DNA from: Polynucleobacter sp. 73C-SIWE
GTDB taxonomy: Bacteria; Pseudomonadota; Gammaproteobacteria; Burkholderiales; Burkholderiaceae
Direction of reading: 5' to 3'
DNA length: 64,000 nt
Assembly (NCBI RefSeq): GCF_018882465.1
Contig: NZ_JACVOK010000002.1
Location: 248,001-312,000 of the forward strand
The position numbers were made by a program, and so were the translations under genes. Below are positions 1 to 64,000 of the stretch, one piece after another (position 1 is the stretch's first letter; every line of letters starts with the position of its first letter). Under the pieces are notes generated by a model that saw nothing but the letters and a program-made list of their open reading frames with translations, had not been told where the DNA came from and did no database searches.

Positions 1-125
1 CCGCGCTGTACAGCGGCATCATTAATATCAACCATGACGACATCAATCCCGGCAACCGCGCAAACCTGCGCAATACCATTACCCATTGTGCCCGCACCGA
101 TCACACCGACTGATTGAATCTTCAT
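1..125 (-). CDS. 3-hydroxyacyl-CoA (3-hydroxybutyryl-CoA) dehydrogenase, N-terminal fragment
   Basis: Only the first 41 or so codons are inside the window; the gene runs off the left edge. The N-terminus (MKIQSVGVIGAGTMGNGIAQ) is a Rossmann beta-alpha-beta start with the GxGxxG pattern GAGTMG, typical of the NAD-binding domain of 3-hydroxyacyl-CoA dehydrogenases of the PaaH/Hbd type. The family oxidises 3-hydroxyacyl-CoA to 3-oxoacyl-CoA in the cytoplasm. The ATG at 125 follows an AGAGGA ribosome site; an ATG 5 bases earlier meets a stop after one codon. It lies 1 base after the GST stop, so it is co-transcribed with the genes to its right. Substrate preference cannot be told from this fragment. 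Confidence 0.8.
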   Translation of the reverse strand, partial: MKIQSVGVIGAGTMGNGIAQVCAVAGIDVVMVDINDAAVQR

Positions 126-126
126 T

Positions 127-858
127 TCATTTCCTCTTTTGATACTGGGTTGAACCAAATAACTGCTCTCTAGCCTTGTTGTCAGTCAAAGGCTTGCGCA
201 ATGCTGTTAATACTTCGCAGCCACGCTTTACTGCGGGACGCTCACCAATTATTTCAAACCAACGCTTGAAGTGAGGAAAGTCATTTATCTCCATGCCTTG
301 GTTTTTCCAATTGCGTGTCCAAGGATAAATCGCTATATCGGCTATGGAGTAGCTTTTGCCTGCAATATAGGGATTATCTTTCAGCTGCTGATCGAGAACA
401 CCATATAAACGCTTTGCTTCATTGGTATAGCGATTGATAGCATAGTCAATTTTCTCAGGGGCATAGAGTCGAAAGTGGTGGTTTTGTCCAAGCATAGGGC
501 CTAGACCACCCATTTGGAACATGAGCCATTGCAACACCTCATACTTACCGCGAGTGGTTTTGGGTAAAAACTTGCCAGTCTTGCTGGCTAGATAGAGCAG
601 GATCGCTCCAGATTCAAAAACGCTGATCGGCTTCCCATCTGGACCATGAGGATCCACTAATGCAGGAATCTTATTGTTTGGGCTAATCTTTAAAAAGCTC
701 TTGGCAAACTGATCACCAGCACCGATATCGATGGGATGAGCGATCCAATCGCGACCCAAGCGATAGCCGCACTCCTCAAGCATGATGTGCACTTTATGAC
801 CATTGGGTGTAGGCCAGCTATAAACATCGATTACATTTTTTGATTTTTTGGCTGTCAT
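127..858 (-). CDS. YfcG/YghU-like glutathione S-transferase (glutathione-binding protein)
   Basis: A 243-residue cytosolic GST-fold protein. The N-terminal thioredoxin-like domain carries the PTPNGHKVHIMLEECG stretch and the SPNNKIPALVDP and FESGAILLYLA glutathione-binding segments found in the YfcG/YghU (nu-class) group, which has disulfide reductase activity in E. coli. The all-alpha C-terminal domain follows (IADIAIYPWTRNW). The frame extends upstream to 927 inside the aminotransferase gene, but the ATG at 858 (MTAKKSKNVIDVYS) matches the family N-terminus and starts 8 bases after the aminotransferase stop. Its stop almost touches the next start at 125, so the three genes form one operon. 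Its substrate is unknown; a role in redox repair is inference from the family. Confidence 0.85.
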   Translation of the reverse strand: MTAKKSKNVIDVYSWPTPNGHKVHIMLEECGYRLGRDWIAHPIDIGAGDQFAKSFLKISPNNKIPALVDPHGPDGKPISVFESGAILLYLASKTGKFLPKTTRGKYEVLQWLMFQMGGLGPMLGQNHHFRLYAPEKIDYAINRYTNEAKRLYGVLDQQLKDNPYIAGKSYSIADIAIYPWTRNWKNQGMEINDFPHFKRWFEIIGERPAVKRGCEVLTALRKPLTDNKAREQLFGSTQYQKRK

Positions 859-866
859 AGGACTCT

Positions 867-2066
867 CTAAAGGGATTGCAGACGTTGTAGGGCGGTGGCT
901 AAGGTTTGCTCTTGCTTGGCAAAGCAAAAGCGGATCACGCCAGATTCGGTAGGTTGATCATAAAAAGCAGAAACGGGAATAGCGGCTACACCCACTTTAG
1001 TAGTGAGCCATTTACAAAAATCAGCTTCGTTTAATTTAGCCTCTGGAATGTTGAGCGCAGAGTAATCAGCGCACTGAAAGTAGGTTCCGGGAGTTGGCAG
1101 TAACTTAAATCGAGTCTTCGCTAAACCTGCTCCAAAAAAATCACGCTTTGCTTGATAGAAGGCAGGTAGATTTAAGTAGTGCGCTGCATCTACTAAGTAA
1201 GATGCAAGCCCATATTGCATTGGCGTATTTACAGTGAAGACATTAAATTGGTGAACCTTGCGGAATTCTTTTGACAGTGCAGAAGGAGCTGCTACATACC
1301 CTACCTTCCAGCCAGTAACGTGATAGGTCTTACCAAAACTGGAAATCAGAAAGCTTCTAGCGGCCAACTCGGGATGGGAGGCCACGCTGTAATGGACGGC
1401 GCCGTCATAGACCATATGCTCATACACCTCATCACTCAAAATCAGTGTGGAAGTATTTTTCACCAATTGCGCTAAGCGATCTAAATCGGTTTTTTGCCAC
1501 ACCATGCCAGTAGGATTGTGCGGAGAGTTGATGATGAGTAGTCGTGTCTTAGGGTTGATCGCTTTTGCAAGAGCATCCCAGGGAATTTCGTAAGAGGCTA
1601 CTTGACCATTCGCATCACGCGTGACTTGAAGTGATACGGCGATTGTTTTGCCACCCGCTAATTCAATTGCAGGTCGATAGCAATCGAAAGCAGGTTCGAT
1701 GATGACCACTTCATCACCGGGACTAACGCAAGCCAGAATCGTTGTCAGAACTCCTTGAGTGCCACCGCCAGTAATCGTAATTTCTGAATCCGGATCGTAG
1801 TGGTGGCCATACAGGTTTTGAATCTTCTGGCAAATACCATTTCGGAGTTCAGCAACTCCAATCATGGGGGGATATTGGTTGTGATCAGCAAGCATCGCTT
1901 CATTCACGCTAGCGATTAATTGGCGATCACATGGAAAGTCTGGAAAGCCTTGCCCTAAGTTAATAGCCTCATGTTCAGCTGCAAGCGCAGACATCACGGT
2001 AAAGACGGTCGTTCCCACATTGGGTAGCCGACTCGGAAATGAGGGGGTAGGGGCTGACGCAGTCAT
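867..2066 (-). CDS. PLP-dependent class I/II aminotransferase, methionine aminotransferase (YbdL) type
   Basis: A 399-residue fold-type I aminotransferase. Visible family features are the substrate-side NLGQGFPDFP segment near residue 36, the cofactor-ring region GGGTQGVL, the SPHNPTG motif (pyridoxal ring contacts), SDEVYEH, and SSFGKTYHVTGWKVGY holding the Schiff-base lysine. The GQGFPDF start and close resemblance to YbdL/kynurenine aminotransferases suggest methionine or aromatic amino acid with a 2-oxoacid as the reaction. It is the first gene of a minus-strand operon with the GST and hydroxyacyl-CoA dehydrogenase, and diverges from yaaA across 59 bases. The exact substrate is not readable from sequence. 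Confidence 0.85.
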   Translation of the reverse strand: MTASAPTPSFPSRLPNVGTTVFTVMSALAAEHEAINLGQGFPDFPCDRQLIASVNEAMLADHNQYPPMIGVAELRNGICQKIQNLYGHHYDPDSEITITGGGTQGVLTTILACVSPGDEVVIIEPAFDCYRPAIELAGGKTIAVSLQVTRDANGQVASYEIPWDALAKAINPKTRLLIINSPHNPTGMVWQKTDLDRLAQLVKNTSTLILSDEVYEHMVYDGAVHYSVASHPELAARSFLISSFGKTYHVTGWKVGYVAAPSALSKEFRKVHQFNVFTVNTPMQYGLASYLVDAAHYLNLPAFYQAKRDFFGAGLAKTRFKLLPTPGTYFQCADYSALNIPEAKLNEADFCKWLTTKVGVAAIPVSAFYDQPTESGVIRFCFAKQEQTLATALQRLQSL

Positions 2067-2125
2067 TTAGGGCAGAGAAATCTAGTAGTCGCTAGAATGG
2101 TAAAAATACATAAACAAATTGTGCC

Positions 2126-2902
2126 ATGCTGATCGTACTTTCTCCCGCTAAATCCTTGGATTACAAGACTCCAGTGAAGGTCAAGGCGCCCACCTTGCCT
2201 GAATTTGCTTCAGAATCCGCTAAATTGATTGCCGATCTGAAAAAGCTTTCCCCACAGGATGTATCGAAGTTAATGGGCTTGTCTGACCAATTGGCCGCCT
2301 TAAATGTAGGGCGCTATCGCGATTGGTCCAAGAAATTCACAGAAGAAAACAGCAAGCCAGCAATCTACGCTTTTGATGGTGACGTCTATGATTGCTTTGA
2401 TGTGAAGACCCTTAATGCCAAAGCAGTTGATTTTGCGCAAGACCATGTCCGAATTCTGTCTGGTCTTTACGGTGCATTGAGGCCCTTAGATTTGATGCAG
2501 GCTTACCGCCTAGAAATGGGCACGACCTTTAAAAATGCCAGAGGTAAAGATCTCTACGCTTTTTGGGGTAGTCGGGTGACAGATGCACTCAAGAAGATAT
2601 TAGAAAAGCAAAAGAAGCCTGTACTGCTCAACTTAGCTTCAGAAGAGTATTTCAAGGTCTTGCAACCTAAAGAATTAGATTGTCCGATTATTTCACCGGT
2701 ATTTCAGGATGCTAAGGACGGTAAGTACAAAATTATCTCGTTTTATGCGAAGCGGGCACGGGGTTTAATGGCTCGCTATGTTGTTGAGAACCGTATTACG
2801 GATCCGGCAGATTTAAAAGGCTTTAATTTGGATGGTTATCGGTATTTTGCTGCGGAATCTAAGCCGGACAAGCCAGTATTTAGAAGGGCGGAGAAAAAAT
2901 AA
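2126..2902 (+). CDS. yaaA: Peroxide stress protein YaaA (DUF328)
   Basis: 258 residues, the normal size for YaaA. The opening [13 protein letters not shown], the [10 protein letters not shown] block, [22 protein letters not shown], and the C-terminal [13 protein letters not shown] segment are the conserved blocks of the family. In E. coli YaaA limits free iron and DNA damage during peroxide stress and binds DNA; the same role here is inference. The gene diverges from the aminotransferase, and its stop shares bases with the start of the next gene (TAATG at 2900-2904), so the two are translationally coupled. No clear Shine-Dalgarno precedes the ATG. Confidence 0.92.
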
Positions 2903-4113
2903 TGGCCGTACATCGCACTAAGTCTTCGCAACGCAGTTCACCCGAAGTGGAAAAGCTGGTTTCTGATGCAATCTCCTTGGCTGCCTCTGGCAGTCAAATA
3001 GAAGATCGCTTCTGGGAGGAGCGTCTCAATGTGCGCTTGATGCGTTTGCTCAAAAGTCAAAATCAAAATGTCATTGATGCGGCTCTAGATCAAACCTTTC
3101 GTATCAATACCGTGGCATTTGAAGTGCTTGCAGATTCAGCTGAAACTCTAGCGGAGTCGCTGAAGATGGAGCATGAAGGGCAGGAGTGGGATGTCCTCTT
3201 GCTGGCAATGCCGATCGTTGCACACACACGTTATCAAATTCCTTCAGGACCATTACAGGCCAGCATGGTCGAGGCGACTGCTCAAGCCCTGCATTCTGCA
3301 ATTGCAGCACCTGATACGCGCCTTGCGATTGTTCCCTGGCTCTATAGCATTGATCAAATGCCACATTCTCATTGCCAAACCCGCATATTGACGGAGGCTC
3401 TAGCAAATGCGGCAATCTGCAATAAAGACGTGAAATTAGAGTTGCGGGATATGTCTGAGACGATAGCTGTCTTAGCGGATCCGCGCTTTATCATTGCCGC
3501 ACTGAGCGCGCCGAGTGGAACCCCCATCTTCCGTTGGCAGGCCGAGCCTCCAGCGCGTCAAGAGCGTGGCGTGAGTTTGATCGGTTGGCAAAACGCCATG
3601 CAAGAACCGATTGCTGCTTTACTGCCTGGCTGCGAGTTCGAGCTTTTATTGCCGGAGTCTTATTTTACGAACTGTCGTTTAGCGGATAAACATGTTCGGC
3701 CTCTCAGCATTCGCGCAGCAGTCAATTATTTGGAGAGTGGCTTAGGCATTCTTCCTGCTGGCTTGTCGTGCGTCGTGGGCGCATTTGGTGAAGAGCAGGC
3801 TGATGAATACCGCATCTCCTTTAGCGCAAAAGGTTCTTCGGAAGTCATGTACGGCGTGATCTGGCCTTTGTATGACCGCGAGAGCGTGGCAAGTGATGCC
3901 TTAAATGATTTGTCAGATGATGAAAGCCCAATTAAAAAAATCTGCGACGCATTGCATGATGCTGGCGTAGAAGATGTGTTCCGTCATGCAATGCTCTTTG
4001 ATCCAGAGTTATGCGATGACTGTGGTGCGCCATTATTCCCCGACAGATCAGGGGAAGCGGTGCATGCAGAGATGCCAGAAGATTCGCCAACCCAACAACC
4101 TTTATTTCACTAA
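2902..4113 (+). CDS. DUF2863-like protein of unknown function
   Basis: A 403-residue soluble protein without signal peptide or membrane segment. It resembles the DUF2863 proteins of Burkholderiales, from memory only. The sequence is helical and acidic toward the end. Near the C-terminus there is a CDDCGAPLFPD segment, a lone CxxC knuckle that could bind a metal with partners from elsewhere or form a disulfide. The start overlaps the yaaA stop (TAATG) and a strong bidirectional terminator follows at 4127, so yaaA and this gene form a two-gene operon. Coupling to yaaA hints at a stress role, which is only inference. Confidence 0.6.
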   Translation: MAVHRTKSSQRSSPEVEKLVSDAISLAASGSQIEDRFWEERLNVRLMRLLKSQNQNVIDAALDQTFRINTVAFEVLADSAETLAESLKMEHEGQEWDVLLLAMPIVAHTRYQIPSGPLQASMVEATAQALHSAIAAPDTRLAIVPWLYSIDQMPHSHCQTRILTEALANAAICNKDVKLELRDMSETIAVLADPRFIIAALSAPSGTPIFRWQAEPPARQERGVSLIGWQNAMQEPIAALLPGCEFELLLPESYFTNCRLADKHVRPLSIRAAVNYLESGLGILPAGLSCVVGAFGEEQADEYRISFSAKGSSEVMYGVIWPLYDRESVASDALNDLSDDESPIKKICDALHDAGVEDVFRHAMLFDPELCDDCGAPLFPDRSGEAVHAEMPEDSPTQQPLFH

Positions 4114-4126
4114 GAATATAAACAAT

Positions 4127-4154
4127 AAAAAAGCCGAGTAGTTCTCGGCTTTTT
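4127..4154. terminator. Bidirectional Rho-independent terminator
   Basis: An A-tract and the stem AAGCCGAG (4131-4138) pair across the loop TAGTT with CTCGGCTT (4144-4151) followed by Ts. With A and T tracts on both sides it can end the yaaA operon from the left and the mdh operon from the right, which converge here. Confidence 0.9.
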
Positions 4155-4174
4155 ATCACTGCGTTGATGAAGAA

Positions 4175-4549
4175 TTAGTTCTGGACAAAGGGCTCCGCAC
4201 CGGCAAATAAATGTGGCAACTTACCAGTTCTCATGTCTGCGGTTTGGCAGAAGTCAGCTAGTCTGACGCCTGCTTTGATGTTAAACAACATCGCCTTATT
4301 GCCCAACACAACCAGGTCGTGACCACTGTTGGTGTTTTTGTAACGCAGGCTACCCGGCAATGAAGTTTGACGTTCTAAGTCAAAGGTTTTTGATTCCCAA
4401 GTTAAGCGAACTTTCTCGGTAGTTCCAGTGGTTTTGAACTGTTTACTTTCACTGCATGTCCACGTGAACACCTCCTCACTAGCGCTGACATGCGCAGCTG
4501 CAAAGAGGCTGACTAATACAACGCTAATCGTGAGAAGGTTTTTCTTCAT
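4175..4549 (-). CDS. Small secreted protein resembling MliC-type C-type lysozyme inhibitors
   Basis: 124 residues. Residues 1-24 form a Sec signal peptide (charged MKKN, a hydrophobic core, then a VSASEE cleavage region), so the mature protein is periplasmic. There is no lipobox. The mature part has two cysteines (Cys32 in FTWTC and Cys101 in ADFCQT). Its pattern of short beta segments (KVRLTWESKTFDL, LPGSLRYKN, DLVVLGNKAMLFN) recalls the MliC/PliC eight-stranded barrel with one disulfide. The match is by pattern only. The gene starts 13 bases after the mdh stop with a good AAGGAG site, so it is the second gene of the mdh operon; a bidirectional terminator closes it. Confidence 0.5.
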   Translation of the reverse strand: MKKNLLTISVVLVSLFAAAHVSASEEVFTWTCSESKQFKTTGTTEKVRLTWESKTFDLERQTSLPGSLRYKNTNSGHDLVVLGNKAMLFNIKAGVRLADFCQTADMRTGKLPHLFAGAEPFVQN

Positions 4550-4562
4550 CTATGTATGCTCC

Positions 4563-5552
4563 TTAAGCGAGTAAGTGCTTAACGCCAGCTTGCTCTTCAA
4601 GTAATTCGTTGAGGGTATGAGTCATGCGCTCGCGGGAGAATTCATCAATCTCTAAACCTTCGATCATTTTGTATTCACCGTTTTCACACACTACTGGGAA
4701 GCCATAAATCACTTCTGCTGGAATACCGTATTCGCCTTTAGAAGGGATGCCCATGGTGACCCATTTACCATTGGTACCAAGCACCCAATCATGAACGTGA
4801 TCAATTGCTGCATTCGCTGCAGAGGCTGCAGAAGAGAGGCCACGAGCCTCAATAATGGCAGCACCACGCTTACCAACTGTTGGGATGTGCACATCTTTAT
4901 TCCAAGCGGCATCGTTAATCGTATCTTTGACCGACTTGCCGCCAATGGTGGCAAAACGATAGTCTGGGTACATTGTTGGGCTGTGGTTACCCCACACAAC
5001 AAATTTTTCAATGTCTGCAACAGGCTTGTTTAACTTAGCTGCCAATTGTGAAAGTGCGCGATTGTGATCCAGGCGCAACATCGCTGTGAAGTTCTTCGCA
5101 GGAATATCTGGAGCAGATTTCATCGCGATGTAAGCATTCGTGTTTGCTGGGTTACCAACAACCAATACCTTGACGGTCTTCTTCGCAACAGCGTTCAATG
5201 CTTTACCTTGCGCTGTGAAAATTTGCGCATTGGCGGAGAGTAAATCTTTGCGCTCCATGCCAGGGCCGCGTGGACGTGCGCCAACCAAAAGGGCTACATC
5301 GATATCTTTAAATGCAGTCATTGGGTCAGAGTGGGCTGTCATGCCTGCCAATAGCGGGAATGCACAGTCTTCTAGTTCCATCATCACGCCAGCGAGGGCT
5401 TTTTGAGCTTTTTCGTCTGGAATTTCGAGCAATTGAAGAATAACGGGCTGATCTTTACCCAGCATATCGCCATTGGCGATGCGGAATAGAAGGGAATATC
5501 CGATTTGACCGGCTGCACCGGTTACAGCGACACGCATTGGGGCTTTTGCCAT
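4563..5552 (-). CDS. mdh: Malate dehydrogenase (NAD-dependent)
   Basis: 329 residues, the usual length of the betaproteobacterial enzyme, which is of the long cytosolic-like type. It converts malate and NAD+ to oxaloacetate and NADH in the TCA cycle. The NAD-binding start [19 protein letters not shown], the substrate-loop arginines in [29 protein letters not shown], the catalytic LRLDHNRA aspartate region and [11 protein letters not shown] (catalytic histidine) are all present. It diverges from the gntR-sdh-gltA block, grouping TCA-cycle genes around one control region. A TTGACA/TACACT promoter pair lies upstream at 5608-5637. Confidence 0.97.
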
Positions 5553-5607
5553 TACTAATAACTCCAGGGGAAGGTTAATTAATCAAAACTTTTCTATTAT
5601 CCATTCA

Positions 5608-5637
5608 AGTGTATGGACTTTAGCTTTACACTGTCAA
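5608..5637 (-). promoter_or_regulatory. Candidate sigma-70 promoter for mdh
   Basis: On the minus strand a perfect TTGACA (-35; plus-strand 5632-5637) is followed after 18 bases by TACACT (-10; 5608-5613), 4 of 6 consensus. It would start transcription near 5600, about 50 bases before the mdh ATG. The -35 box is 4 bases from the palindrome at 5642. Confidence 0.5.
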
Positions 5638-5653
5638 TGACGTCTTATATAAG
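5625..5653 (+). promoter_or_regulatory. Candidate sigma-70 promoter for the gntR-type regulator gene
   Basis: TTTACA (5625-5630) and TATAAG (5648-5653), each one base from consensus, are separated by the ideal 17 bases. Transcription would begin near 5660, about 40 bases before the proposed start codon. The -10 box lies wholly inside the perfect palindrome at 5642-5655. Confidence 0.6.
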
Positions 5654-5655
5654 AC
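5642..5655. promoter_or_regulatory. Perfect 14-base palindrome, candidate GntR operator
   Basis: GTCTTATATAAGAC is identical to its own reverse complement. Dimeric GntR regulators bind short palindromes, and this one overlaps the -10 box of the regulator's own promoter and lies next to the -35 box of the divergent mdh promoter. Autorepression plus control of mdh is the simplest reading. I did not find the same word upstream of sdhC or gltA. Confidence 0.6.
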
Positions 5656-5701
5656 TAGAATTACCCTGAATTTTATCTAATTGATATCGACTGGAGTTAA
5701 T

Positions 5702-6439
5702 TTGTCAGAATTAAATGTGCCTGTAGCCTCATTTAGCCCTCTGTACGAGCAAATTAAGGCGATGATTTTAGCCAGCCTGCAAGCCTCTGAATGGCTGCCT
5801 GGGGCTGCTATTCCCAGCGAAATGGAGCTGGCTGCACGCTATGCAGTCAGTCAGGGAACGGTTCGCAAGGCCATCGATGAATTAGCAGCTCAGAACCTAT
5901 TGGTCAGACGTCAAGGGAAGGGTACTTTTGTGGCCACCCACCAAGAGGATGACTGGCAATACCGTTTCTTACGCTTAGCCCCGGATTCTGGGGAGAAGTT
6001 TCACCTGACCAACCAGTTCTTGGTTTGTGCCAATACCAAAGCGAGCCCATATATCGCCAATTTGCTTAAATTAAAGGCAGGTGATGCGGTCATTCATATT
6101 GATCGGGTTCAGAGCTTTGCAGGCAAACCCATTGTTTTTGAAGAGATTTGGCTCCCCGGAGCTCGTTTTAAGGGTCTTGATTTAGAGGCGCTCAATGTTT
6201 GGCATGGTCCCGTATACGCTTTCTACGAGAGTCAGTTCGCCACGCATATGGTCAGAGCAGAGGAAAAAATTAAGGCAGTAGCTGCTGATGAAGTCTTGGC
6301 AGGACACCTTCACTTGCCAGTGGGCGCGCCGCTCCTATCAGTTGAGCGTGTGGCCTTTACCTACGGGAATAAACCAGTAGAAATTCGGCACGCAAGGTAC
6401 GACACTTCTGAGCAGCATTACGAAAATAAATTGAACTGA
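5702..6439 (+). CDS. GntR-family transcriptional regulator with UTRA sensor domain (HutC/FarR subfamily)
   Basis: About 245 residues. The N-terminal winged helix-turn-helix (PLYEQIKAMILASL, then PSEMELAARYAVSQGTVRKAIDEL and the wing VRRQGKGTFVA) is followed by a UTRA ligand-binding domain that ends in the typical LLSVERVAFTYGNKPVEIRHARYD block. I place the start at the TTG at 5702 because GGAG lies 5 bases before it; a TTG at 5681 is in frame but has no ribosome site. The gene stands between divergent mdh and sdhCDAB, so it probably senses a TCA-cycle or related organic acid and controls these genes; the ligand is unknown. Confidence 0.85.
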   Translation: MSELNVPVASFSPLYEQIKAMILASLQASEWLPGAAIPSEMELAARYAVSQGTVRKAIDELAAQNLLVRRQGKGTFVATHQEDDWQYRFLRLAPDSGEKFHLTNQFLVCANTKASPYIANLLKLKAGDAVIHIDRVQSFAGKPIVFEEIWLPGARFKGLDLEALNVWHGPVYAFYESQFATHMVRAEEKIKAVAADEVLAGHLHLPVGAPLLSVERVAFTYGNKPVEIRHARYDTSEQHYENKLN

Positions 6440-6510
6440 AAATATCCGTTAAAACCCTCATTTCACGCATTTAAACACTAAAAAATCCACACCACCCCTA
6501 AGGTTTCCAA

Positions 6511-6532
6511 TAGAATATGTTGCGACACAACA
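6511..6532 (+). promoter_or_regulatory. Candidate sdh promoter element with inverted repeat
   Basis: TAGAAT (6511-6516) is a possible -10 box ahead of sdhC. It is followed at once by TGTTG-CGACA-CAACA (6518-6532), an inverted repeat with 5-base arms. No convincing -35 box is seen, so an activator or other control is possible. It lies in the 132-base gap between gntR and sdhC, which otherwise holds nothing I recognise. Confidence 0.3.
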
Positions 6533-6571
6533 AAATTACATTAAACCTACACACAAACATAGAGATTGCAA

Positions 6572-6991
6572 ATGGTTGATACACAGCAAAATGTAAAGAA
6601 AGATAGACCGGTTTACCGAAATATTGGTCTAGCCCAGCTGGTTAAATATCGCCTTCCTTGGGCCGGCAAAGTTTCCATTCTTCATCGCATCAGCGGTGCC
6701 GCATTATTCCTTTTGTTGCCATTTATCCTCTATATTTTTGATCAGAGTCTTGCCTCTGAGTTGAGTTATCAAAAGTTCCAGGCTTTCACTAGCAACATCC
6801 TGGTAAAAATTATTTGCCTTGGTTTGATTTGGTCATTCTTGCACCACTTCTGTGCTGGTATTCGCTACCTCTTGCTAGATTTAGAAATCGGAGTGGAAAA
6901 GTCTGAGGCGAATCGTTCTGCCATCGTTGTTCTATTCCTCGGCCTAGCTTTGACTGCAGTAGTTGGTTTCAAATTATTTGGCTTGTACTAA
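6572..6991 (+). CDS. sdhC: Succinate dehydrogenase cytochrome b556 subunit
   Basis: 139 residues with three membrane helices. It anchors complex II to the inner membrane and, with SdhD, binds haem b and ubiquinone. VSILHRISGAALF near residue 40 is the conserved quinone-site segment with Ser and Arg. The HHFCAGIRYLLLD segment carries the haem-ligand histidine. I chose the ATG at 6572 over the TTG two codons earlier because AGAG lies just upstream. It is the first gene of sdhCDABE. Confidence 0.95.
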   Translation: MVDTQQNVKKDRPVYRNIGLAQLVKYRLPWAGKVSILHRISGAALFLLLPFILYIFDQSLASELSYQKFQAFTSNILVKIICLGLIWSFLHHFCAGIRYLLLDLEIGVEKSEANRSAIVVLFLGLALTAVVGFKLFGLY

Positions 6992-7015
6992 GCGCACATT
7001 ATTTAAGGAAATTTC

Positions 7016-7381
7016 ATGCCTATTTATCAAATTGGACCAAAGCGCTTAGTTGTAGGTGCGCATTACGGCCTTAAAGAATGGATCATCCAGCGCGTCACAG
7101 CGATTGTGATGGTGGTATTTACGATTGTTTTGCTCGTTGACTATTGCATTACTGGTGGCGCAACTTACGAAGGCTGGTCAGGCTTGTTTGCCAACCAGTT
7201 CATGAAGTTATTGACGCTCTTGGCGTTCATCAGTTTGTTTTATCACGCTTGGATTGGTATCCGTGACATCTGGATGGATTACATCAAGCCTGTCAGTATT
7301 CGTTTAACACTCCAAGTGTTGACCGTTCTCTATCTCGTAGCCTGTGCGGCCTATGCCGTCCAAATTTTGTGGAAAGTGTAA
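7016..7381 (+). CDS. sdhD: Succinate dehydrogenase membrane anchor subunit
   Basis: 121 residues with three membrane helices. FYHAWIGIRDIWMDYIKP contains the haem-ligand histidine and the conserved Asp-Tyr pair near the quinone site of complex II. It starts 24 bases after sdhC with AAGGA upstream, and sdhA follows 4 bases after its stop. It forms the membrane half of complex II with SdhC. Confidence 0.94.
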   Translation: MPIYQIGPKRLVVGAHYGLKEWIIQRVTAIVMVVFTIVLLVDYCITGGATYEGWSGLFANQFMKLLTLLAFISLFYHAWIGIRDIWMDYIKPVSIRLTLQVLTVLYLVACAAYAVQILWKV

Positions 7382-7385
7382 TTCG

Positions 7386-9164
7386 ATGACTGGGATTCAA
7401 AAATCATTACCACGCCGCCGTTTTGATGCGGTAATTGTTGGTGCGGGTGGTTCAGGTATGCGTGCTTCATTGCAGTTAGCCGAAGCTGGCTTGAACGTTG
7501 CTGTATTAACCAAGGTATTCCCAACACGCTCACACACTGTTGCTGCACAAGGCGGTATTGGTGCTTCATTAGGCAATATGAGTGAAGACAATTGGCACTA
7601 TCACTTTTATGACACCATCAAAGGATCTGACTGGTTAGGTGATCAGGATGTCATCGAGTTCATGTGTCGTGAAGCTCCAAAAGTGGTTTACGAGTTAGAG
7701 CATTTTGGTATGCCTTTTGACCGCAACCCAGATGGCACGATTTACCAGCGTCCATTCGGTGGCCACACTGCAAACTATGGTGAGAAGCCAGTGCAGCGCG
7801 CTTGTGCTGCTGCTGACCGTACAGGTCACGCCATGTTACATACCTTGTACCAACGTAATGTTCGCGCTAAAACCAATTTCTTTGTTGAGTGGTTGGCGCT
7901 TGATTTAATTCGTGATGACGAAGGCGATGTTGTTGGTGTTACTGCTCTCGAAATGGAAACAGGTCAGGTCTACATCCTAGAAGCCAAAGTTGTCATGATG
8001 GCAACCGGCGGTGCAGGTCGTATTTGGGATGCATCGACTAACGCATTTATTAATACCGGCGACGGTATGGGTCTTGCAGCTCGCGCAGGTATTCCATTGG
8101 AAGATATGGAGTTCTGGCAATTCCACCCAACTGGCGTAGCTGGTGCGGGTGTATTGTTGACTGAAGGTTGCCGTGGTGAAGGTGGAATCTTGCGCAATAA
8201 AGATGGTGAGCGTTTCATGGAACGTTATGCGCCAACCTTGAAAGATTTAGCGCCACGCGATTTTGTATCACGCTCAATGGACCAAGAAATTAAAGAAGGG
8301 CGCGGTTGCGGCCCGAATGGTGACTATGTTGTACTCGATTTAACGCACATCGGTGCAGATACCATCATGAAGCGTCTGCCATCTGTATATGAAATCGGTA
8401 TTAACTTTGCGAACGTTGACGTGACCAAAGAGCCAATTCCGGTTGTGCCAACCATTCACTATCAGATGGGCGGTATTCCGACGAACATCAATGGTCAAGT
8501 GGTTGTGCCAGGCAACGGCAAGCACAATGAAATCGTTAATGGCTTGTACGCTATTGGTGAGTGTTCATGTGTTTCAGTTCACGGTGCTAATCGTTTGGGT
8601 ACGAACTCATTACTCGACCTCTTGGTATTTGGTCGTGCAGCAGGTAACCACATCGTTGGCTTGAATCTCAAGAATCGTGAGTTCAAGAAGTTACCTGCAA
8701 ATGCTGGTCAACAGACTTTGGAGCGTATTGCGAATTTAGATAACTCCACTTCTGGTGAATACGCACAAGACGTTGCCAATGACATTCGTAAAACCATGCA
8801 GAAATACGCTGGTGTATTCCGCAACCAAGAGTTGATGGACGAAGGTGTTCGTCAAATGGCGAAGTTGACTGAGCGTGCGAAAAATCTGTGGGTTAAAGAC
8901 AAGTCTGATATTTTCAATACCGCACGCATTGAGGCTTTGGAAGTGGCTAACTTAGTTGAGACTGCAAATGCAACGATGATTTCTGCAGCAGCTCGTAAAG
9001 AAAGTCGTGGCGCTCATTCGCATGATGATCACCCGCATCGTGATGATGATAACTGGATGAAGCACACTCTTTGGTATAGCGAAGGTAATCGCTTGGACTA
9101 CAAGCCAGTCCAGCTCAAGCCATTGACTGTTGATTCAGTTCCTCCTAAAGAACGTACTTTCTAA
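7386..9164 (+). CDS. sdhA: Succinate dehydrogenase flavoprotein subunit
   Basis: 592 residues, normal for SdhA. It oxidises succinate to fumarate. Seen are the FAD-binding start DAVIVGAGGSGMRASLQLA, the covalent-FAD histidine in TRSHTVAAQGG, the HPTG active-site segment, TEGCRGEGG with the catalytic arginine region, and the HGANRLGTNSLLDLLVFGRAAG block. The frame is open back to 7344 within sdhD, but MTGIQKSLPRRRFDAV at 7386 is the family start. A histidine/aspartate-rich stretch (HSHDDHPHRDDD) near the C-terminus is found in many proteobacterial SdhA proteins. Confidence 0.98.
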   Translation: MTGIQKSLPRRRFDAVIVGAGGSGMRASLQLAEAGLNVAVLTKVFPTRSHTVAAQGGIGASLGNMSEDNWHYHFYDTIKGSDWLGDQDVIEFMCREAPKVVYELEHFGMPFDRNPDGTIYQRPFGGHTANYGEKPVQRACAAADRTGHAMLHTLYQRNVRAKTNFFVEWLALDLIRDDEGDVVGVTALEMETGQVYILEAKVVMMATGGAGRIWDASTNAFINTGDGMGLAARAGIPLEDMEFWQFHPTGVAGAGVLLTEGCRGEGGILRNKDGERFMERYAPTLKDLAPRDFVSRSMDQEIKEGRGCGPNGDYVVLDLTHIGADTIMKRLPSVYEIGINFANVDVTKEPIPVVPTIHYQMGGIPTNINGQVVVPGNGKHNEIVNGLYAIGECSCVSVHGANRLGTNSLLDLLVFGRAAGNHIVGLNLKNREFKKLPANAGQQTLERIANLDNSTSGEYAQDVANDIRKTMQKYAGVFRNQELMDEGVRQMAKLTERAKNLWVKDKSDIFNTARIEALEVANLVETANATMISAAARKESRGAHSHDDHPHRDDDNWMKHTLWYSEGNRLDYKPVQLKPLTVDSVPPKERTF

Positions 9165-9180
9165 TTAAGAGAGATAGAGA

Positions 9181-9885
9181 ATGAGTGATATCCGTATATT
9201 TGAAATTTACCGCTACGATCCAGATGTCGATGCAGCTCCGCGCATGGAGCGCTACGAGTTAGAACTCACTGGCGAGCGTATGTTGTTGGATGCTTTGATT
9301 TCTTTGAAGAAGCAAGACGAAACAATCTCTTATCGTCGTTCATGCCGTGAGGGTGTATGCGGTTCAGATGCAATGAACATTAACGGTAAAAATGGTTTGG
9401 CTTGTTTGACCAATATGTTGACTTTGCCTAAGGTCATCACATTGCGCCCATTGCCTGGCTTGCCAGTTGTGCGCGATTTGATCGTTGATATGACTTTGTT
9501 CTTCAAACAGTACTTGTCTATCAAGCCTTACTTAGTTAACGACAATCCACCTCCAGAAAAAGAGCGCCTCCAGAGTCCTGAAGAGCGTGAAGAGTTGAAT
9601 GGCTTATATGAGTGCATCTTGTGCGCATCCTGCTCAACTTCATGCCCATCTTTCTGGTGGAATCCTGATAAGTTCGTAGGCCCAGCTGGTCTATTGCAGG
9701 CCTATCGCTTTATTGCTGATAGCCGCGATGAAGAAACATCCCAGCGTTTGGATAATTTGGAAGATCCGTATCGTTTGTTCCGTTGCCATACCATCATGAA
9801 TTGCGTGGATGTATGTCCTAAGCACTTGAACCCAACCAAGGCAATTGGCAAAATCAAGGAGTTGATGGTTCGCAGGGCGGTATGA
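9181..9885 (+). CDS. sdhB: Succinate dehydrogenase iron-sulfur subunit
   Basis: 234 residues, with all three cluster sites visible: [21 protein letters not shown] for [2Fe-2S], [12 protein letters not shown] for [4Fe-4S], and the [17 protein letters not shown] region for [3Fe-4S]. It carries electrons from the FAD in SdhA to ubiquinone in SdhCD. The LAGLLQ-type motif appears as [11 protein letters not shown]. It starts 16 bases after sdhA, and its stop overlaps the sdhE start by 4 bases (ATGA). Confidence 0.98.
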
Positions 9886-10151
9886 CCCTCGGTAACGCAG
9901 ATTTATATCGTTTAAAGAGTGATGCTCGCAGGGGCTTGCTAGAGAATGATTTAATTCTGCAACGTTTCTTTGAGCGTTACGGCGCACAATTAAGCGTGGA
10001 AGAGGGAAGAGTATTAAGCCAGTTATTGGCCTTGGATGACAATGACCTAATGGATTTGCTGATTGGTCGTAAAGATTCGGTGGCTGGGCTGGAAGAGGAA
10101 ATGCAGTCGGACTCCTTTAAAACAGTATTGCAAAAGCTGAAAGAGAAGTAA
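9882..10151 (+). CDS. sdhE: FAD assembly factor for succinate dehydrogenase (SdhE/DUF339)
   Basis: 89 residues, all helical, the size of SdhE. The [11 protein letters not shown] segment corresponds to the conserved RGxxE motif, whose Gly is needed for flavinylation of SdhA. It overlaps sdhB by ATGA, so the two are translationally coupled. A hairpin that may terminate the operon overlaps its last codons. Confidence 0.93.
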
Positions 10152-10162
10152 TTCAGCTTTTT
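10133..10162 (+). terminator. Candidate terminator or attenuator at the end of sdhE
   Basis: AAAGCTGAA (10133-10141) and TTCAGCTTT (10152-10160) form a 9-base-pair stem with a 10-base loop, and the right arm runs into a short T tract. The left arm lies in the last codons of sdhE. It could end or weaken sdh transcription before gltA, which begins 82 bases after sdhE. Confidence 0.5.
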
Positions 10163-10233
10163 GGTGCAGTAGCGGTGAAAGCATGTAAACGAACAATGTA
10201 TTAATCATAATTTTGAATGACTAAGGATTAGAA

Positions 10234-11547
10234 ATGATTGAATCGGACATCAAGGCAAAACTCTCGTTTTCGGATGGCACACCAGATATTGATCTGCCAA
10301 TTTACAAAGGAACTGTTGGTCCTGATGTAATCGACATTCGTAAGCTTTATGGTCAGACGGGTAAGTTCACTTACGACTCGGGCTTTCTTTCTACAGCGTC
10401 ATGCAATAGCAAAATTACCTATATCGACGGCGATAAGGGTGAGTTGCTCTACCGCGGCTACCCAATTGAAGATTTGGCCCACAATTGCGACTTCTTGGAA
10501 ACTTGCTTTCTCTTAATTAATGGTGAGTTGCCAAACGCTACTCAGAAAAAAGATTTCGAAGATATGGTCATGCACCACACCATGGTTCATGAGCAAATGC
10601 AATTCTTCTTGCGCGGTTTCCGTCGCGATGCACATCCAATGTCTGTTTTGACAGGCTTAGTTGGTGCAATGGCTGCGTTCTATCATGATGAAATTGACTA
10701 TACCGATTCGCATGCGCGCGAGGTTGCGCAGATTCGCTTGATCGCGAAAATGCCTACTCTGGTGGCGATGTCCTATAAATATTCAGTTGGACAGCCATTT
10801 ATCTATCCAGATAACTCTTTGTCATACACCGCTAACTTTATGCGCATGATGTTTGCAACCCCATGCGAACAGTACAAAGTGAATCCAGTATTGGTTCGTG
10901 CATTGGACCGCATTTTTATCTTGCACGCAGACCATGAGCAAAATGCTTCGACGTCAACTGTACGTTTGTGCGGTTCCTCAGGTACAAACCCATTTGCGGC
11001 GATCTCTGCTGGTATTGCTTGTCTCTGGGGCCCAGCCCATGGCGGTGCAAACGAAGCTTGCTTGCAGATGCTCAATGAGATTCAGGCTCAAGGTGGTGTG
11101 GATAAGATTCATGAATTCATTGCTCAAGTTAAGGATAAGAACTCTAGCGTTCGCTTAATGGGCTTTGGTCACCGCGTCTATAAGAACTTTGATCCACGTG
11201 CAAAATTGATGCGTGAAACTTGCCATGAAGTATTGGCTGAACTTGGTCTGCAAGATGATCCATTGTTCAAGTTGGCAATGACACTTGAGAAAATTGCATT
11301 AGAAGATGAGTACTTCGTGAGCCGCAAGCTTTATCCAAACGTAGACTTCTACTCTGGCATCGTTCAGCGCGCACTTGGCATCCCAACAGAAATGTTTACC
11401 TGTATCTTTGCTTTGGCAAGAACCGTCGGTTGGATTGCTCAGTGGGAAGAAATGATTACTGATCCAGAGTACAAGATCGGACGTCCACGACAGTTATATG
11501 TTGGTGAAACTTCACGCAAGGTTCCTAACATCTCGGTTCGCAAATAA
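10234..11547 (+). CDS. gltA: Citrate synthase (type II, hexameric)
   Basis: 437 residues, the size of the NADH-sensitive hexameric enzyme of Gram-negative bacteria. It condenses oxaloacetate and acetyl-CoA to citrate. Active-site blocks are [16 protein letters not shown] (catalytic His), [28 protein letters not shown] and the late NVDFYSGIV with the catalytic Asp. The start has TAAGGA upstream. It sits behind sdhCDABE, a usual order in Burkholderiales, and leuC follows after 17 bases. Confidence 0.98.
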
Positions 11548-11564
11548 AGGTTTTAAGGGCACTC

Positions 11565-12974
11565 ATGTCTCGTACGCTTTATGACAAATTGTGGGATGAC
11601 CACGTTGTTTACTCTGAAGAGGATGGCACGGCGACGATCTATATTGATCGCCAGCTGTTGCACGAGGTAACCAGTCCTCAAGCGTTTGAGGGCTTGAATT
11701 TGGCGGGTCGCCCAGTGTGGCGTATTTCTGCCAATTTGGCAGTGTCGGATCACAACGTTCCAACGACAGATCGCTCAGAAGGTATTACAGATCCGATATC
11801 TAAATTGCAAGTAGATACTTTGGATCAAAACTGTGATGCCTTTGGTATTACCCAGTACAAGATGAATGATGCCCGTCAAGGGATTGTTCATGTCATTGGG
11901 CCAGAGCAGGGGGCAACTTTGCCAGGCATGACTGTAGTGTGTGGCGATTCTCATACCAGCACACACGGTGCATTTGGTGCTCTCGCATTTGGTATTGGCA
12001 CCTCTGAAGTGGAGCATGTGTTAGCAACACAAACTTTGCTCATGAAAAAGAGCAAGAACATGCTCGTCAAAGTTGATGGTCGCTTGCAACCAGGCTCTAC
12101 CGCGAAGGATATCGTTCTTGCTGTGATTGGCAAGATCGGCACTGCAGGTGGCACTGGTTACACCATTGAGTTTGCTGGTGAAGCGATACGTAATTTGTCG
12201 ATGGAAGGTCGTATGACCCTTTGCAATATGGCGATTGAAGCTGGCGCTCGAGCTGGCTTGGTTGCCGTCGATGAAACTACTATTGAATACATTCAAGGTC
12301 GTCCATATGTGCCGAAGGGTCCGGTACTACTGCAGGCCTTGCAATATTGGAGAACTTTGCATTCCGATGCGGATGCCAAGTTTGATGCCGTAGTTGAATT
12401 GCGCGCAGAAGAAATTGCACCTCAAGTCACTTGGGGCACTTCACCAGAGATGGTGCTTGCTATAAGTGAGCGTGTGCCTGATCCAGAAAAAGAGCGAGAC
12501 CCAAACAAGCGTTCCGCCATGGAGCGTGCATTAGAGTACATGAATCTCATTCCCAATACGCCGCTGAGCAGTATTTCTGTTGATAAGGTATTCATTGGTT
12601 CTTGCACGAATAGCCGCATCGAAGATATGAGAGCTGCTGCTAAGGTGGTTGATCGCCTGGGTAAAAAAGTGGCAGCTAATGTGAAGTTGGCATTGGTTGT
12701 GCCTGGTTCTGGTTTGGTAAAAGCCCAAGCAGAGCGCGAGGGTTTAGACCGCATCTTTAAGGCTGCTGGCTTTGAGTGGCGTGAGCCTGGTTGTTCTATG
12801 TGTTTAGCCATGAATGCTGATCGTTTAGAACCTGGCGAGCGCTGCGCCTCCACCTCTAATCGTAATTTTGAAGGTCGCCAAGGCAATGGCGGTAGAACCC
12901 ATTTGGTAAGTCCTGCAATGGCAGCTGCTGCTGCAATTGAAGGTCATTTTGTTGACGTACGTAAGATTTCATAA
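11565..12974 (+). CDS. leuC: 3-isopropylmalate dehydratase large subunit
   Basis: 469 residues. With LeuD it isomerises 2-isopropylmalate to 3-isopropylmalate in leucine synthesis. The [4Fe-4S] ligands are seen in [14 protein letters not shown] and [11 protein letters not shown], with the substrate-binding [23 protein letters not shown] block near residue 125. It lies 17 bases after gltA with AAGGG before the ATG, and heads leuC-lipoprotein-leuD-leuB. Confidence 0.98.
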
Positions 12975-12984
12975 GGGTATAGAC

Positions 12985-13191
12985 ATGAAATTTTCTTCAG
13001 TATCTTTAATTACTCGATTGGCCGTAGCTGCTATCTTTGGTCTCTTTATCTCTGCCTGCGCCAATACTATGGAAGGGGTGGGTAAGGATTTGCAGACGAT
13101 GGGAAGTTCAATGGGTGGATCGAGCTCTACACAGCAAAACAATCAATCACAAACCAAGGGTAAGGACGTTATTGTTACCCCTGTGAAGTAA
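12985..13191 (+). CDS. Entericidin-like small lipoprotein
   Basis: 68 residues. A hydrophobic N-terminus ends in the lipobox FISAC, so the mature lipoprotein begins at Cys25. The ANTMEGVGKDLQTMG segment after the cysteine is the entericidin A/B family signature. The rest is low-complexity Ser/Gln/Lys. The frame is open upstream into leuC (to 12937), but the ATG at 12985 begins the signal peptide. Entericidins are small membrane lipoproteins, in E. coli discussed as antidote/toxin pair EcnA/EcnB. Here there is one copy between leuC and leuD with no partner nearby, so a toxin role is not supported. Confidence 0.8.
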   Translation: MKFSSVSLITRLAVAAIFGLFISACANTMEGVGKDLQTMGSSMGGSSSTQQNNQSQTKGKDVIVTPVK

Positions 13192-13214
13192 GCATTAAGG
13201 GTTAAGTCAGAATC

Positions 13215-13862
13215 ATGGATAAATTTACGGTATACAAAGGTTTGGTTGCTCCGCTTAATCGCGAGAACGTTGATACCGACGCCATCATTCCCAAACAGTT
13301 TCTGAAATCCATCAAGAAGACTGGCTTTGGTCAGAACTTATTTGATGAGTGGCGCTATCTGGATCATGGTGAGCCAGGGCAGGATTGCAGTACGCGTCCC
13401 GTTAACCCAGACTTTGTCCTGAATCAGGCCCGCTATCAGGGCGCGGGCATTTTGTTGGCCCGTAAAAACTTTGGTTGCGGTAGCTCCCGCGAACATGCCC
13501 CTTGGGCGCTTGATCAATTTGGCTTCAGGGCAGTGATTGCCCCTAGTTTTGCTGATATTTTTTACAATAATTGCTTCAAAAATGGTCTTTTACCAATCGT
13601 TTTGACAGAAATCCAGGTTGACCACTTGTTCAATGAAACCCTTGCGTTTAGTGGTTATCAGTTGACCATTGACCTAGAGGCTCAGCAGGTGATTACGCCC
13701 GATGGCACAGCCTACAGCTTTGATGTGGCCCCATTTAGAAAGTATTGCCTTCTCAACGGTTTGGACGATATTGGCTTAACTCTGCGCCATGCAGATAAAA
13801 TCAAGGCTTACGAAGCTGAGCGCATTCTGAAAATGCCTTGGCTTGCAACCCAATTGCCATAA
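13215..13862 (+). CDS. leuD: 3-isopropylmalate dehydratase small subunit
   Basis: 215 residues, the swivel-domain partner of LeuC. Typical blocks are [20 protein letters not shown] at the N-terminus and [20 protein letters not shown]-like sequence (here [20 protein letters not shown]) with the substrate-binding GSSREHA motif. It follows the entericidin-like gene by 23 bases and precedes leuB by 21 bases. Confidence 0.98.
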
Positions 13863-13883
13863 TTTTAGATTTAAAGGCCTTTC

Positions 13884-14954
13884 ATGAAAATTGCAGTTCT
13901 ACCGGGCGATGGTATCGGCCCGGAAATCGTCGCTCAAGCTGTTCGAGTATTAAATGCGCTCGGCCAAAAGTTTGATCTAGAGGAAGCTCCTGTTGGTGGA
14001 GCTGCTTATGATGTGGCCGGCCATCCATTGCCGCCAGCAACTTTAGAGTTGGCTAAAAAAGCTGATGCGATTTTGTTTGGTGCAGTAGGCGATTGGAAAT
14101 ATGATGCACTTGTACGCGAACTGCGTCCAGAGCAAGCCATTTTAGGATTACGCAAACACTTAGAGTTATTTGCGAACTTTAGACCAGCAATTTGCTATCC
14201 AGAGCTGACTGCTGCATCCAGTTTGAAACCAGAAATTATTGGTGGTTTAGATATTTTGATCGTACGTGAATTGAACGGCGATATCTATTTTGGCCAACCA
14301 CGCGGTATTCGCACTTCTGAGTTGCCATTATTTAAAGGTGCGCGCGAAGGTTTTGACACCATGCATTACAGTGAGCCTGAAGTAGAGCGCATTGGTCGCG
14401 TTGCTTTTGAGGCGGCACGTAAACGTGGCAAAAAGGTCTGTAGCGTTGATAAGGCTAACGTTTTAGAAACGTCACAACTCTGGCGTGAAGTCATGATTCG
14501 GATTTCTAAAGATTACCCAGATGTTGAGTTGTCACATATGTACGTAGATAACGCTGCGATGCAGTTGGTTAAAGCGCCTAAAGCCTTTGATGTAGTGGTC
14601 ACTGGCAATCTCTTTGGCGATATTTTGTCAGATGAGGCCGCAATGTTGACTGGCTCTATTGGCATGTTGCCTTCTGCCTCTCTTGATAAGAATAACAAGG
14701 GTCTGTACGAGCCAAGCCATGGTTCCGCACCCGATATTGCTGGAAAGGGTGTTGCTAATCCTTTAGCAACCATTCTTTCGGCTGCAATGATGTTGCGTTA
14801 TTCCTTAGGAATGCCTGCAGAAGCAGATCGAATTGAGAAAGCAGTACAAAAAGTCTTAGCACAAGGCTTACGAACTGCTGATATTTATACCGAAGGTACT
14901 CAAAAAGTATCTACAGTACAAATGGGTGATGCAGTGGTTGCAGCGCTTTCATAA
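13884..14954 (+). CDS. leuB: 3-isopropylmalate dehydrogenase
   Basis: 356 residues. It oxidises and decarboxylates 3-isopropylmalate to 2-oxoisocaproate using NAD+. [16 protein letters not shown] is the family start. [17 protein letters not shown] holds substrate-binding arginines, [14 protein letters not shown] the catalytic Lys, and [15 protein letters not shown] the metal-binding aspartates. [15 protein letters not shown] is the NAD-site motif. It completes the leuCDB operon and is followed by asd. Confidence 0.98.
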
Positions 14955-14989
14955 ATCGAAATTAATCATTTATTAGATAGTTAATCATC

Positions 14990-16147
14990 ATGGCAAATAC
15001 AAATACACCATTGGTAGGTTTAGTTGGCTGGCGTGGCATGGTCGGTAGTGTTCTCATGGATAGAATGTTGGCCGAAAAAGATTTTGATTTAATCGAGCCA
15101 GTATTTTTTAGTACCAGTCAGGCAGGTGGCGAGGTTCCACTGATCAATGGCAAAAAAGTGAGTAAGAGCGAAACCGCTCTGAAAGATGCCAATGACATTC
15201 AGGCATTGTCACGCTGCGACATCATTTTGACTTGCCAAGGTGGCGACTACACCAACGATATCTTCCCTAAGCTGCGTGCTGCAGGCTGGAATGGTCATTG
15301 GATTGATGCTGCTAGTGCCTTGCGTATGAAAGATGACGCAGTATTAGTTTTAGATCCTGTGAATCGCCCAGTGATTGATAAGGCTTTGGCAGCTGGGGGC
15401 AAGAATTGGATTGGCGCTAACTGCACCGTCAGCTTAATGATGATGGCGATGGGTGGTTTGGTGAAGGCTGATATGGTGGAGTGGATTAGCGCCATGACTT
15501 ACCAAGCGGCATCTGGTGCTGGCGCACAGAATATGCGCGAGTTGCTTTTGCAAATGGGCGCTTTGCGTGACAGCGTTGCTACTGAATTGGCCGATCCTTC
15601 ATCCTGGATTTTGGATATTGATCGCAAGGTTACTGAAACATTGCGTTCCCCAGATTTTCCGAAGAAAAATTTTCGTAACACTGCATTGGCTGGCAGCTTA
15701 ATTCCATGGATTGATGTGCCGGTTGAGAATGGTCAAACTAAAGAAGAGTGGAAGGGTGGCTCTGAGTTCAATAAGATTCTAGGTCGTCCGGCTTTCCGCA
15801 CGCCAGGCAGTATTCCGATTGATGGATTGTGTGTTCGTGTTGGTGCGATGCGTTGTCACTCACAAGGTCTTACTGTCAAGTTGAAGAAAGACATTCCGCT
15901 GAAAGAAATTGAAACTATTTTGGCTAACGATAACCAGTGGGTTAAAGTAGTTCCAAATGATCGTGAGACTACTGAGCGAGATTTATCCCCAGCAGCAGTC
16001 AGTGGTACTTTGACTGTTCCAATTGGTCGTTTGCATAAAATGGCGATGGGACCGGAGTATTTGGCTGCCTTTACTGTGGGCGATCAGCTCTTGTGGGGTG
16101 CTGCAGAGCCATTACGCCGTATGCTCAGAATCTTGCTCGAAAAATAA
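14990..16147 (+). CDS. asd: Aspartate-semialdehyde dehydrogenase
   Basis: 385 residues. It reduces aspartyl phosphate to aspartate semialdehyde for lysine, threonine, methionine and diaminopimelate. [18 protein letters not shown] is the NADP-binding start of the Gram-negative class. The catalytic cysteine is Cys145 in [35 protein letters not shown] carries active-site Arg and His. Its stop shares bases with the fimV start (TAATG at 16145-16149). The leuB-asd-fimV-truA-trpF order is usual in Burkholderiales. Confidence 0.98.
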
Positions 16148-17529
16148 TGTTTAGAAATTACCAGCGCAGCTTGGTAAAAGCACTTTGCTTTGTTTGGCTG
16201 AGCTGGTCTTGCGCAGCCTGGGCAATCACTTTAGGTTCGCCTCAGTTGCAGTCCAAATCTGGGGAGCCTCTCCGGGTTGAGATTCCGATTAGGACTAGTG
16301 CAGATGAGCAGAGCGCCTTATCAAGTCTCAAGGCAAGCACTTTGCCCAAGACTTCGTATGAGCGCCTTGGAATCTCTCCCAAGGTTTTAGATCTCAATAC
16401 ACAGATTTCGGTTTACCGTAATCGTCAAGAGCAACTGATGGTTTTGGTAGAGACAGTAAATGCTGTGCCAGTATCAGACGATCCATTTGTAGATGTGTTA
16501 GTAAATCTCAATTGGTCTAGCGGTAGTATCACTAAAACATTCACACTACTCTTAGGCGATGTTCAAAAGGTTCTTGTAAAGCCTGGCCAAACTCTCTCAG
16601 AGATAGCGGCGATGATGGCGCCTCAGTTAGATGGCGCTACTCTAGATCAAACTATGCTGGCTTTATATAGGGCTAACCCAGATGCTTTTGCAAGCGGCAG
16701 CATTAACCGTTTAGCAGCTGGTGCCGAGTTAAACAAGCCAAGCCAAGCTCTACTACGCTCAATCAGTCCAGCAGAAGCCAATCAATTTGTAGCTGAGGCC
16801 AATGCCGATTGGCAGGCGAGTCAGAGCGCTGGTGGATCGCAAGATCAATCTAAGTCTAGCAATGCTAAGACTGCAGAAGCCTCCCCTAAAGACCGTCTAA
16901 AAATTGGTTCTAGTGCTGATGGCAATGATCAAGAGCGCCGCTATACAGAAGAGCTAGTTGCTCAAGAGAAGCAATTGGAACAAGCTAAGGCTCGCGTAGC
17001 AGAGTTAGAAAAGAATGTTGCGGATCTGCAGCGACTCCTAGAGAAGTCAAAAGAGAAAAAATCAGTTGAGGATAATTTTGGCTTGGGCGGATTTGCGCCG
17101 GCTATTGTGGCGCTGACTTTAATTGCATTAACCGGGTTATTGCTATGGGGCTTCGCTCGTAATGCTCGCCGTTCTGAACTCACCAGTTTTCAGGACCCAG
17201 AATCTTCAACTGGTCACGCACCTCAAAAACCAAGTCCAGGCAATTTCGAAATGCCTGAGCGTGCCAAAGCGCTATTTACTGGTATTGATTTAGATCTTTC
17301 TAAGCCGCCAGCAGACGTAGCCAAAGTGTCGCCTGCGCCAATTCCGAATCCTTTGGCGGATACGCTGCGTGTCAAATTAAATTTGGCTCGCGCTTACATC
17401 ACCATCGAAGATTTTGCTTCTGCGAAGAAGTCTTTGGAAGAAGTATTACGAGTGAGTAATTCAGTAGACCCGACCATTACGATCGAGGCTCAGGGTTTAT
17501 TGGCTGAGATCTTGCATCGCAATGCCTAG
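16147..17529 (+). CDS. fimV: FimV-type peptidoglycan-associated inner-membrane protein
   Basis: 460 residues from the ATG overlapping the asd stop. Residues 1-26 are a Sec signal peptide (cleavage near AWA-ITLG). The FimV N-terminal domain follows (LGSPQLQSKSGEPLRVEIPI), then a LysM-like region at about 138-200 (VLVKPGQTLSEIA), a coiled coil at about 262-305, one membrane helix at about 312-336, and a short cytoplasmic tail ending in a TPR-like helix pair (LNLARAYITIEDFASAKKSLEEVL). Pseudomonas FimV is about twice as long, the main difference being a shorter acidic cytoplasmic region. The family organises type IV pili or cell poles; no pilus gene is in the window. Confidence 0.85.
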   Translation: MFRNYQRSLVKALCFVWLSWSCAAWAITLGSPQLQSKSGEPLRVEIPIRTSADEQSALSSLKASTLPKTSYERLGISPKVLDLNTQISVYRNRQEQLMVLVETVNAVPVSDDPFVDVLVNLNWSSGSITKTFTLLLGDVQKVLVKPGQTLSEIAAMMAPQLDGATLDQTMLALYRANPDAFASGSINRLAAGAELNKPSQALLRSISPAEANQFVAEANADWQASQSAGGSQDQSKSSNAKTAEASPKDRLKIGSSADGNDQERRYTEELVAQEKQLEQAKARVAELEKNVADLQRLLEKSKEKKSVEDNFGLGGFAPAIVALTLIALTGLLLWGFARNARRSELTSFQDPESSTGHAPQKPSPGNFEMPERAKALFTGIDLDLSKPPADVAKVSPAPIPNPLADTLRVKLNLARAYITIEDFASAKKSLEEVLRVSNSVDPTITIEAQGLLAEILHRNA

Positions 17530-17547
17530 GGCGATGAGGATCTCGTA

Positions 17548-18375
17548 ATGCGTATAGCCCTTGGCTTGCAATATGATGGCAGCCCATACTCTGGTTGGCA
17601 AACACAAGTAAATCAACATTCGGTGCAAGATGAGCTCGAGAGTGCAATTTCAGCCTTTGTTGGCGATGCCTGCAAAGATTTTCCAATTAAAACGATTACT
17701 GCTGGTAGAACCGATGCTGGTGTTCATGCCTTAGGGCAGGTTATTCATTTTGATACCCATGTTGAGCGAGAAGATTTCTCATGGGTGAGGGGTGTGAATT
17801 CTTTTTTACCGTCCTCGATTGTCGTGAATTGGGCTAAACAAGTTCCAGAAGAATTTAGTGCGCGTTTCTCCGCATTTGAACGTACTTATATTTATGCGCT
17901 TCATGCAGGGCCTTGTCGATCACCGATGGTCCATAGCCGCGCGGGTTATCTCTTGCTGCCACCAAATAAGCGCTTAGACATTGAGGGTATGAAAAAATCA
18001 GCCCTGTGTTTGATCGGTGAACATGACTTTAGCTCGTTTAGATCATCTGAATGTCAGAGTAAGACACCGGTAAAGACTATGTACTCAATTGAAATTATTT
18101 CCCAAGAGCCATGGGTGTATTTCAAAATTCGCGGCAATGCTTTCTTGCACCATATGGTGCGTAATTTAGTGGGATGTTTTCTACAAATCGGGCAGGGTAG
18201 ACAAAAACCAGAATGGATGGCGGAAGTTTTGGCGGCTAAAGATCGCAAAGTTGCGGCGCCTACATTCATGCCTGATGGTCTGTATTTGGCCAAAATTGCT
18301 TACCCAGAAGAATTTGGTATTCCAGCCCCTTGGCTAGAAAACTCCTGGTTGCCCTCTCAAATCACAAAGCCCTAA
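17548..18375 (+). CDS. truA: tRNA pseudouridine(38-40) synthase
   Basis: 275 residues. It converts uridine to pseudouridine at positions 38-40 of the tRNA anticodon arm. The catalytic aspartate is in [15 protein letters not shown], near residue 58. The [16 protein letters not shown] start and the [19 protein letters not shown] block are family signatures. The ATG at 17548 follows a GAGGA site. It ends 17 bases before the trpF start used here. Confidence 0.97.
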
Positions 18376-18392
18376 GGCCTTATCATTCATTT

Positions 18393-19070
18393 ATGGGCTT
18401 ATTGACATACTCAGCTGGGCGAACCAGAGTCAAAATCTGCGGTTTAAAGACCTCAGCAGATATTGATGCGGCTGTTGCTGCCGGGGTCGATGCGGTCGGA
18501 TTCGTCTTTTATCCCCCCAGTGTGCGTGCGGTTACCCCAAATATGGCTGCAAAGCTTATTTCTAGGCTTCCAGCAGGGGTAGACGCAGTGGGATTGGTCG
18601 TAAACGCTACGGATGAGGAGTTTGCTGCTATCAAGGCAGCCGCCCCAATCACTTTATGGCAGTTTCATGGGGATGAGACTCCAGAACGCTGTTTAGAGCT
18701 GGCAGATGGCCAACCTTGGATGAAAGCCGCCCGGGTGGGGCAGGACTTCGCATTTAGTGATTTTTCCCTACAATATAGGCAATCAAACGCTTTTCTGCTG
18801 GATGCCCTCGTCGAGGGTTATGGTGGCGGAGGCGTTCCTTTTGATTGGCAAGGAATTCCACAGACATGGGTAAGCGAAAACGCGCCTCGGGTCGTTTTGA
18901 GTGGTGGATTGAACACGCACAACGTGGGCGAGGCGATTGCTCGTCTGCATCCTTGCGCGGTTGACGTCTCTAGTGGCGTAGAAAGCAGCAGGGGTGTTAA
19001 AGATCCTGCGCTCATGGCTCAATTTATTAAAGCAGTGCGCGCAGCAGATGAGAAATCATCATCCCAATAA
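18393..19070 (+). CDS. trpF: Phosphoribosylanthranilate isomerase
   Basis: About 225 residues. This TIM-barrel enzyme of tryptophan synthesis does an Amadori rearrangement of phosphoribosylanthranilate. VKICGLKTSADIDAAV has the catalytic cysteine; the catalytic Asp and the phosphate-binding VVLSGGLNTHNVGEAI and VDVSSGVESSRGVKDP blocks are also seen. An upstream ATG at 18330 would overlap truA by 46 bases, so I use the ATG at 18393, although its ribosome site is weak. It heads a trpFBA-accD-folC run. Confidence 0.94.
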   Translation: MGLLTYSAGRTRVKICGLKTSADIDAAVAAGVDAVGFVFYPPSVRAVTPNMAAKLISRLPAGVDAVGLVVNATDEEFAAIKAAAPITLWQFHGDETPERCLELADGQPWMKAARVGQDFAFSDFSLQYRQSNAFLLDALVEGYGGGGVPFDWQGIPQTWVSENAPRVVLSGGLNTHNVGEAIARLHPCAVDVSSGVESSRGVKDPALMAQFIKAVRAADEKSSSQ

Positions 19071-19100
19071 TTTGCTGTAGATAAATCAAAAGAGGTAGCT

Positions 19101-20294
19101 ATGTACGACAAGCCAGATGCACGAGGACACTTCGGTCCTTACGGCGGTGTGTTTGTTTCTGAGACATTGATGTTTGCATTAGATGAGCTCAAAGAGGCTT
19201 ATGCAAAGTATCAAAACGATCCAGAATTTATTGAAGAGTTTCATTACGAACTCAAACACTTTGTCGGTAGACCATCCCCGGTTTATCACGCGAAGCGTTG
19301 GAGCGAAATGCTGGGTGGCGCACAGATTTACCTCAAGCGTGAAGATTTAAACCACACTGGCGCGCACAAGATTAATAACGTGATTGGCCAAGCCATGTTG
19401 GCTAAGCGCATGGGCAAGCCACGCATCATTGCTGAGACGGGTGCAGGTCAGCACGGCGTTGCTACAGCAACTATTTGTGCCCGCTTTGGCCTAGACTGCA
19501 CGGTTTACCAAGGTTCTGTAGACGTAGCCCGTCAAGCACAAAATGTCTTTCGGATGAAATTGCTCGGTGCCAAAGTGGTTCCCGTGGAGTCAGGCACTAA
19601 GACATTAAAAGATGCGCTCAATGAAGCGATGCGCGATTGGGTCACTAATGTGGAAAACACTTTCTACATTATTGGTACTGTGGCTGGACCACATCCTTAC
19701 CCAATGATGGTGCGCGATTTCCAGAGTGTGATTGGTGAAGAGTGCAAAGTACAAATGCCAGAGATGACTGGACGTCAACCTGATTATGTTTTAGCTTGTG
19801 TTGGCGGCGGCTCAAATGCGATGGGTATTTTCTATCCCTACATTGATTTCCCTGAAGTGAAACTCGTTGGTGTTGAAGCCGCAGGTCATGGACTTGGTAG
19901 TGGCTTACATTCAGCAGCACTCTGTGTTGGTAAGCCAGGCGTATTGCATGGCAATCGCACTTACTTATTGCAAGATGAAAATGGTCAGATTTCAGAAACC
20001 CATTCCGTATCAGCTGGTATGGACTATCCCGGAGTTGGCCCAGAGCATGCTTGGTTAAAAGACTCTGGTCGTGCTGACTACGTGGCTATTACTGATGAGG
20101 AAGCCTTGAAGGCATTCCATGACTGTTGCCAAATTGAAGGCATCATTCCTGCGTTAGAGTCTTCTCACGCCATTGCTTATGCCTGCAAGCTAGCAAAGAC
20201 CTTGCCAAAAGATAAAACTATCTTGGTGAATCTGTCAGGTCGTGGCGATAAGGATATGCATACCGTTGCGCAAGCAACTGGTTCTGAAGGTTAA
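19101..20294 (+). CDS. trpB: Tryptophan synthase beta subunit
   Basis: 397 residues, normal for TrpB. It joins indole and serine to tryptophan with PLP. The PLP lysine is in [23 protein letters not shown] is the catalytic-Glu loop, and [13 protein letters not shown] binds the phosphate. It follows trpF by 30 bases with AGAGG upstream, and trpA follows by 8 bases, so the alpha2beta2 complex is made from one transcript. Confidence 0.99.
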
Positions 20295-20302
20295 GAAAAA
20301 CG

Positions 20303-21100
20303 ATGTCAAAAATTACAGCGCTCTTTAAAGAGTTAAAAGCATCGGGCAAAAAAGGATTAATTCCTTTTATTACTGCAGGCGATCCAGACCCAAAGCAAAC
20401 GGTCGAGTTAATGCATGCATTGGTTCGTGGTGGCTCAAGCGTGATTGAGCTAGGCGTACCTTTCTCAGATCCAATGGCTGATGGTCCGGTGATTCAGAGA
20501 TCATCAGAGCGCGCATTAACGCACGGCGTGACATTGCATGGTTGCTTGGAGATGGTTAAAGAGTTTCGCAAAAAAGATGCCAGCACACCAGTTGTCTTGA
20601 TGGGCTATGCAAATCCTGTTGAGCAAATGGGAGCAGAGCGTTTTGCAACCGAAGCAAAAGCTGCTGGTGTTGATGGCGTGCTGATAGTAGATTACCCGCC
20701 TGAAGAGTGTGTTGATTTTGCTGCACGTATGCGGGTTGCAGGTATTGATCCCATTTTCTTATTGGCACCAACCTCATCACATGAGCGTATTAAAGAGGCT
20801 GCCAAAATTGCTTCTGGTTATATTTATTACGTTTCTATGCGGGGAGTTACAGGCGCATCTCACCTTAATACCCAAGATGTGGCCAGCATCATTCCTAAGA
20901 TTCGGGAGGAGACCGATATTCCAATCGCAGTTGGCTTTGGGATTAGCGATGCGGCTAGTGCTAAGGCGGTATCCCAAAGCGCAGATGCTGTGGTGATTGG
21001 CAGCCGCATTATTCGCCTTTTGGAGGATGCACCCCCTGGGCAGGCAGTACAATCACTGGAAACCTTCATTCGTGAGATTCGCGACGCATTGGATAGTTAA
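20303..21100 (+). CDS. trpA: Tryptophan synthase alpha subunit
   Basis: 265 residues. It cleaves indole-3-glycerol phosphate to indole, passed by tunnel to TrpB. The signature [19 protein letters not shown] holds the catalytic Glu, and [12 protein letters not shown] the catalytic Asp. The phosphate site is [11 protein letters not shown]. It ends 5 bases before accD. Confidence 0.99.
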
Positions 21101-21105
21101 AACTA

Positions 21106-21993
21106 ATGAGCTGGATAGATAAATTACTCCCACCCCAAATTCAACATACTGATCCTGCAAATCGCAAATCAGTACCTGAGGGGCTGTGGGTTAAGTGCCC
21201 TAGTTGTGAAACAGTTCTCTACAGCACAGATATCGAAGCGAACCTTTCAGTATGTCCAAAATGCAGTCATCACATGCGCATTGGTGCGCGTCAGCGTTTA
21301 GATAGCTTGCTCGATTCAAAAGGCCGTTATGAAATCGGCGCAGACATCTATCCAACAGATCCACTGAAATTTAAAGATTCCAAAAAATATCCAGACCGTA
21401 TCAAAGAAGCAAATGATGCCTCTGGTGAATCAGAAGCTTTAATTGTGATGGGCGGAAAGATTGAAGCCATTCCTGTAGTAGTCGCCTGCTTTGAATTCCA
21501 ATACATGGGCGGGTCGATGGGCTCTGTAGTTGGTGAGCGTTTTGCTCGTGGAGCTCAAGAAGCGATTGATAAGAAATGTGCCTTCCTCTGTGTCACTGCT
21601 ACCGGTGGTGCGCGTATGCAAGAGAGTTTGTTATCTTTATTTCAGATGGCAAAGACCAACTCAATGTTGACCCTGCTGTCTAAAAAAGGTCTGCCCTATA
21701 TCAGCGTATTAACTGATCCGACTATGGGCGGCATCTCCGCTAGCTTCGCCTTCATGGGTGATGTGGTGATGGCTGAACCAAAAGCCTTGATTGGTTTTGC
21801 TGGTCCACGCGTCATTGAACAAACGGTTCGTGAAAAATTACCAGAAGGATTTCAGCGTTCTGAGTTCTTGATGCAAAAGGGTGGTATCGATATGATTGTT
21901 GACCGTCGCCAAATGCGTGGTGAGATTGCGCGATTATTGGCGCTCTTGCAAAAACTTCCAGAGCCTGCGATTGCGGGTAGCGCAGCCGTTTAA
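21106..21993 (+). CDS. accD: Acetyl-CoA carboxylase carboxyltransferase beta subunit
   Basis: 295 residues. With AccA it moves the carboxyl group from biotin to acetyl-CoA, giving malonyl-CoA. A C4 zinc ribbon is seen near the N-terminus ([10 protein letters not shown] and CPKCSHHM). The crotonase-fold core includes [33 protein letters not shown], and [12 protein letters not shown]. It lies between trpA and folC, a common proteobacterial order. Confidence 0.98.
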
Positions 21994-21997
21994 GCGC

Positions 21998-23323
21998 TTG
22001 AGCACAGCACATCAATCTCCGATTCTTTTTTCTAGCCTAGAGGCTTGGCTTAGTCACCTTGAAACTGCCCACCCGGTTGGTATCGATATGGGGCTTGAGC
22101 GTATTAATCGGGTTAAAGCCGCATTAGGTCTTCAGTTTGATTGCCCAGTAATTACCGTTGCTGGGACTAATGGCAAGGGCTCAACTTGCGCCTATCTCGA
22201 GAGTATTTTGTTGGCTTCTGGTTACCGAGTTGGCTGTCACACTTCACCACATTTACTGAAATTTAGCGAGCGTGCTCGTGTAAATGGACAAGAGGTTAGC
22301 GATAACCTTTTGTTGGAGCACTTCACCGCCGTTGAAAATGCACGCGTGAGTTTGGTAGATGCACCAACGCTAACGTATTTTGAGTTCACCACTTTAGCCA
22401 TCATGCATCTGTTCTCTAAAGCAAACTTAGATGCAGTAGTGCTAGAAGTTGGCATGGGTGGTCGTTTGGATGCTGTCAATATTGTGGATGCAGATTGCGC
22501 CATCGTGACTAGTATTGATATTGATCACGCAGATTTCTTAGGTGGAACCCGAGAGGCGATTGGTCGGGAGAAGGCTGGCATCTTCCGCCCCGGACATATT
22601 GCAGTGTGCGGTGATCCTGTCCCACCTCAGTCTTTAATTGACTATGCCGAAGAGCTTGGTTGTGATCTTTGGTTACAGGGGCGGGACTATAACTTCCAAG
22701 GCGATAAACAGCAGTGGGGGTGGGCTGGTCGCAAGAAGCGTTTTAGCGGTCTTGGTTATCCCGCACTACGCGGCGCTAATCAAATTCTCAATGCTTCGGC
22801 AGTGATTGCTGCTTTGATGGCACTTCATCAGCGCTTGCCCGTAAGCGCTCAAGATATTCGTAATGGCTTTGCCTTGGTTGAGTTGCCTGGCCGCTTTCAG
22901 GTGTTACCAGGGCAGCCAACCGTAGTGCTAGATGTGGCTCATAACCCGCATGCGGCAGCTACCTTAGGTCAAGGCCTATACAAAATGGGTTACCACCCAT
23001 ATACCTACGCCATCTTTGGAGCCATGGCGGATAAGGATATTGATGGGGTGATTAAGCCCTTGTTGGATATTGTGGATTTCTGGTTTTGTACGGATTTACC
23101 GACCCCAAGGGCAGCTAGCGCCTTGGCGCTCGCAAAGAGGCTTGAGGCCGCGGGAGTAAAGCCTCAAAACGGAGCCGATGGCGGTATCGAATGCTTCCCG
23201 GATCCTGCTGCAGCCTATCAAAAAGCCCTATCAAAAGCGGGTGAGGGTGATAGAATTGTGATCTTCGGATCCTTCTATACCGTTGCAGGCGTAATGACTT
23301 ACCGAAACAACCAGGCCCATTGA
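21998..23323 (+). CDS. folC: Bifunctional folylpolyglutamate synthase / dihydrofolate synthase
   Basis: About 441 residues. It adds glutamate to dihydropteroate and to reduced folates. The P-loop is in TVAGTNGKGSTCAYLE, with HTSPHLLKFSERARVNG and VVLEVGMGGRLDAVN as family blocks and DVAHNPHAA in the C-terminal domain. No ATG fits the N-terminus. I use the TTG at 21998, 4 bases after the accD stop, which gives the expected SLEAWLSHLETAHPVGIDMGL opening. Starts further upstream would overlap accD by up to 98 bases. Confidence 0.92.
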   Translation: MSTAHQSPILFSSLEAWLSHLETAHPVGIDMGLERINRVKAALGLQFDCPVITVAGTNGKGSTCAYLESILLASGYRVGCHTSPHLLKFSERARVNGQEVSDNLLLEHFTAVENARVSLVDAPTLTYFEFTTLAIMHLFSKANLDAVVLEVGMGGRLDAVNIVDADCAIVTSIDIDHADFLGGTREAIGREKAGIFRPGHIAVCGDPVPPQSLIDYAEELGCDLWLQGRDYNFQGDKQQWGWAGRKKRFSGLGYPALRGANQILNASAVIAALMALHQRLPVSAQDIRNGFALVELPGRFQVLPGQPTVVLDVAHNPHAAATLGQGLYKMGYHPYTYAIFGAMADKDIDGVIKPLLDIVDFWFCTDLPTPRAASALALAKRLEAAGVKPQNGADGGIECFPDPAAAYQKALSKAGEGDRIVIFGSFYTVAGVMTYRNNQAH

Positions 23324-23326
23324 TCC

Positions 23327-24127
23327 ATGATTCGTTTACCGAGCTTCTTTAAGCGAAAAACACAGGCTGATGACCTTGAATTAGGTTCAGTAGGGAGGCG
23401 CTCCGCTAAACGCGCTGCCCCCCGCAGTTTCCAGCGCGCTGCTGAAGCAGAAGAACTCGCTCTCACAGAAGATCCAGAACAACAAAGAGCACGTCATCGA
23501 TTGATTGGTGCTGCCGTATTAGTCCTCATTGCGGTAGTTGGCCTGCCACGTGTTTTGGACAACAAACCGAAATCTTCACCTAACGATATTGCTGTCAATA
23601 TCGTTACTAGTCTGCCAATTCCTGGAACAGAAGCAAAGCCTGAAGAGAAGCCTAAAGCAGAGGTAGCGCCTGAACCGGTAAAAGAGGCCCCCAAAGTAGT
23701 TGCTGCTCCAGATCCAAAGCCGGAAGTGAAAGCTGAAGTTAAGTCATCACCTGCACCAAATAAAGCGCCTGGATTAGGATTGGCTGCTGGCGAGGAGGTT
23801 ATCGTTGCCAATAATGCCAAGCCCAAAGTGGATGACGCCACCAAACTTGCAAATACCAATTCGGATAACGGCTCCACAAATGGTTCAGGAAAGTATGTTA
23901 TTCAGATTGGCGCTTTTGCTTCTGAAGAGCGCGCCAAGGGTTGGATTGCAAAACTCAAAGATCAAAAGATTCCAAACTATGTCTTAAATAAGACCGGTAC
24001 GGATGGCGTCAAACTCTATGTTTTGCGGGCCGGTCCATATGCCGATAAAGATGCTGCAGAAGCAGCAGAGAAGAAAATTAAGGCGATGGGTCTCTCGCCA
24101 AGACTCGTCGAGACTGGTAAGCAGTAA
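23327..24127 (+). CDS. SPOR-domain cell-division protein (DedD-like)
   Basis: 266 residues. A basic cytoplasmic N-terminus of about 60 residues precedes one membrane helix (LIGAAVLVLIAVVGLPRVL). A long Pro/Lys/Ala/Glu-rich periplasmic linker follows, then a C-terminal SPOR domain of about 75 residues beginning YVIQIGAFASEERAKGW. SPOR domains bind denuded septal peptidoglycan, so a septal location is expected. It lies between folC and cvpA as in E. coli, where the gene is dedD. Its stop overlaps the cvpA start (TAATG). Confidence 0.9.
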   Translation: MIRLPSFFKRKTQADDLELGSVGRRSAKRAAPRSFQRAAEAEELALTEDPEQQRARHRLIGAAVLVLIAVVGLPRVLDNKPKSSPNDIAVNIVTSLPIPGTEAKPEEKPKAEVAPEPVKEAPKVVAAPDPKPEVKAEVKSSPAPNKAPGLGLAAGEEVIVANNAKPKVDDATKLANTNSDNGSTNGSGKYVIQIGAFASEERAKGWIAKLKDQKIPNYVLNKTGTDGVKLYVLRAGPYADKDAAEAAEKKIKAMGLSPRLVETGKQ

Positions 24128-24693
24128 TGGAATACTTATCCACCTTAAAGCTAACATCGGTGGATTACTTCACCCTAGTTGTGCTCTTAGTATCCGCTTT
24201 GGTGGGTATCTCTCGCGGCCTCTTTAAAGAAGTGCTCGCATTAGCATCTTGGTTTGTGGCCGCATGGGTTGCTTATCACTATACAAATTATCTTTCTACA
24301 GAATGGCTCTCAACATTTCATTTAGATGAATTACTTAGTCTAGGTTTGAGTTTTTTGATTCTCTTCATACTGACGCTGATTGTTTGTGGATTGTGCGGCG
24401 GGGTAGTACAAAAAATTATCTTGTCAGCGGGCTTGAGTTTGACAGACCGATTCTTGGGTCTAGTGTTTGGTTTGGCGCGCGGCGCTTTAGTTGTTGTGAT
24501 TTTGGCAACTCTAGCTGCATTAACGCCAATTACGCAAAGTGTGGCCTGGAAAGAGGCTATTACAAGACCTGCCATGGATATGGCAACCGGTTTAATTAAA
24601 AGTTGGCTGCCAGCTGACTGGGCTAAGCAATTGGGTGAGTCAATACCCAAAGTAACACCTACCATTACTCCTAAATTAACAATAGGAATCTAG
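24127..24693 (+). CDS. cvpA: CvpA family inner-membrane protein
   Basis: 188 residues with four membrane segments. The conserved block VSALVGISRGLFKEVLALASW and the GLVFGLARGALVVVI segment define the CvpA family. It was named for colicin V production in E. coli and has been linked to envelope stress; the molecular role is not settled. It overlaps dedD and precedes purF by 4 bases, the common cvpA-purF pair. Confidence 0.93.
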   Translation: MEYLSTLKLTSVDYFTLVVLLVSALVGISRGLFKEVLALASWFVAAWVAYHYTNYLSTEWLSTFHLDELLSLGLSFLILFILTLIVCGLCGGVVQKIILSAGLSLTDRFLGLVFGLARGALVVVILATLAALTPITQSVAWKEAITRPAMDMATGLIKSWLPADWAKQLGESIPKVTPTITPKLTIGI

Positions 24694-24697
24694 AGAT

Positions 24698-26236
24698 ATG
24701 TGCGGCGTCGTCGGAACTATTTCCCACTCACCAGTAAATCAACTTCTCTATGATGCTCTGTTGCTCCTGCAACACCGCGGACAAGATGCGGCTGGTATCG
24801 CAACCATGAACGGTAATTCCTTCACAATGCACAAGGCTAACGGTCTTGTACGTGACGTATTTAGAACACGCAATATGCGTAGCTTAGTAGGTAATGCTGG
24901 TATCGGTCAGGTTCGTTATCCAACCGCTGGTTCAGCAAGCAGCGAAGAAGAGGCGCAACCTTTTTACGTCAGCGCACCATACGGAATTGTTTTAGCTCAC
25001 AACGGTAACCTGACAAATGCACCAAGCCTGCGTGTTGAAATGGCTTACCGTGATCGCCGCCACATTAATACTAGCTCCGATACTGAGGTACTACTAAACG
25101 TCTTAGCGGACGAGCTCCAAAAAGAAACCAATAGCGTTGCCTTGGATGAGGGCGCTATGTTTAATGCTGTAACTGGAGTGACAGCCCGCGTAAAAGGTTC
25201 TTATGCGGTGGTATCTCTGATTGCTGGTTATGGTTTATTAGCTTTCCGCGATCCATTTGGCATTCGTCCTCTGTGTATTGGTCGTATTGATACACCACAA
25301 GGTCCTGAATGGATGGTGACATCAGAGTCAGTAGCACTAGAAGGCTTGGGCTTTACTTTTGTCCGTGACGTCAATCCTGGCGAAGCAATCTATATCGATT
25401 TAGATGGCAACTTCTACTCCCGTCAATGCGTACCCAATGCTGTACTCACACCTTGCATCTTCGAATATGTCTATATGGCGCGTCCAGACTCTACGATCGA
25501 TGGCGTGACGGTTTACAACGTGCGCATGCGGATGGGTGATTACTTGGCCGAGAAGATTCGGAAAGAAACAAATGTCGATGAGATCGATGTTGTTATGCCG
25601 ATTCCGGATTCAAGTCGTCCTGCAGCAATGCAAGTAGCTAAAAATTTAGGTGTTGATTATCGCGAAGGCTTCTTTAAGAACCGCTACATCGGCCGTACCT
25701 TTATCATGCCAGGCCAAGCTGTTCGCAAGAAATCAGTGCGCCAAAAACTCAATGCTATGCGCATTGAATTTAAAGACAAAACAGTATTGATTGTGGATGA
25801 CTCTATCGTACGAGGCACCACCTCGTTTGAGATCGTACAAATGGCTCGTGAGTCTGGCGCTAAGAAAGTCATCTTTGCATCAGCAGCACCTCCGGTACGT
25901 TTTCCGAACGTATACGGCATTGATATGCCAACGCGTAGCGAGTTGGTTGCTTATGGCCGAACCGATGAAGAAATTAACAAGATGATTGGTGCAGACCAAT
26001 TAATCTACCAAAGCGTTGAGGATATGAAGCAGGCAGTACGTGACATCAATCCGGCTATTCATCAATTTGAAGCCTCTTGTTTTGATGGTAATTACATTAC
26101 TGGCGATATCACCGAGTCTTACCTGGATGCCTTGGAGGCAGCCAGAAATACCTCTGCCGCAAAAGCGGATCGTCAGCGTGATTCGAGCGACTTTGCCCGC
26201 TCCCAGCTTCATCTGCATTTAGCCACCGAAGACTAA
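24698..26236 (+). CDS. purF: Amidophosphoribosyltransferase
   Basis: 512 residues. It makes phosphoribosylamine from PRPP and glutamine, the first step of purine synthesis. After Met removal the nucleophile is Cys2 (MCGVVGTIS), so there is no propeptide. LLLQHRGQDAAGIATM belongs to the glutaminase domain. VLIVDDSIVRGTTS is the PRPP-binding loop. A hairpin follows its stop and metZ comes next, the usual purF-metZ order. Confidence 0.98.
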   Translation: MCGVVGTISHSPVNQLLYDALLLLQHRGQDAAGIATMNGNSFTMHKANGLVRDVFRTRNMRSLVGNAGIGQVRYPTAGSASSEEEAQPFYVSAPYGIVLAHNGNLTNAPSLRVEMAYRDRRHINTSSDTEVLLNVLADELQKETNSVALDEGAMFNAVTGVTARVKGSYAVVSLIAGYGLLAFRDPFGIRPLCIGRIDTPQGPEWMVTSESVALEGLGFTFVRDVNPGEAIYIDLDGNFYSRQCVPNAVLTPCIFEYVYMARPDSTIDGVTVYNVRMRMGDYLAEKIRKETNVDEIDVVMPIPDSSRPAAMQVAKNLGVDYREGFFKNRYIGRTFIMPGQAVRKKSVRQKLNAMRIEFKDKTVLIVDDSIVRGTTSFEIVQMARESGAKKVIFASAAPPVRFPNVYGIDMPTRSELVAYGRTDEEINKMIGADQLIYQSVEDMKQAVRDINPAIHQFEASCFDGNYITGDITESYLDALEAARNTSAAKADRQRDSSDFARSQLHLHLATED

Positions 26237-26244
26237 AAAGCGAC

Positions 26245-26273
26245 AAGAATTTGCCTTCGACAAGGCAATTCTT
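26245..26273. other. Stable hairpin between purF and metZ without T tract
   Basis: AAGAATTTGCCTT (26245-26257) pairs with AAGGCAATTCTT (26262-26273) around a CGAC loop, with one bulged base. No run of Ts follows. It could protect the purF end of the message or act as a weak terminator. It fills most of the 60 bases between the genes. Confidence 0.5.
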
Positions 26274-26296
26274 CAATTCGGTGTCAAAATAGCAGT

Positions 26297-27505
26297 ATGA
26301 AAAGCAAAACCACACGTAAAAAACCAGATTTTTCTAAGCTGGCACTTGAGACCTTAGCGGTCCGTGCTGGTACTCGTCGCACAGCTGAATATCAAGAGCA
26401 TTCAGAGGCGATGTTTTTGACTTCAAGTTTTTGTTTTGATAGCGCAGAATTAGCGGCTGATGGTTTTGCTCATGCGGACCAAGGTTTTATTTACTCTCGC
26501 TTTACCAATCCAACGGTCAGCATGTTTCAAGATCGCTTGGCTGCTTTAGAAGGCGGTGAAGCCTGTATTGCAACTGCTTCGGGTATGTCCGCTATTTTGA
26601 CAATGGCAATGGCCCACTTACAGGCAGGTGACCATGTGGTTTGCTCACGTTCTGTGTTTGGTGCGACTGTTCAATTGTTTACTAATATCTTGGGTCGCTT
26701 TGGTATTACAACGACTTATGTTGATTTGGCTGATACCAAGTCATGGCAGGCCGCTGTTCAACCAAACACCAAACTGTTTTATTTGGAAACCCCATCTAAT
26801 CCATTGACTGAGATTGCCGATATCAAGGCGATTTCGAAGATTGCCCAGAAAGCGAAAGCTTTATTTGCAGTAGATAACTGTTTCTGTACGCCAGCTTTAC
26901 AAAAGCCTTTGGCTTTGGGTGCCGATGTCGTGATTCATTCGGCGACTAAGTATTTAGATGGCCAGGGTAGAGTGGTTGGCGGTGCAATTGTAGGTAGTAA
27001 AGATTTCATCATGGGCAAAGTATTCCCATACGTGCGTACTGCAGGCCCAACGCTCTCTGCCTTTAATGCTTGGATATTCCTCAAAGGTTTGGAGACTTTA
27101 GAGCTTCGCATGAAGCAACAGAGTCAGAATGCGCTCGCCTTGGCCCAGTGGCTAGAGAAGCACTCTGGAGTTGAGCGTGTTTATCATCCAGGCCTAACAT
27201 CCCATCCACAGCATGCTTTAGCAAAACGTCAGCAAAAAGCGGGTGGTGCAATTGTGTCCTTCACACTGAAGGGCGGTAAAAAGGCGGCCTTTAAGCTGAT
27301 TAACCAAACTAAGTTGTGCTCAATCACCGCAAACTTGGGTGATACACGTACGACGATTACTCATCCAGCGACGACTACCCATTGCCGAGTAACTCCTGAA
27401 GCCCGAAAAGCAGCAGGTATCAATGATGGCTTGGTACGTATTGCGGTCGGCCTTGAAAATATCAACGACCTCAAGAGTGACCTCGTTGGCGGACTCAAAA
27501 AATAA
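26297..27505 (+). CDS. metZ: O-succinylhomoserine sulfhydrylase
   Basis: 402 residues, Cys/Met metabolism PLP family. It makes homocysteine from O-succinylhomoserine and sulfide. The PLP lysine is in HSATKYLDGQGRVVGG; the family blocks YSRFTNPTVSMFQDRLAALEGGEA and LYLETPSNPL-like FYLETPSNPLTEIADI are present. The match to MetZ rather than MetB rests on gene order after purF and on the DGQGRVVGG segment. It ends 22 bases before the methyltransferase gene. Confidence 0.93.
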   Translation: MKSKTTRKKPDFSKLALETLAVRAGTRRTAEYQEHSEAMFLTSSFCFDSAELAADGFAHADQGFIYSRFTNPTVSMFQDRLAALEGGEACIATASGMSAILTMAMAHLQAGDHVVCSRSVFGATVQLFTNILGRFGITTTYVDLADTKSWQAAVQPNTKLFYLETPSNPLTEIADIKAISKIAQKAKALFAVDNCFCTPALQKPLALGADVVIHSATKYLDGQGRVVGGAIVGSKDFIMGKVFPYVRTAGPTLSAFNAWIFLKGLETLELRMKQQSQNALALAQWLEKHSGVERVYHPGLTSHPQHALAKRQQKAGGAIVSFTLKGGKKAAFKLINQTKLCSITANLGDTRTTITHPATTTHCRVTPEARKAAGINDGLVRIAVGLENINDLKSDLVGGLKK

Positions 27506-27527
27506 TCAAGTCCACCAAAGCCAACCT

Positions 27528-28145
27528 ATGGGCTTTTCTGACGCAACCCAGTTCTGGAATGAACGTTTTAATAAGGCAGAGTTCATCTTTGGCAAAGAGC
27601 CAAATGAATATCTTGTTGAGCAAACTCAAAAATACTTAAAGCCAGGCAGTAAGGTTCTTTGTATTGCTGATGGCGAAGGGCGTAACGGCGTGTGGTTGGC
27701 CAAACAAGGGATGCAAGTTGTTGGCTTTGACGCATCGGATATTGCGCTCGCTAAAGCCAAACAGTTTGCGCAAGAGAATCAGGTTGAAATTGAATATTCA
27801 TTTTCAGATACCGATAGCTTTCATTGGCAAGACAGCACATACGACGCTGCCATTGGAATCTTTATCCAGTTTGCTGATCCGGCAATGCGAGAGCGCATTT
27901 TTCAGCAAACCCATAAGGCCCTGAAGCCAGGCGGCATCTTCATATTACAGGGCTATACGCCAAAGCAGCTGTTATATAAAACAGGCGGGCCATCCTTAAT
28001 AGAGCACCTCTATACGGAAGAGCTTATTCGGGCTCTAGCTACGCAATTCCAAATACTGGATTTATGTTGCTATGAAAAAGAGCTGAATGAAGGTGCAAGA
28101 CATGCTGGTATGTCTGCCTTATTAGGTCTGGTGGCTAAGAAGTAA
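27528..28145 (+). CDS. SAM-dependent class I methyltransferase
   Basis: 205 residues. Motif I is VLCIADGEGRNGVWLAKQG, with the motif II acidic residue in VVGFDASD, and LKPGGIFILQGY is the post-motif block. The FWNERF opening and the GEGRN variant match a group of TehB-like small-molecule methyltransferases. The substrate is unknown. The frame is open back to 27423 inside metZ; the ATG at 27528 starts the domain cleanly. Its end overlaps the convergent modC end by 11 bases. Confidence 0.85.
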   Translation: MGFSDATQFWNERFNKAEFIFGKEPNEYLVEQTQKYLKPGSKVLCIADGEGRNGVWLAKQGMQVVGFDASDIALAKAKQFAQENQVEIEYSFSDTDSFHWQDSTYDAAIGIFIQFADPAMRERIFQQTHKALKPGGIFILQGYTPKQLLYKTGGPSLIEHLYTEELIRALATQFQILDLCCYEKELNEGARHAGMSALLGLVAKK

Positions 28146-29241
28146 AGCGACGTGGATCGTTTATGGGGCGAAGCGGCATGATGTGTATCTTGCTGCCATC
28201 CATTTCCACATGAGTGTTTTTGCCTACCTCTAATTCCAGTCTTTTGACTTCGGCTGCAGAGGCTTCCCAGCTAATTTTATGGCCACCATCATTTGTAAGT
28301 AGTTGAACGACTGCAATTTGACCTAAGGTACTGATTTGCTGGACCGTGGCTTGAATGCTGCCAGCCACTTGACTGAGGTGCAGAGTTAATCCATCGGCGG
28401 GCACCACCCAGGCAACCGGAGTGTCCGGTGGAATTTTGCCCTTATCAAGTACTTCAAACACATGACTGCTGTTATTCCAGCTCAACTTCCCAGATTTAAA
28501 AACACCTTCAAACATATTGTTGATACCAACAAGCTCTGCAACTCTAGAGTTTCTCGGTTTCTGAAAGAGAACCTGTGGGGCTGCAGTTTGCAAGCCAATG
28601 CCTTGGTCGATAACGGTAATGTGATCAGCTAATAGGTCGGCTTCACGTAAATCATGAGTCACCAGCAGAATGGGAATATTGAGATCCTTACGCAGCTCCG
28701 CCAGAATTTTGTAAAGACTTTGACGTGTAGGCGCATCAATTGCCGAAAACGGTTCATCAAGCAGCAAAGCATTGGGCTTTTTTACAAGGGCCCTCGCAAG
28801 CGCGACACGTTGTTGTTGCCCACCTGAAAGTTGATGAGGCATACGCTGTGCTAGTTCTGCAATTCCCATATGATTTAACCAATCCATTGCGATGGTTTGG
28901 CGCATTGCAAGTTCCTGTCCAGAGTTTTGCAGAGGAATGCAGATATTTTCAAGAGCAGTTAAATGCGGAAAGAGTGCATATTGCTGGAATAGGAATCCAC
29001 AAGAGCGAACTGCTGGGGGGAGTGATGTTGTGGTGCCCTGTAAATCATTGGCCTCAAACCAAATTTGATTGTCACACTCAATCTTTCCAAGGCTGGCATT
29101 GCTCAGGCCTGCAATGGTTCGTAAAACAGATGTTTTTCCACTTCCTGACGGGCCCACCAAAGCATGTAGTTGTCCTGGAGCGCATTCAATATTGATTTGC
29201 AGGGGATTTGGCAGTGTCTGCGTAACTTTAATTTTTAGCAT
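28135..29241 (-). CDS. modC: Molybdate ABC transporter ATP-binding protein
   Basis: 368 residues. Walker A is GPSGSGKTS, the signature is LSGGQQQRVALARAL, and Walker B is ALLLDEPFSA. The C-terminal part, from about residue 240, fits the regulatory region that ends in a TOBE domain (IQATVQQISTLGQIAVVQLLT), which binds molybdate in this family. It overlaps modB by one base and ends in an 11-base tail-to-tail overlap with the methyltransferase gene. No modA is present in the window. It may supply molybdenum for SoxC nearby. Confidence 0.9.
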   Translation of the reverse strand: MLKIKVTQTLPNPLQINIECAPGQLHALVGPSGSGKTSVLRTIAGLSNASLGKIECDNQIWFEANDLQGTTTSLPPAVRSCGFLFQQYALFPHLTALENICIPLQNSGQELAMRQTIAMDWLNHMGIAELAQRMPHQLSGGQQQRVALARALVKKPNALLLDEPFSAIDAPTRQSLYKILAELRKDLNIPILLVTHDLREADLLADHITVIDQGIGLQTAAPQVLFQKPRNSRVAELVGINNMFEGVFKSGKLSWNNSSHVFEVLDKGKIPPDTPVAWVVPADGLTLHLSQVAGSIQATVQQISTLGQIAVVQLLTNDGGHKISWEASAAEVKRLELEVGKNTHVEMDGSKIHIMPLRPINDPRRFTS

Positions 29242-29894
29242 TAGGCTCTCCAGCCTTTCCTGCGGGATGGATTTTGACCAAAGACCCCATAGGACACTGC
29301 AATTGCTATTAAGGATATGCCGAGCAGTAATAAAGCAAGCGCTCCAGCTCCAGCGGTATCAAAACTTTGTACCTTGTCATAAATAGCAATCGATACTGTT
29401 TTGGTTTCTCCTGGTATTGCACCACCCACCATGAGAACTACTCCGAATTCACCGAGGGTATGGGCAAAGGTCAGCACTGCTGCGCTAGTAATGCCACGCC
29501 AGGCTAATGGCAATTCAATCAAACGAAAGATCTGCCAATTCGATAACCCGCTTACTTGAGCAGCTTCAATAATTTCTGGATTGATTGCTTCAAAAGCGCG
29601 CTGTATTGGCTGTATGGCAAATGGCAAATTGACAATGAGGGAGGCAATCAGAATGCCCGTAAATGAAAATACCAGTGGAACGCCCAAAAAGCTTTTGCCG
29701 CCCAAGCCAACGAGAAGGTAATAGCCCAAAACCGTAGGGGGCAGAACGAGGGGTAGTGCTAAGCCAGCCTCTATCCAGGATTTACCTTTACCCGCTTTTT
29801 GCAGGGAATGGGCCACCCAGACCCCAAAAGGAAGGATGAGGACGAGAGTCCACAAAGCAAGCTTTAATGAGAGAAGAATGGCATCCATATCCAT
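29241..29894 (-). CDS. modB: Molybdate ABC transporter permease
   Basis: 217 residues with five or six membrane helices. LPLVLPPTVLGYYLL and the EAA loop EAAQVSGLSNWQIFRLIELP, which docks on ModC, are typical of ModB, as is FAHTLGEFGVVLMVGGAIPGETKTVSIAIY. It is the first gene of the minus-strand pair and diverges from the ArsR gene across 107 bases, which leaves no room for modA upstream. The periplasmic binding protein must be encoded elsewhere or be shared. Confidence 0.92.
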   Translation of the reverse strand: MDMDAILLSLKLALWTLVLILPFGVWVAHSLQKAGKGKSWIEAGLALPLVLPPTVLGYYLLVGLGGKSFLGVPLVFSFTGILIASLIVNLPFAIQPIQRAFEAINPEIIEAAQVSGLSNWQIFRLIELPLAWRGITSAAVLTFAHTLGEFGVVLMVGGAIPGETKTVSIAIYDKVQSFDTAGAGALALLLLGISLIAIAVSYGVFGQNPSRRKGWRA

Positions 29895-29947
29895 GATTTG
29901 ATTGTATCTGCTGATATCACTAGGGTATCTCTCTATAGAAAACGTTC

Positions 29948-29977
29948 TTGAATGTAGGTTAAATATTCGTTTATACG
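29948..29977 (+). promoter_or_regulatory. Weak candidate promoter for arsR-soxCD
   Basis: TTGAAT (29948-29953) and TATACG (29972-29977) are 18 bases apart. The -10 region lies in an AT-rich stretch with short inverted words (29962-29990) that could be the operator of the ArsR protein. Transcription would start about 20 bases before the ATG, which has no clear ribosome site. Confidence 0.35.
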
Positions 29978-30001
29978 CATATATTGATATAGATAGCCCG
30001 C

Positions 30002-30337
30002 ATGAAAGCTAAGGTTCAAAAAGCGACGAAAAACTTATCTCCCAAGCAGATGGAGAAAGTGTTTTTTCAGGTGGCGGCTTATTTCAACGTTCTCTCTGAG
30101 CCAGCACGTTTGCGCATCATGTATGCCGTATGCTCGGGTGAAAAGTCAGTATCAGAGGTGGTAGAGATGTGCGGCACTAGTCAGGCAAATGTATCTAGAC
30201 ATCTTTTAGCACTTCATCAGGCTGGCATTTTGCTAAGACGTAAAGAGGGTGTCACCGTTTATTACTCGATTGCTGATAACGCAACGGTAGAGATGTGTCA
30301 GACAGTCTGCGCCAAGATTGCTGAAGGTATTCATTAA
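30002..30337 (+). CDS. ArsR-family regulator of the sox region
   Basis: 111 residues with a winged helix-turn-helix: LSEPARLRIMYAVCSGEKSVSEV, then SQANVSRHLLALHQAGILLRRKEG and VYYSIAD. Cysteines lie at positions 44, 57, 99 and 103. Sulfur-responsive ArsR proteins (SqrR, BigR, SoxR) sense persulfides by a cysteine pair, one in the early helix and one near the end; Cys44 with Cys99 or Cys103 could be that pair, though this is inference. The arsenic-type ELCVCDL motif is absent. It heads the sox cluster with 32 bases to soxC. Confidence 0.85.
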   Translation: MKAKVQKATKNLSPKQMEKVFFQVAAYFNVLSEPARLRIMYAVCSGEKSVSEVVEMCGTSQANVSRHLLALHQAGILLRRKEGVTVYYSIADNATVEMCQTVCAKIAEGIH

Positions 30338-30369
30338 TGACAAAGTATTTATTCTGACGTAGAGGTCAA

Positions 30370-31770
30370 ATGACGAAGAAGCAAATTGAATTGAGCGCAC
30401 AGGATATCTCAGCGATTGAGAAGCCCGCCAATGGAGTTCGCCTTGTGAAAGCGCCAGAGCACTTTATCTCTCAAAAGCTAATTGCTGAAATTAATGCCAA
30501 TGGTCTTGATGAGACGCGTCGTGGCTTTTTACGTAAGGGATTCTTTTCTGCCTTAGGCGGCGCTGCAGCTGGCCTAGCAGCTCCCATGGCTTTTGCTGCC
30601 GGTGAGGGTGATCCAGCAATTTTGGAAAAACAAGAGTGGCAAACCACTTTAGGTAAAAACGTTGCCACAATGCCTTATGGCGTTCCATCAATCTATGAGG
30701 CGAACTTAATTCGCCGTGAATCTCCGGGTTTAACGCGTGTATCAGCTGCATCAGTTGCATTTACTCCTTTGCAAGGTTTGTTTGGAACGATTACTCCAAA
30801 CGGTTTGCATTTCGAACGCCATCACCAAGGTTGGTACAACCTGAATCCAGAAACACATCGTCTGATGGTGAATGGCCTAGTAAAAAATGCTCGTGTTTTT
30901 ACAATGAATGACCTGATGAGACTGCCATCAGTCTCGCGTACACATTTCATTGAGTGTGGCGCCAATACTGGTTTAGAGTGGGGCAATGTTGCCGTACCAA
31001 CTGTGCAATACACCCACGGTATGTTGTCTTGCTGTGAATTTACTGGCGTACCTCTCAAAGTCTTGCTACAAGAATGTGGTGCTGATCTGAAAAAAGGTAA
31101 GTTCCTGCTGGCTGAAGGTGGCGATGGTTCCGGGATGACTCGTACCATTAATCTCGAGGCCTGTCTTGAGGATACGATTGTGGCTTGGGGTATGAATGGG
31201 GAGATGCTGCGTCCAGAAAATGGCTTTCCATTGCGTCTAGTCGTTCCAGGCGTACAAGGTGTTAGCTGGGTGAAGTGGTTGCGTCGTCTAGAAGTGGGCG
31301 ATATGCCTTGGAATACTAAAGACGAGGCTGTTCACTATATTGAATTGATGCCAGATGGCATGCATCGTCAATACGCATCTATCCAAGAATGTAAATCTGT
31401 CATCACCACACCTTCGGGCGGACAACAATTATTGGATAAAGGCTTCTACAACGTCAGTGGTATGGCATGGTCTGGTCGCGGCAAGATTAAACGTGTTGAT
31501 GTTTCGTTTGATGGCGGCAATAACTGGCGAACTGCTCGATTAGAGACTCCGGTTCTCACAAAGTCCATTACCCGTTTCAATATTGATTGGGTATGGGATG
31601 GATCGCCAGCAATATTGCAGTCTAGAGCAATTGATGACACCGGCTATATTCAGCCATCCATCAAGATGCTACGTGATGTTCGAGGTAATCGTTCGATTTA
31701 TCACAACAATGCGATTCAGTCTTGGAAATTGGATTCAAACGGTGAGGTGAGCAATGTACAAGTTGGATAA
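30370..31770 (+). CDS. soxC: Sulfane dehydrogenase subunit SoxC (molybdoprotein)
   Basis: 466 residues. A twin-arginine signal (RRGFLRK, residues 50-56) follows an unusually long cytoplasmic leader and is followed by a hydrophobic stretch ending near FAAGEG, so the protein is exported folded. The oxidoreductase molybdopterin domain carries the molybdenum-ligand cysteine Cys196 in FIECGANTGLEWG. A Mo-co dimerisation domain forms the C-terminus. With SoxD it oxidises the protein-bound sulfane sulfur on SoxY in the periplasm, releasing six electrons. An AGAGG site precedes the ATG. It overlaps soxD by 17 bases. Confidence 0.95.
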   Translation: MTKKQIELSAQDISAIEKPANGVRLVKAPEHFISQKLIAEINANGLDETRRGFLRKGFFSALGGAAAGLAAPMAFAAGEGDPAILEKQEWQTTLGKNVATMPYGVPSIYEANLIRRESPGLTRVSAASVAFTPLQGLFGTITPNGLHFERHHQGWYNLNPETHRLMVNGLVKNARVFTMNDLMRLPSVSRTHFIECGANTGLEWGNVAVPTVQYTHGMLSCCEFTGVPLKVLLQECGADLKKGKFLLAEGGDGSGMTRTINLEACLEDTIVAWGMNGEMLRPENGFPLRLVVPGVQGVSWVKWLRRLEVGDMPWNTKDEAVHYIELMPDGMHRQYASIQECKSVITTPSGGQQLLDKGFYNVSGMAWSGRGKIKRVDVSFDGGNNWRTARLETPVLTKSITRFNIDWVWDGSPAILQSRAIDDTGYIQPSIKMLRDVRGNRSIYHNNAIQSWKLDSNGEVSNVQVG

Positions 31771-32842
31771 ATTATTTGCTCGCTTAGCGCTTGTCGTTTT
31801 AGCAGTACTCTGTACACAGTTAGCTTATGCACAAAGTACTCAGGGATCTATGAAGTTTCCTGGCATTGGGCGCAACGCAACGCCCGCCGAAGTGATGGCT
31901 TGGGATATTGATGTACGCCCAGACTTCAAGGGGCTGCCAAAGGGGTCTGGCTCCGTTGCGCAAGGTCAAGTGATTTGGGAATCTAAGTGCGCCAGTTGTC
32001 ACGGTGTGTTTGGTGAGTCCAATGAAATCTTTACCCCGATTGCCGGCGGGACAACCGCTGATGATGTGAAGACGGGAAGAGTTGCGTCTTTGGCTGATCG
32101 TAAGCAGCCTCAGCGCACTACCTTAATGAAGGTTCCCACGGTTTCAACATTATGGGACTACATTTATCGCGCAATGCCTTGGAATGCCCCAAGATCATTA
32201 ACGGCGGACGATACCTATGCTCTGGTGGCATTTATCTTAAGCTTAGGCGAAATCGTTCCAGATGATTTTGTCTTGAGTGATGCCAATATTGCGGAAGTGC
32301 AAAAGAAGATGCCAAACCGTAATGGCATGACTCGAAACCACGGTTTTTGGAGTATTAATGGCAAGCCGGATGTCAACGGCTCCTCTTGTATGAACAATTG
32401 CGTTAAGTTTGTGCAAATTGGATCTGAATTGCCTGATTTCGCAAGAAATGCCCATGGCAATATTGCAGAGCAAAATCGTCTCTATGGACCTTATCGGGGA
32501 TCGGATTCTACTAAGCCACCAATAGCAAAGTTGCCCGGCTCGTCAGGCGAGGGTTTGGCGCATGCTGCTGATACTCATGCGCCCACAACTAAGGGCCCTG
32601 CAGCATTATTTAAGAATGAGAACTGCTCAGCATGTCATGCTCCCAATGCCAAGTTGGTGGGCCCATCTATTGCTGATATTGCCAATAAGTACAAAGGCCA
32701 AAGTGGGGCTCAAGAAAAGCTCATGGCTAAGGTCAAAAATGGTGGCTCAGGGGTATGGGGAGCCATTCCGATGCCGCCACAGGCGCAGCTATCGGATGAG
32801 GATAGGGCAACTCTAGTGCGCTGGATGCTTACTGGACAGTAG
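31754..32842 (+). CDS. soxD: Sulfane dehydrogenase cytochrome subunit SoxD (dihaem)
   Basis: 362 residues with a Sec signal peptide (cleavage near AYAQ). Two c-type haem sites are seen, CASCH in the first half and CSACH in the second. This is the layout of dihaem SoxD, which takes electrons from the SoxC molybdenum centre. It overlaps the end of soxC by 17 bases, so the two subunits are translationally coupled. A 67-base gap with a strong AAAGGAG site separates it from soxY. Confidence 0.93.
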   Translation: MYKLDKLFARLALVVLAVLCTQLAYAQSTQGSMKFPGIGRNATPAEVMAWDIDVRPDFKGLPKGSGSVAQGQVIWESKCASCHGVFGESNEIFTPIAGGTTADDVKTGRVASLADRKQPQRTTLMKVPTVSTLWDYIYRAMPWNAPRSLTADDTYALVAFILSLGEIVPDDFVLSDANIAEVQKKMPNRNGMTRNHGFWSINGKPDVNGSSCMNNCVKFVQIGSELPDFARNAHGNIAEQNRLYGPYRGSDSTKPPIAKLPGSSGEGLAHAADTHAPTTKGPAALFKNENCSACHAPNAKLVGPSIADIANKYKGQSGAQEKLMAKVKNGGSGVWGAIPMPPQAQLSDEDRATLVRWMLTGQ

Positions 32843-32909
32843 ATTTACAGAAGGTTTTTTGAAATACCGCTATATTTGATACTAAGAGTAGATTATTAAA
32901 GGAGTTTTT

Positions 32910-33362
32910 ATGAATCAGCAGCGACGCAGTTTATTGAAATATTCAGCCGTTTTCGGCTTAATGGCTTCTGCGGGTCTCATTAGCGTAGCCCAAGCTCAAG
33001 AGTGGAATAAAGCCGCTTTTGAAGGTAAGAGCCTTGATGACGTGTTTAAGGTCTTGGGTGCTGGTACCCCTGATAAATCTGGCGCCGTAACTTTGAACGC
33101 TCCTGATATTGCGGAGAACGGTGCAGTGGTTCCAGTTGGAATTACCACCACTCTTAAAGCAGAGCAAATGGCCATCTTGGTTGAGAAAAACCCAAGCGCC
33201 TTAGCTGCTCAATTCTTCATTCCTGCTGGTACAGAGCCATTTGTTACTACACGTATCAAGATGGGTCAGACCTCCAATGTATACGCCTTGGTAAAAGCCG
33301 ATGGCAAATGGAGCATGTCCGTCAAGGAAGTGAAAGTTACCTTGGGTGGTTGCGGCGGTTAA
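32910..33362 (+). CDS. soxY: Sulfur carrier subunit SoxY
   Basis: 150 residues. A twin-arginine-like leader (QRRSLLK) is cleaved near AQAQ. The C-terminus ends LGGCGG, the swinging arm whose cysteine carries thiosulfate and its oxidation intermediates through the Sox cycle. It pairs with SoxZ, whose gene follows after 55 bases. The strong AAAGGAG ribosome site fits a protein needed in high amount. Confidence 0.97.
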   Translation: MNQQRRSLLKYSAVFGLMASAGLISVAQAQEWNKAAFEGKSLDDVFKVLGAGTPDKSGAVTLNAPDIAENGAVVPVGITTTLKAEQMAILVEKNPSALAAQFFIPAGTEPFVTTRIKMGQTSNVYALVKADGKWSMSVKEVKVTLGGCGG

Positions 33363-33417
33363 CCCGCCCAATTCATCTGAATACCATTAATTAATTACTA
33401 GATTATAAGAGGAAAAC

Positions 33418-33726
33418 ATGGCTGATCCAATGCGCGTTAGAGCTGCTGAGAACGGTGGAATTGTGGACGTAAAGATTTTGATGAAGCACGATATGGAATC
33501 TGGTCAGCGCAAAGATGCTGCTGGTAAAACTATTCCAGCATGGTTCATCAGCACAATTAATGTCAAAGCTAATGGCAAAGATGTATTGAATGGTCAATTT
33601 GGTCCAGCAGTTTCTAAGGATCCATTTTTGAACTTCAAATACAAAGGCGCTAAAGGTGACAAGATTGTTGTGAGCTGGGTAGATAGCAAGGGTGATAAGC
33701 GCACCGACGAAGCAACTGCTTCTTGA
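33418..33726 (+). CDS. soxZ: Thiosulfate-oxidation carrier complex protein SoxZ
   Basis: 102 residues, an immunoglobulin-like SoxZ with no signal peptide of its own. It is exported by riding on SoxY. MADPMRVRA, VKILMKHDMESGQRKD and the PAWFI segment are the family blocks. An AGAGGAAA site precedes the ATG. The gene directly follows soxY. Confidence 0.96.
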   Translation: MADPMRVRAAENGGIVDVKILMKHDMESGQRKDAAGKTIPAWFISTINVKANGKDVLNGQFGPAVSKDPFLNFKYKGAKGDKIVVSWVDSKGDKRTDEATAS

Positions 33727-33769
33727 TGCGAATGTCTTCACCGTCTAAATAGTTCTGAAAGGGTAACAA

Positions 33770-34585
33770 ATGCAGCGTAAATATACCTTGGGCTTAGCCT
33801 CAGGATTGCTGGCAACACTGTTGTCAGTTTCTTCATTGTCTTATGCGCAAAAGAGTGCAACTGACGATATTGCTAAATATCGCGAGATGATTGCAGACGG
33901 AAACCCTTCAGAGCTCTATGAAGCTGCTGGTGAAGATCTTTGGAAAAAACCAGCCGGCCCTAAAAATGCCACTCTAGAGAAATGTGATTTAGGTCTTGGG
34001 CCTGGAGTCGTGAAGGGCGCAGCTGCTCAGTTGCCGCGCTACTTTAAAGACACCAATAAGGTTCAAGATCTCGAGTCACGCTTGATGACCTGTATGCAGG
34101 CATTACAGGGTCGCGATCCTCAGGAAATGATTGATGCTCCTTTTCAAAAGGGGCCCAAGAAAGACATGGAGGCTATTGTTGCTTACGTAGTCACCCTATC
34201 TAAAGGTGACAAGATTAAGGTGAGCACCAATCATCCAAAAGAAAAAGAAATGTATGAGCTTGGTAAGCGCGCATTTTTCTTCCAGGGTGGTCCAATGGAT
34301 TTCTCCTGCGCATCTTGCCATGCTGAAAATGGCAAACGGATTCGCTTACAAGACCTACCAAATCTCGTTGAGCAAAAAGGTGCAGCCTTAGGCTGGGGTT
34401 ACTGGCCAGCGTACCGCGTTTCTAGCGGTCAGTTCTGGACAATGCAACAGCGCTTGAATGATTGCTATCGTCAGCAACGTTTCCCATTCCCAATCTATGG
34501 CTCAGATGTAACGATTGCTTTATCTATGTATATGGCTAAGACTGCCAATGGCGGAACAGTTGAAACGCCTGGATTAAAGCGCTAA
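33770..34585 (+). CDS. soxA: Sulfur oxidation c-type cytochrome SoxA (monohaem type)
   Basis: 271 residues with a Sec signal peptide ending near SYAQ. Only one haem site is present, CASCH in FSCASCHAENG. The N-terminal domain keeps two single cysteines (in LEKCDLG and LMTCMQAL) that would form a disulfide in place of the first haem, as in monohaem SoxA. The catalytic ligand cysteine lies in LNDCYRQQRFPFPIYGSD. SoxAX joins thiosulfate to the SoxY cysteine. soxX follows after 19 bases. Confidence 0.95.
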   Translation: MQRKYTLGLASGLLATLLSVSSLSYAQKSATDDIAKYREMIADGNPSELYEAAGEDLWKKPAGPKNATLEKCDLGLGPGVVKGAAAQLPRYFKDTNKVQDLESRLMTCMQALQGRDPQEMIDAPFQKGPKKDMEAIVAYVVTLSKGDKIKVSTNHPKEKEMYELGKRAFFFQGGPMDFSCASCHAENGKRIRLQDLPNLVEQKGAALGWGYWPAYRVSSGQFWTMQQRLNDCYRQQRFPFPIYGSDVTIALSMYMAKTANGGTVETPGLKR

Positions 34586-34604
34586 GAGATAAGAGACGAA
34601 CATT

Positions 34605-35243
34605 ATGAAAACTACACACATCAAAAAGCTCTTAACTATTGCTGGATTCATTGTTGCTTCAAGCTTATTGCAAAACGTAGCAGTGGCTCAACAAAAGAAT
34701 GATCCAAAGTTTAATAAGATGATGACCGATAGCTTTAGAGCTGAGGGCATTGCTGGCTTAGATCGCATCAATCAGGATGCAACCCAAAAGTTTTGCTCTG
34801 ATCCAGTATTTGCCAGTAGCAAACAAGGTGAAAAGATGCGCGAAAAGATTCAGAAAATCAATATGGAGTCCATCAAGCAACCTTCAGATGGAAAATATAT
34901 TGGCGACTGGAAGGCTGGCGAGAGGATTGCTCAAAGTGGCCGTGGTGCAACTTGGACAGACAAGGCTGACGCTGTTGTTGGTGGTGGTTGCTATAACTGT
35001 CACCAGATTGACGCAAAAGAAATCTCCTATGGAAATATCGGTCCTTCATTGACTGGTTACGGAAAATTACGCGGTTATTCACAAGAAGTGGTTACCTATA
35101 CCTGGAATCGTATTAATAACTCCAAGGCTTATAACGCTTGCAGCAATATGCCACGATTTGCGCACTTCAAACTCTTGAATGAACAGCAAATTCAGGATGT
35201 CATGGCCTTATTGCTTGATCCTGCCTCTCCAGTGAATCAGTAA
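34605..35243 (+). CDS. soxX: Sulfur oxidation c-type cytochrome SoxX
   Basis: 212 residues, with a Sec signal peptide (cleavage near VAVAQ). It has an N-terminal extension before the single haem site CYNCHQID, and a likely haem-ligand methionine in CSNMPRFAH. The conserved GNIGPSLTGYGKLRGY block lies between. It is the partner of SoxA. A strong hairpin with a T tract follows 21 bases after its stop. Confidence 0.94.
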   Translation: MKTTHIKKLLTIAGFIVASSLLQNVAVAQQKNDPKFNKMMTDSFRAEGIAGLDRINQDATQKFCSDPVFASSKQGEKMREKIQKINMESIKQPSDGKYIGDWKAGERIAQSGRGATWTDKADAVVGGGCYNCHQIDAKEISYGNIGPSLTGYGKLRGYSQEVVTYTWNRINNSKAYNACSNMPRFAHFKLLNEQQIQDVMALLLDPASPVNQ

Positions 35244-35264
35244 GTAGAGATACAAAATATAAAG

Positions 35265-35290
35265 AACAGGCCGACAGGCCTGTTTTCTTA
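35265..35290 (+). terminator. Rho-independent terminator between soxX and soxB
   Basis: AACAGGCC (35265-35272), loop GACA, GGCCTGTT (35277-35284) and then TTCTT. The perfect 8-base-pair GC-containing stem with a T tract is a convincing terminator on the plus strand, set between two sox genes on the same strand, 13 bases before the soxB start. Confidence 0.75.
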
Positions 35291-35302
35291 AGGGGAAATG
35301 TT

Positions 35303-37033
35303 ATGTCTTTAAGTCGTCGCGATTTTTTGCAGGCCTTGGCTATTGCATCTGCAGGCGGAATGAGTTTGCAGTCAAACTTTGCTAATGCGCAAAGCACTGC
35401 CCAAAAATTTTATGACTTACCCAAGTTCGGTAACGTTCATTTCTTGCATTTCACAGATTGTCATGCTCAGTTGCTACCAATTTACTTTCGAGAGCCTAAT
35501 GTCAATCTTGGCATTGGCGCTCAAGAGGGTAAAACTCCGCACTTAGTTGGCGAATATTTCTTAAAAGCAAACGGCATTAAACCGGGTACTCGTGATGCAC
35601 ACGCATTTACCTACCTGGACTACGTAGCAGCGGCGCAGAACTACGGCAAGATGGGTGGCTTTGCTCATATGGCTAGCTTAATTAAGCAAGTGAAGGCGAA
35701 TCGTCCTGGAGCCTTGTTGCTTGATGGTGGTGATACCTGGCAGGGTTCAGGTACTGCGCTCTGGACCAACGGCCAAGATATGGTTGATGCAGCGCTTGCT
35801 CTTGGTGTTGATGTAATGACACCGCATTGGGAAATGACCTTGGGTGAGAAGCGCGTGATGGAAATTGTCAATGGCGATTTCAAGGGCAAAGTCTCTTTCA
35901 TTGCGCAAAATATTAAGACAGCAGACTTTGGTGACATGGTATTTAACCCTTATGTCATGAAAGTGCAGAACGGCATTCAAGTGGCCATCATTGGCCAGGC
36001 TTTTCCATACACGCCAATTGCAAATCCAAGGTATTTCACCCCTGACTGGACTTTTGGTATTCAGGAAGAGAATATGCAAAAGACCATTGATGAAGTGAGA
36101 TCAAAGGGTGCAAAGGTTGTTGTACTTTTATCTCACAATGGTATGGACGTGGATTTAAAGATGGCCTCTCGCGTTCGCGGCTTAGATGCAATTATGGGAG
36201 GTCATACGCATGATGGCGTTCCTATTCCGGTGAAGGTGAAGAACGCTGGCGGAGTAACCTTAGTTACCAATGCTGGATCAAATAGCAAGTTCTTAGGCGT
36301 TCTGGATTTTGATGTGAAGGGCGGCAAACCGGTTGATTTCCGCTATAAGCTTTTCCCAATCTTTTCCAATCTGATTCCGGCTGATCCAACGATGAGTAAG
36401 TTGATCACTAAGATCAGAGCTCCGTATGAAGCTAAGCTTAATGAAAAGCTAGCCACTACTGAAGGTCTCTTGTATCGCCGTGGAAACTTCAATGGAAGCT
36501 TTGATCAGCTCATTCTTGATGGTTTGATGGCGCAGAAAAATGCAGAGATTGCTTTCTCGCCCGGCTTCCGCTGGGGTACTAGCCTCTTACCAGGCCAGGC
36601 AATTACCCGTGAGAACCTCTTAGATCAAACTGCGATTACTTATCCATACACCACTGTCACAAATATGACTGGCGAGACGATTAAAACAATCCTAGAAGAC
36701 GTTGCAGACAATTTATTTAATCCTGATCCTTACTATCAGCAAGGTGGTGACATGGTGCGTGTGGGCGGCATGCAATACGCTATTGATCCAGCTCAAACTG
36801 CTGGCAAGCGTATTACCGATATGCGCTTAAATGGCAAACCTATTGAGGCTAGCAAGACATACAAGGTTGCAGGCTGGGCACCAGTGAGCGAAGATGCTAA
36901 GAATGCTGGTGGCGAGGCAATCTGGGATGTGATGGAAAGACACCTAAGAGATGTCAAGGTTGTAAAAGCTGTCAAACTGAATGAGCCAATCATCAAAGGC
37001 GTTAACAATAATCCTGGCATGGCTCCCATTTAA
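35303..37033 (+). CDS. soxB: Thiosulfohydrolase SoxB
   Basis: 576 residues. A twin-arginine signal (SRRDFLQ, residues 4-10) is cleaved near NAQS. It belongs to the calcineurin-like/5'-nucleotidase superfamily. The dimanganese ligands include Asp52 and His54 in HFTDCHAQLLP, the active-site loop is LLDGGDTWQGSG, and LLSHNGMDVD and IMGGHTHDGVP carry further ligands. It releases sulfate from SoxY-bound thiosulfonate in the periplasm. It starts just after the terminator at 35265, with an AAGGGGAA site. Confidence 0.97.
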   Translation: MSLSRRDFLQALAIASAGGMSLQSNFANAQSTAQKFYDLPKFGNVHFLHFTDCHAQLLPIYFREPNVNLGIGAQEGKTPHLVGEYFLKANGIKPGTRDAHAFTYLDYVAAAQNYGKMGGFAHMASLIKQVKANRPGALLLDGGDTWQGSGTALWTNGQDMVDAALALGVDVMTPHWEMTLGEKRVMEIVNGDFKGKVSFIAQNIKTADFGDMVFNPYVMKVQNGIQVAIIGQAFPYTPIANPRYFTPDWTFGIQEENMQKTIDEVRSKGAKVVVLLSHNGMDVDLKMASRVRGLDAIMGGHTHDGVPIPVKVKNAGGVTLVTNAGSNSKFLGVLDFDVKGGKPVDFRYKLFPIFSNLIPADPTMSKLITKIRAPYEAKLNEKLATTEGLLYRRGNFNGSFDQLILDGLMAQKNAEIAFSPGFRWGTSLLPGQAITRENLLDQTAITYPYTTVTNMTGETIKTILEDVADNLFNPDPYYQQGGDMVRVGGMQYAIDPAQTAGKRITDMRLNGKPIEASKTYKVAGWAPVSEDAKNAGGEAIWDVMERHLRDVKVVKAVKLNEPIIKGVNNNPGMAPI

Positions 37034-37038
37034 ACCGT

Positions 37039-37491
37039 ATGAAAGTTACAGCAATGAATAAGTTAATTCATCTTATATTTGCAGCCATGATCGCCCTTGG
37101 TTTTGGATCCATCGCCAATGCGCAATCATCTGGTTCGACCAAGGTGGTTTATCACATCGATGATGCCGAGACCCAAGGTTTAAAAGGTTTACGTAATATT
37201 CGCAACCACCTTGATGTCTCGCCACAAACCACCATCATTGTTGTTACCCACGCAAATGGTGTAGATCTGCTGATGGAGGGTGGCAAAGATAAAAAGAATA
37301 ATGTGGAATATGCCCCGTTAGTAGGGGCACTTAAATCCCGTGGTGTGAAGTTTGAGGTCTGTGAAATTACTCTGAAGAATCGTAATCTCAAGAAAGATCA
37401 ATTCACAATGGATGCAGATTTCACGCCATCAGGCGTAGTGCGTGTTGCAGACCTGCAATACAAAGATGGGTTTGCGTACATTAAGCCTTAA
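37039..37491 (+). CDS. Secreted DsrE-family protein
   Basis: 150 residues. A signal peptide covers about residues 1-29 (cleavage near ANAQ), so the DsrE-like domain is periplasmic. The core is VVYHIDDAETQGLKGLRNIRNHL with a single mature cysteine, Cys108, in VKFEVCEITL, the position of the sulfur-carrying cysteine in DsrE/TusD proteins. It starts 5 bases after the soxB stop; a second ATG at 37054 is also possible. A role as sulfur carrier or sink beside Sox is inference. Confidence 0.8.
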   Translation: MKVTAMNKLIHLIFAAMIALGFGSIANAQSSGSTKVVYHIDDAETQGLKGLRNIRNHLDVSPQTTIIVVTHANGVDLLMEGGKDKKNNVEYAPLVGALKSRGVKFEVCEITLKNRNLKKDQFTMDADFTPSGVVRVADLQYKDGFAYIKP

Positions 37492-37502
37492 CTCATATTC
37501 AA

Positions 37503-38480
37503 ATGAATATTTACAGGATTAGCATTGCTTATGTGAAGTGCTCGATAGGGATCCTAATGGGATCCCTTATCTTATTCAGTAGCGCTCATGGGCAAATCAC
37601 TAAGCCTGTCGACACAATTCAATTAAAGCCTATTCAGGTAGCACCTCATACCTATTTTGTGAAGGGCTACCCAGAAATGGGGAATAGTGCTAATCAAAAC
37701 TTTATTTCAAATGCTGGATTTGTGGTGACTCCTAAAGGCGTCGTCGTAGTGGATGCCTTAGGCTCGCCTATTCTTGCGCAAAAATTGATTGCTGAAATTA
37801 AAAAGATCACCAACCAAAAAGTAGTTGCTCTGATTGTGAGTCACTATCATGCTGATCATATTTACGGCCTGCAAGAATTTAAAAAGATCGGCGCCAAGAT
37901 TTATGCGCAAGGTGAGGGTAGAAACTATCTTTCTTCAGAGACTGCAAAGCAACGTTTAATCGCCTCAAGAATTGATTTTGCTCCGTGGGTAAATGCTGAT
38001 ACAAGGCTGGTTTCAGCGGATGTTTGGATTGATCATAAAATTAAACTCTCCATTGGGGGAGTAGATTTTTTTGTGAGCCGCGTTGGGCCTGCCCATGCCC
38101 CGGAAGATTTAATGGTTTACGTGCCATCAGAAAAAGTACTCTTTGCTGGAGACCTTGTATTTCGGGGTCGAATTCCATTCGTTGGCAATGCTGATAGCAA
38201 GGGTTGGCTCATTGCTTTAGATGAGATTGAAAAACTCAAGCCCAATATCGTGATTCCAGGGCATGGCAATTACTCGGTGAAGCCCGCCGAAGACATTATT
38301 TTCACTAGAAACTACCTGAAATATTTACGGGATTCCATGTCCGTAGCGGCCATCAATATGGATCCTTTTGAGGATGCCTATAAGCAAGCAGATTGGTCGG
38401 AATATGAAGGAATGCCACTATTTAGAGCGGCCAACCGGATGAACGCCTATAACGTCTACCTTTCAATTCAGGCTGAGTAG
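37503..38480 (+). CDS. Secreted metallo-beta-lactamase-fold hydrolase (SoxH-like)
   Basis: 325 residues with an N-terminal signal peptide (cleavage near AHGQ). The zinc-binding motif SHYHADH covers His114, His116, Asp118 and His119. Later metal ligands fit VGPAHAPEDLMVY, VLFAGDLVFRG and VIPGHGNY. SoxH proteins of this fold occur in many sox clusters with no settled function; thiol-ester or persulfide hydrolysis has been proposed for relatives. It lies 11 bases after the dsrE-like gene and reads in the same run. Confidence 0.8.
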   Translation: MNIYRISIAYVKCSIGILMGSLILFSSAHGQITKPVDTIQLKPIQVAPHTYFVKGYPEMGNSANQNFISNAGFVVTPKGVVVVDALGSPILAQKLIAEIKKITNQKVVALIVSHYHADHIYGLQEFKKIGAKIYAQGEGRNYLSSETAKQRLIASRIDFAPWVNADTRLVSADVWIDHKIKLSIGGVDFFVSRVGPAHAPEDLMVYVPSEKVLFAGDLVFRGRIPFVGNADSKGWLIALDEIEKLKPNIVIPGHGNYSVKPAEDIIFTRNYLKYLRDSMSVAAINMDPFEDAYKQADWSEYEGMPLFRAANRMNAYNVYLSIQAE

Positions 38481-38538
38481 GGCAATTTTGCTCATTGGGC
38501 CTTAAAATAGAGGATTAATGCTAAATCCTTGATTTGTA

Positions 38539-38856
38539 ATGAAAATGCTTCTTATTCGATTCCTTCCCGCAATAACATTCAGCGCGCTTCTCAGTGCACC
38601 AGCTTTTGCTGCGCCGGATTTGGCCAATGGCAAGGCTATTGATCAGCAAAAATGCTATGCCTGCCATGCCAAAAAAACAGGTTTTGGCAATGGCGACATG
38701 ATCTACACCCGTAGCGATAGCAAAGTGAAGTCTGTAGCCAATTTAAAGAGGATGGTGGCTATGTGTAATACCGAACTTCGCTTAGACCTATTTCCTGAGG
38801 ATGAGGCAGATGTTGTTGCTTATCTCAATAAGCAGTTTTATAAATTCAAACCTTAA
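38539..38856 (+). CDS. Small monohaem cytochrome c
   Basis: 105 residues with a Sec signal peptide (cleavage near AFAAP). One haem site, CYACH, begins about 13 residues into the mature protein; a methionine near RMVAMCN or GDMIY could be the sixth ligand. The size fits a soluble periplasmic electron carrier such as the acceptor of SoxAX or SoxCD electrons. It follows the metallohydrolase by 58 bases, with a possible promoter AAAAT box near 38503. Confidence 0.8.
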   Translation: MKMLLIRFLPAITFSALLSAPAFAAPDLANGKAIDQQKCYACHAKKTGFGNGDMIYTRSDSKVKSVANLKRMVAMCNTELRLDLFPEDEADVVAYLNKQFYKFKP

Positions 38857-38876
38857 ATTTTCAAAATATAGTCGCT

Positions 38877-39998
38877 ATGGATGTTGTTGATATCAATTCT
38901 TTAAGTAGGTCAGTGCTCTGGGCTACGTTTGCCATTGCCTTTGTGCTTGGTGCAGTGATGCAGAAGACAGGTTTTTGTACTATGGGCGCTGTTTCTGATG
39001 CATTCATTATGTCTAGCTGGGATCGACTCAGGCAGTGGTTCTTGGCAATTGGTATTGCCATCGTTGGTTTTGCTTTGATGTCTTATTTTGGATTGATCGA
39101 TCCGCTGAAAAGCTTTTATACCGGCAATCGGTTTTTATGGCTTTCCACTATTGTTGGCAGTATTTTGTTTGGCTTTGGCATGGTTTTGTCCTCTGGCTGT
39201 GGCAGTAAAACCTTAGTACGCATTGGTGGCGGTAATTTAAAGTCGATCATTGTTTTTATGGTACTCGGTCTAACTGCTTATATGACTATGCGTGGTTTTT
39301 TAGGTGTGATTCGCATCAATACGCTGGATACTGTCTATATCGCTTTCAGTACCCCGCAAGATTTACCCAGTCTTCTGAGCGGCCCTTTGGGAATGGCTCG
39401 CGCTAATCTTCATCTAGCTTTAGGCTTGATCATGGGTTTTGCATTCATTGCCTATGCCTTAGCTAACAAAGCATTTTGGACAGCAGAGAACCTTATCGCC
39501 GGAATTGTTGTTGGTTTGGCTATCTGCGCTATTTGGTGGGTCTCTGGCAATCTCGGTTACGTAGCAGAAGATCCCAATACTTTGGAAGAGGTATTTTTGG
39601 TTACCAATTCTGGGCGTATGGAGAGCTTATCTTTTGTTGCTCCTTATGCCTATTCATTAGACTGGCTCATGATGTATAGCGATACATCCAAAGTGCTCAC
39701 GGTTGGAGTGGTTGCGGTAATCGGAATGATCTTGGGTTCGGCGCTTGTATCTATTGCAAGCAAATCTTTCCGCTGGGAGTCTTTCCGCAACACTGAAGAC
39801 ACCGCAAATCATTTGCTTGGCGCTGCCTTGATGGGCTTTGGAGGCGTTACTGCTCTGGGGTGTACAGTAGGGCAGGGCTTAAGTGGTATCTCCACTCTAG
39901 CGCTCGGATCTTTTCTTGCCTTATCTGGATTTATTTTTGGTGCCTATTTAGGATTGCGCTACCTGCAATTCCGCCTTGCCCCTAATCCTTGCAGCTAA
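38877..39998 (+). CDS. YeeE/YedE-family transporter (TsuA-like, thiosulfate uptake type)
   Basis: 373 residues with about nine to ten membrane helices in two pseudo-repeats. Three single cysteines lie in conserved spots: Cys34 in KTGFCTMGA, Cys108 in SSGCGSK and Cys329 in ALGCTVGQGLSG. In TsuA of Spirochaeta thermophila three such cysteines pass thiosulfate along the pore. Sox oxidation takes place in the periplasm, so this protein more likely feeds cysteine synthesis or moves sulfane sulfur. That role is inference. The next gene starts 25 bases on. Confidence 0.85.
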   Translation: MDVVDINSLSRSVLWATFAIAFVLGAVMQKTGFCTMGAVSDAFIMSSWDRLRQWFLAIGIAIVGFALMSYFGLIDPLKSFYTGNRFLWLSTIVGSILFGFGMVLSSGCGSKTLVRIGGGNLKSIIVFMVLGLTAYMTMRGFLGVIRINTLDTVYIAFSTPQDLPSLLSGPLGMARANLHLALGLIMGFAFIAYALANKAFWTAENLIAGIVVGLAICAIWWVSGNLGYVAEDPNTLEEVFLVTNSGRMESLSFVAPYAYSLDWLMMYSDTSKVLTVGVVAVIGMILGSALVSIASKSFRWESFRNTEDTANHLLGAALMGFGGVTALGCTVGQGLSGISTLALGSFLALSGFIFGAYLGLRYLQFRLAPNPCS

Positions 39999-40023
39999 CT
40001 ATCAATCGTTTGGATATTCATTA

Positions 40024-40461
40024 ATGCAAATTGACTGGCTTTCCTTCACACCCATTCCGTCCTTATTAGGCGGAATGATTCTAGGTGTTGCAGCAGCACT
40101 CTATGTACTATTGCATGGTCGTATTCTGGGTATTAGTGGGATTGTTTCTGGACTGTTGCATCCCAAGGTTGAGGACTCTGCTTGGCGATTAAGCTTGGTG
40201 TTAGGTTTAGTTACAGCTCCATTTTTGGCAGCATTATTTTTCGGTATATTTCCAATCGTTGAGATTGACTCTAGTTGGTTGGCAATTGTGATTGCCGGTC
40301 TTTTAGTTGGCTTTGGCGCCCAATATGGTTCAGGCTGCACTAGTGGTCACGGCATTTGTGGTTTGTCTCGCTTATCACCCCGCTCATTGGTTGCAACTAT
40401 ATCTTTTATGGGCGCTGGTTTTATGATGGTTTTTGTGGTTCGTCACTTGATCGGGGGCTAA
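40024..40461 (+). CDS. YeeE/YedE half-transporter, PmpA-like
   Basis: 145 residues with four membrane helices. The signature GSGCTSGHGICGLSRLSPRS has two cysteines and is shared with PmpA-type proteins of BigR-controlled sulfur operons. The frame opens earlier at 39976 within the preceding gene, but the ATG at 40024 gives the expected MQIDWLSFTP start. It works with the next gene as a two-part transporter or channel for a sulfur compound; the substrate is unknown. Only 1 base separates the two genes. Confidence 0.82.
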   Translation: MQIDWLSFTPIPSLLGGMILGVAAALYVLLHGRILGISGIVSGLLHPKVEDSAWRLSLVLGLVTAPFLAALFFGIFPIVEIDSSWLAIVIAGLLVGFGAQYGSGCTSGHGICGLSRLSPRSLVATISFMGAGFMMVFVVRHLIGG

Positions 40462-40462
40462 G

Positions 40463-40909
40463 TTGAAAAAACATTACGGCCTCTTTAGTCAATATGGCAT
40501 TGGTGTGCTCTTCGGATGGGGATTAATCATTTCCGGCATGAGCAATCCACATAAGATTTTAGGTTTCTTGGATTTAGCTGGCAACTGGGATCCATCACTC
40601 ATGTTTGTGATGCTGGGCGCAGTGATAGTTGGTCTTGCGGGTTTTTATGTTGCGAGCAAGCGATCTGAAGCATTCTTTGGTGGGGCTCTGCATATTCCCA
40701 CTAGGCGCGATATCACTAAACCTTTGGTTATTGGCGGTCTGATCTTTGGGGCTGGTTGGGGTATTGCTGGTTTTTGTCCTGGACCAGCATTAGTTGCCCT
40801 TGGTGCAGGCCATCTCAAAGCCCTGGTATTTGTGGCTGCCATGCTGGCTGGTATGGAGATCTGCGAACGATTCTTCACGGCTCATAGAAACAAGCCCAAG
40901 CAAGCCTGA
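40463..40909 (+). CDS. DUF6691/PmpB-like membrane protein, partner half-transporter
   Basis: 148 residues with about four membrane helices. The GAGWGIAGFCPGPALVALGAG block with one cysteine marks the second half of the PmpAB pair. The start is a TTG at 40463 with a GGGGG run upstream, immediately after the PmpA-like stop. The pair resembles a split version of the longer transporter two genes upstream. Function is inferred from family and context only. Confidence 0.82.
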   Translation: MKKHYGLFSQYGIGVLFGWGLIISGMSNPHKILGFLDLAGNWDPSLMFVMLGAVIVGLAGFYVASKRSEAFFGGALHIPTRRDITKPLVIGGLIFGAGWGIAGFCPGPALVALGAGHLKALVFVAAMLAGMEICERFFTAHRNKPKQA

Positions 40910-40964
40910 GCCTGCCTGATTTAGAATCAACCCTATCGCATATTTATTGAATGTAGAGGGTTTT

Positions 40965-41309
40965 ATGAGTCTTCCTATTACTTGCCATAACGATCAATTC
41001 GGTACTCTAGGCCAAATTGATGCTATCCATTTAGCGGAAATTGCTGAGCAGGGCTATAAAAGCGTCATTAATAACCGCCCAGATGGTGAAGGTGGCCCGA
41101 ATCAACCAAGCAATGCCTCTATTCAAGCTGAAGCTGAAAAGCTTGGCCTGAACTACGTTTACCTACCAGTAGTTCCTGGTGCATTTACTCCTGCCCAAGT
41201 TCAAGAAATGGCGCGTCTCTTAAAAACAATGCCTGGCCCTATTTTGGCATTCTGTCGTTCTGGAGCTCGCTCAACCAATCTATACCATCTTGCATTGCAA
41301 GTTGCTTAA
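40965..41309 (+). CDS. TIGR01244-like sulfur transferase / DUF442 phosphatase-fold protein
   Basis: 114 residues, a small cytoplasmic protein of the dual-specificity-phosphatase-like fold. The Cx5R loop is FCRSGARST, and the VINNRPDGEGGPNQPS block is characteristic of the Blh/TIGR01244 group. These proteins are often fused to, or neighbours of, persulfide dioxygenases in BigR-type operons and are named sulfur transferases. I use the ATG at 40965 with GAGGG upstream. Its place behind PmpAB suggests handling of imported sulfane sulfur. Confidence 0.8.
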   Translation: MSLPITCHNDQFGTLGQIDAIHLAEIAEQGYKSVINNRPDGEGGPNQPSNASIQAEAEKLGLNYVYLPVVPGAFTPAQVQEMARLLKTMPGPILAFCRSGARSTNLYHLALQVA

Positions 41310-41326
41310 GACGAAAGTCTGATTGC

Positions 41327-41749
41327 ATGCGCATTGTTATTCCTGATGAGCGCAAGCTTGTTCATGAAATGATTGCACCGATTCGGTGGGGTGATATGGA
41401 TGCCTACGGCCATGTGAATAACACCATCTACTTTCGGTATATGGAGCAAGCGCGAGTAGATTGGATTAGTTCGCTGGGATACAAGGTTGCTCCAGAGGGT
41501 GAGTCAGTGATCATGATCAATGCCTTTTGTAATTTCTTTAAGCAACTAAGCTATCCAGGCGACATTATTCTCAAAACATTTGTTGGCGCTATTGGCAGAA
41601 CCAGTATGGACGTGTTTCATACCATGACACTGAGGACTGAGCCTGATATCTTGGCTGCCGAAGGTGGTAGCACCTTAGTGTGGGTGGATATGAATACAAA
41701 TCAGTCTGTGCCTTGGCCTGAAGATATATTGCAAAAGGTGCGTGCGTAA
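41327..41749 (+). CDS. Hotdog-fold acyl-CoA thioesterase (4HBT/YbgC type)
   Basis: 140 residues, single hotdog domain. IRWGDMDAYGHVNNTIYFRYMEQAR contains the catalytic Asp and the conserved HVNN segment of the 4-hydroxybenzoyl-CoA thioesterase family. The natural substrate is unknown. It lies 17 bases after the TIGR01244-like gene and 5 bases before mnmH, so it is likely co-transcribed, but no functional tie to sulfur oxidation is visible. Confidence 0.88.
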   Translation: MRIVIPDERKLVHEMIAPIRWGDMDAYGHVNNTIYFRYMEQARVDWISSLGYKVAPEGESVIMINAFCNFFKQLSYPGDIILKTFVGAIGRTSMDVFHTMTLRTEPDILAAEGGSTLVWVDMNTNQSVPWPEDILQKVRA

Positions 41750-41754
41750 ACGGA

Positions 41755-42828
41755 ATGCAGCCAAGCAACCCACACATCTTATGGCTGGATCAATTTCTCT
41801 CTGAGCTACATCAATTTGACCTCATCATTGATGTCAGATCACCAGCAGAGTTTGCCTTAGATCATATTCCTGGTGCAGTGAATTTTCCGGTCCTTAACAA
41901 TGAAGAGCGCGCCCAGATCGGCACTCTCTATAAACAAGTTTCTCCATTTGCAGCCAAGAAGCTTGGCGCAGCTCTAGTATCTAAAAATATTGCTTTGCAT
42001 ATTGAGCAAAACTTACTCGAATTGCCGCGTGAATGGCGTCCACTAATTTATTGTTGGCGTGGTGGTGAGCGCAGCGGGGCATTTACCCACATTCTGAATC
42101 GCATTGGTTGGAAGGCGATGCAGCTTGAGAGTGGTTATCAAGGCTTTAGGCGGACCGTGATTGATGGCCTTGAACATGCTGCAAGCATGTTTAGATTCCA
42201 GGTGGTCTGTGGGATGACAGGCAGCGGTAAAACTAGGGCCCTTCAAGAAGCGAAACAGTATGGTGCGCAAATCTTAGATCTAGAGGCCCTGGCGATTCAT
42301 CGTGGCTCAGTATTAGGTAATGAGCCTAATAGCGAGCAACCATCTCAAAAAGGATTTGAGACGGCTATTTGGAATGCGCTACGCAATCTAGACCCTTCAA
42401 AGCCAGTCTTGGTGGAGTCCGAAAGTAAAAAGGTGGGCGGAGTTCATATACCTGATGCCTTAATGCAAAAAATCCGTAACGGTGCTTGTATTGAATTACG
42501 CTCCAGCACTCAAACCCGAGTTTCTTGGTTGATTCGTGAATACCATCACTTCCTAACTGACACGGATAACTTTAAAAGTAAGCTTGCCTTACTCACCGCT
42601 CACTATGGAAAAGTCCAGATCAGTAAATGGAATGAAGCCATTGATGCAGGCAACTTTCCGGAGTTAGTTGAGGAGTTGCTAGTAAAGCACTACGATCCTT
42701 CTTATCAATCATCGATCGTCAGAAATTTTCCTCAATACACAATGGAAAATTTTGTGCAACTTGAAAATGATAGTGATGAGGCCTTTGCTAAAGCGGCAAA
42801 GGCCATCGTTGCAAAGCTGAACTCTTAG
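41755..42828 (+). CDS. mnmH: tRNA 2-selenouridine/geranyl-2-thiouridine synthase
   Basis: 357 residues. An N-terminal rhodanese domain has the catalytic cysteine Cys100 in YCWRGGERSG. A P-loop domain follows (CGMTGSGKTRALQ, near residue 155). MnmH (SelU, YbbB) converts 2-thiouridine at the tRNA wobble position to 2-selenouridine by way of a geranylated intermediate, using selenophosphate. No selD is in the window. It ends 4 bases before the convergent gcdH stop. Confidence 0.95.
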   Translation: MQPSNPHILWLDQFLSELHQFDLIIDVRSPAEFALDHIPGAVNFPVLNNEERAQIGTLYKQVSPFAAKKLGAALVSKNIALHIEQNLLELPREWRPLIYCWRGGERSGAFTHILNRIGWKAMQLESGYQGFRRTVIDGLEHAASMFRFQVVCGMTGSGKTRALQEAKQYGAQILDLEALAIHRGSVLGNEPNSEQPSQKGFETAIWNALRNLDPSKPVLVESESKKVGGVHIPDALMQKIRNGACIELRSSTQTRVSWLIREYHHFLTDTDNFKSKLALLTAHYGKVQISKWNEAIDAGNFPELVEELLVKHYDPSYQSSIVRNFPQYTMENFVQLENDSDEAFAKAAKAIVAKLNS

Positions 42829-42832
42829 CGAA

Positions 42833-44011
42833 TCAGCTAAACGCCTGAATACCAGTCTGCGCGCGCCCTAAAATCAGGGCATGAATATCGTGGGTGCCTT
42901 CGTAGGTATTGACTACCTCTAAGTTCAGCATATGACGCACAACTCCATACTCATCTGAGATACCATTACCACCATGCATATCACGCGCTAGACGTGCAAC
43001 ATCTAGGGACTTACCGCAAGAGTTACGTTTCATGATGGAGGTGATTTCTGGGGCGGCAATCCCTTCATCCTTCATGCGACCCAAGCGTAAGCAACCTTGG
43101 AGAGCAAGCGTGATTTCAGTTTGCATATCTGCTAATTTTTTCTGAATCAATTGATTGGCAGCGAGAGGTCGATCGAACTGCTTGCGGTCAAGCGTATATT
43201 GGCGAGCAGCGTGCCAGCACCATTCAGCAGCCCCTAGGGTGCCCCAAGAGATTCCGTAGCGAGCAGAGTTCAGGCAGGTAAATGGACCTTTCAGGCCGCT
43301 AACTTCAGGAAATTCATTTTCGGTGGGAACAAAGACCTCATCCATTACGATTTCACCGGTAATGGAGGCGCGTAAACCCATCTTGCCGCTGATCTTGGGA
43401 GCGCTCAAGCCCTTCATCCCTTTTTCTAGGATGTAGCCGCGGATCACACCCTCATCATTCTTTGCCCATACAACAAATACATCGGCAATTGGGGAGTTAG
43501 AGATCCACATCTTGGATCCCGTTAAAGAAAATCCACCCGGAACTTTTTTAGCTCGGGTGATCATTCCGCCAGCATCGGATCCGTAGTTCGGCTCAGTTAA
43601 ACCAAAGCAACCAATCCATTCTCCAGTAGCTAACTTCGGAAGATATTTTTGTTTTTGTGCTTCGCTACCAAATTCATTAATCGGCACCATCACCAATGAG
43701 GATTGCACGCTCATCATCGAACGATAACCAGAATCAACACGTTCAATCTCGCGAGCAATCAAGCCATAAGAAACATAATTGAGGTTAGCGCCGCCGTATT
43801 GTTCTGGAATGGTGATACCTAGAAGACCAAGCTCTCCCATTTCTCGAAAGATTGCAGGATCGGTCGTCTCGTTGCGGAAGGCATCATGAATGCGTGGCAT
43901 GAGACGCCCTTGCGCATACTCAGCAGCCGCATCACGGATCATGCGCTCCTCTTCGGTTAATTGCGTATCGAGGAGGAGGGGGTCCGCCCAATTAAAACTG
44001 GCTTTACTCAT
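42833..44011 (-). CDS. gcdH: Glutaryl-CoA dehydrogenase (acyl-CoA dehydrogenase family)
   Basis: 392 residues. FAD-dependent oxidative decarboxylation of glutaryl-CoA to crotonyl-CoA in lysine and tryptophan breakdown. The catalytic base is in [19 protein letters not shown], and [15 protein letters not shown] carries the arginine typical of glutaryl-CoA dehydrogenase. [16 protein letters not shown] and [13 protein letters not shown] bind FAD and substrate. Electrons would pass to ETF and then to the ETF-quinone oxidoreductase at 48394. It stands alone on the minus strand between mnmH and the queuosine transporter. Confidence 0.92.
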
Positions 44012-44102
44012 TACTTAGTCATCCTATTGTTAAATTTGCTGCTTCCTGCGAATTTTCAGGAATGCAGATATTCTTGTTTCTATTATCCATTTTTCCAGGC
44101 TT

Positions 44103-44813
44103 ATGGACTCACCTAGACGACACCATCGCTATTACGACCTCATTTTGGCGGCCTTTGTGGTGGTCTTGCTTTGCTCAAACTTTATCGGCGCAGGTAAAGC
44201 GGCCGTGATTGACATACCTTACTTCGGAACCATTCCGTTTGGTGCCGGAATTTTGTTCTTTCCAATTGCCTATTTTTTTGGAGATATTCTCACTGAGGTT
44301 TACGGCTACGCTTATGATCGCCGTGCTGTTTGGGCGGGATTTGCTGCTCTAGCATTTGCAGCAGTCATGGCGCAAATTGTGATTGCCCTCCCGGTTGCTC
44401 CTGGCAGCTATATGGCCAATTATCAGCATGGCCTTGAAACCGTCTTTGGTAACTCCTGGCGCATTGCTTTGGCTTCGATGTTTTCATTTTGGTGCGGCAG
44501 TCTGGTAAATAGCTACGTTCTGGCCAAAATGAAAATTTGGACTAAAGGACGCTTCTTGTGGATGCGCACCATTGGTTCAACGGCGGTAGGTGAGTTGGTG
44601 GACTCCTCTTTCTTTTACATACTGGCCTTCTATGGCATATGGCCTACCCATGAGCTAATTCAGGTGGCATTGGCTCAGTATGTCCTGAAAACTTCCTGGG
44701 AGATCTTGGCTACCCCAATGACCTATTGGGTCATCAATTTTCTGAAGCGCAAGGAAAATGAGGATTATTACGACATCCATACGAATTTCACCCCATTTAG
44801 GGTCAAAGTCTGA
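44103..44813 (+). CDS. Queuosine precursor transporter (YhhQ, COG1738)
   Basis: 236 residues with about six membrane helices. The pattern VVLLCSNFIGAGKAA, then FPIAYFFGDILTEVYGYAYDRRAVWAGF and STAVGELVDSSFFYILAF, defines the family. E. coli YhhQ imports the queuosine precursors preQ0 and preQ1. No preQ1 riboswitch-like element was seen in the 91 bases upstream. It diverges from gcdH. Confidence 0.92.
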   Translation: MDSPRRHHRYYDLILAAFVVVLLCSNFIGAGKAAVIDIPYFGTIPFGAGILFFPIAYFFGDILTEVYGYAYDRRAVWAGFAALAFAAVMAQIVIALPVAPGSYMANYQHGLETVFGNSWRIALASMFSFWCGSLVNSYVLAKMKIWTKGRFLWMRTIGSTAVGELVDSSFFYILAFYGIWPTHELIQVALAQYVLKTSWEILATPMTYWVINFLKRKENEDYYDIHTNFTPFRVKV

Positions 44814-44835
44814 ATTAGGCCTTTCTAAGCTGAAC

Positions 44836-44850
44836 CCGTTAAAATAACGG
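44836..44850. promoter_or_regulatory. Inverted repeat in the gap before the ABC-F gene
   Basis: CCGTTA (44836-44841), AAA, TAACGG (44845-44850) form a perfect inverted repeat, followed by a C5-A2GAT-G5 hairpin (44857-44872). The AAAAT inside it could be a -10 box for the next gene. There is no T tract of terminator quality, so a regulatory site or 5' leader structure is more likely. The rest of the 98-base gap shows nothing else. Confidence 0.35.
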
Positions 44851-44911
44851 TCTTTGCCCCCAAAGATGGGGGTATCTGTTGAATTGAATTTCAGAAAGCT
44901 AGAAACCATCC

Positions 44912-46519
44912 GTGTTGTCCGCATCTAATATCACCATGCAGTTTGGGGCAAAACCCCTGTTTGAAAACATTTCCGTGAAGTTTGGCGGCGGCAATCGTTA
45001 TGGCCTCATTGGTGCAAACGGTTGCGGTAAATCCACCTTTATGAAAATCCTAGGTGGTGAGCTTGAACCCACCAGCGGTAATGTCAGCTTAGATCCCGGT
45101 ATTCGTCTCGGTAAGTTGCGCCAAGATCAATTTGCTTATGAAGACGTGCGCGTACTTGATGTCGTGATGATGGGTCACGAAGAGATGTGGAAGGCTGCAG
45201 CAGAACGCGACGCGATCTACGCTAACCCAGATGCTTCTGATGAAGATTACATGAAGGCTGCTGAGCTTGAAGGCAAATACGCTGAGTACGGTGGTTATAC
45301 CGCTGAAGCAAAAGCAGGTGAGTTGTTATTAGGTATTGGTATTCCCATCGAGCAACATAACGGCCCAATGAGCAATGTTGCACCAGGCTGGAAATTGCGT
45401 GTATTGCTAGCGCAAGCATTGTTCTCTGATCCAGATGTATTGCTGCTTGATGAGCCAACCAATAACTTGGACATTCACTCCATTCATTGGCTTGAGGACA
45501 TCCTCAATCAAATTAAGAGCACCATCGTCATCATTTCCCATGATCGCCACTTCCTTAATGAAGTCTGTACGCATATGGCTGATATGGACTATGGAACACT
45601 GAAGGTCTATCCAGGAAACTATGACTCTTACATGCTGGCATCTGTGCAGGCGCGGACCCAGCAGTTAAGTAATAACGTGAAAGCCAAAGAAAAGATTGCT
45701 GAATTAGCAGCTTTCGTGGCGCGCTTCTCTGCGAATGCTTCTAAAGCACGTCAAGCTACCTCACGTCAGCGTCAGTTGGAAAAAATTGAGATTGTTGAAG
45801 TGAAGCCTTCTTCACGTCAAAACCCATTTATTCGTTTTGATACTGAGAAAAAACTCCACAACATGGCAGTCGAGTGCAATGCACTTACAAAAGCCTATGA
45901 CCGCGTGATTTTTAAGAACTTTAAGCTCGGTGTTCGTGCTGGTGAGAAGATTGCCATCATTGGTCAAAACGGTGCTGGCAAGACTACGCTGCTCAAATCC
46001 ATCCTGAGTAAACGCTTTGATGGTATTGCTGTTGATAGTGGTGATGTGAAGTGGGCTGAGAATGCTAAGGTTGGCGTAATGCCTCAAGACAATACTGAGA
46101 TGTTTGCTAAAGACGAATTACTCATGGATTGGATGAATGAGTGGCGTAATACTGGTGACGATGATCAAGTGATTCGCGGTACCTTGGGTCGTCTATTGTT
46201 CTCTGGTGATGACATTGGTAAATCTGTCAAAGTCCTCTCTGGTGGTGAAAAGGGCCGCATGATTTGGGGTAAATTGATGCTCCAAAAATATAACGTCCTA
46301 GCAATGGATGAGCCAACCAATCACATGGACATGGAGTCAATTGAAAGTTTGCAAATTGCTCTAGAGAAATTTGATGGCACTTTGATTTTCGTATCCCATG
46401 ACCGTGAATTTGTATCCGCATTGGCCAATCGCATCTTAGAAGTGAAGATGGACGGTACGGTAGTAGATTACTCAGGGACTTATGAAGAATACTTACGTAG
46501 TCAGGAGTTGACCGGCTAA
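44912..46519 (+). CDS. ybiT: ABC-F family ATPase, YbiT subfamily
   Basis: 535 residues with two ABC domains and no membrane segment. Walker A motifs are GANGCGKST and GQNGAGKTT; Walker B motifs are [12 protein letters not shown] and [12 protein letters not shown]. The linker between them includes the [16 protein letters not shown]-like P-site arm (here [16 protein letters not shown]). The protein matches E. coli YbiT closely by memory. ABC-F proteins bind the ribosomal E site and help translation; YbiT's own role is little known. The start is a GTG at 44912 or the following TTG. A perfect 12-base-pair terminator follows. Confidence 0.95.
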
Positions 46520-46552
46520 GCTTTTAGCTAAGTACCATTCAGCTTTAGAAAC

Positions 46553-46590
46553 AATAAGCCTGCGAGTGATTACGCAGGCTTATTTTCTTT
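46553..46590. terminator. Terminator shared by ybiT and the convergent DUF1289 gene
   Basis: AATAAGCCTGCG (46553-46564) and CGCAGGCTTATT (46573-46584) form a perfect 12-base-pair stem with an 8-base loop, then TTCTTT. The right half lies in the last codons of the convergent DUF1289 gene, whose stop is in the loop. It can serve ybiT fully; reading leftward it lies at the very end of the other gene. Confidence 0.85.
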
Positions 46591-46833
46591 ATTCTGTCTC
46601 TGAAAACGCATTGCAGTTCCGTCTTCGCGAATACGTTTCCAAACGGATAGCTTCTCTTCATCGGAGAGAAAAACCCAATTACTCACTTCAGATAGAGTGC
46701 GACCGCAACCTTGGCAGATTTCATCATAGAGGGTTGTACAAACTCCAATACAGGGAGAGTCAGATGCATCATCCCCTGTAGAGAGTGAATGTGAGCCATC
46801 TTGAGTTTGCGGGTTGGCGCTATCAGAATTCAT
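46570..46833 (-). CDS. DUF1289 family small cysteine-rich protein
   Basis: 87 residues. The core SPCIGVCTTLYDEICQGCGRTLSEVSNW holds four cysteines, typical of DUF1289, thought to bind a metal or Fe-S centre. The flanks are low complexity. It overlaps the preceding GNAT gene by the 4 bases ATGA, so it is the last gene of an operon of etfD, gloA, GNAT and DUF1289. Function is unknown. Confidence 0.88.
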   Translation of the reverse strand: MNSDSANPQTQDGSHSLSTGDDASDSPCIGVCTTLYDEICQGCGRTLSEVSNWVFLSDEEKLSVWKRIREDGTAMRFQRQNKENKPA

Positions 46834-48002
46834 AGCTGTACTTTAGTCGATTTCAGTGGGCTATGCTCGGCAAGCTCATCGACATAGGCGCCAATACCTT
46901 GGTGCTCACGATTGAGAAAATGTTCAATTGCCTTCGCAAATCTAGGGTCTTTGATTAAATGCGCAGATTGGATGGTGGTTGGTAAAAAGCCGCGCGCCAT
47001 TTTATGTTCGCCTTGAGCGCCACCTTCAAAAGTCTGAATACCTTCGGCGATACAGTACTCAATAGCTTGGTAATACGCAGTCTCGAAGTGTAAGCAAGGA
47101 ATATATACTTTGGCACCCCAATATCTCCCAAATACCTTGCCTAATGATCGATCTACCACTAGCAGGGAGGCCGCAATAGGAATTCCATCCTTTTCGGCAA
47201 TGATTAAATGCAGATTATCTGGCATCCGTTTTTCCCACAGCTTAAAGAATGATTCATTTAAGTAAGGGGTTGAGTGGTGCTCAAGATAGGTATTTTGATA
47301 ACAATCAAAAAAGAACTCCCAGTCTTGATCAGTTGATTCTTTCCCAGGAACATGCCTAAACGTAATCGCTTCTTTTGCTACTTGCTCACGTTCACGACGA
47401 ATATTCTTGCGACGCTTCATGGTTAGCGCTGATAAAAATTCCTCAAAGCTCTGAAAGTCTTGGTTATGCCAATGAAACTGCACAGAATCTCTCAGTAAGA
47501 AGCCTTGTTCCTTCAACACTTTTGCTTGATTAGTCATTGGAAAGAGTATGTGCACAGAAGAGAGGTGGTTTTCTGCCAATAAAGTCTTCAGTCCACCAAT
47601 TAATGCATTCTGAATTTCAACCACATCAGATTCGGGGCTGCAGAGAATGCGTGAACTCTGCACAGGGGTGAAAGGAATGGCGCAAAGTGCTTTAGGGTAA
47701 TAGTTCATACCTTGCTGCTCGTAGGCCTGTGCCCATGACCAGTCAAAGACAAACTCACCATAGGAGTGCTGCTTTAAATACATGGGTATTGCGCCGATTA
47801 ATTGGCCATCTTGCTTCAAAACCAAATGGGCAACTTGCCATCCAGTATTGCCACCAACGCAGCCAGTTTCTTCAAGAGCGCTTAAGAATTCATGTCTCAG
47901 AAAGGGGCCGGCATCAGGGCTAAGTAGGGCGTTCCAGTCTGCGGCAGATACATCAGAGAGATGATCTAGGATTTCTATTTGGAATTGTTCTGAGCCTATC
48001 AC
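46830..48002 (-). CDS. GNAT/FemAB-like N-acetyltransferase (DUF482, COG3146)
   Basis: 390 residues, soluble. GNAT-like halves with family blocks GPFLRHEFLSALEETGCVG, FDWSWAQAYEQQGMNYYPKAL and LHFETAYYQAIEYCIAEGIQTFEGGAQGEHKMARGF near the end. The group is widespread in proteobacteria with no proven substrate. It starts 2 bases after the gloA stop and overlaps the DUF1289 gene, so it is in the middle of the etfD operon. Confidence 0.87.
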   Translation of the reverse strand: MIGSEQFQIEILDHLSDVSAADWNALLSPDAGPFLRHEFLSALEETGCVGGNTGWQVAHLVLKQDGQLIGAIPMYLKQHSYGEFVFDWSWAQAYEQQGMNYYPKALCAIPFTPVQSSRILCSPESDVVEIQNALIGGLKTLLAENHLSSVHILFPMTNQAKVLKEQGFLLRDSVQFHWHNQDFQSFEEFLSALTMKRRKNIRREREQVAKEAITFRHVPGKESTDQDWEFFFDCYQNTYLEHHSTPYLNESFFKLWEKRMPDNLHLIIAEKDGIPIAASLLVVDRSLGKVFGRYWGAKVYIPCLHFETAYYQAIEYCIAEGIQTFEGGAQGEHKMARGFLPTTIQSAHLIKDPRFAKAIEHFLNREHQGIGAYVDELAEHSPLKSTKVQL

Positions 48003-48004
48003 TA

Positions 48005-48391
48005 TTAGCGCTGGATTAATTCAATTTTGTATCCATCAGGATCTGTGATAAAGGCAATAACGGTATCGCCACCGGCAACTGGACCAGCTTCACGGGTCAC
48101 ATTGCCACCTGCAACCTTTATTTTCTCGCAAGCAGCGTAAGCATCTGGAACGCTAATAGCAATGTGTCCATAAGCACTACCTAAATCATAAGAAGAAACT
48201 CCGTGGTTATAGGTGAGCTCAATCTCCGCTTGGCCGTCCGCATTGCCTTTGCCATAGCCAACAAAAGCCAGAGAGTACTTTTGCTCAGGGCGCTCGGTCG
48301 TACGCAGCAAATTCATGCCCAGTACTTTGGTGTAGAAAAGAATCGAACGATTTAAATCGCCGACGCGAAGCATAGTGTGTAGGATCATCAT
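48005..48391 (-). CDS. gloA: Lactoylglutathione lyase (glyoxalase I)
   Basis: 128 residues. It turns the methylglyoxal-glutathione hemithioacetal into S-lactoylglutathione. [23 protein letters not shown] opens with the first metal His; EIELTYN holds a Glu ligand, GHIAISV a His, and [11 protein letters not shown] the last Glu. The length is that of bacterial GloA. Two ATGs stand side by side at the start and either is possible. It lies 2 bases after etfD. Confidence 0.96.
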
Positions 48392-48393
48392 AT

Positions 48394-50064
48394 TTACATT
48401 GAGGTGTAGTTAGGGCCGCCTCCACCTTCTGGTGTGATCCAGATGATGTTTTGGCTGGGGTCTTTAATGTCGCAAGTTTTGCAGTGGACACAATTCTGTG
48501 AATTGATCTGCAGGCGGGGTTTGCCATCAGTCTCAACGTATTCATAAACGCCGGCAGGGCAATAGCGTTGCTCAGGACCAGCATAAGTCTTCAGGTTTAT
48601 ATCAACCGGAACGGAATCATTTTTCAGGGTTAAATGCACTGGTTGATTCTCAGCATGGTTGGTATTGGAGATAAACACCGAAGAGAGGCGATCAAAGGTG
48701 ATCTTGCCATCTGGTTTTGGATACTCAATTGGCCGATGTTTTGCTGCAGGCTCTAAACACTCATGATCAGCATGCTTGAGGTGCACGGTCCAAGGCACAT
48801 TGCCGCCTAAGAGTTTTTGCTCTAAGCCAACCATCAAGGTGCCAAGGTAGAGCCCTTTAGACATCCATGACTTGAAGTTACGTGCTTGATTGAGTTCGGT
48901 ATGAAGCCAGCTATTTTGAAATGCTGTTGGGTAAGCAGATAAAACATCGGCAGAACGATTTTCATTTAAGGCAGAAACGGCTGCTTCTGCGGCGAGCATG
49001 CCAGTCTTAATGGCCGCATGACTGCCTTTAATGCGGGAGGCATTCAAGTAGCCTGCATCACAACCAATGAGTGCGCCACCAGGAAATACTGTCTTTGGCA
49101 GACTATTTAAACCGCCAGCAGTGAGCGCACGTGCACCATAAGCAATCCGTTTACCACCTTCGAATGTTTCACGAATTTTGGGGTGCAATTTATAGCGCTG
49201 GAATTCTTCAAAAGGGGAGAGATAAGGGTTCTTATAAGAGAGACCCACCACTAGACCAACAGCAACCTTGTTATCCCCTAGGTGATAGAGAAATGAGCCG
49301 CCATAGGTATCACTTTCTAAGGGCCAGCCAGCAGTATGAACAACCAACCCCGGCTTACTCTTAGAGGATTTGACTTCCCATAGTTCTTTAATGCCAATGC
49401 CATAGCTTTGTGGGTCTGCATCCTGATCTAAGGCAAACTTCGCAATCAGCTGTTTACCGAGATGACCACGAGCACCTTCAGCAAACAGCGTGTACTTCGC
49501 ACGCAATTCCATGCCAAGCTGGAACTGATCAGTAGGGTTACCTTCCTTGTCTAAACCCATTGCGCCGGTAATAACGCCACAGACTGCGCCTTGTTCGTTA
49601 TACAAAATTTCAGCAGCTGGAAAGCCGGGGAAAATTTCAATGCCAAGATTCTCAGCTTGTTGTCCTAACCAGCGCGTTACGTTAGCAAGACTAACAATAT
49701 AGTTACCTTCATTTTTAAAGCAGTGGGGCAACATCCAGTTCGGAACTTGATAAGAGTTATCGGAGGTTAAGAATAGAAATTGATCTTGGGTGACCTCGGT
49801 TTCAAGTGGAGCACCCATTTCTTTCCAATCAGGAAAGAGTTCAGTAAGTGCTTTTGGATCCATGACAGCGCCAGACAAAATATGTGCACCGATTTCTGAA
49901 CCTTTTTCCAGAACGCAGACGCTAATATCCTTACCAGTAGTATTTGCCAATTGTTTGGCTTTAATCGCTGCTGATAGACCAGCTGGACCACCGCCAACGA
50001 TGACTAGGTCATAGTCCATGGACTCTCTGGGTCCAAATTGCTCTAGCAGTTCTGCAGCATTCAT
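48394..50064 (-). CDS. etfD: Electron transfer flavoprotein-ubiquinone oxidoreductase
   Basis: 556 residues. FAD site [19 protein letters not shown] near the N-terminus. The C-terminal 4Fe-4S domain holds CPAGVYEYV and [12 protein letters not shown] followed by [12 protein letters not shown]. It passes electrons from ETF, reduced by acyl-CoA dehydrogenases such as GcdH, to ubiquinone at the inner membrane. It heads a minus-strand operon with gloA, a GNAT and a DUF1289 gene. The 167-base gap to scoA holds divergent promoters; only a small ACGC-TGAG-GCGT hairpin (50176-50187) stands out there. Confidence 0.96.
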
Positions 50065-50231
50065 TCAAATTCTCCGGAATTTCTTCAAAATAGGCTTTTC
50101 AGCCCCATTAGTTTAGTTCGAATAGAGAAAAACCAAATTAGTGCATAGGTAGTAGCTAGGCTGCCCAGGCTTAAGACGCTGAGGCGTTATGATTACTTTT
50201 TTACTCATTTTGGCATTATTAGGACAAAGTT

Positions 50232-50933
50232 ATGAATAAAACCTACCCATCGGCAGTCGATGCCTTGAGGGATATCTTAAAAGACGGACAAAAAATAGCT
50301 GTTGGTGGTTTTGGTCTGTGTGGCATTCCAGAAGTACTCATTCAAGCGGTAAAAGATTTGGGCGCACAGAATTTGACTGCGATTGCCAATAATGCAGGTG
50401 TTGACGGATTCGGTTTAGGTCTCTTGCTGAACTCTCGCCAAGTGAAAAAGATGGTTGCCTCTTATGTTGGAGAGAATAAAGAATTTGAACGTCAGTTTTT
50501 AGCGGGTGAGCTAGAGTTGGAATTCACACCTCAAGGTACTTTGGCAGAAAAATTACGCGCTGGTGGTTGTGGTATTCCTGCCTTCTATACAAAAACTGGA
50601 GTTGGTACTTTGGTTGCTGAAGGCAAGGAAGTAAAAGAATTCGATGGTGAGAAATACATTATGGAGCGCTCCATTATTTCCGACATCTCTTTGGTGAAGG
50701 CTTGGAAAGCAGATAAGTCTGGTAACTTGGTATACCGCTACACCGCACGTAACTTCAATCCAGTCGTAGCAATGGCTGGCAAGATCACAGTGGCAGAAGT
50801 CGAAGAGATCGTTGAGAACGGCCAACTGCATCCAGATGAAATTCATACCCCAGGTATTTATGTGCACCGCTTGGTGCTGCACAAAACCCCCGAGAAGCGT
50901 ATTGAGCAACGCACATTGACTGCAACAGCTTAA
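50232..50933 (+). CDS. scoA: 3-oxoacid CoA-transferase subunit A
   Basis: 233 residues. Together with subunit B it moves CoA between succinyl-CoA and acetoacetate. The CoA-binding [14 protein letters not shown] motif and [26 protein letters not shown] with [14 protein letters not shown] match the subunit A family. scoB follows after 48 bases. In this lineage it may serve ketone-body or polyhydroxybutyrate turnover. Confidence 0.94.
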
Positions 50934-50981
50934 TAACCATACACAGAAGAGCAACAGAACAGAATATTTAGGAAGATTGAT

Positions 50982-51632
50982 ATGCCTTGGACTAGAGATG
51001 AAATGGCAGCACGTGCTGCTAAAGAATTAAAAGACGGTTATTACGTAAACCTCGGAATTGGAATGCCGACCCTGGTGGCAAACCATGTGCCAAAAAATAT
51101 GGAAGTGTGGCTGCAATCAGAAAATGGTTTGTTGGGTATTGGCCCATTTCCAACTGAGGAAACGATTGATGCAGACTTAATCAATGCAGGCAAGCAAACG
51201 ATTACGACCTTGCCTGGTTCATCGATTTTTTCTTCTGCTGATTCATTTGGCATGATTCGTGGCGGCAAAATCAATATTGCAATTCTGGGTGCAATGCAAG
51301 TGAGCGAGCATGGCGACTTAGCCAACTGGATGATTCCAGGAAAAATGGTGAAGGGCATGGGCGGTGCAATGGATTTAGTTGCAGGCGTGAAACATGTCGT
51401 TGTCTTGATGGAGCACGTTGCCAAAAAGAAAGATGGCTCAGAAGAGCTCAAGATTTTGCCTAAGTGCACATTGCCATTAACTGGTGTAGGTGTAATCAGC
51501 CAGATCATTACCGATCTTTGTGTTTTAGACATCACTCGTTCTGGTTTGAACTTAGTTGAATTGGCTCCTGGTGTGACTAAAGAGGAAGTGATCGCCAAAA
51601 CTGGCGCCCCTGTTGATACCAGCGGTTTTTAA
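50982..51632 (+). CDS. scoB: 3-oxoacid CoA-transferase subunit B
   Basis: 216 residues. The catalytic glutamate is in [14 protein letters not shown], near residue 47. [15 protein letters not shown] opens the fold, and [23 protein letters not shown] is the family block. It is in one operon with scoA. The CDF-hydrolase fusion gene starts 35 bases later. Confidence 0.95.
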
Positions 51633-51667
51633 CCCTTCTCACCATTTAATGAAATAATGGGATCACC

Positions 51668-53536
51668 ATGTCGGGATCCCATCGTTCACATTCAGCCAAG
51701 CCTAGAGTTCAAACTAGCTCTGAATTAGACCCTTCGTTGCATGCCCACAAAAAGGGTGATGCAAGACATACTCACAGTAAACAAGTCTCAAATCAAAACC
51801 TACTTCTAATAGCACTGATCCTCACACTGGGTTTTGCAGGAGTTGAGGGTGCCGCCGCTTATTTCGCGAATTCCTTAGCATTAATCTCCGATGCCGGTCA
51901 TATGGTGACTGATGCCGCTGCCTTAGGTTTAGCGCTCTTGGCACAAATAATTTCCCGTCGCCCACCCTCACCAAAACATTCATTTGGCTTTGGTAGAGCT
52001 GAAGCGCTTGCTGCATTTGTCAATAGCATTGCGATGCTGGCTTTAGTTGCATGGATAGTATTTGAGGCGATTACTCGTTTCTATGACCCACATAAAGTAG
52101 ATGGCTTTACGGTTACCGTAGTAGCAGCCATTGGTCTCGTCATGAATCTCATCGTTGCTTGGGTGCTCTCGCGCGATAAGAAAAGTGTGAATACCCGTGC
52201 AGCACTCGTTCATGTGATGGGTGATTTGCTCGGATCTATTGCAGCCTTAATAGCCGGTATTGTGATCCAGTTGACTGGCTGGATGCCAATCGACGCAATT
52301 CTTTCCATTCTGGTATCACTCTTGATTCTTAAATCAACGATTTCTATTTTAGGTGAGTCATACCACTTCCTCATGGAAGGTGTGCCATTACACATTGATT
52401 ATTTGCAAGTGGGTAAAGACTTAAGAGCTGTCCCTGGCGTGCTAGCAGTGCATGACCTCCATGTTTGGGAGATGACACCGAGTTTTCCAGCCTTGATTGG
52501 TCACATTGAAATTGCTGAAATTCAAGAATGGCCTGAAATCATGTCTCGTATTAATGAGATGCTTTTGGATAAGCATGGCATTGACCATGTGACCTTGCAG
52601 CCTGAAATATTTGGCGGTGTTGATGAGCACACTCATGATGAGAATTTGCAGGATGATATTCATGTGTCACCAGTGATGCACCAGGGCGATACCTTTTATG
52701 TAACGTGCGTTGATGGTGAGAGCACGCATCGTATGGCTTATCACGCTTGGGGCAACCCCAGAAATCCAAAAGTCTTGCTGTGTGTGCATGGCTTAACAAG
52801 ACGCGGTAGTGACTTTAAGACGCTTGCTGAAGTGATGTGTCAAGACTATTACGTTGTTTGTCCTGATATTGTTGGCAGAGGAGATTCAGATCGCCTCAGC
52901 AATCCAATGCAATATGCCGTACCTCAGTATGTAGCTGATATTGCTCAGCTCGTCAAAACGCTTGGTGTGGCTCACATTGATTGGTTTGGAACTTCGATGG
53001 GTGGGCTGATTGGTATGGTGTATGCAGCAATGCCAAACTCCCCAATACGAAGAATGTTGATTAATGATGTAGGCCCCAAAATTGAACCTGATGCCATCAA
53101 GCGTTTAGGCTCATATGTTGGCCAGCCATTTTCATTTACCAATCGTAGCGAGGCTCTAAATAGACTGAATGCAATTTGCTCTACCTTTGGTGAGCACACT
53201 CCTGAGGAGTGGGAGACCTATAACGGCCCTATGCTGATTGAGCGTAATGGCTTGTGGATCATGCACTATGACCCTAATATATCCGTGCCGTTTGCTTCAG
53301 TGAATCCAATTATGGCTAAAGCGGGCGAAGTGGCAATGTGGCATGCATTTAAGCAAATTCATATTCCGATGTTGATCGTACGTGGCGCAGAGTCTGACTT
53401 GCTTTCTGCAGCTACTGTTGCCCAGATGTGCAAAGTCAACCCCTATGCGCGCAGTATTGAGATTCCAAATGTAGGTCATGCACCTGCATTTGTGAAAAAA
53501 GAACAAATAGCGTTAGCAAAAGAATTCTTCAGTTAA
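51668..53536 (+). CDS. Fusion protein: CDF metal cation transporter plus alpha/beta-hydrolase
   Basis: 622 residues in one open frame. The first 40 residues are His/Lys-rich (HAHKKGDARHTH). Residues about 43-230 form a six-helix CDF (CzcD/ZitB) transporter with the metal site His78-Asp82 (DAGHMVTD) and His182-Asp186 (HVMGD), the HxxxD pairs typical of zinc carriers. The cytoplasmic CDF domain ends near 315. A short acidic His-rich linker (319-338) leads to an alpha/beta-hydrolase (about 340-622) with LCVHGLTRRGSDF, the nucleophile Ser443 in GTSMGG, Asp577 in GAESDLL and His604 in VGHAPAF. These two families are normally separate proteins. It follows scoB and ends 13 bases before relA. Transport is predicted out of the cytoplasm; the hydrolase substrate is unknown. 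Confidence 0.88.
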   Translation: MSGSHRSHSAKPRVQTSSELDPSLHAHKKGDARHTHSKQVSNQNLLLIALILTLGFAGVEGAAAYFANSLALISDAGHMVTDAAALGLALLAQIISRRPPSPKHSFGFGRAEALAAFVNSIAMLALVAWIVFEAITRFYDPHKVDGFTVTVVAAIGLVMNLIVAWVLSRDKKSVNTRAALVHVMGDLLGSIAALIAGIVIQLTGWMPIDAILSILVSLLILKSTISILGESYHFLMEGVPLHIDYLQVGKDLRAVPGVLAVHDLHVWEMTPSFPALIGHIEIAEIQEWPEIMSRINEMLLDKHGIDHVTLQPEIFGGVDEHTHDENLQDDIHVSPVMHQGDTFYVTCVDGESTHRMAYHAWGNPRNPKVLLCVHGLTRRGSDFKTLAEVMCQDYYVVCPDIVGRGDSDRLSNPMQYAVPQYVADIAQLVKTLGVAHIDWFGTSMGGLIGMVYAAMPNSPIRRMLINDVGPKIEPDAIKRLGSYVGQPFSFTNRSEALNRLNAICSTFGEHTPEEWETYNGPMLIERNGLWIMHYDPNISVPFASVNPIMAKAGEVAMWHAFKQIHIPMLIVRGAESDLLSAATVAQMCKVNPYARSIEIPNVGHAPAFVKKEQIALAKEFFS

Positions 53537-53549
53537 GTCTTGGTTGCCA

Positions 53550-55571
53550 ATGGCAAATGCTTCTAACAAATCTGCAAATGCATTATTCACAGATGCTTGG
53601 TATGGCGAGCCAGCAGAATCTCATGCTGCTGGCGTTTTACAAATACTCCAAACACTTAACTTGGATGACGCCACATTAACGGCTGCAAGCAATATTGCTC
53701 GCACGCATGGCAAAGATGCTCTCAGTAAATTCATTGGCGAAGAACCTGCAAAGCTCTTAATTGGTTATCGAGGCTTACGCCAGGCTCAGGGAAAGCTCGT
53801 TCGTGATGATGGTGGATTAAGTGTTACCGGCCAAGAAGAGATGTTACGCAAGATGCTTTTGGCATTTGGTGATGATTTGCGGGTTGTCTTGATCTATCTT
53901 GCTTCGCGTCTACAAACCCTACGTTGGGTTGCGCATGAAAAAATGACCATGCCTGCAGCTTGGGCGCAAGAGATTCTTAATATTGATGCTTCCTTGGCAA
54001 ATCGCCTGGGTATCTGGCAGATGAAGTGGGAGATGGAGGACTTGGCATTTAGAGCTATGTCGCCAGATACTTATCGTGATATCGCCAAAATGCTAGATGC
54101 CAAACGAATTGAGCGTCAATCATTTATTGATCGTATTGTTTTGCAGCTTCAAGACGAGCTGAAGACGGCGCAGATTGATGGTGAGGTTCTAGGTAGACCA
54201 AAACATATCTATAGCATCTGGAAAAAGATGCAAGGCAAGTCACTCGACTTTGCTGATCTTTATGATGTGAGGGCGTTTCGTGTTCTAGTGGCAGATGTCA
54301 AATCTTGCTATGCAGTCTTAGGTATCGTCCATAACGTATGGCAACCAGTGCCACGTGAGTTTGATGACTACATTGCGCGCCCTAAGCCTAACGGCTATCA
54401 ATCACTGCACACCGTGGTGATGAATGAAGACGGCACAGCTTTTGAAATTCAGGTGCGTACACAAGAAATGCATCAACAGGCTGAATATGGTTTAGCAGCG
54501 CATTGGCGCTACAAAGAGGGCGCCTATATTGGAATGGCTACACCACCCAACCCCACCAAAACGACTAAACCTAGCTCTGCCCATCAGCAAGGTACACATA
54601 GTGCTGAGGTTGCTTATGAACGGCAGATTGCTTGGGCACGACAACTGATTTCCTGGAAGGAAGATGCTTGGGAGCAGCTTAAGCATCATGAGATCGATGA
54701 TCACATCTATGTACTTACACCACTGGGTAAGGTGATTTCACTAGAGAAGGGCTCAACTCCAGTTGACTTTGCCTATGCAGTGCATACCAGCCTCGGGCAT
54801 CGTTGTAGAGGTGCGCGAGTAGATGGTTCGATGGTGCCTTTGGAGACTTCATTACAAAATGGTCAGACTATTGAGATCATTGCCGTAAAGCATGGTGGCC
54901 CTTCACGAGATTGGATTAGTCCTGATAAGAACTACTTACGCTCACACAGAGCGAGATCTAGAGTGCGCGCTTGGTTCAATGCACTTGATGACGAGGAGGC
55001 AGGGCTTGCCGCAAAACCTGTAGAGAATAAAACAGAGGTCAGTACCGAAGAAAAAGCTCCCGTACCAGAAATTGTTCTCCGCAATAGCACTCGCAAGAGT
55101 GGACAAAGTGGCGATGTCTTAGTAGTTGGCGTAGATTCTTTGTTGACGCAGTTGGCACGTTGTTGCCGACCCGTACCTCCAGATTCAATCGCAGGCTTTG
55201 TGACGCAAGGTAGAGGAGTCTCGATTCATCGACGCTCTTGCAAGACTTTTAGAGGTCTTTTGGAGAGAGCTCCAGAAAGAGTGATTCAAACTGCGTGGAC
55301 TGCTAATGCCAACTTAGCCGCAGACAATGATCAAAAGCGGGTGTTTCCGGCTGATTTGGTGGTGACTGGCCTAGATCGACAAGATCTCATGCGCGAACTC
55401 TTTGAAATTCTGACGCGGCAGGGGGTGCATGTCATTGATCTCCGTAAATCCGCTAAAAAGGGCCTCGCTCAGATCCTTTTAACAGTTGAAGTGAAGGATT
55501 CTGAAGTATTGCGCCTTGTTCAAAATAGCCTAGAAGAGGTTAAAGGGGTCACCCAAGTACGCCGCCGGTGA
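53550..55571 (+). CDS. relA: GTP pyrophosphokinase RelA (synthetase-type)
   Basis: 673 residues from the ATG at 53550. The synthetase domain carries the EFDD motif at residues 270-273, the RelA (not bifunctional SpoT) version of this loop, and PKPNGYQSLHTVV. TGS follows (VITPLGK-type, here VLTPLGKVISLEKGSTPVDFAYAVHT), then a zinc-finger region with CCRPVPPD and HRRSC, and a C-terminal ACT domain. The N-terminal hydrolase domain lacks the HD motif, so it should not hydrolyse (p)ppGpp. It is shorter than E. coli RelA (744). It would make (p)ppGpp on stalled ribosomes. tRNA-Val follows directly. Confidence 0.93.
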   Translation: MANASNKSANALFTDAWYGEPAESHAAGVLQILQTLNLDDATLTAASNIARTHGKDALSKFIGEEPAKLLIGYRGLRQAQGKLVRDDGGLSVTGQEEMLRKMLLAFGDDLRVVLIYLASRLQTLRWVAHEKMTMPAAWAQEILNIDASLANRLGIWQMKWEMEDLAFRAMSPDTYRDIAKMLDAKRIERQSFIDRIVLQLQDELKTAQIDGEVLGRPKHIYSIWKKMQGKSLDFADLYDVRAFRVLVADVKSCYAVLGIVHNVWQPVPREFDDYIARPKPNGYQSLHTVVMNEDGTAFEIQVRTQEMHQQAEYGLAAHWRYKEGAYIGMATPPNPTKTTKPSSAHQQGTHSAEVAYERQIAWARQLISWKEDAWEQLKHHEIDDHIYVLTPLGKVISLEKGSTPVDFAYAVHTSLGHRCRGARVDGSMVPLETSLQNGQTIEIIAVKHGGPSRDWISPDKNYLRSHRARSRVRAWFNALDDEEAGLAAKPVENKTEVSTEEKAPVPEIVLRNSTRKSGQSGDVLVVGVDSLLTQLARCCRPVPPDSIAGFVTQGRGVSIHRRSCKTFRGLLERAPERVIQTAWTANANLAADNDQKRVFPADLVVTGLDRQDLMRELFEILTRQGVHVIDLRKSAKKGLAQILLTVEVKDSEVLRLVQNSLEEVKGVTQVRRR

Positions 55572-55589
55572 TAAACTCTATGGCTGTAT

Positions 55590-55666
55590 AGGCTCGTAGC
55601 TCAGCTGGTTAGAGCACCACCTTGACATGGTGGGGGTCGTTGGTTCGAGTCCAATCGAGCCTACCA
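55590..55666 (+). tRNA. tRNA-Val (GAC anticodon)
   Basis: 77 bases with full cloverleaf: acceptor AGGCTCG pairs with CGAGCCT, then ACCA with encoded CCA. The D arm is GCTCAGCTGGTTAGAGC. The anticodon loop TTGACAT gives GAC, read as valine. The T arm is GTTGG-TTCGAGT-CCAAT. It lies 18 bases after relA. Confidence 0.96.
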
Positions 55667-55692
55667 ACGAATAAGACCCAATGGGGAAACCC

Positions 55693-55730
55693 AAGGCGCG
55701 GATGCCCATAAGCTGCCGCGCTTTATTTTT
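55693..55730 (+). terminator. Rho-independent terminator after tRNA-Val
   Basis: AAGGCGCGG (55693-55701) against CCGCGCTTT (55716-55724), with a 14-base loop, followed by ATTTTT. It would end the relA/tRNA-Val transcript before thrS. Confidence 0.75.
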
Positions 55731-55777
55731 AGGTCATAGTAGTAAAACGGAAGTTCAGTAAATAAGATGGAGTCATC

Positions 55778-57700
55778 ATGCTTGTAGTTACTCTGCCCGA
55801 TGGATCAAAACGTGAGTTTGAGGCCCCAGTTCGCGTAGCGGATGTTGCTCAAAGTATTGGTAGTGGCCTTGCTAAAGCAGCCCTAGGTGGCATTGTTGAT
55901 GGCAAGATGGTTGATACCAGTTTTGTCATCGACAAAGATAGTCAACTCGCCATCATTACTGACAAGAGTCCTGAGGCGCTCGAGATCGTGCGTCACTCTA
56001 CAGCGCATTTATTAGCATACGCTGTCAAAGAATTATTTCCAGAAGCACAAGTCACCATTGGTCCAGTAGTCGAGAATGGCTTTTACTACGACTTCTCCTA
56101 TCACCGTCCATTCACGCCAGATGACTTGGTCGCCCTTGAAAAGAAAATGACTGAGCTCGCTAAAAAAGATGAGCCAGTCGTTCGTACCGTGATGCCACGT
56201 GATCAAGCTGTTCAATTTTTTAAAGATCAGGGCGAGAAGTACAAAGCAGAATTGATTGCTGCTATTCCGCAGGGTGAGGATGTGTCTTTATATGCAGAAG
56301 GCAAATTCACTGATTTATGTCGTGGCCCCCACGTACCTTCTACCGGTAAGCTCAAAGTATTTAAGCTGATGAAGCTTGCTGGTGCTTACTGGCGTGGCGA
56401 TAGCAAGAATGAGATGTTGCAGCGTATTTACGGTACGGCTTGGTTACATAAAGAAGATCAAGATGCCTATTTGCACATGCTTGAGGAGTCTGAGAAGCGC
56501 GATCATCGTCGCTTAGGTAAGCAACTTGATTTATTCCATTTTCAGGAAGAAGCGCCTGGCTTGATTTTCTGGCATCCAAAAGGATGGTCGATTTGGCAGG
56601 AGGTTGAGCAATACATGCGTCGCGTGTATCAGCAAGAAGGCTATCAAGAGGTCAAAGCTCCCCAAATTTTGGATCGCGCACTTTGGGAAAAGTCCGGCCA
56701 CTGGGAAAACTACAAAGAAAACATGTTCACGACTGAGTCGGAGAATCGTGCATACGCATTAAAGCCGATGAACTGTCCTGGACACGTACAGATTTATAAC
56801 TCTGGTTTGCATAGTTATCGTGAGTTGCCATTACGCTTCGGTGAGTTTGGGCAATGTCACCGTAACGAACCATCTGGTGCATTACATGGCTTAATGCGCG
56901 TGCGAGGTTTTACACAAGATGATGGACATATTTTCTGTACTGAAGATCAGATTCAGTCTGAAGTAGCCAACTTTGATAAAGCGGTCCGCGCCGTATACCA
57001 AGATTTTGGCTTTACTGAAGTTGCTGTGAAGCTTGCCTTACGTCCTGCAAAACGCGTTGGTGACGATGCGATTTGGGATAAAGCGGAAGAGGCTCTTCGA
57101 GGTGCTTTGAAGGCTTCCGGCCAAGAATGGGAAGAATTGCTAGGCGAGGGTGCTTTTTATGGCCCTAAGATCGAATATCACCTGAAAGACTCCATTGGGC
57201 GTACTTGGCAGTGTGGCACGATTCAGGTGGATTTCTCGATGCCGGCCCGCTTAGGTGCTGAATATGTGGCTGAGGACAATAGTCGTAAGACCCCGGTCAT
57301 GCTCCACAGGGCAATTGTGGGCTCTTTAGAACGTTTTATCGGCATTTTGATCGAAAATCACGCTGGAAACATGCCAGTTTGGCTTGCTCCTACCCAGGCA
57401 GTGGTCCTCAATATCTCTGGAAATTCTGCTGCATATGCACAACAAGTGCAGCAATCGCTGAAAAAACAAGGGTTTAGAGTCGAATCCGATTTGCGGAATG
57501 AGAAAATTACGTATAAAATTCGAGAGCACGCATTACAGAAGATCCCATTTTTGCTAGTTGTAGGCGATAAAGAGTCTGAAAGTAATACGGTGGCCGTTCG
57601 TGCCCGTGGCGGAGTGGATTTAGGCGTTATGCCTCTTGATGCCTTCGTTGCCCGACTCCAGCAGGATATATCCCAGAAAGTCGGACCCGAGCCTAGCTAG
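55778..57700 (+). CDS. thrS: Threonyl-tRNA synthetase
   Basis: 640 residues, full length. A TGS domain opens ([18 protein letters not shown]), then the editing domain with [16 protein letters not shown], and the class II catalytic core with the zinc-site [10 protein letters not shown], motif 2 FRNEPSG-type (here [22 protein letters not shown]), motif 3 [19 protein letters not shown], and the anticodon-binding domain. It charges tRNA-Thr. A GGAG site precedes the ATG. infC follows after 42 bases. Confidence 0.98.
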
Positions 57701-57742
57701 GGGTAGAGCGGTTTTTATTGTTTTTTTAAAGGAATTAAGAAG

Positions 57743-58267
57743 ATCGCTACTGAAAAATTGCAGCGCATTAACCGGGAAATTACTGCTCCTGAAGTGCGTT
57801 TGATTGGAATTGATGGAGAGCCCATCGGTGTAGTTAAGTTGAGTGAAGCCTTGGCTGCAGCAGAAGAGAAAGAGACCGATCTGGTTGAAATTGCTCCGAC
57901 AGCTGAACCACCTGTAGTCCGTATCATGGACTTTGGCAAATTCAAATACCAAGAAGCCAAGCGTCAGCATGAAGCCAAGCTGAAGCAAAAAGTGATTCAG
58001 GTGAAGGAAGTGAAATTTCGTCCCGGCACAGATGATGGTGACTATGGTGTAAAGCTACGCAATCTAATCCGCTTTTTGGAAGATGGCGATAAGACAAAGA
58101 TTACGTTGCGGTTTCGGGGTCGTGAAATGGCTCACCAAGAAATCGGAGCAAGAATGTTGGAACGTTTGAAGTTGGATTTGCAAGAGCATGGCCAAGTTGA
58201 ACAGTTTCCAAAAATGGAAGGCCGCCAGATGGTGATGGTATTGGCCCCCATTCGTAAGGCTAAGTAA
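57743..58267 (+). CDS. infC: Translation initiation factor IF-3, apparent AUC start
   Basis: 174 residues. [23 protein letters not shown] and the interdomain [23 protein letters not shown] are family signatures, and the C-terminal domain ends [11 protein letters not shown]. It keeps ribosomal subunits apart and checks the start codon. There is no ATG, GTG or TTG in the right place. ATC at 57743 (reading [12 protein letters not shown]) lies 9 bases after AAAGGA, so I use it. IF-3 genes often use AUU or AUC, through which IF-3 represses its own synthesis. A TTG at 57758 would remove conserved residues. Confidence 0.93.
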
Positions 58268-58394
58268 CTAGGTTCTACCTGGTTCTTATGTAGGGAGGCA
58301 CTGAAAAGTGCTGGCAGTTTGAAGTGCTTCTGGGTACAGGAAGAGTAACCGTCGGTTACCACCTATGTTGCACAAGTAAATGAAGGGGTGCTTT
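58268..58394 (+). promoter_or_regulatory. Structured leader before rpmI-rplT, candidate L20 autoregulatory region
   Basis: The 127-base gap has three perfect hairpins: GCACT-GAAA-AGTGC (58298-58311), GAAG-TG-CTTC (58321-58330), and GTAACC-GTC-GGTTAC (58345-58359). L20 represses its own operon by binding such leaders in several bacteria. None has a T tract, so they are not terminators. The match to a named L20 leader is not shown here. Confidence 0.4.
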
Positions 58395-58592
58395 ATGCCC
58401 AAGATGAAGAGCAAGAGTAGCGCTAAGAAGCGCTTCACGGTTCGCGCAGGCGGAACGATTAAACGAGGTCAGGCTTTCAAACGCCACATCCTCACCAAGA
58501 AGACCACAAAGAACAAGCGTCATTTGCGTGGTTCCACTGAAGTTGCGAAAGCTGACGTTAAGTCAATTCGCTCCATGCTTCCTTACGCTTAA
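58395..58592 (+). CDS. rpmI: Ribosomal protein L35 (bL35)
   Basis: 65 residues, the standard size. [25 protein letters not shown] is split here as a lysine/arginine-rich tail plus the [14 protein letters not shown] block. It belongs to the large subunit. The frame has an earlier ATG at 58380, but the ATG at 58395 gives the family N-terminus with GGGGTG upstream. rplT follows after 25 bases. Confidence 0.97.
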
Positions 58593-58617
58593 CCTCAGAC
58601 TAGATTAGGAGAATTCA

Positions 58618-58983
58618 ATGCCAAGAGTCAAACGTGGGGTTACAGCGAGAGCCCGTCATAAAAAAATCACTGATGCCGCAACAGGTTACCGCGGTCGTCG
58701 TAAAAACGTATTCCGTATTGCTAAGCAAGCGGTTATGCGTGCTGGTCAATATGCATATCGTGACCGTCGCAATAAGAAACGTGTATTCCGCGCTTTGTGG
58801 ATTGCTCGTATCAACGCGGCTGTACGTGAGCATGACATGACCTATAGCGTATTCATGAATGGTATGAAGAAAGCATCTATCGATCTCGATCGTAAAGTTC
58901 TTTCTGATATGGCCATTGCTGACAAACCGGCTTTTGCCGCTTTGGTTACTCGGATCAAATCCGTAGTAAACGCTGCAGCTTAA
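58618..58983 (+). CDS. rplT: Ribosomal protein L20 (bL20)
   Basis: 121 residues. The basic tail [17 protein letters not shown] and the [25 protein letters not shown] block are the L20 signature. It binds 23S rRNA early in assembly of the large subunit, and in several bacteria represses its own operon. An AGGAG site precedes the ATG. Confidence 0.98.
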
Positions 58984-59011
58984 TTCTTAGTTTCTAAAAA
59001 ACTAAGCTGCA

Positions 59012-60058
59012 ATGGTTTCTCTCGACCAAATTGTCGAGGATGCTAAACGTGATTTCCTCGGAGCTGCCGATGCGGCGGCTCTGGAGGACGCGAAAGCCAA
59101 GTATCTCGGTAAGTCAGGTGTTCTCACTGAGCGTTTAAAAGCGCTTGGTGGAATGTCGCCTGAGGAGCGCAAGAGTGCTGGCGCCCAAATAAATCAAATC
59201 AAAACCCAAGTAGAAGCTGCATTACAAGAGCGTCGCCAAGCTTTGGCTGATGCCGTATTAATGCAACGTCTTGCGGCGGAGTCAATCGACGTTTCTATGC
59301 CTGGCCGTGGTCAAGCGGTAGGTAGCTTGCATCCTGTGATGCGTACTTGGGAGCGTGTTGAAGAGATCTTCCGCTCAATTGGTTTTGATGTAGCTGATGG
59401 CCCTGAAATTGAAACCGATTGGTTTAATTTCACTGCCTTAAATAGTCCTGAGAATCATCCTGCGCGCTCGATGCAGGATACTTTTTATATCGATGGCAAA
59501 GATTCCAATGAGAAGCCTTTGTTATTGCGCACGCATACCAGTCCGATCCAGGTTCGGTATGCAAGTGAGCATGTCAAGAAATATGCCAACGCTGATGTAA
59601 TGCCCCCAATTAAGGTCATTGCACCCGGTAGAACGTATCGCGTTGATAGTGATGCTACCCATTCACCTATGTTCCATCAAGTTGAAGGTTTGTGGATTGC
59701 AGAGAGTGTTTCATTTGCTGATCTGAAGGGTGTGTATACCGATTTCTTAAGAACTTTCTTTGAAACAAATGAGCTGCAAGTGCGTTTCCGTCCATCCTAT
59801 TTTCCGTTCACTGAGCCTTCTGCTGAGATTGATATGGCCTTTGGCAGCGGTAAGCTTGCTGGTCGCTGGTTAGAAATCTCTGGAGCAGGGCAAGTTCATC
59901 CAAACGTATTGCGCAATATGGGGATTGACCCAGAGCGCTATACCGGATTTGCCTTTGGCTCTGGTTTAGAGCGCTTAACCATGTTGCGTTACGGTGTTGA
60001 TGATTTACGACTTTTCTTTGAAAACGATTTGCGTTTCTTAGCGCAGTTCCCTGCATAA
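59012..60058 (+). CDS. pheS: Phenylalanyl-tRNA synthetase alpha subunit
   Basis: 348 residues. A coiled-coil N-terminus is followed by the class II catalytic core with [41 protein letters not shown], the motif 2 region [21 protein letters not shown] and motif 3 [17 protein letters not shown]. It forms an alpha2beta2 enzyme with PheT, whose gene follows after 27 bases. It starts 28 bases after rplT. Confidence 0.98.
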
Positions 60059-60085
60059 CAATATTTTTAAATCTTAGATCGCGCT

Positions 60086-62542
60086 ATGCAATTTTCTGAA
60101 TCTTGGCTCCGTCAGTATGTGAACCCATCGCTAGATAGCGATGCACTGGGTCATGCAATGACGATGGCTGGTTTGGAGGTTGAGGAGCAGCATTCAGTTG
60201 CGCCTGCCTTTACTATGATCGTAGTGGCGCAGATTCTTTCTGCCGAGCAACATCCCGATGCCGATCGTTTGCGTGTTTGCAAAGTGGATGCTGGTACTGG
60301 CCAAGAATTGCAAATCGTTTGTGGGGCACCGAATGCGCGTGCTGGTATCAAAATTCCTTGCGCCCTAGTTGGTGCTGAACTGCCACCAGCAGAAGCAGGT
60401 GGTAAGCCATTCATGATCAAAGTAGGTAAGCTGCGTGGCGTAGAAAGCCAAGGCATGTTGTGCTCTGGTCGCGAACTTGGTCTTGGTGATGATTACGAAG
60501 GCATCTTAGAACTGCCAGTTGATGCACCAGTAGGTAAAGATATTCGTGAGTACCTTGATCTAGACGATCAAATATTTGTGATTAAGTTAACCCCTAATAA
60601 AGCGGATTGCCTCTCTCTGATAGGAATGGCAAGAGAAGTCTCAGCAATTACTGGAGCTGCACTTTGTGCTCCCAAATGGAATCCACCAGCAGTATCTATA
60701 CAAGACAAACGTAAAGTCACAGTAGAGAGTAAAGAACTCTGCGGCCGTTTTGCAGGCCGCGTGATTCGTGGCGTTAATCCACAGGCAAAAACACCTGATT
60801 GGATTATTCAGCGTCTATGTCATGCTGGCCAAAGAAGTATTTCTCCATTAGTAGACCTGTCTAACTATGTGATGTTAGAGATGGGTCAGCCTACCCACGT
60901 ATTTGACATTGATAAATTGAATGGCGATATCGCCGTTCGTTGGGCTAAAGCAGGGGAAACTCTGGAGTTACTCAATGGCCAAACAGTGACTTTGCAAGGC
61001 CCAGATTCTGCGGGGAAGATGCAGGATGCTGGTGTGGTTGCTGACCAATCTGGTCCAGTAGCCCTTGCAGGCATTATGGGTGGTAATCACTGTGCTGTTT
61101 CTGATGACACTCAAAATATTTATGTAGAGGCAGCTTATTGGTTGCCTTCAGCCATTCAGGGTCGTGCCCGTCGCTTTAATTTCAGCACTGATGCAGCGCA
61201 TCGTTTTGAGCGTGGCGTCGATCCGCAAAATACCGTCAATTGCCTTGAGTATCTTTCTTCACTCATTCTTGAGGTATGTGGTGGTCAAGCAGGTCCAGTG
61301 GATGACCAGGTTTTAAACGTACCAGAGCGTAAGACAGTGAAAATACGTTTGGCTAGAGCTGAAAAGGTGATTGGCATTCCATTGAGCAATGACATTGTTG
61401 TTGATGTATTTAAGCGTCTTGGTTTTGAATTCAAGCAAGAAGGTGATGTTTTTGTTGTAACACCACCAAGTTATCGTTTTGATATTGAGATCGAAGAAGA
61501 CTTGATTGAAGAAGTTGCACGCATGTATGGCTTTGAGAATATTCCTGACATACCTCCAGTTGCAGCATTAAAAATGAGTGCAAAGGCAGAAGCTAAGCGT
61601 GGCATTCATTTGTTGCGTCAGCGTTTTGCTCTCCAGGGTTATCAAGAAGCGGTCAATTTCGGATTCACTGATCTTGAAAGTGAAAAGCGCCTTACTGGTG
61701 TTGCGCAGAAAGATGTTATTGCCGTTCTCAATCCAATTGCTAGTCAATATGGCGTCATGCGCAGCACTTTATGGGGTGGTTTGTTAAGCAACCTCAAAGC
61801 CAATTTAAATCGTGGCGCAGGGCGTGTACGTTTGTTTGAAGCTGGCCGTGTGTTTCACCGCGATTCCAATGCGCAAGAGCAGCCTGGTAAGGTTGCGGGC
61901 TTTCATCAACCCCAGAAAGTGGGCGGCTTAGCTTATGGTGCGTTTGTTCCAGAACAGTGGGCAAGTGCTAATCGAGCGGTTGATTTCTTTGATGTGAAGG
62001 GTGATCTCGAGCGAGTTTTAGATCCACTCCATTTTGTTACCGAGGCTGCACAACACCCAGCATTGCATCCAGGTCGTTCAGCGCAAATCTTTTTAAAAAC
62101 AGCTGTAGGAAAAACTGCAGTAGGTTGGATAGGAGAACTGCATCCCGGTTTGCAACAGTCTTATGAGTTGCCACAGGCCCCCGTTCTTTTTGAGTTGGAT
62201 TTAGACGCCATTAGAGATTTGGGTTTACCGCAACCAGAAGAGCTGAGTAAGTTTCCAGCTGTACAGCGTGACTTAGCTTTGGTAGTGAAACAAAATGTTT
62301 CTGCGCAATCTTTATTAGATGCCATGGCAGCAAGCAAGCAGAATTTTGTCCGTACTATCGAGCTCTTTGATGAGTTCAGGCCTAAGGCAGGTTCTAGCAG
62401 CATGGCTGATGATGAGAAGAGTTTGGCTTTCCGAGTTACTCTCTTAAATTCGCAGGAAACCCTGCAAGACCCTCAAATTGATGCAGTTATGGCGGCTTTA
62501 TTGGGCGCCGTAGAAAAAAAGTGCGCGGCCCGTCTGCGCTAG
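60086..62542 (+). CDS. pheT: Phenylalanyl-tRNA synthetase beta subunit
   Basis: 818 residues, full length. A tRNA-binding OB domain (VVAQILSAEQHPDADRLRVCKVD) comes first, then B3/B4 editing domain, B5 domain and the C-terminal ferredoxin-like anticodon-binding domain (FPAVQRDLALVV and ELFDEFRPKAG). It edits mis-charged tyrosine and binds tRNA. ihfA follows after 45 bases. Confidence 0.98.
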   Translation: MQFSESWLRQYVNPSLDSDALGHAMTMAGLEVEEQHSVAPAFTMIVVAQILSAEQHPDADRLRVCKVDAGTGQELQIVCGAPNARAGIKIPCALVGAELPPAEAGGKPFMIKVGKLRGVESQGMLCSGRELGLGDDYEGILELPVDAPVGKDIREYLDLDDQIFVIKLTPNKADCLSLIGMAREVSAITGAALCAPKWNPPAVSIQDKRKVTVESKELCGRFAGRVIRGVNPQAKTPDWIIQRLCHAGQRSISPLVDLSNYVMLEMGQPTHVFDIDKLNGDIAVRWAKAGETLELLNGQTVTLQGPDSAGKMQDAGVVADQSGPVALAGIMGGNHCAVSDDTQNIYVEAAYWLPSAIQGRARRFNFSTDAAHRFERGVDPQNTVNCLEYLSSLILEVCGGQAGPVDDQVLNVPERKTVKIRLARAEKVIGIPLSNDIVVDVFKRLGFEFKQEGDVFVVTPPSYRFDIEIEEDLIEEVARMYGFENIPDIPPVAALKMSAKAEAKRGIHLLRQRFALQGYQEAVNFGFTDLESEKRLTGVAQKDVIAVLNPIASQYGVMRSTLWGGLLSNLKANLNRGAGRVRLFEAGRVFHRDSNAQEQPGKVAGFHQPQKVGGLAYGAFVPEQWASANRAVDFFDVKGDLERVLDPLHFVTEAAQHPALHPGRSAQIFLKTAVGKTAVGWIGELHPGLQQSYELPQAPVLFELDLDAIRDLGLPQPEELSKFPAVQRDLALVVKQNVSAQSLLDAMAASKQNFVRTIELFDEFRPKAGSSSMADDEKSLAFRVTLLNSQETLQDPQIDAVMAALLGAVEKKCAARLR

Positions 62543-62587
62543 GTTTAGTATTAGGTAAATATCAAAAAGCTACAGAAGAGACTAGCA

Positions 62588-62911
62588 ATGACTGAATTAA
62601 TGAACAACGATACTGTTACTAAGAATGAGCTATCAGAAGCGCTCTTTGACCAGGTTGGTTTAAACAAGCGTGAAGCAAAAGACATGATTGATGCTTTCTT
62701 TGATCGTATTGGTCAATCTCTTGAGTCTGGTGTTGAAGTAAAGATTTCTGGCTTTGGTAATTTTCAGTTGCGCAATAAATCGGCTCGTCCTGGCCGAAAT
62801 CCCAAAACAGGCCAAATGATTCCGATAGCGGCAAGACGTGTAGTTACTTTTCATGCAAGTCAAAAGCTTAAAGATGTAGTGGAGTCACATGCTCGAGAAA
62901 ACCGAGTTTGA
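62588..62911 (+). CDS. ihfA: Integration host factor alpha subunit
   Basis: 107 residues, DNA-bending protein of the HU/IHF family. The [44 protein letters not shown] block is the beta-arm signature, with the proline that wedges into DNA in RNPKTG. The pheST-ihfA order is usual. The N-terminal MTELMNND and [23 protein letters not shown] match IhfA. The MerR-type gene overlaps its end by 23 bases. Confidence 0.97.
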
Positions 62912-63239
62912 TGCTAGCTCGGCACTGCCGAGCTCTCAACTTCCCCCAATACCGGCAAAGCGCTATTTCACAATTGGTGAAGTTGCTGAGCTATGTGGCG
63001 TACGTTCACACGTATTGCGTTACTGGGAACAGGAGTTCACGCAGCTTAGCCCTCAGAAACGTCGTGGCAATCGCCGCTACTACCAGCACCATGAAGTGGT
63101 GTTGATTCGTAAAATCAGAGCGCTTCTGTATGAAGAGGGCTTTACCATCAGTGGCGCTAGAAATCGCCTTGATGAAGTGCGCGGCGAGCTCCGCCTGCGC
63201 GATGAATTACAAGCGGTTCTGCAAATTCTGTCTAAATAG
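62889..63239 (+). CDS. MerR-family transcriptional regulator
   Basis: 116 residues. The N-terminal winged helix [44 protein letters not shown] has the MerR DNA-binding pattern. The C-terminal part is one helix without metal-binding cysteines. The start overlaps ihfA by 23 bases. This ihfA-merR-tRNA-Pro order is common in Betaproteobacteria. Its target and signal are unknown. Confidence 0.9.
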
Positions 63240-63264
63240 TTACTGATACAATTTTGTCTCTTGT

Positions 63265-63358
<94 letters not shown>

Positions 63359-63371
63359 AATTAATTCCAAG

Positions 63372-63791
63372 ATGAGCACACCAAATCACACACCTCAAAT
63401 ACATGAGCGAACCAGTTTCTTTGGCTTAGATATTCCTTTTCTGGATCATTTGGGCGTTGTCCCAGAATATGCTCAGGATGGTAAATCACGCATTAGTCTT
63501 GAGCTAAAACCAGAATTTACGAATAGTTTTCAGGTTGCCCACGGTGGCCTCATCATGACTTTGCTGGATTTTGCGATGGCTGCAGCGGCACGAAGTGCAG
63601 CAAAGCATGCCCTAGGCGTTATTACGATTGACATGACCACGAGTTTCTTGCGACCCAGTACTGGCAAGATCGTAGTGGAGGGTAACGTCTTAAAGGCTGG
63701 CAAAACTGTCAATTACTGTGAAGCAGTAGTTTTAAATGGCTCAGGCGAGATTACGGCTAAAGCCAGTGGCACTTTTACCCTCAGAAGGTAG
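63372..63791 (+). CDS. PaaI-family hotdog thioesterase
   Basis: 139 residues. A single hotdog domain with QVAHGGLIMTLLDFAMAAAARS, containing the HGG and catalytic Asp/Thr positions of the PaaI group, and VITIDMTTSFLRPSTGKIVVEG. It hydrolyses an acyl-CoA of unknown identity. The frame is open upstream into the tRNA (63297), which cannot be coding, so I use the ATG at 63372. It is the last full gene before the AT-rich region. Confidence 0.9.
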   Translation: MSTPNHTPQIHERTSFFGLDIPFLDHLGVVPEYAQDGKSRISLELKPEFTNSFQVAHGGLIMTLLDFAMAAAARSAAKHALGVITIDMTTSFLRPSTGKIVVEGNVLKAGKTVNYCEAVVLNGSGEITAKASGTFTLRR

Positions 63792-63985
63792 TATTTTGAG
63801 TAGATTTTCTATTATCGATATTAATATTTATAATAATTATATCGATTAATGTAATTTAAGACCCTTTAGACCTTTAAATTAAAGGTTAATAATATATTTA
63901 CTCCCTAATTAATTTATATATATAATTAAGCAATAAATAGCTTAATTAAGTTATTTAATAATCAATTATTCGGAGAAAAATATCG
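63792..63985. promoter_or_regulatory. AT-rich palindromic intergenic region
   Basis: 194 bases, far richer in AT than anything else in the window. It has several perfect inverted repeats: ATCGATAT/ATATCGAT (63814-63821 and 63839-63846), ACCTTTAA-A-TTAAAGGT (63870-63886), and TAATTAAGC/GCTTAATTA (63923-63931 and 63940-63948). TATCGAT occurs three times (63813, 63840 and 63981). It looks like the control region of the gene starting at 63986. Confidence 0.6.
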
Positions 63986-64000
63986 ATGTCTTCTTATAAA
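63986..64000 (+). CDS. Start of an unidentified gene (MSSYK, cut by the window edge)
   Basis: An ATG at 63986 follows CGGAG at 63971 with about 10 bases of spacing, after a long AT-rich gap without open frames. Only five codons are visible. No function can be given. Confidence 0.4.

Follow-up and report, generated by a model that had tools for sequence, protein, structure and literature searches.

In Polynucleobacter sp. 73C-SIWE, a zinc exporter of the CDF family and an alpha/beta-hydrolase are encoded by one gene, and this fusion, as judged from a tree of the neighbouring genes, is old, of single origin and kept in one large clade of the genus. The explanation which we favour as a whole, with a probability of about 0.55, is a bifunctional membrane protein composed of a CDF exporter and a PhaY2-type hydrolase, in which one membrane anchor was swapped for another and the two activities are uncoupled. 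The gene lies in the window analysed here, a stretch of 64,000 nucleotides (positions 248,001 to 312,000 of contig NZ_JACVOK010000002.1), in which all positions are counted:

50232..50933, + strand: scoA-like gene (3-oxoacid CoA-transferase subunit A), named from synteny with H16_A1331
50982..51632, + strand: scoB-like gene (3-oxoacid CoA-transferase subunit B)
51668..53536, + strand: fused gene, CDF zinc exporter and alpha/beta-hydrolase, 622 codons plus stop in one open frame
51803..52375, + strand: CDF transmembrane domain (residues 46-236; Cation_efflux), HxxxD pairs H78/D82 and H182/D186
52391..52606, + strand: CDF cytosolic dimerisation domain (residues 242-313; ZT_dimer)
52607..52684, + strand: linker (residues 314-339), mostly acidic, in part histidine, predicted disordered
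52685..53533, + strand: PhaY2-type alpha/beta-hydrolase (residues 340-622)
52994-52996 (S443), 53396-53398 (D577) and 53477-53479 (H604), + strand: hydrolase triad
53544..55571, + strand: (p)ppGpp synthetase of the relA/spoT type, family name from sequence

The local gene order thus is scoA-scoB-fusion-relA, the scoA-like gene running in the same operon direction as the fused gene. The listed start of relA is a TTG 8 bases past the fusion stop, with an ATG at 53550; as this frame begins only 8-14 bases past the stop (53536-53550), translation of the two genes may be coupled. Both sets of domains exceed the curated Pfam cut-offs: Cation_efflux (residues 46-236) scores 148 bits against 26.6, ZT_dimer (242-313) 42.4 bits against 26.7, and Abhydrolase_1 (369-468, 54.8 bits) as well as Abhydrolase_6 (370-608, 50.6 bits) likewise lie above theirs. 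The one-frame fusion of 622 residues described in the first-pass annotation is therefore borne out, and the residues which it had singled out (H78/D82, H182/D186, S443, D577, H604 and the linker histidines H321, H323, H332 and H338) are all found where it had placed them. A transport site made of two HxxxD pairs is what we take to be the zinc type of CDF. A record of Polynucleobacter hirudinilacicola is 97% identical across all 622 residues. The 2.0 Mb genome of our strain holds a second, unfused CDF gene, a 319-residue frame scoring 60 bits (G000:C3:477770-478279, locus L002).

Full-length matches occur in many other genomes. The junction frame is open in 118 of the 151 Polynucleobacter genomes searched, a count made up of 115 genomes from 118 read loci (three of these loci belonging to genomes outside the 151) plus G052, G124 and G067, and including our own genome, copies cut by contig ends and one copy whose CDF part is broken upstream (G117). 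Among the named public loci, 64 of 72 are fused, 5 have separate genes and 3 are cut by contig ends. Based on these two counts, chance or assembly error can be rejected, and a sequencing error or missed stop is ruled out by the many independent genomes with an open junction. Two separate genes are present in 23 of the 151 genomes, 13 with bdhA in between (at L063-L069, L071, L074, L075, L077, L078 and L080) and 10 with the two genes side by side, at gaps down to 9-13 bases or overlapping. CDF frames of 924-952 residues reported in some members of the genus were rejected, the DNA showing separate CDF, bdhA and hydrolase genes. Four genomes (G023, G108, G017, G103) carry broken copies; the remaining six have weak or unlisted matches (G139, G092, G093, G100) or no match (G057, G075). 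Broken copies of the fused gene were seen at L102, L103, L104, L106 and L079 (genomes G108, G117, G017, G023 and G103), and since scoA, scoB or relA is also broken in some of these genomes, this looks like general gene decay.

The history of the fusion was read from a tree built on scoB and RelA, from which the fused gene itself was excluded (59 rows, 16 of them outgroup); it is the product of a quick search without bootstrap, lacks G017 and places 19 of the 23 two-gene genomes. On this tree, one clade (SH-aLRT 100) unites the 20 fused rows with the 4 broken ones, a second (support 99) comprises the 13 rows with the order CDF-bdhA-hydrolase and a third (support 99) the 6 rows with adjacent genes. 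The branch uniting the side-by-side clade with the fused clade has a support of 91 and is not starred; three of the side-by-side rows have long branches. Leaving out the broken rows, 3 changes are enough to account for 4 states. The genus thus holds bdhA-separated, directly neighbouring, fused and decayed genes side by side. A recent stop loss, the simpler alternative put forward in the first-pass annotation, does not agree with a fusion common to one large clade. Relatives in which a stop separates two genes, which the same annotation had considered decisive against the fusion, do exist in the 23 genomes mentioned; as they form two other clades, they are better understood as the state before fusion than as its refutation.

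Both halves of the protein are under strong purifying selection. Among the 115 full-length fused proteins, ours being one of them, H78 and D82 are present in all 115, H182 in 113 and D186 in 114, and none of the 115 lacks any of the triad residues S443, D577 and H604. Pooled over 70 close pairs, which have members in common and hence are not independent, dN/dS amounts to 0.030 for the CDF part, 0.050 for the hydrolase and 0.198 for the linker. As the domains are complete and the active-site residues are found in 113-115 of the 115 proteins, the earlier view that both parts are complete and the fusion probably functional holds. The AlphaFold model of the fused protein (49 aligned rows, mean pLDDT 71, pTM 0.48) runs from six membrane helices to a small cytosolic domain, with the ZT_dimer region modelled as helix-strand-strand-helix, and on through the linker to the hydrolase fold; pLDDT falls below 50 at residues 313-334, which are thus predicted to be disordered, and the model contains no confident packing between the transporter and hydrolase parts.

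The identity of the hydrolase is suggested by its surroundings. In the literature, H16_A1335 of Ralstonia eutropha H16 is PhaY2, listed as D-(-)-3-hydroxybutyrate oligomer hydrolase (PMC3430594) and likewise assigned to A1335 elsewhere (PMC3734047), H16_A1331 is CoA-transferase subunit A (PMC4008487), the Azohydromonas counterpart of PhaY2 is an 870-base alpha/beta hydrolase gene (PMC11767486) and a 20-base guide for H16_A1334 is printed (PMC6011247); the name PhaY is also given to a different gene, Rmet_1960 (PMC2864759). Among 254 loci, the guide for H16_A1334 has an exact match in two, L085 and L088, both times within the bdhA beside the hydrolase, and gene numbering puts A1335 next after A1334. 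In the 17 outgroup loci the hydrolase adjoins relA, with a scoB match nearby in 13 and a bdhA match in 12, and a CDF match near the hydrolase in none. Eleven of these 12 bdhA genes lie on the opposite strand to the hydrolase. The hydrolase half is about 50-54% identical to the outgroup genes of group g3. Gene order, together with one 20-mer in the neighbouring bdhA, points strongly, if indirectly, to the hydrolase being the Polynucleobacter ortholog of PhaY2 (H16_A1335), and the esterase or lyase of the first-pass annotation can be narrowed by this synteny to a PhaY2-type 3-hydroxybutyrate-oligomer hydrolase. Its substrate probably consists of 3-hydroxybutyrate oligomers. The nearest curated depolymerase model, NF050089 (i-nPHAscl intracellular PHA depolymerase), gives 50.3 of 300 bits, far below its cut-off. 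The PHB synthase PhaC is present in 35 of 37 genus genomes including our own, which also encodes a PhaZ (597 bits), four phasins above cut-off and, at another place, a bdhA; all 41 genus genomes searched for BdhA gave a match, three of them at only 57-59% identity. Given PHB synthase, PhaZ, phasins and bdhA in the same genome, a 3-hydroxybutyrate-oligomer substrate makes sense.

The N-termini of the unfused hydrolases bear on what the fusion may have replaced. An ATG stands 4-16 residues ahead of the domain in 16 of the 17 outgroup hydrolases (none at L095), 14 having a Shine-Dalgarno-like motif. The unfused hydrolases of the genus carry an N-terminal extension of 39-72 residues in 19 loci, with one of the same kind in 4 more, which opens with a segment that is basic and rich in Leu or Trp, for example MLKRLLKRIFG or MKTSWWYKIKAVL; in G140, G003 and G025 the start is unsure, as the segment has no ATG before it. 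Within the bdhA clade (13 rows), mean identity is 60% over the first 14 residues, 20% over the spacer and 81% over the domain. The AlphaFold model of an unfused hydrolase shows a helix at residues 2-13, with a pLDDT of about 45 and hence of low confidence, followed by a disordered spacer and the enzyme. Of the 19 unfused N-termini, 10 have a hydrophobic moment above that of their shuffles at p < 0.05 (p being 0.07-0.30 for the others); the start Met had been picked for maximal moment, a choice which favours the helix. A basic amphipathic window (moment > 0.5, net charge of at least +1) was found in 0 of 118 fused linkers. Our reading is that the transporter took over from the N-terminal helix as membrane anchor, and we infer that recruitment to the membrane or another surface may have come first and the fusion afterwards. 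The basic helix could also attach to PHB granules rather than to the membrane.

Taken together, the fused gene would produce one bifunctional inner-membrane protein. Its N-terminal half would act as a CDF zinc/proton antiporter of the ZitB/ZnT kind, having an HxxxD + HxxxD site and expected to form a dimer. Its C-terminal half, the putative PhaY2 ortholog, would be a serine hydrolase cutting the short 3-hydroxybutyrate esters that remain after PHB depolymerase has acted; the monomers would then pass to 3-hydroxybutyrate dehydrogenase and on to the CoA-transferase of the adjoining genes. The flexible linker would suspend the hydrolase on the cytosolic side of the membrane. The fusion itself would have arisen once, after both genes had become neighbours, and replaced the amphipathic helix of the unfused relatives in holding the hydrolase at a surface. 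Apart from such tethering of the hydrolase to the membrane, transport and hydrolysis would be independent, with no allosteric coupling. A fuller scenario, which we consider doubtful, is that a PHB-type enzyme was recruited to the inner membrane by the amphipathic helix and then fused permanently, so that short 3-hydroxybutyrate chains, perhaps chains within the membrane, are cleaved there, and the cell relies on a single protein, at a single dose, for both zinc export and polyester turnover.

It should be noted that conservation of both halves would be expected even if their joining had no effect. The most probable of the rivals, in our estimate still unlikely, sees a frozen accident: the stop between two neighbours was lost once, both halves stayed functional and reversal was hard, with no advantage arising from one chain or from the membrane and only an equal dose being fixed. 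The single origin on the tree and the ten genomes with adjacent separate genes fit this, and so does a linker which varies from 16 to 50 residues between alignment columns in 116 rows and evolves faster than either half. However, none of the fused clade's members among the 151 genomes has returned to two intact separate genes, those without the fusion being broken copies; the linker keeps some constraint, being net acidic in 112 of 116 rows (our own genome counted twice here and in all linker rows); and the place of the enzyme in the cell seems to matter, to judge from the N-terminal helix gained earlier. An improbable alternative lets the zinc level or the transport cycle alter the hydrolase through the CDF cytosolic domain or a histidine linker. 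CDF cytosolic domains move upon metal binding, part of the clade has histidine-rich linkers with up to 8 histidines, and H338 is kept in 109 of 115 fused proteins. Yet H323 and H321 are found in only 75 and 74 of the 115, the commonest letters at the position of H332 are Q, K and A, and histidines number 0 to 8 per linker (median 3), with 0-2 in 33 of 116 rows; disorder of the linker and the missing confident packing in the model speak in the same direction. An S-D-H hydrolase of the alpha/beta fold requires no metal. For metal-gated hydrolysis or a local supply of metal, both entertained in the first-pass annotation, nothing was found in favour in the partly conserved histidines and the predicted disorder of the linker, and metal gating is at present a conceivable and unsupported idea.

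More improbable still is that the hydrolase is mostly a separate product of internal initiation or cleavage and the fusion merely nominal. Of the 118 fused frames, 107 have an ATG at residue 355 (domain position 16), and 31 contain, in the stretch scanned, an ATG as well as a start codon with a Shine-Dalgarno-like match of at least 4 bases. Residue 355, however, falls within the hydrolase fold (strand 352-362) and its ATG is present in most outgroup genes too, any other ATG position is common to at most 20 of the 118 frames, and no conserved internal start was found in the linkers of these 118. Promoter-like matches in 49900-53800 were no more numerous than in shuffles (4 against 7.0), and promoter and terminator scans gave nothing relevant to the fused gene above shuffles.

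Beyond the genus, a junction-spanning match was absent among the matches listed for 296 other genomes of the order sample and for 392 genomes of the phylum sample; these samples overlap, 3-4 candidate places were scored per genome and a diverged fusion could be missed. Seven outgroup genomes of group g3 have hydrolase frames of 609-673 residues (L083-L089), which we rejected as fusions: lacking a CDF match and with bdhA running antisense under them, they are regarded as chance open frames. In family f8 of the same order, a CDF gene 64-68% identical adjoins thrS (L255:7582-8514, L258:2724-3596), in L255 lying on the opposite strand with relA on one side and thrS on the other; from this position beside thrS and relA, the CDF may long have been a neighbour of the region. 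In the open-licence PMC literature, we found neither a description of a CDF transporter with a complete metabolic enzyme attached to its tail nor, among papers on PHB in Polynucleobacter, anything on the fused protein. Each family is well known by itself; in open-licence papers we found no description of the two combined, of this combination becoming fixed within a genus or of the ordered series of gene states. This series is a rare natural one for asking why gene fusions persist, and also whether it makes a difference that a PHB-degrading enzyme is placed at the membrane. Since fresh water commonly harbours Polynucleobacter, the result would be relevant to carbon storage in this habitat.

With the ZitB/CzcD/ZnT-type exporters (PF01545 + PF16916), the transporter part shares six TM helices, HxxxD in helices 2 and 5 and the cytosolic alpha-beta dimer domain, and its structural matches are ZnT3, ZnT1 and ZnT4, which Foldseek gives, and ZnT8; with the ZitB equivalog model NF002923 it reaches 262.9 of 408 bits, under the curated cut-off. 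What sets the fused protein apart from these exporters is an extra stretch of about 310 residues, an entire hydrolase on the cytosolic C-terminus. The best matches of this hydrolase half in both sequence and fold are 4ose from Rickettsia typhi and 3bwx from Novosphingobium (TM 0.84-0.86 by target length), which stand alone and are named just putative or alpha/beta hydrolase, in contrast to the fused enzyme here. PhaY2 (H16_A1335) shares the slot which its counterparts in outgroup genomes occupy between 3-oxoacid CoA-transferase/bdhA and relA; these PhaY2-type outgroup hydrolases are separate genes starting near their domain (16 of 17 loci), whereas the Polynucleobacter hydrolase is fused to a transporter.
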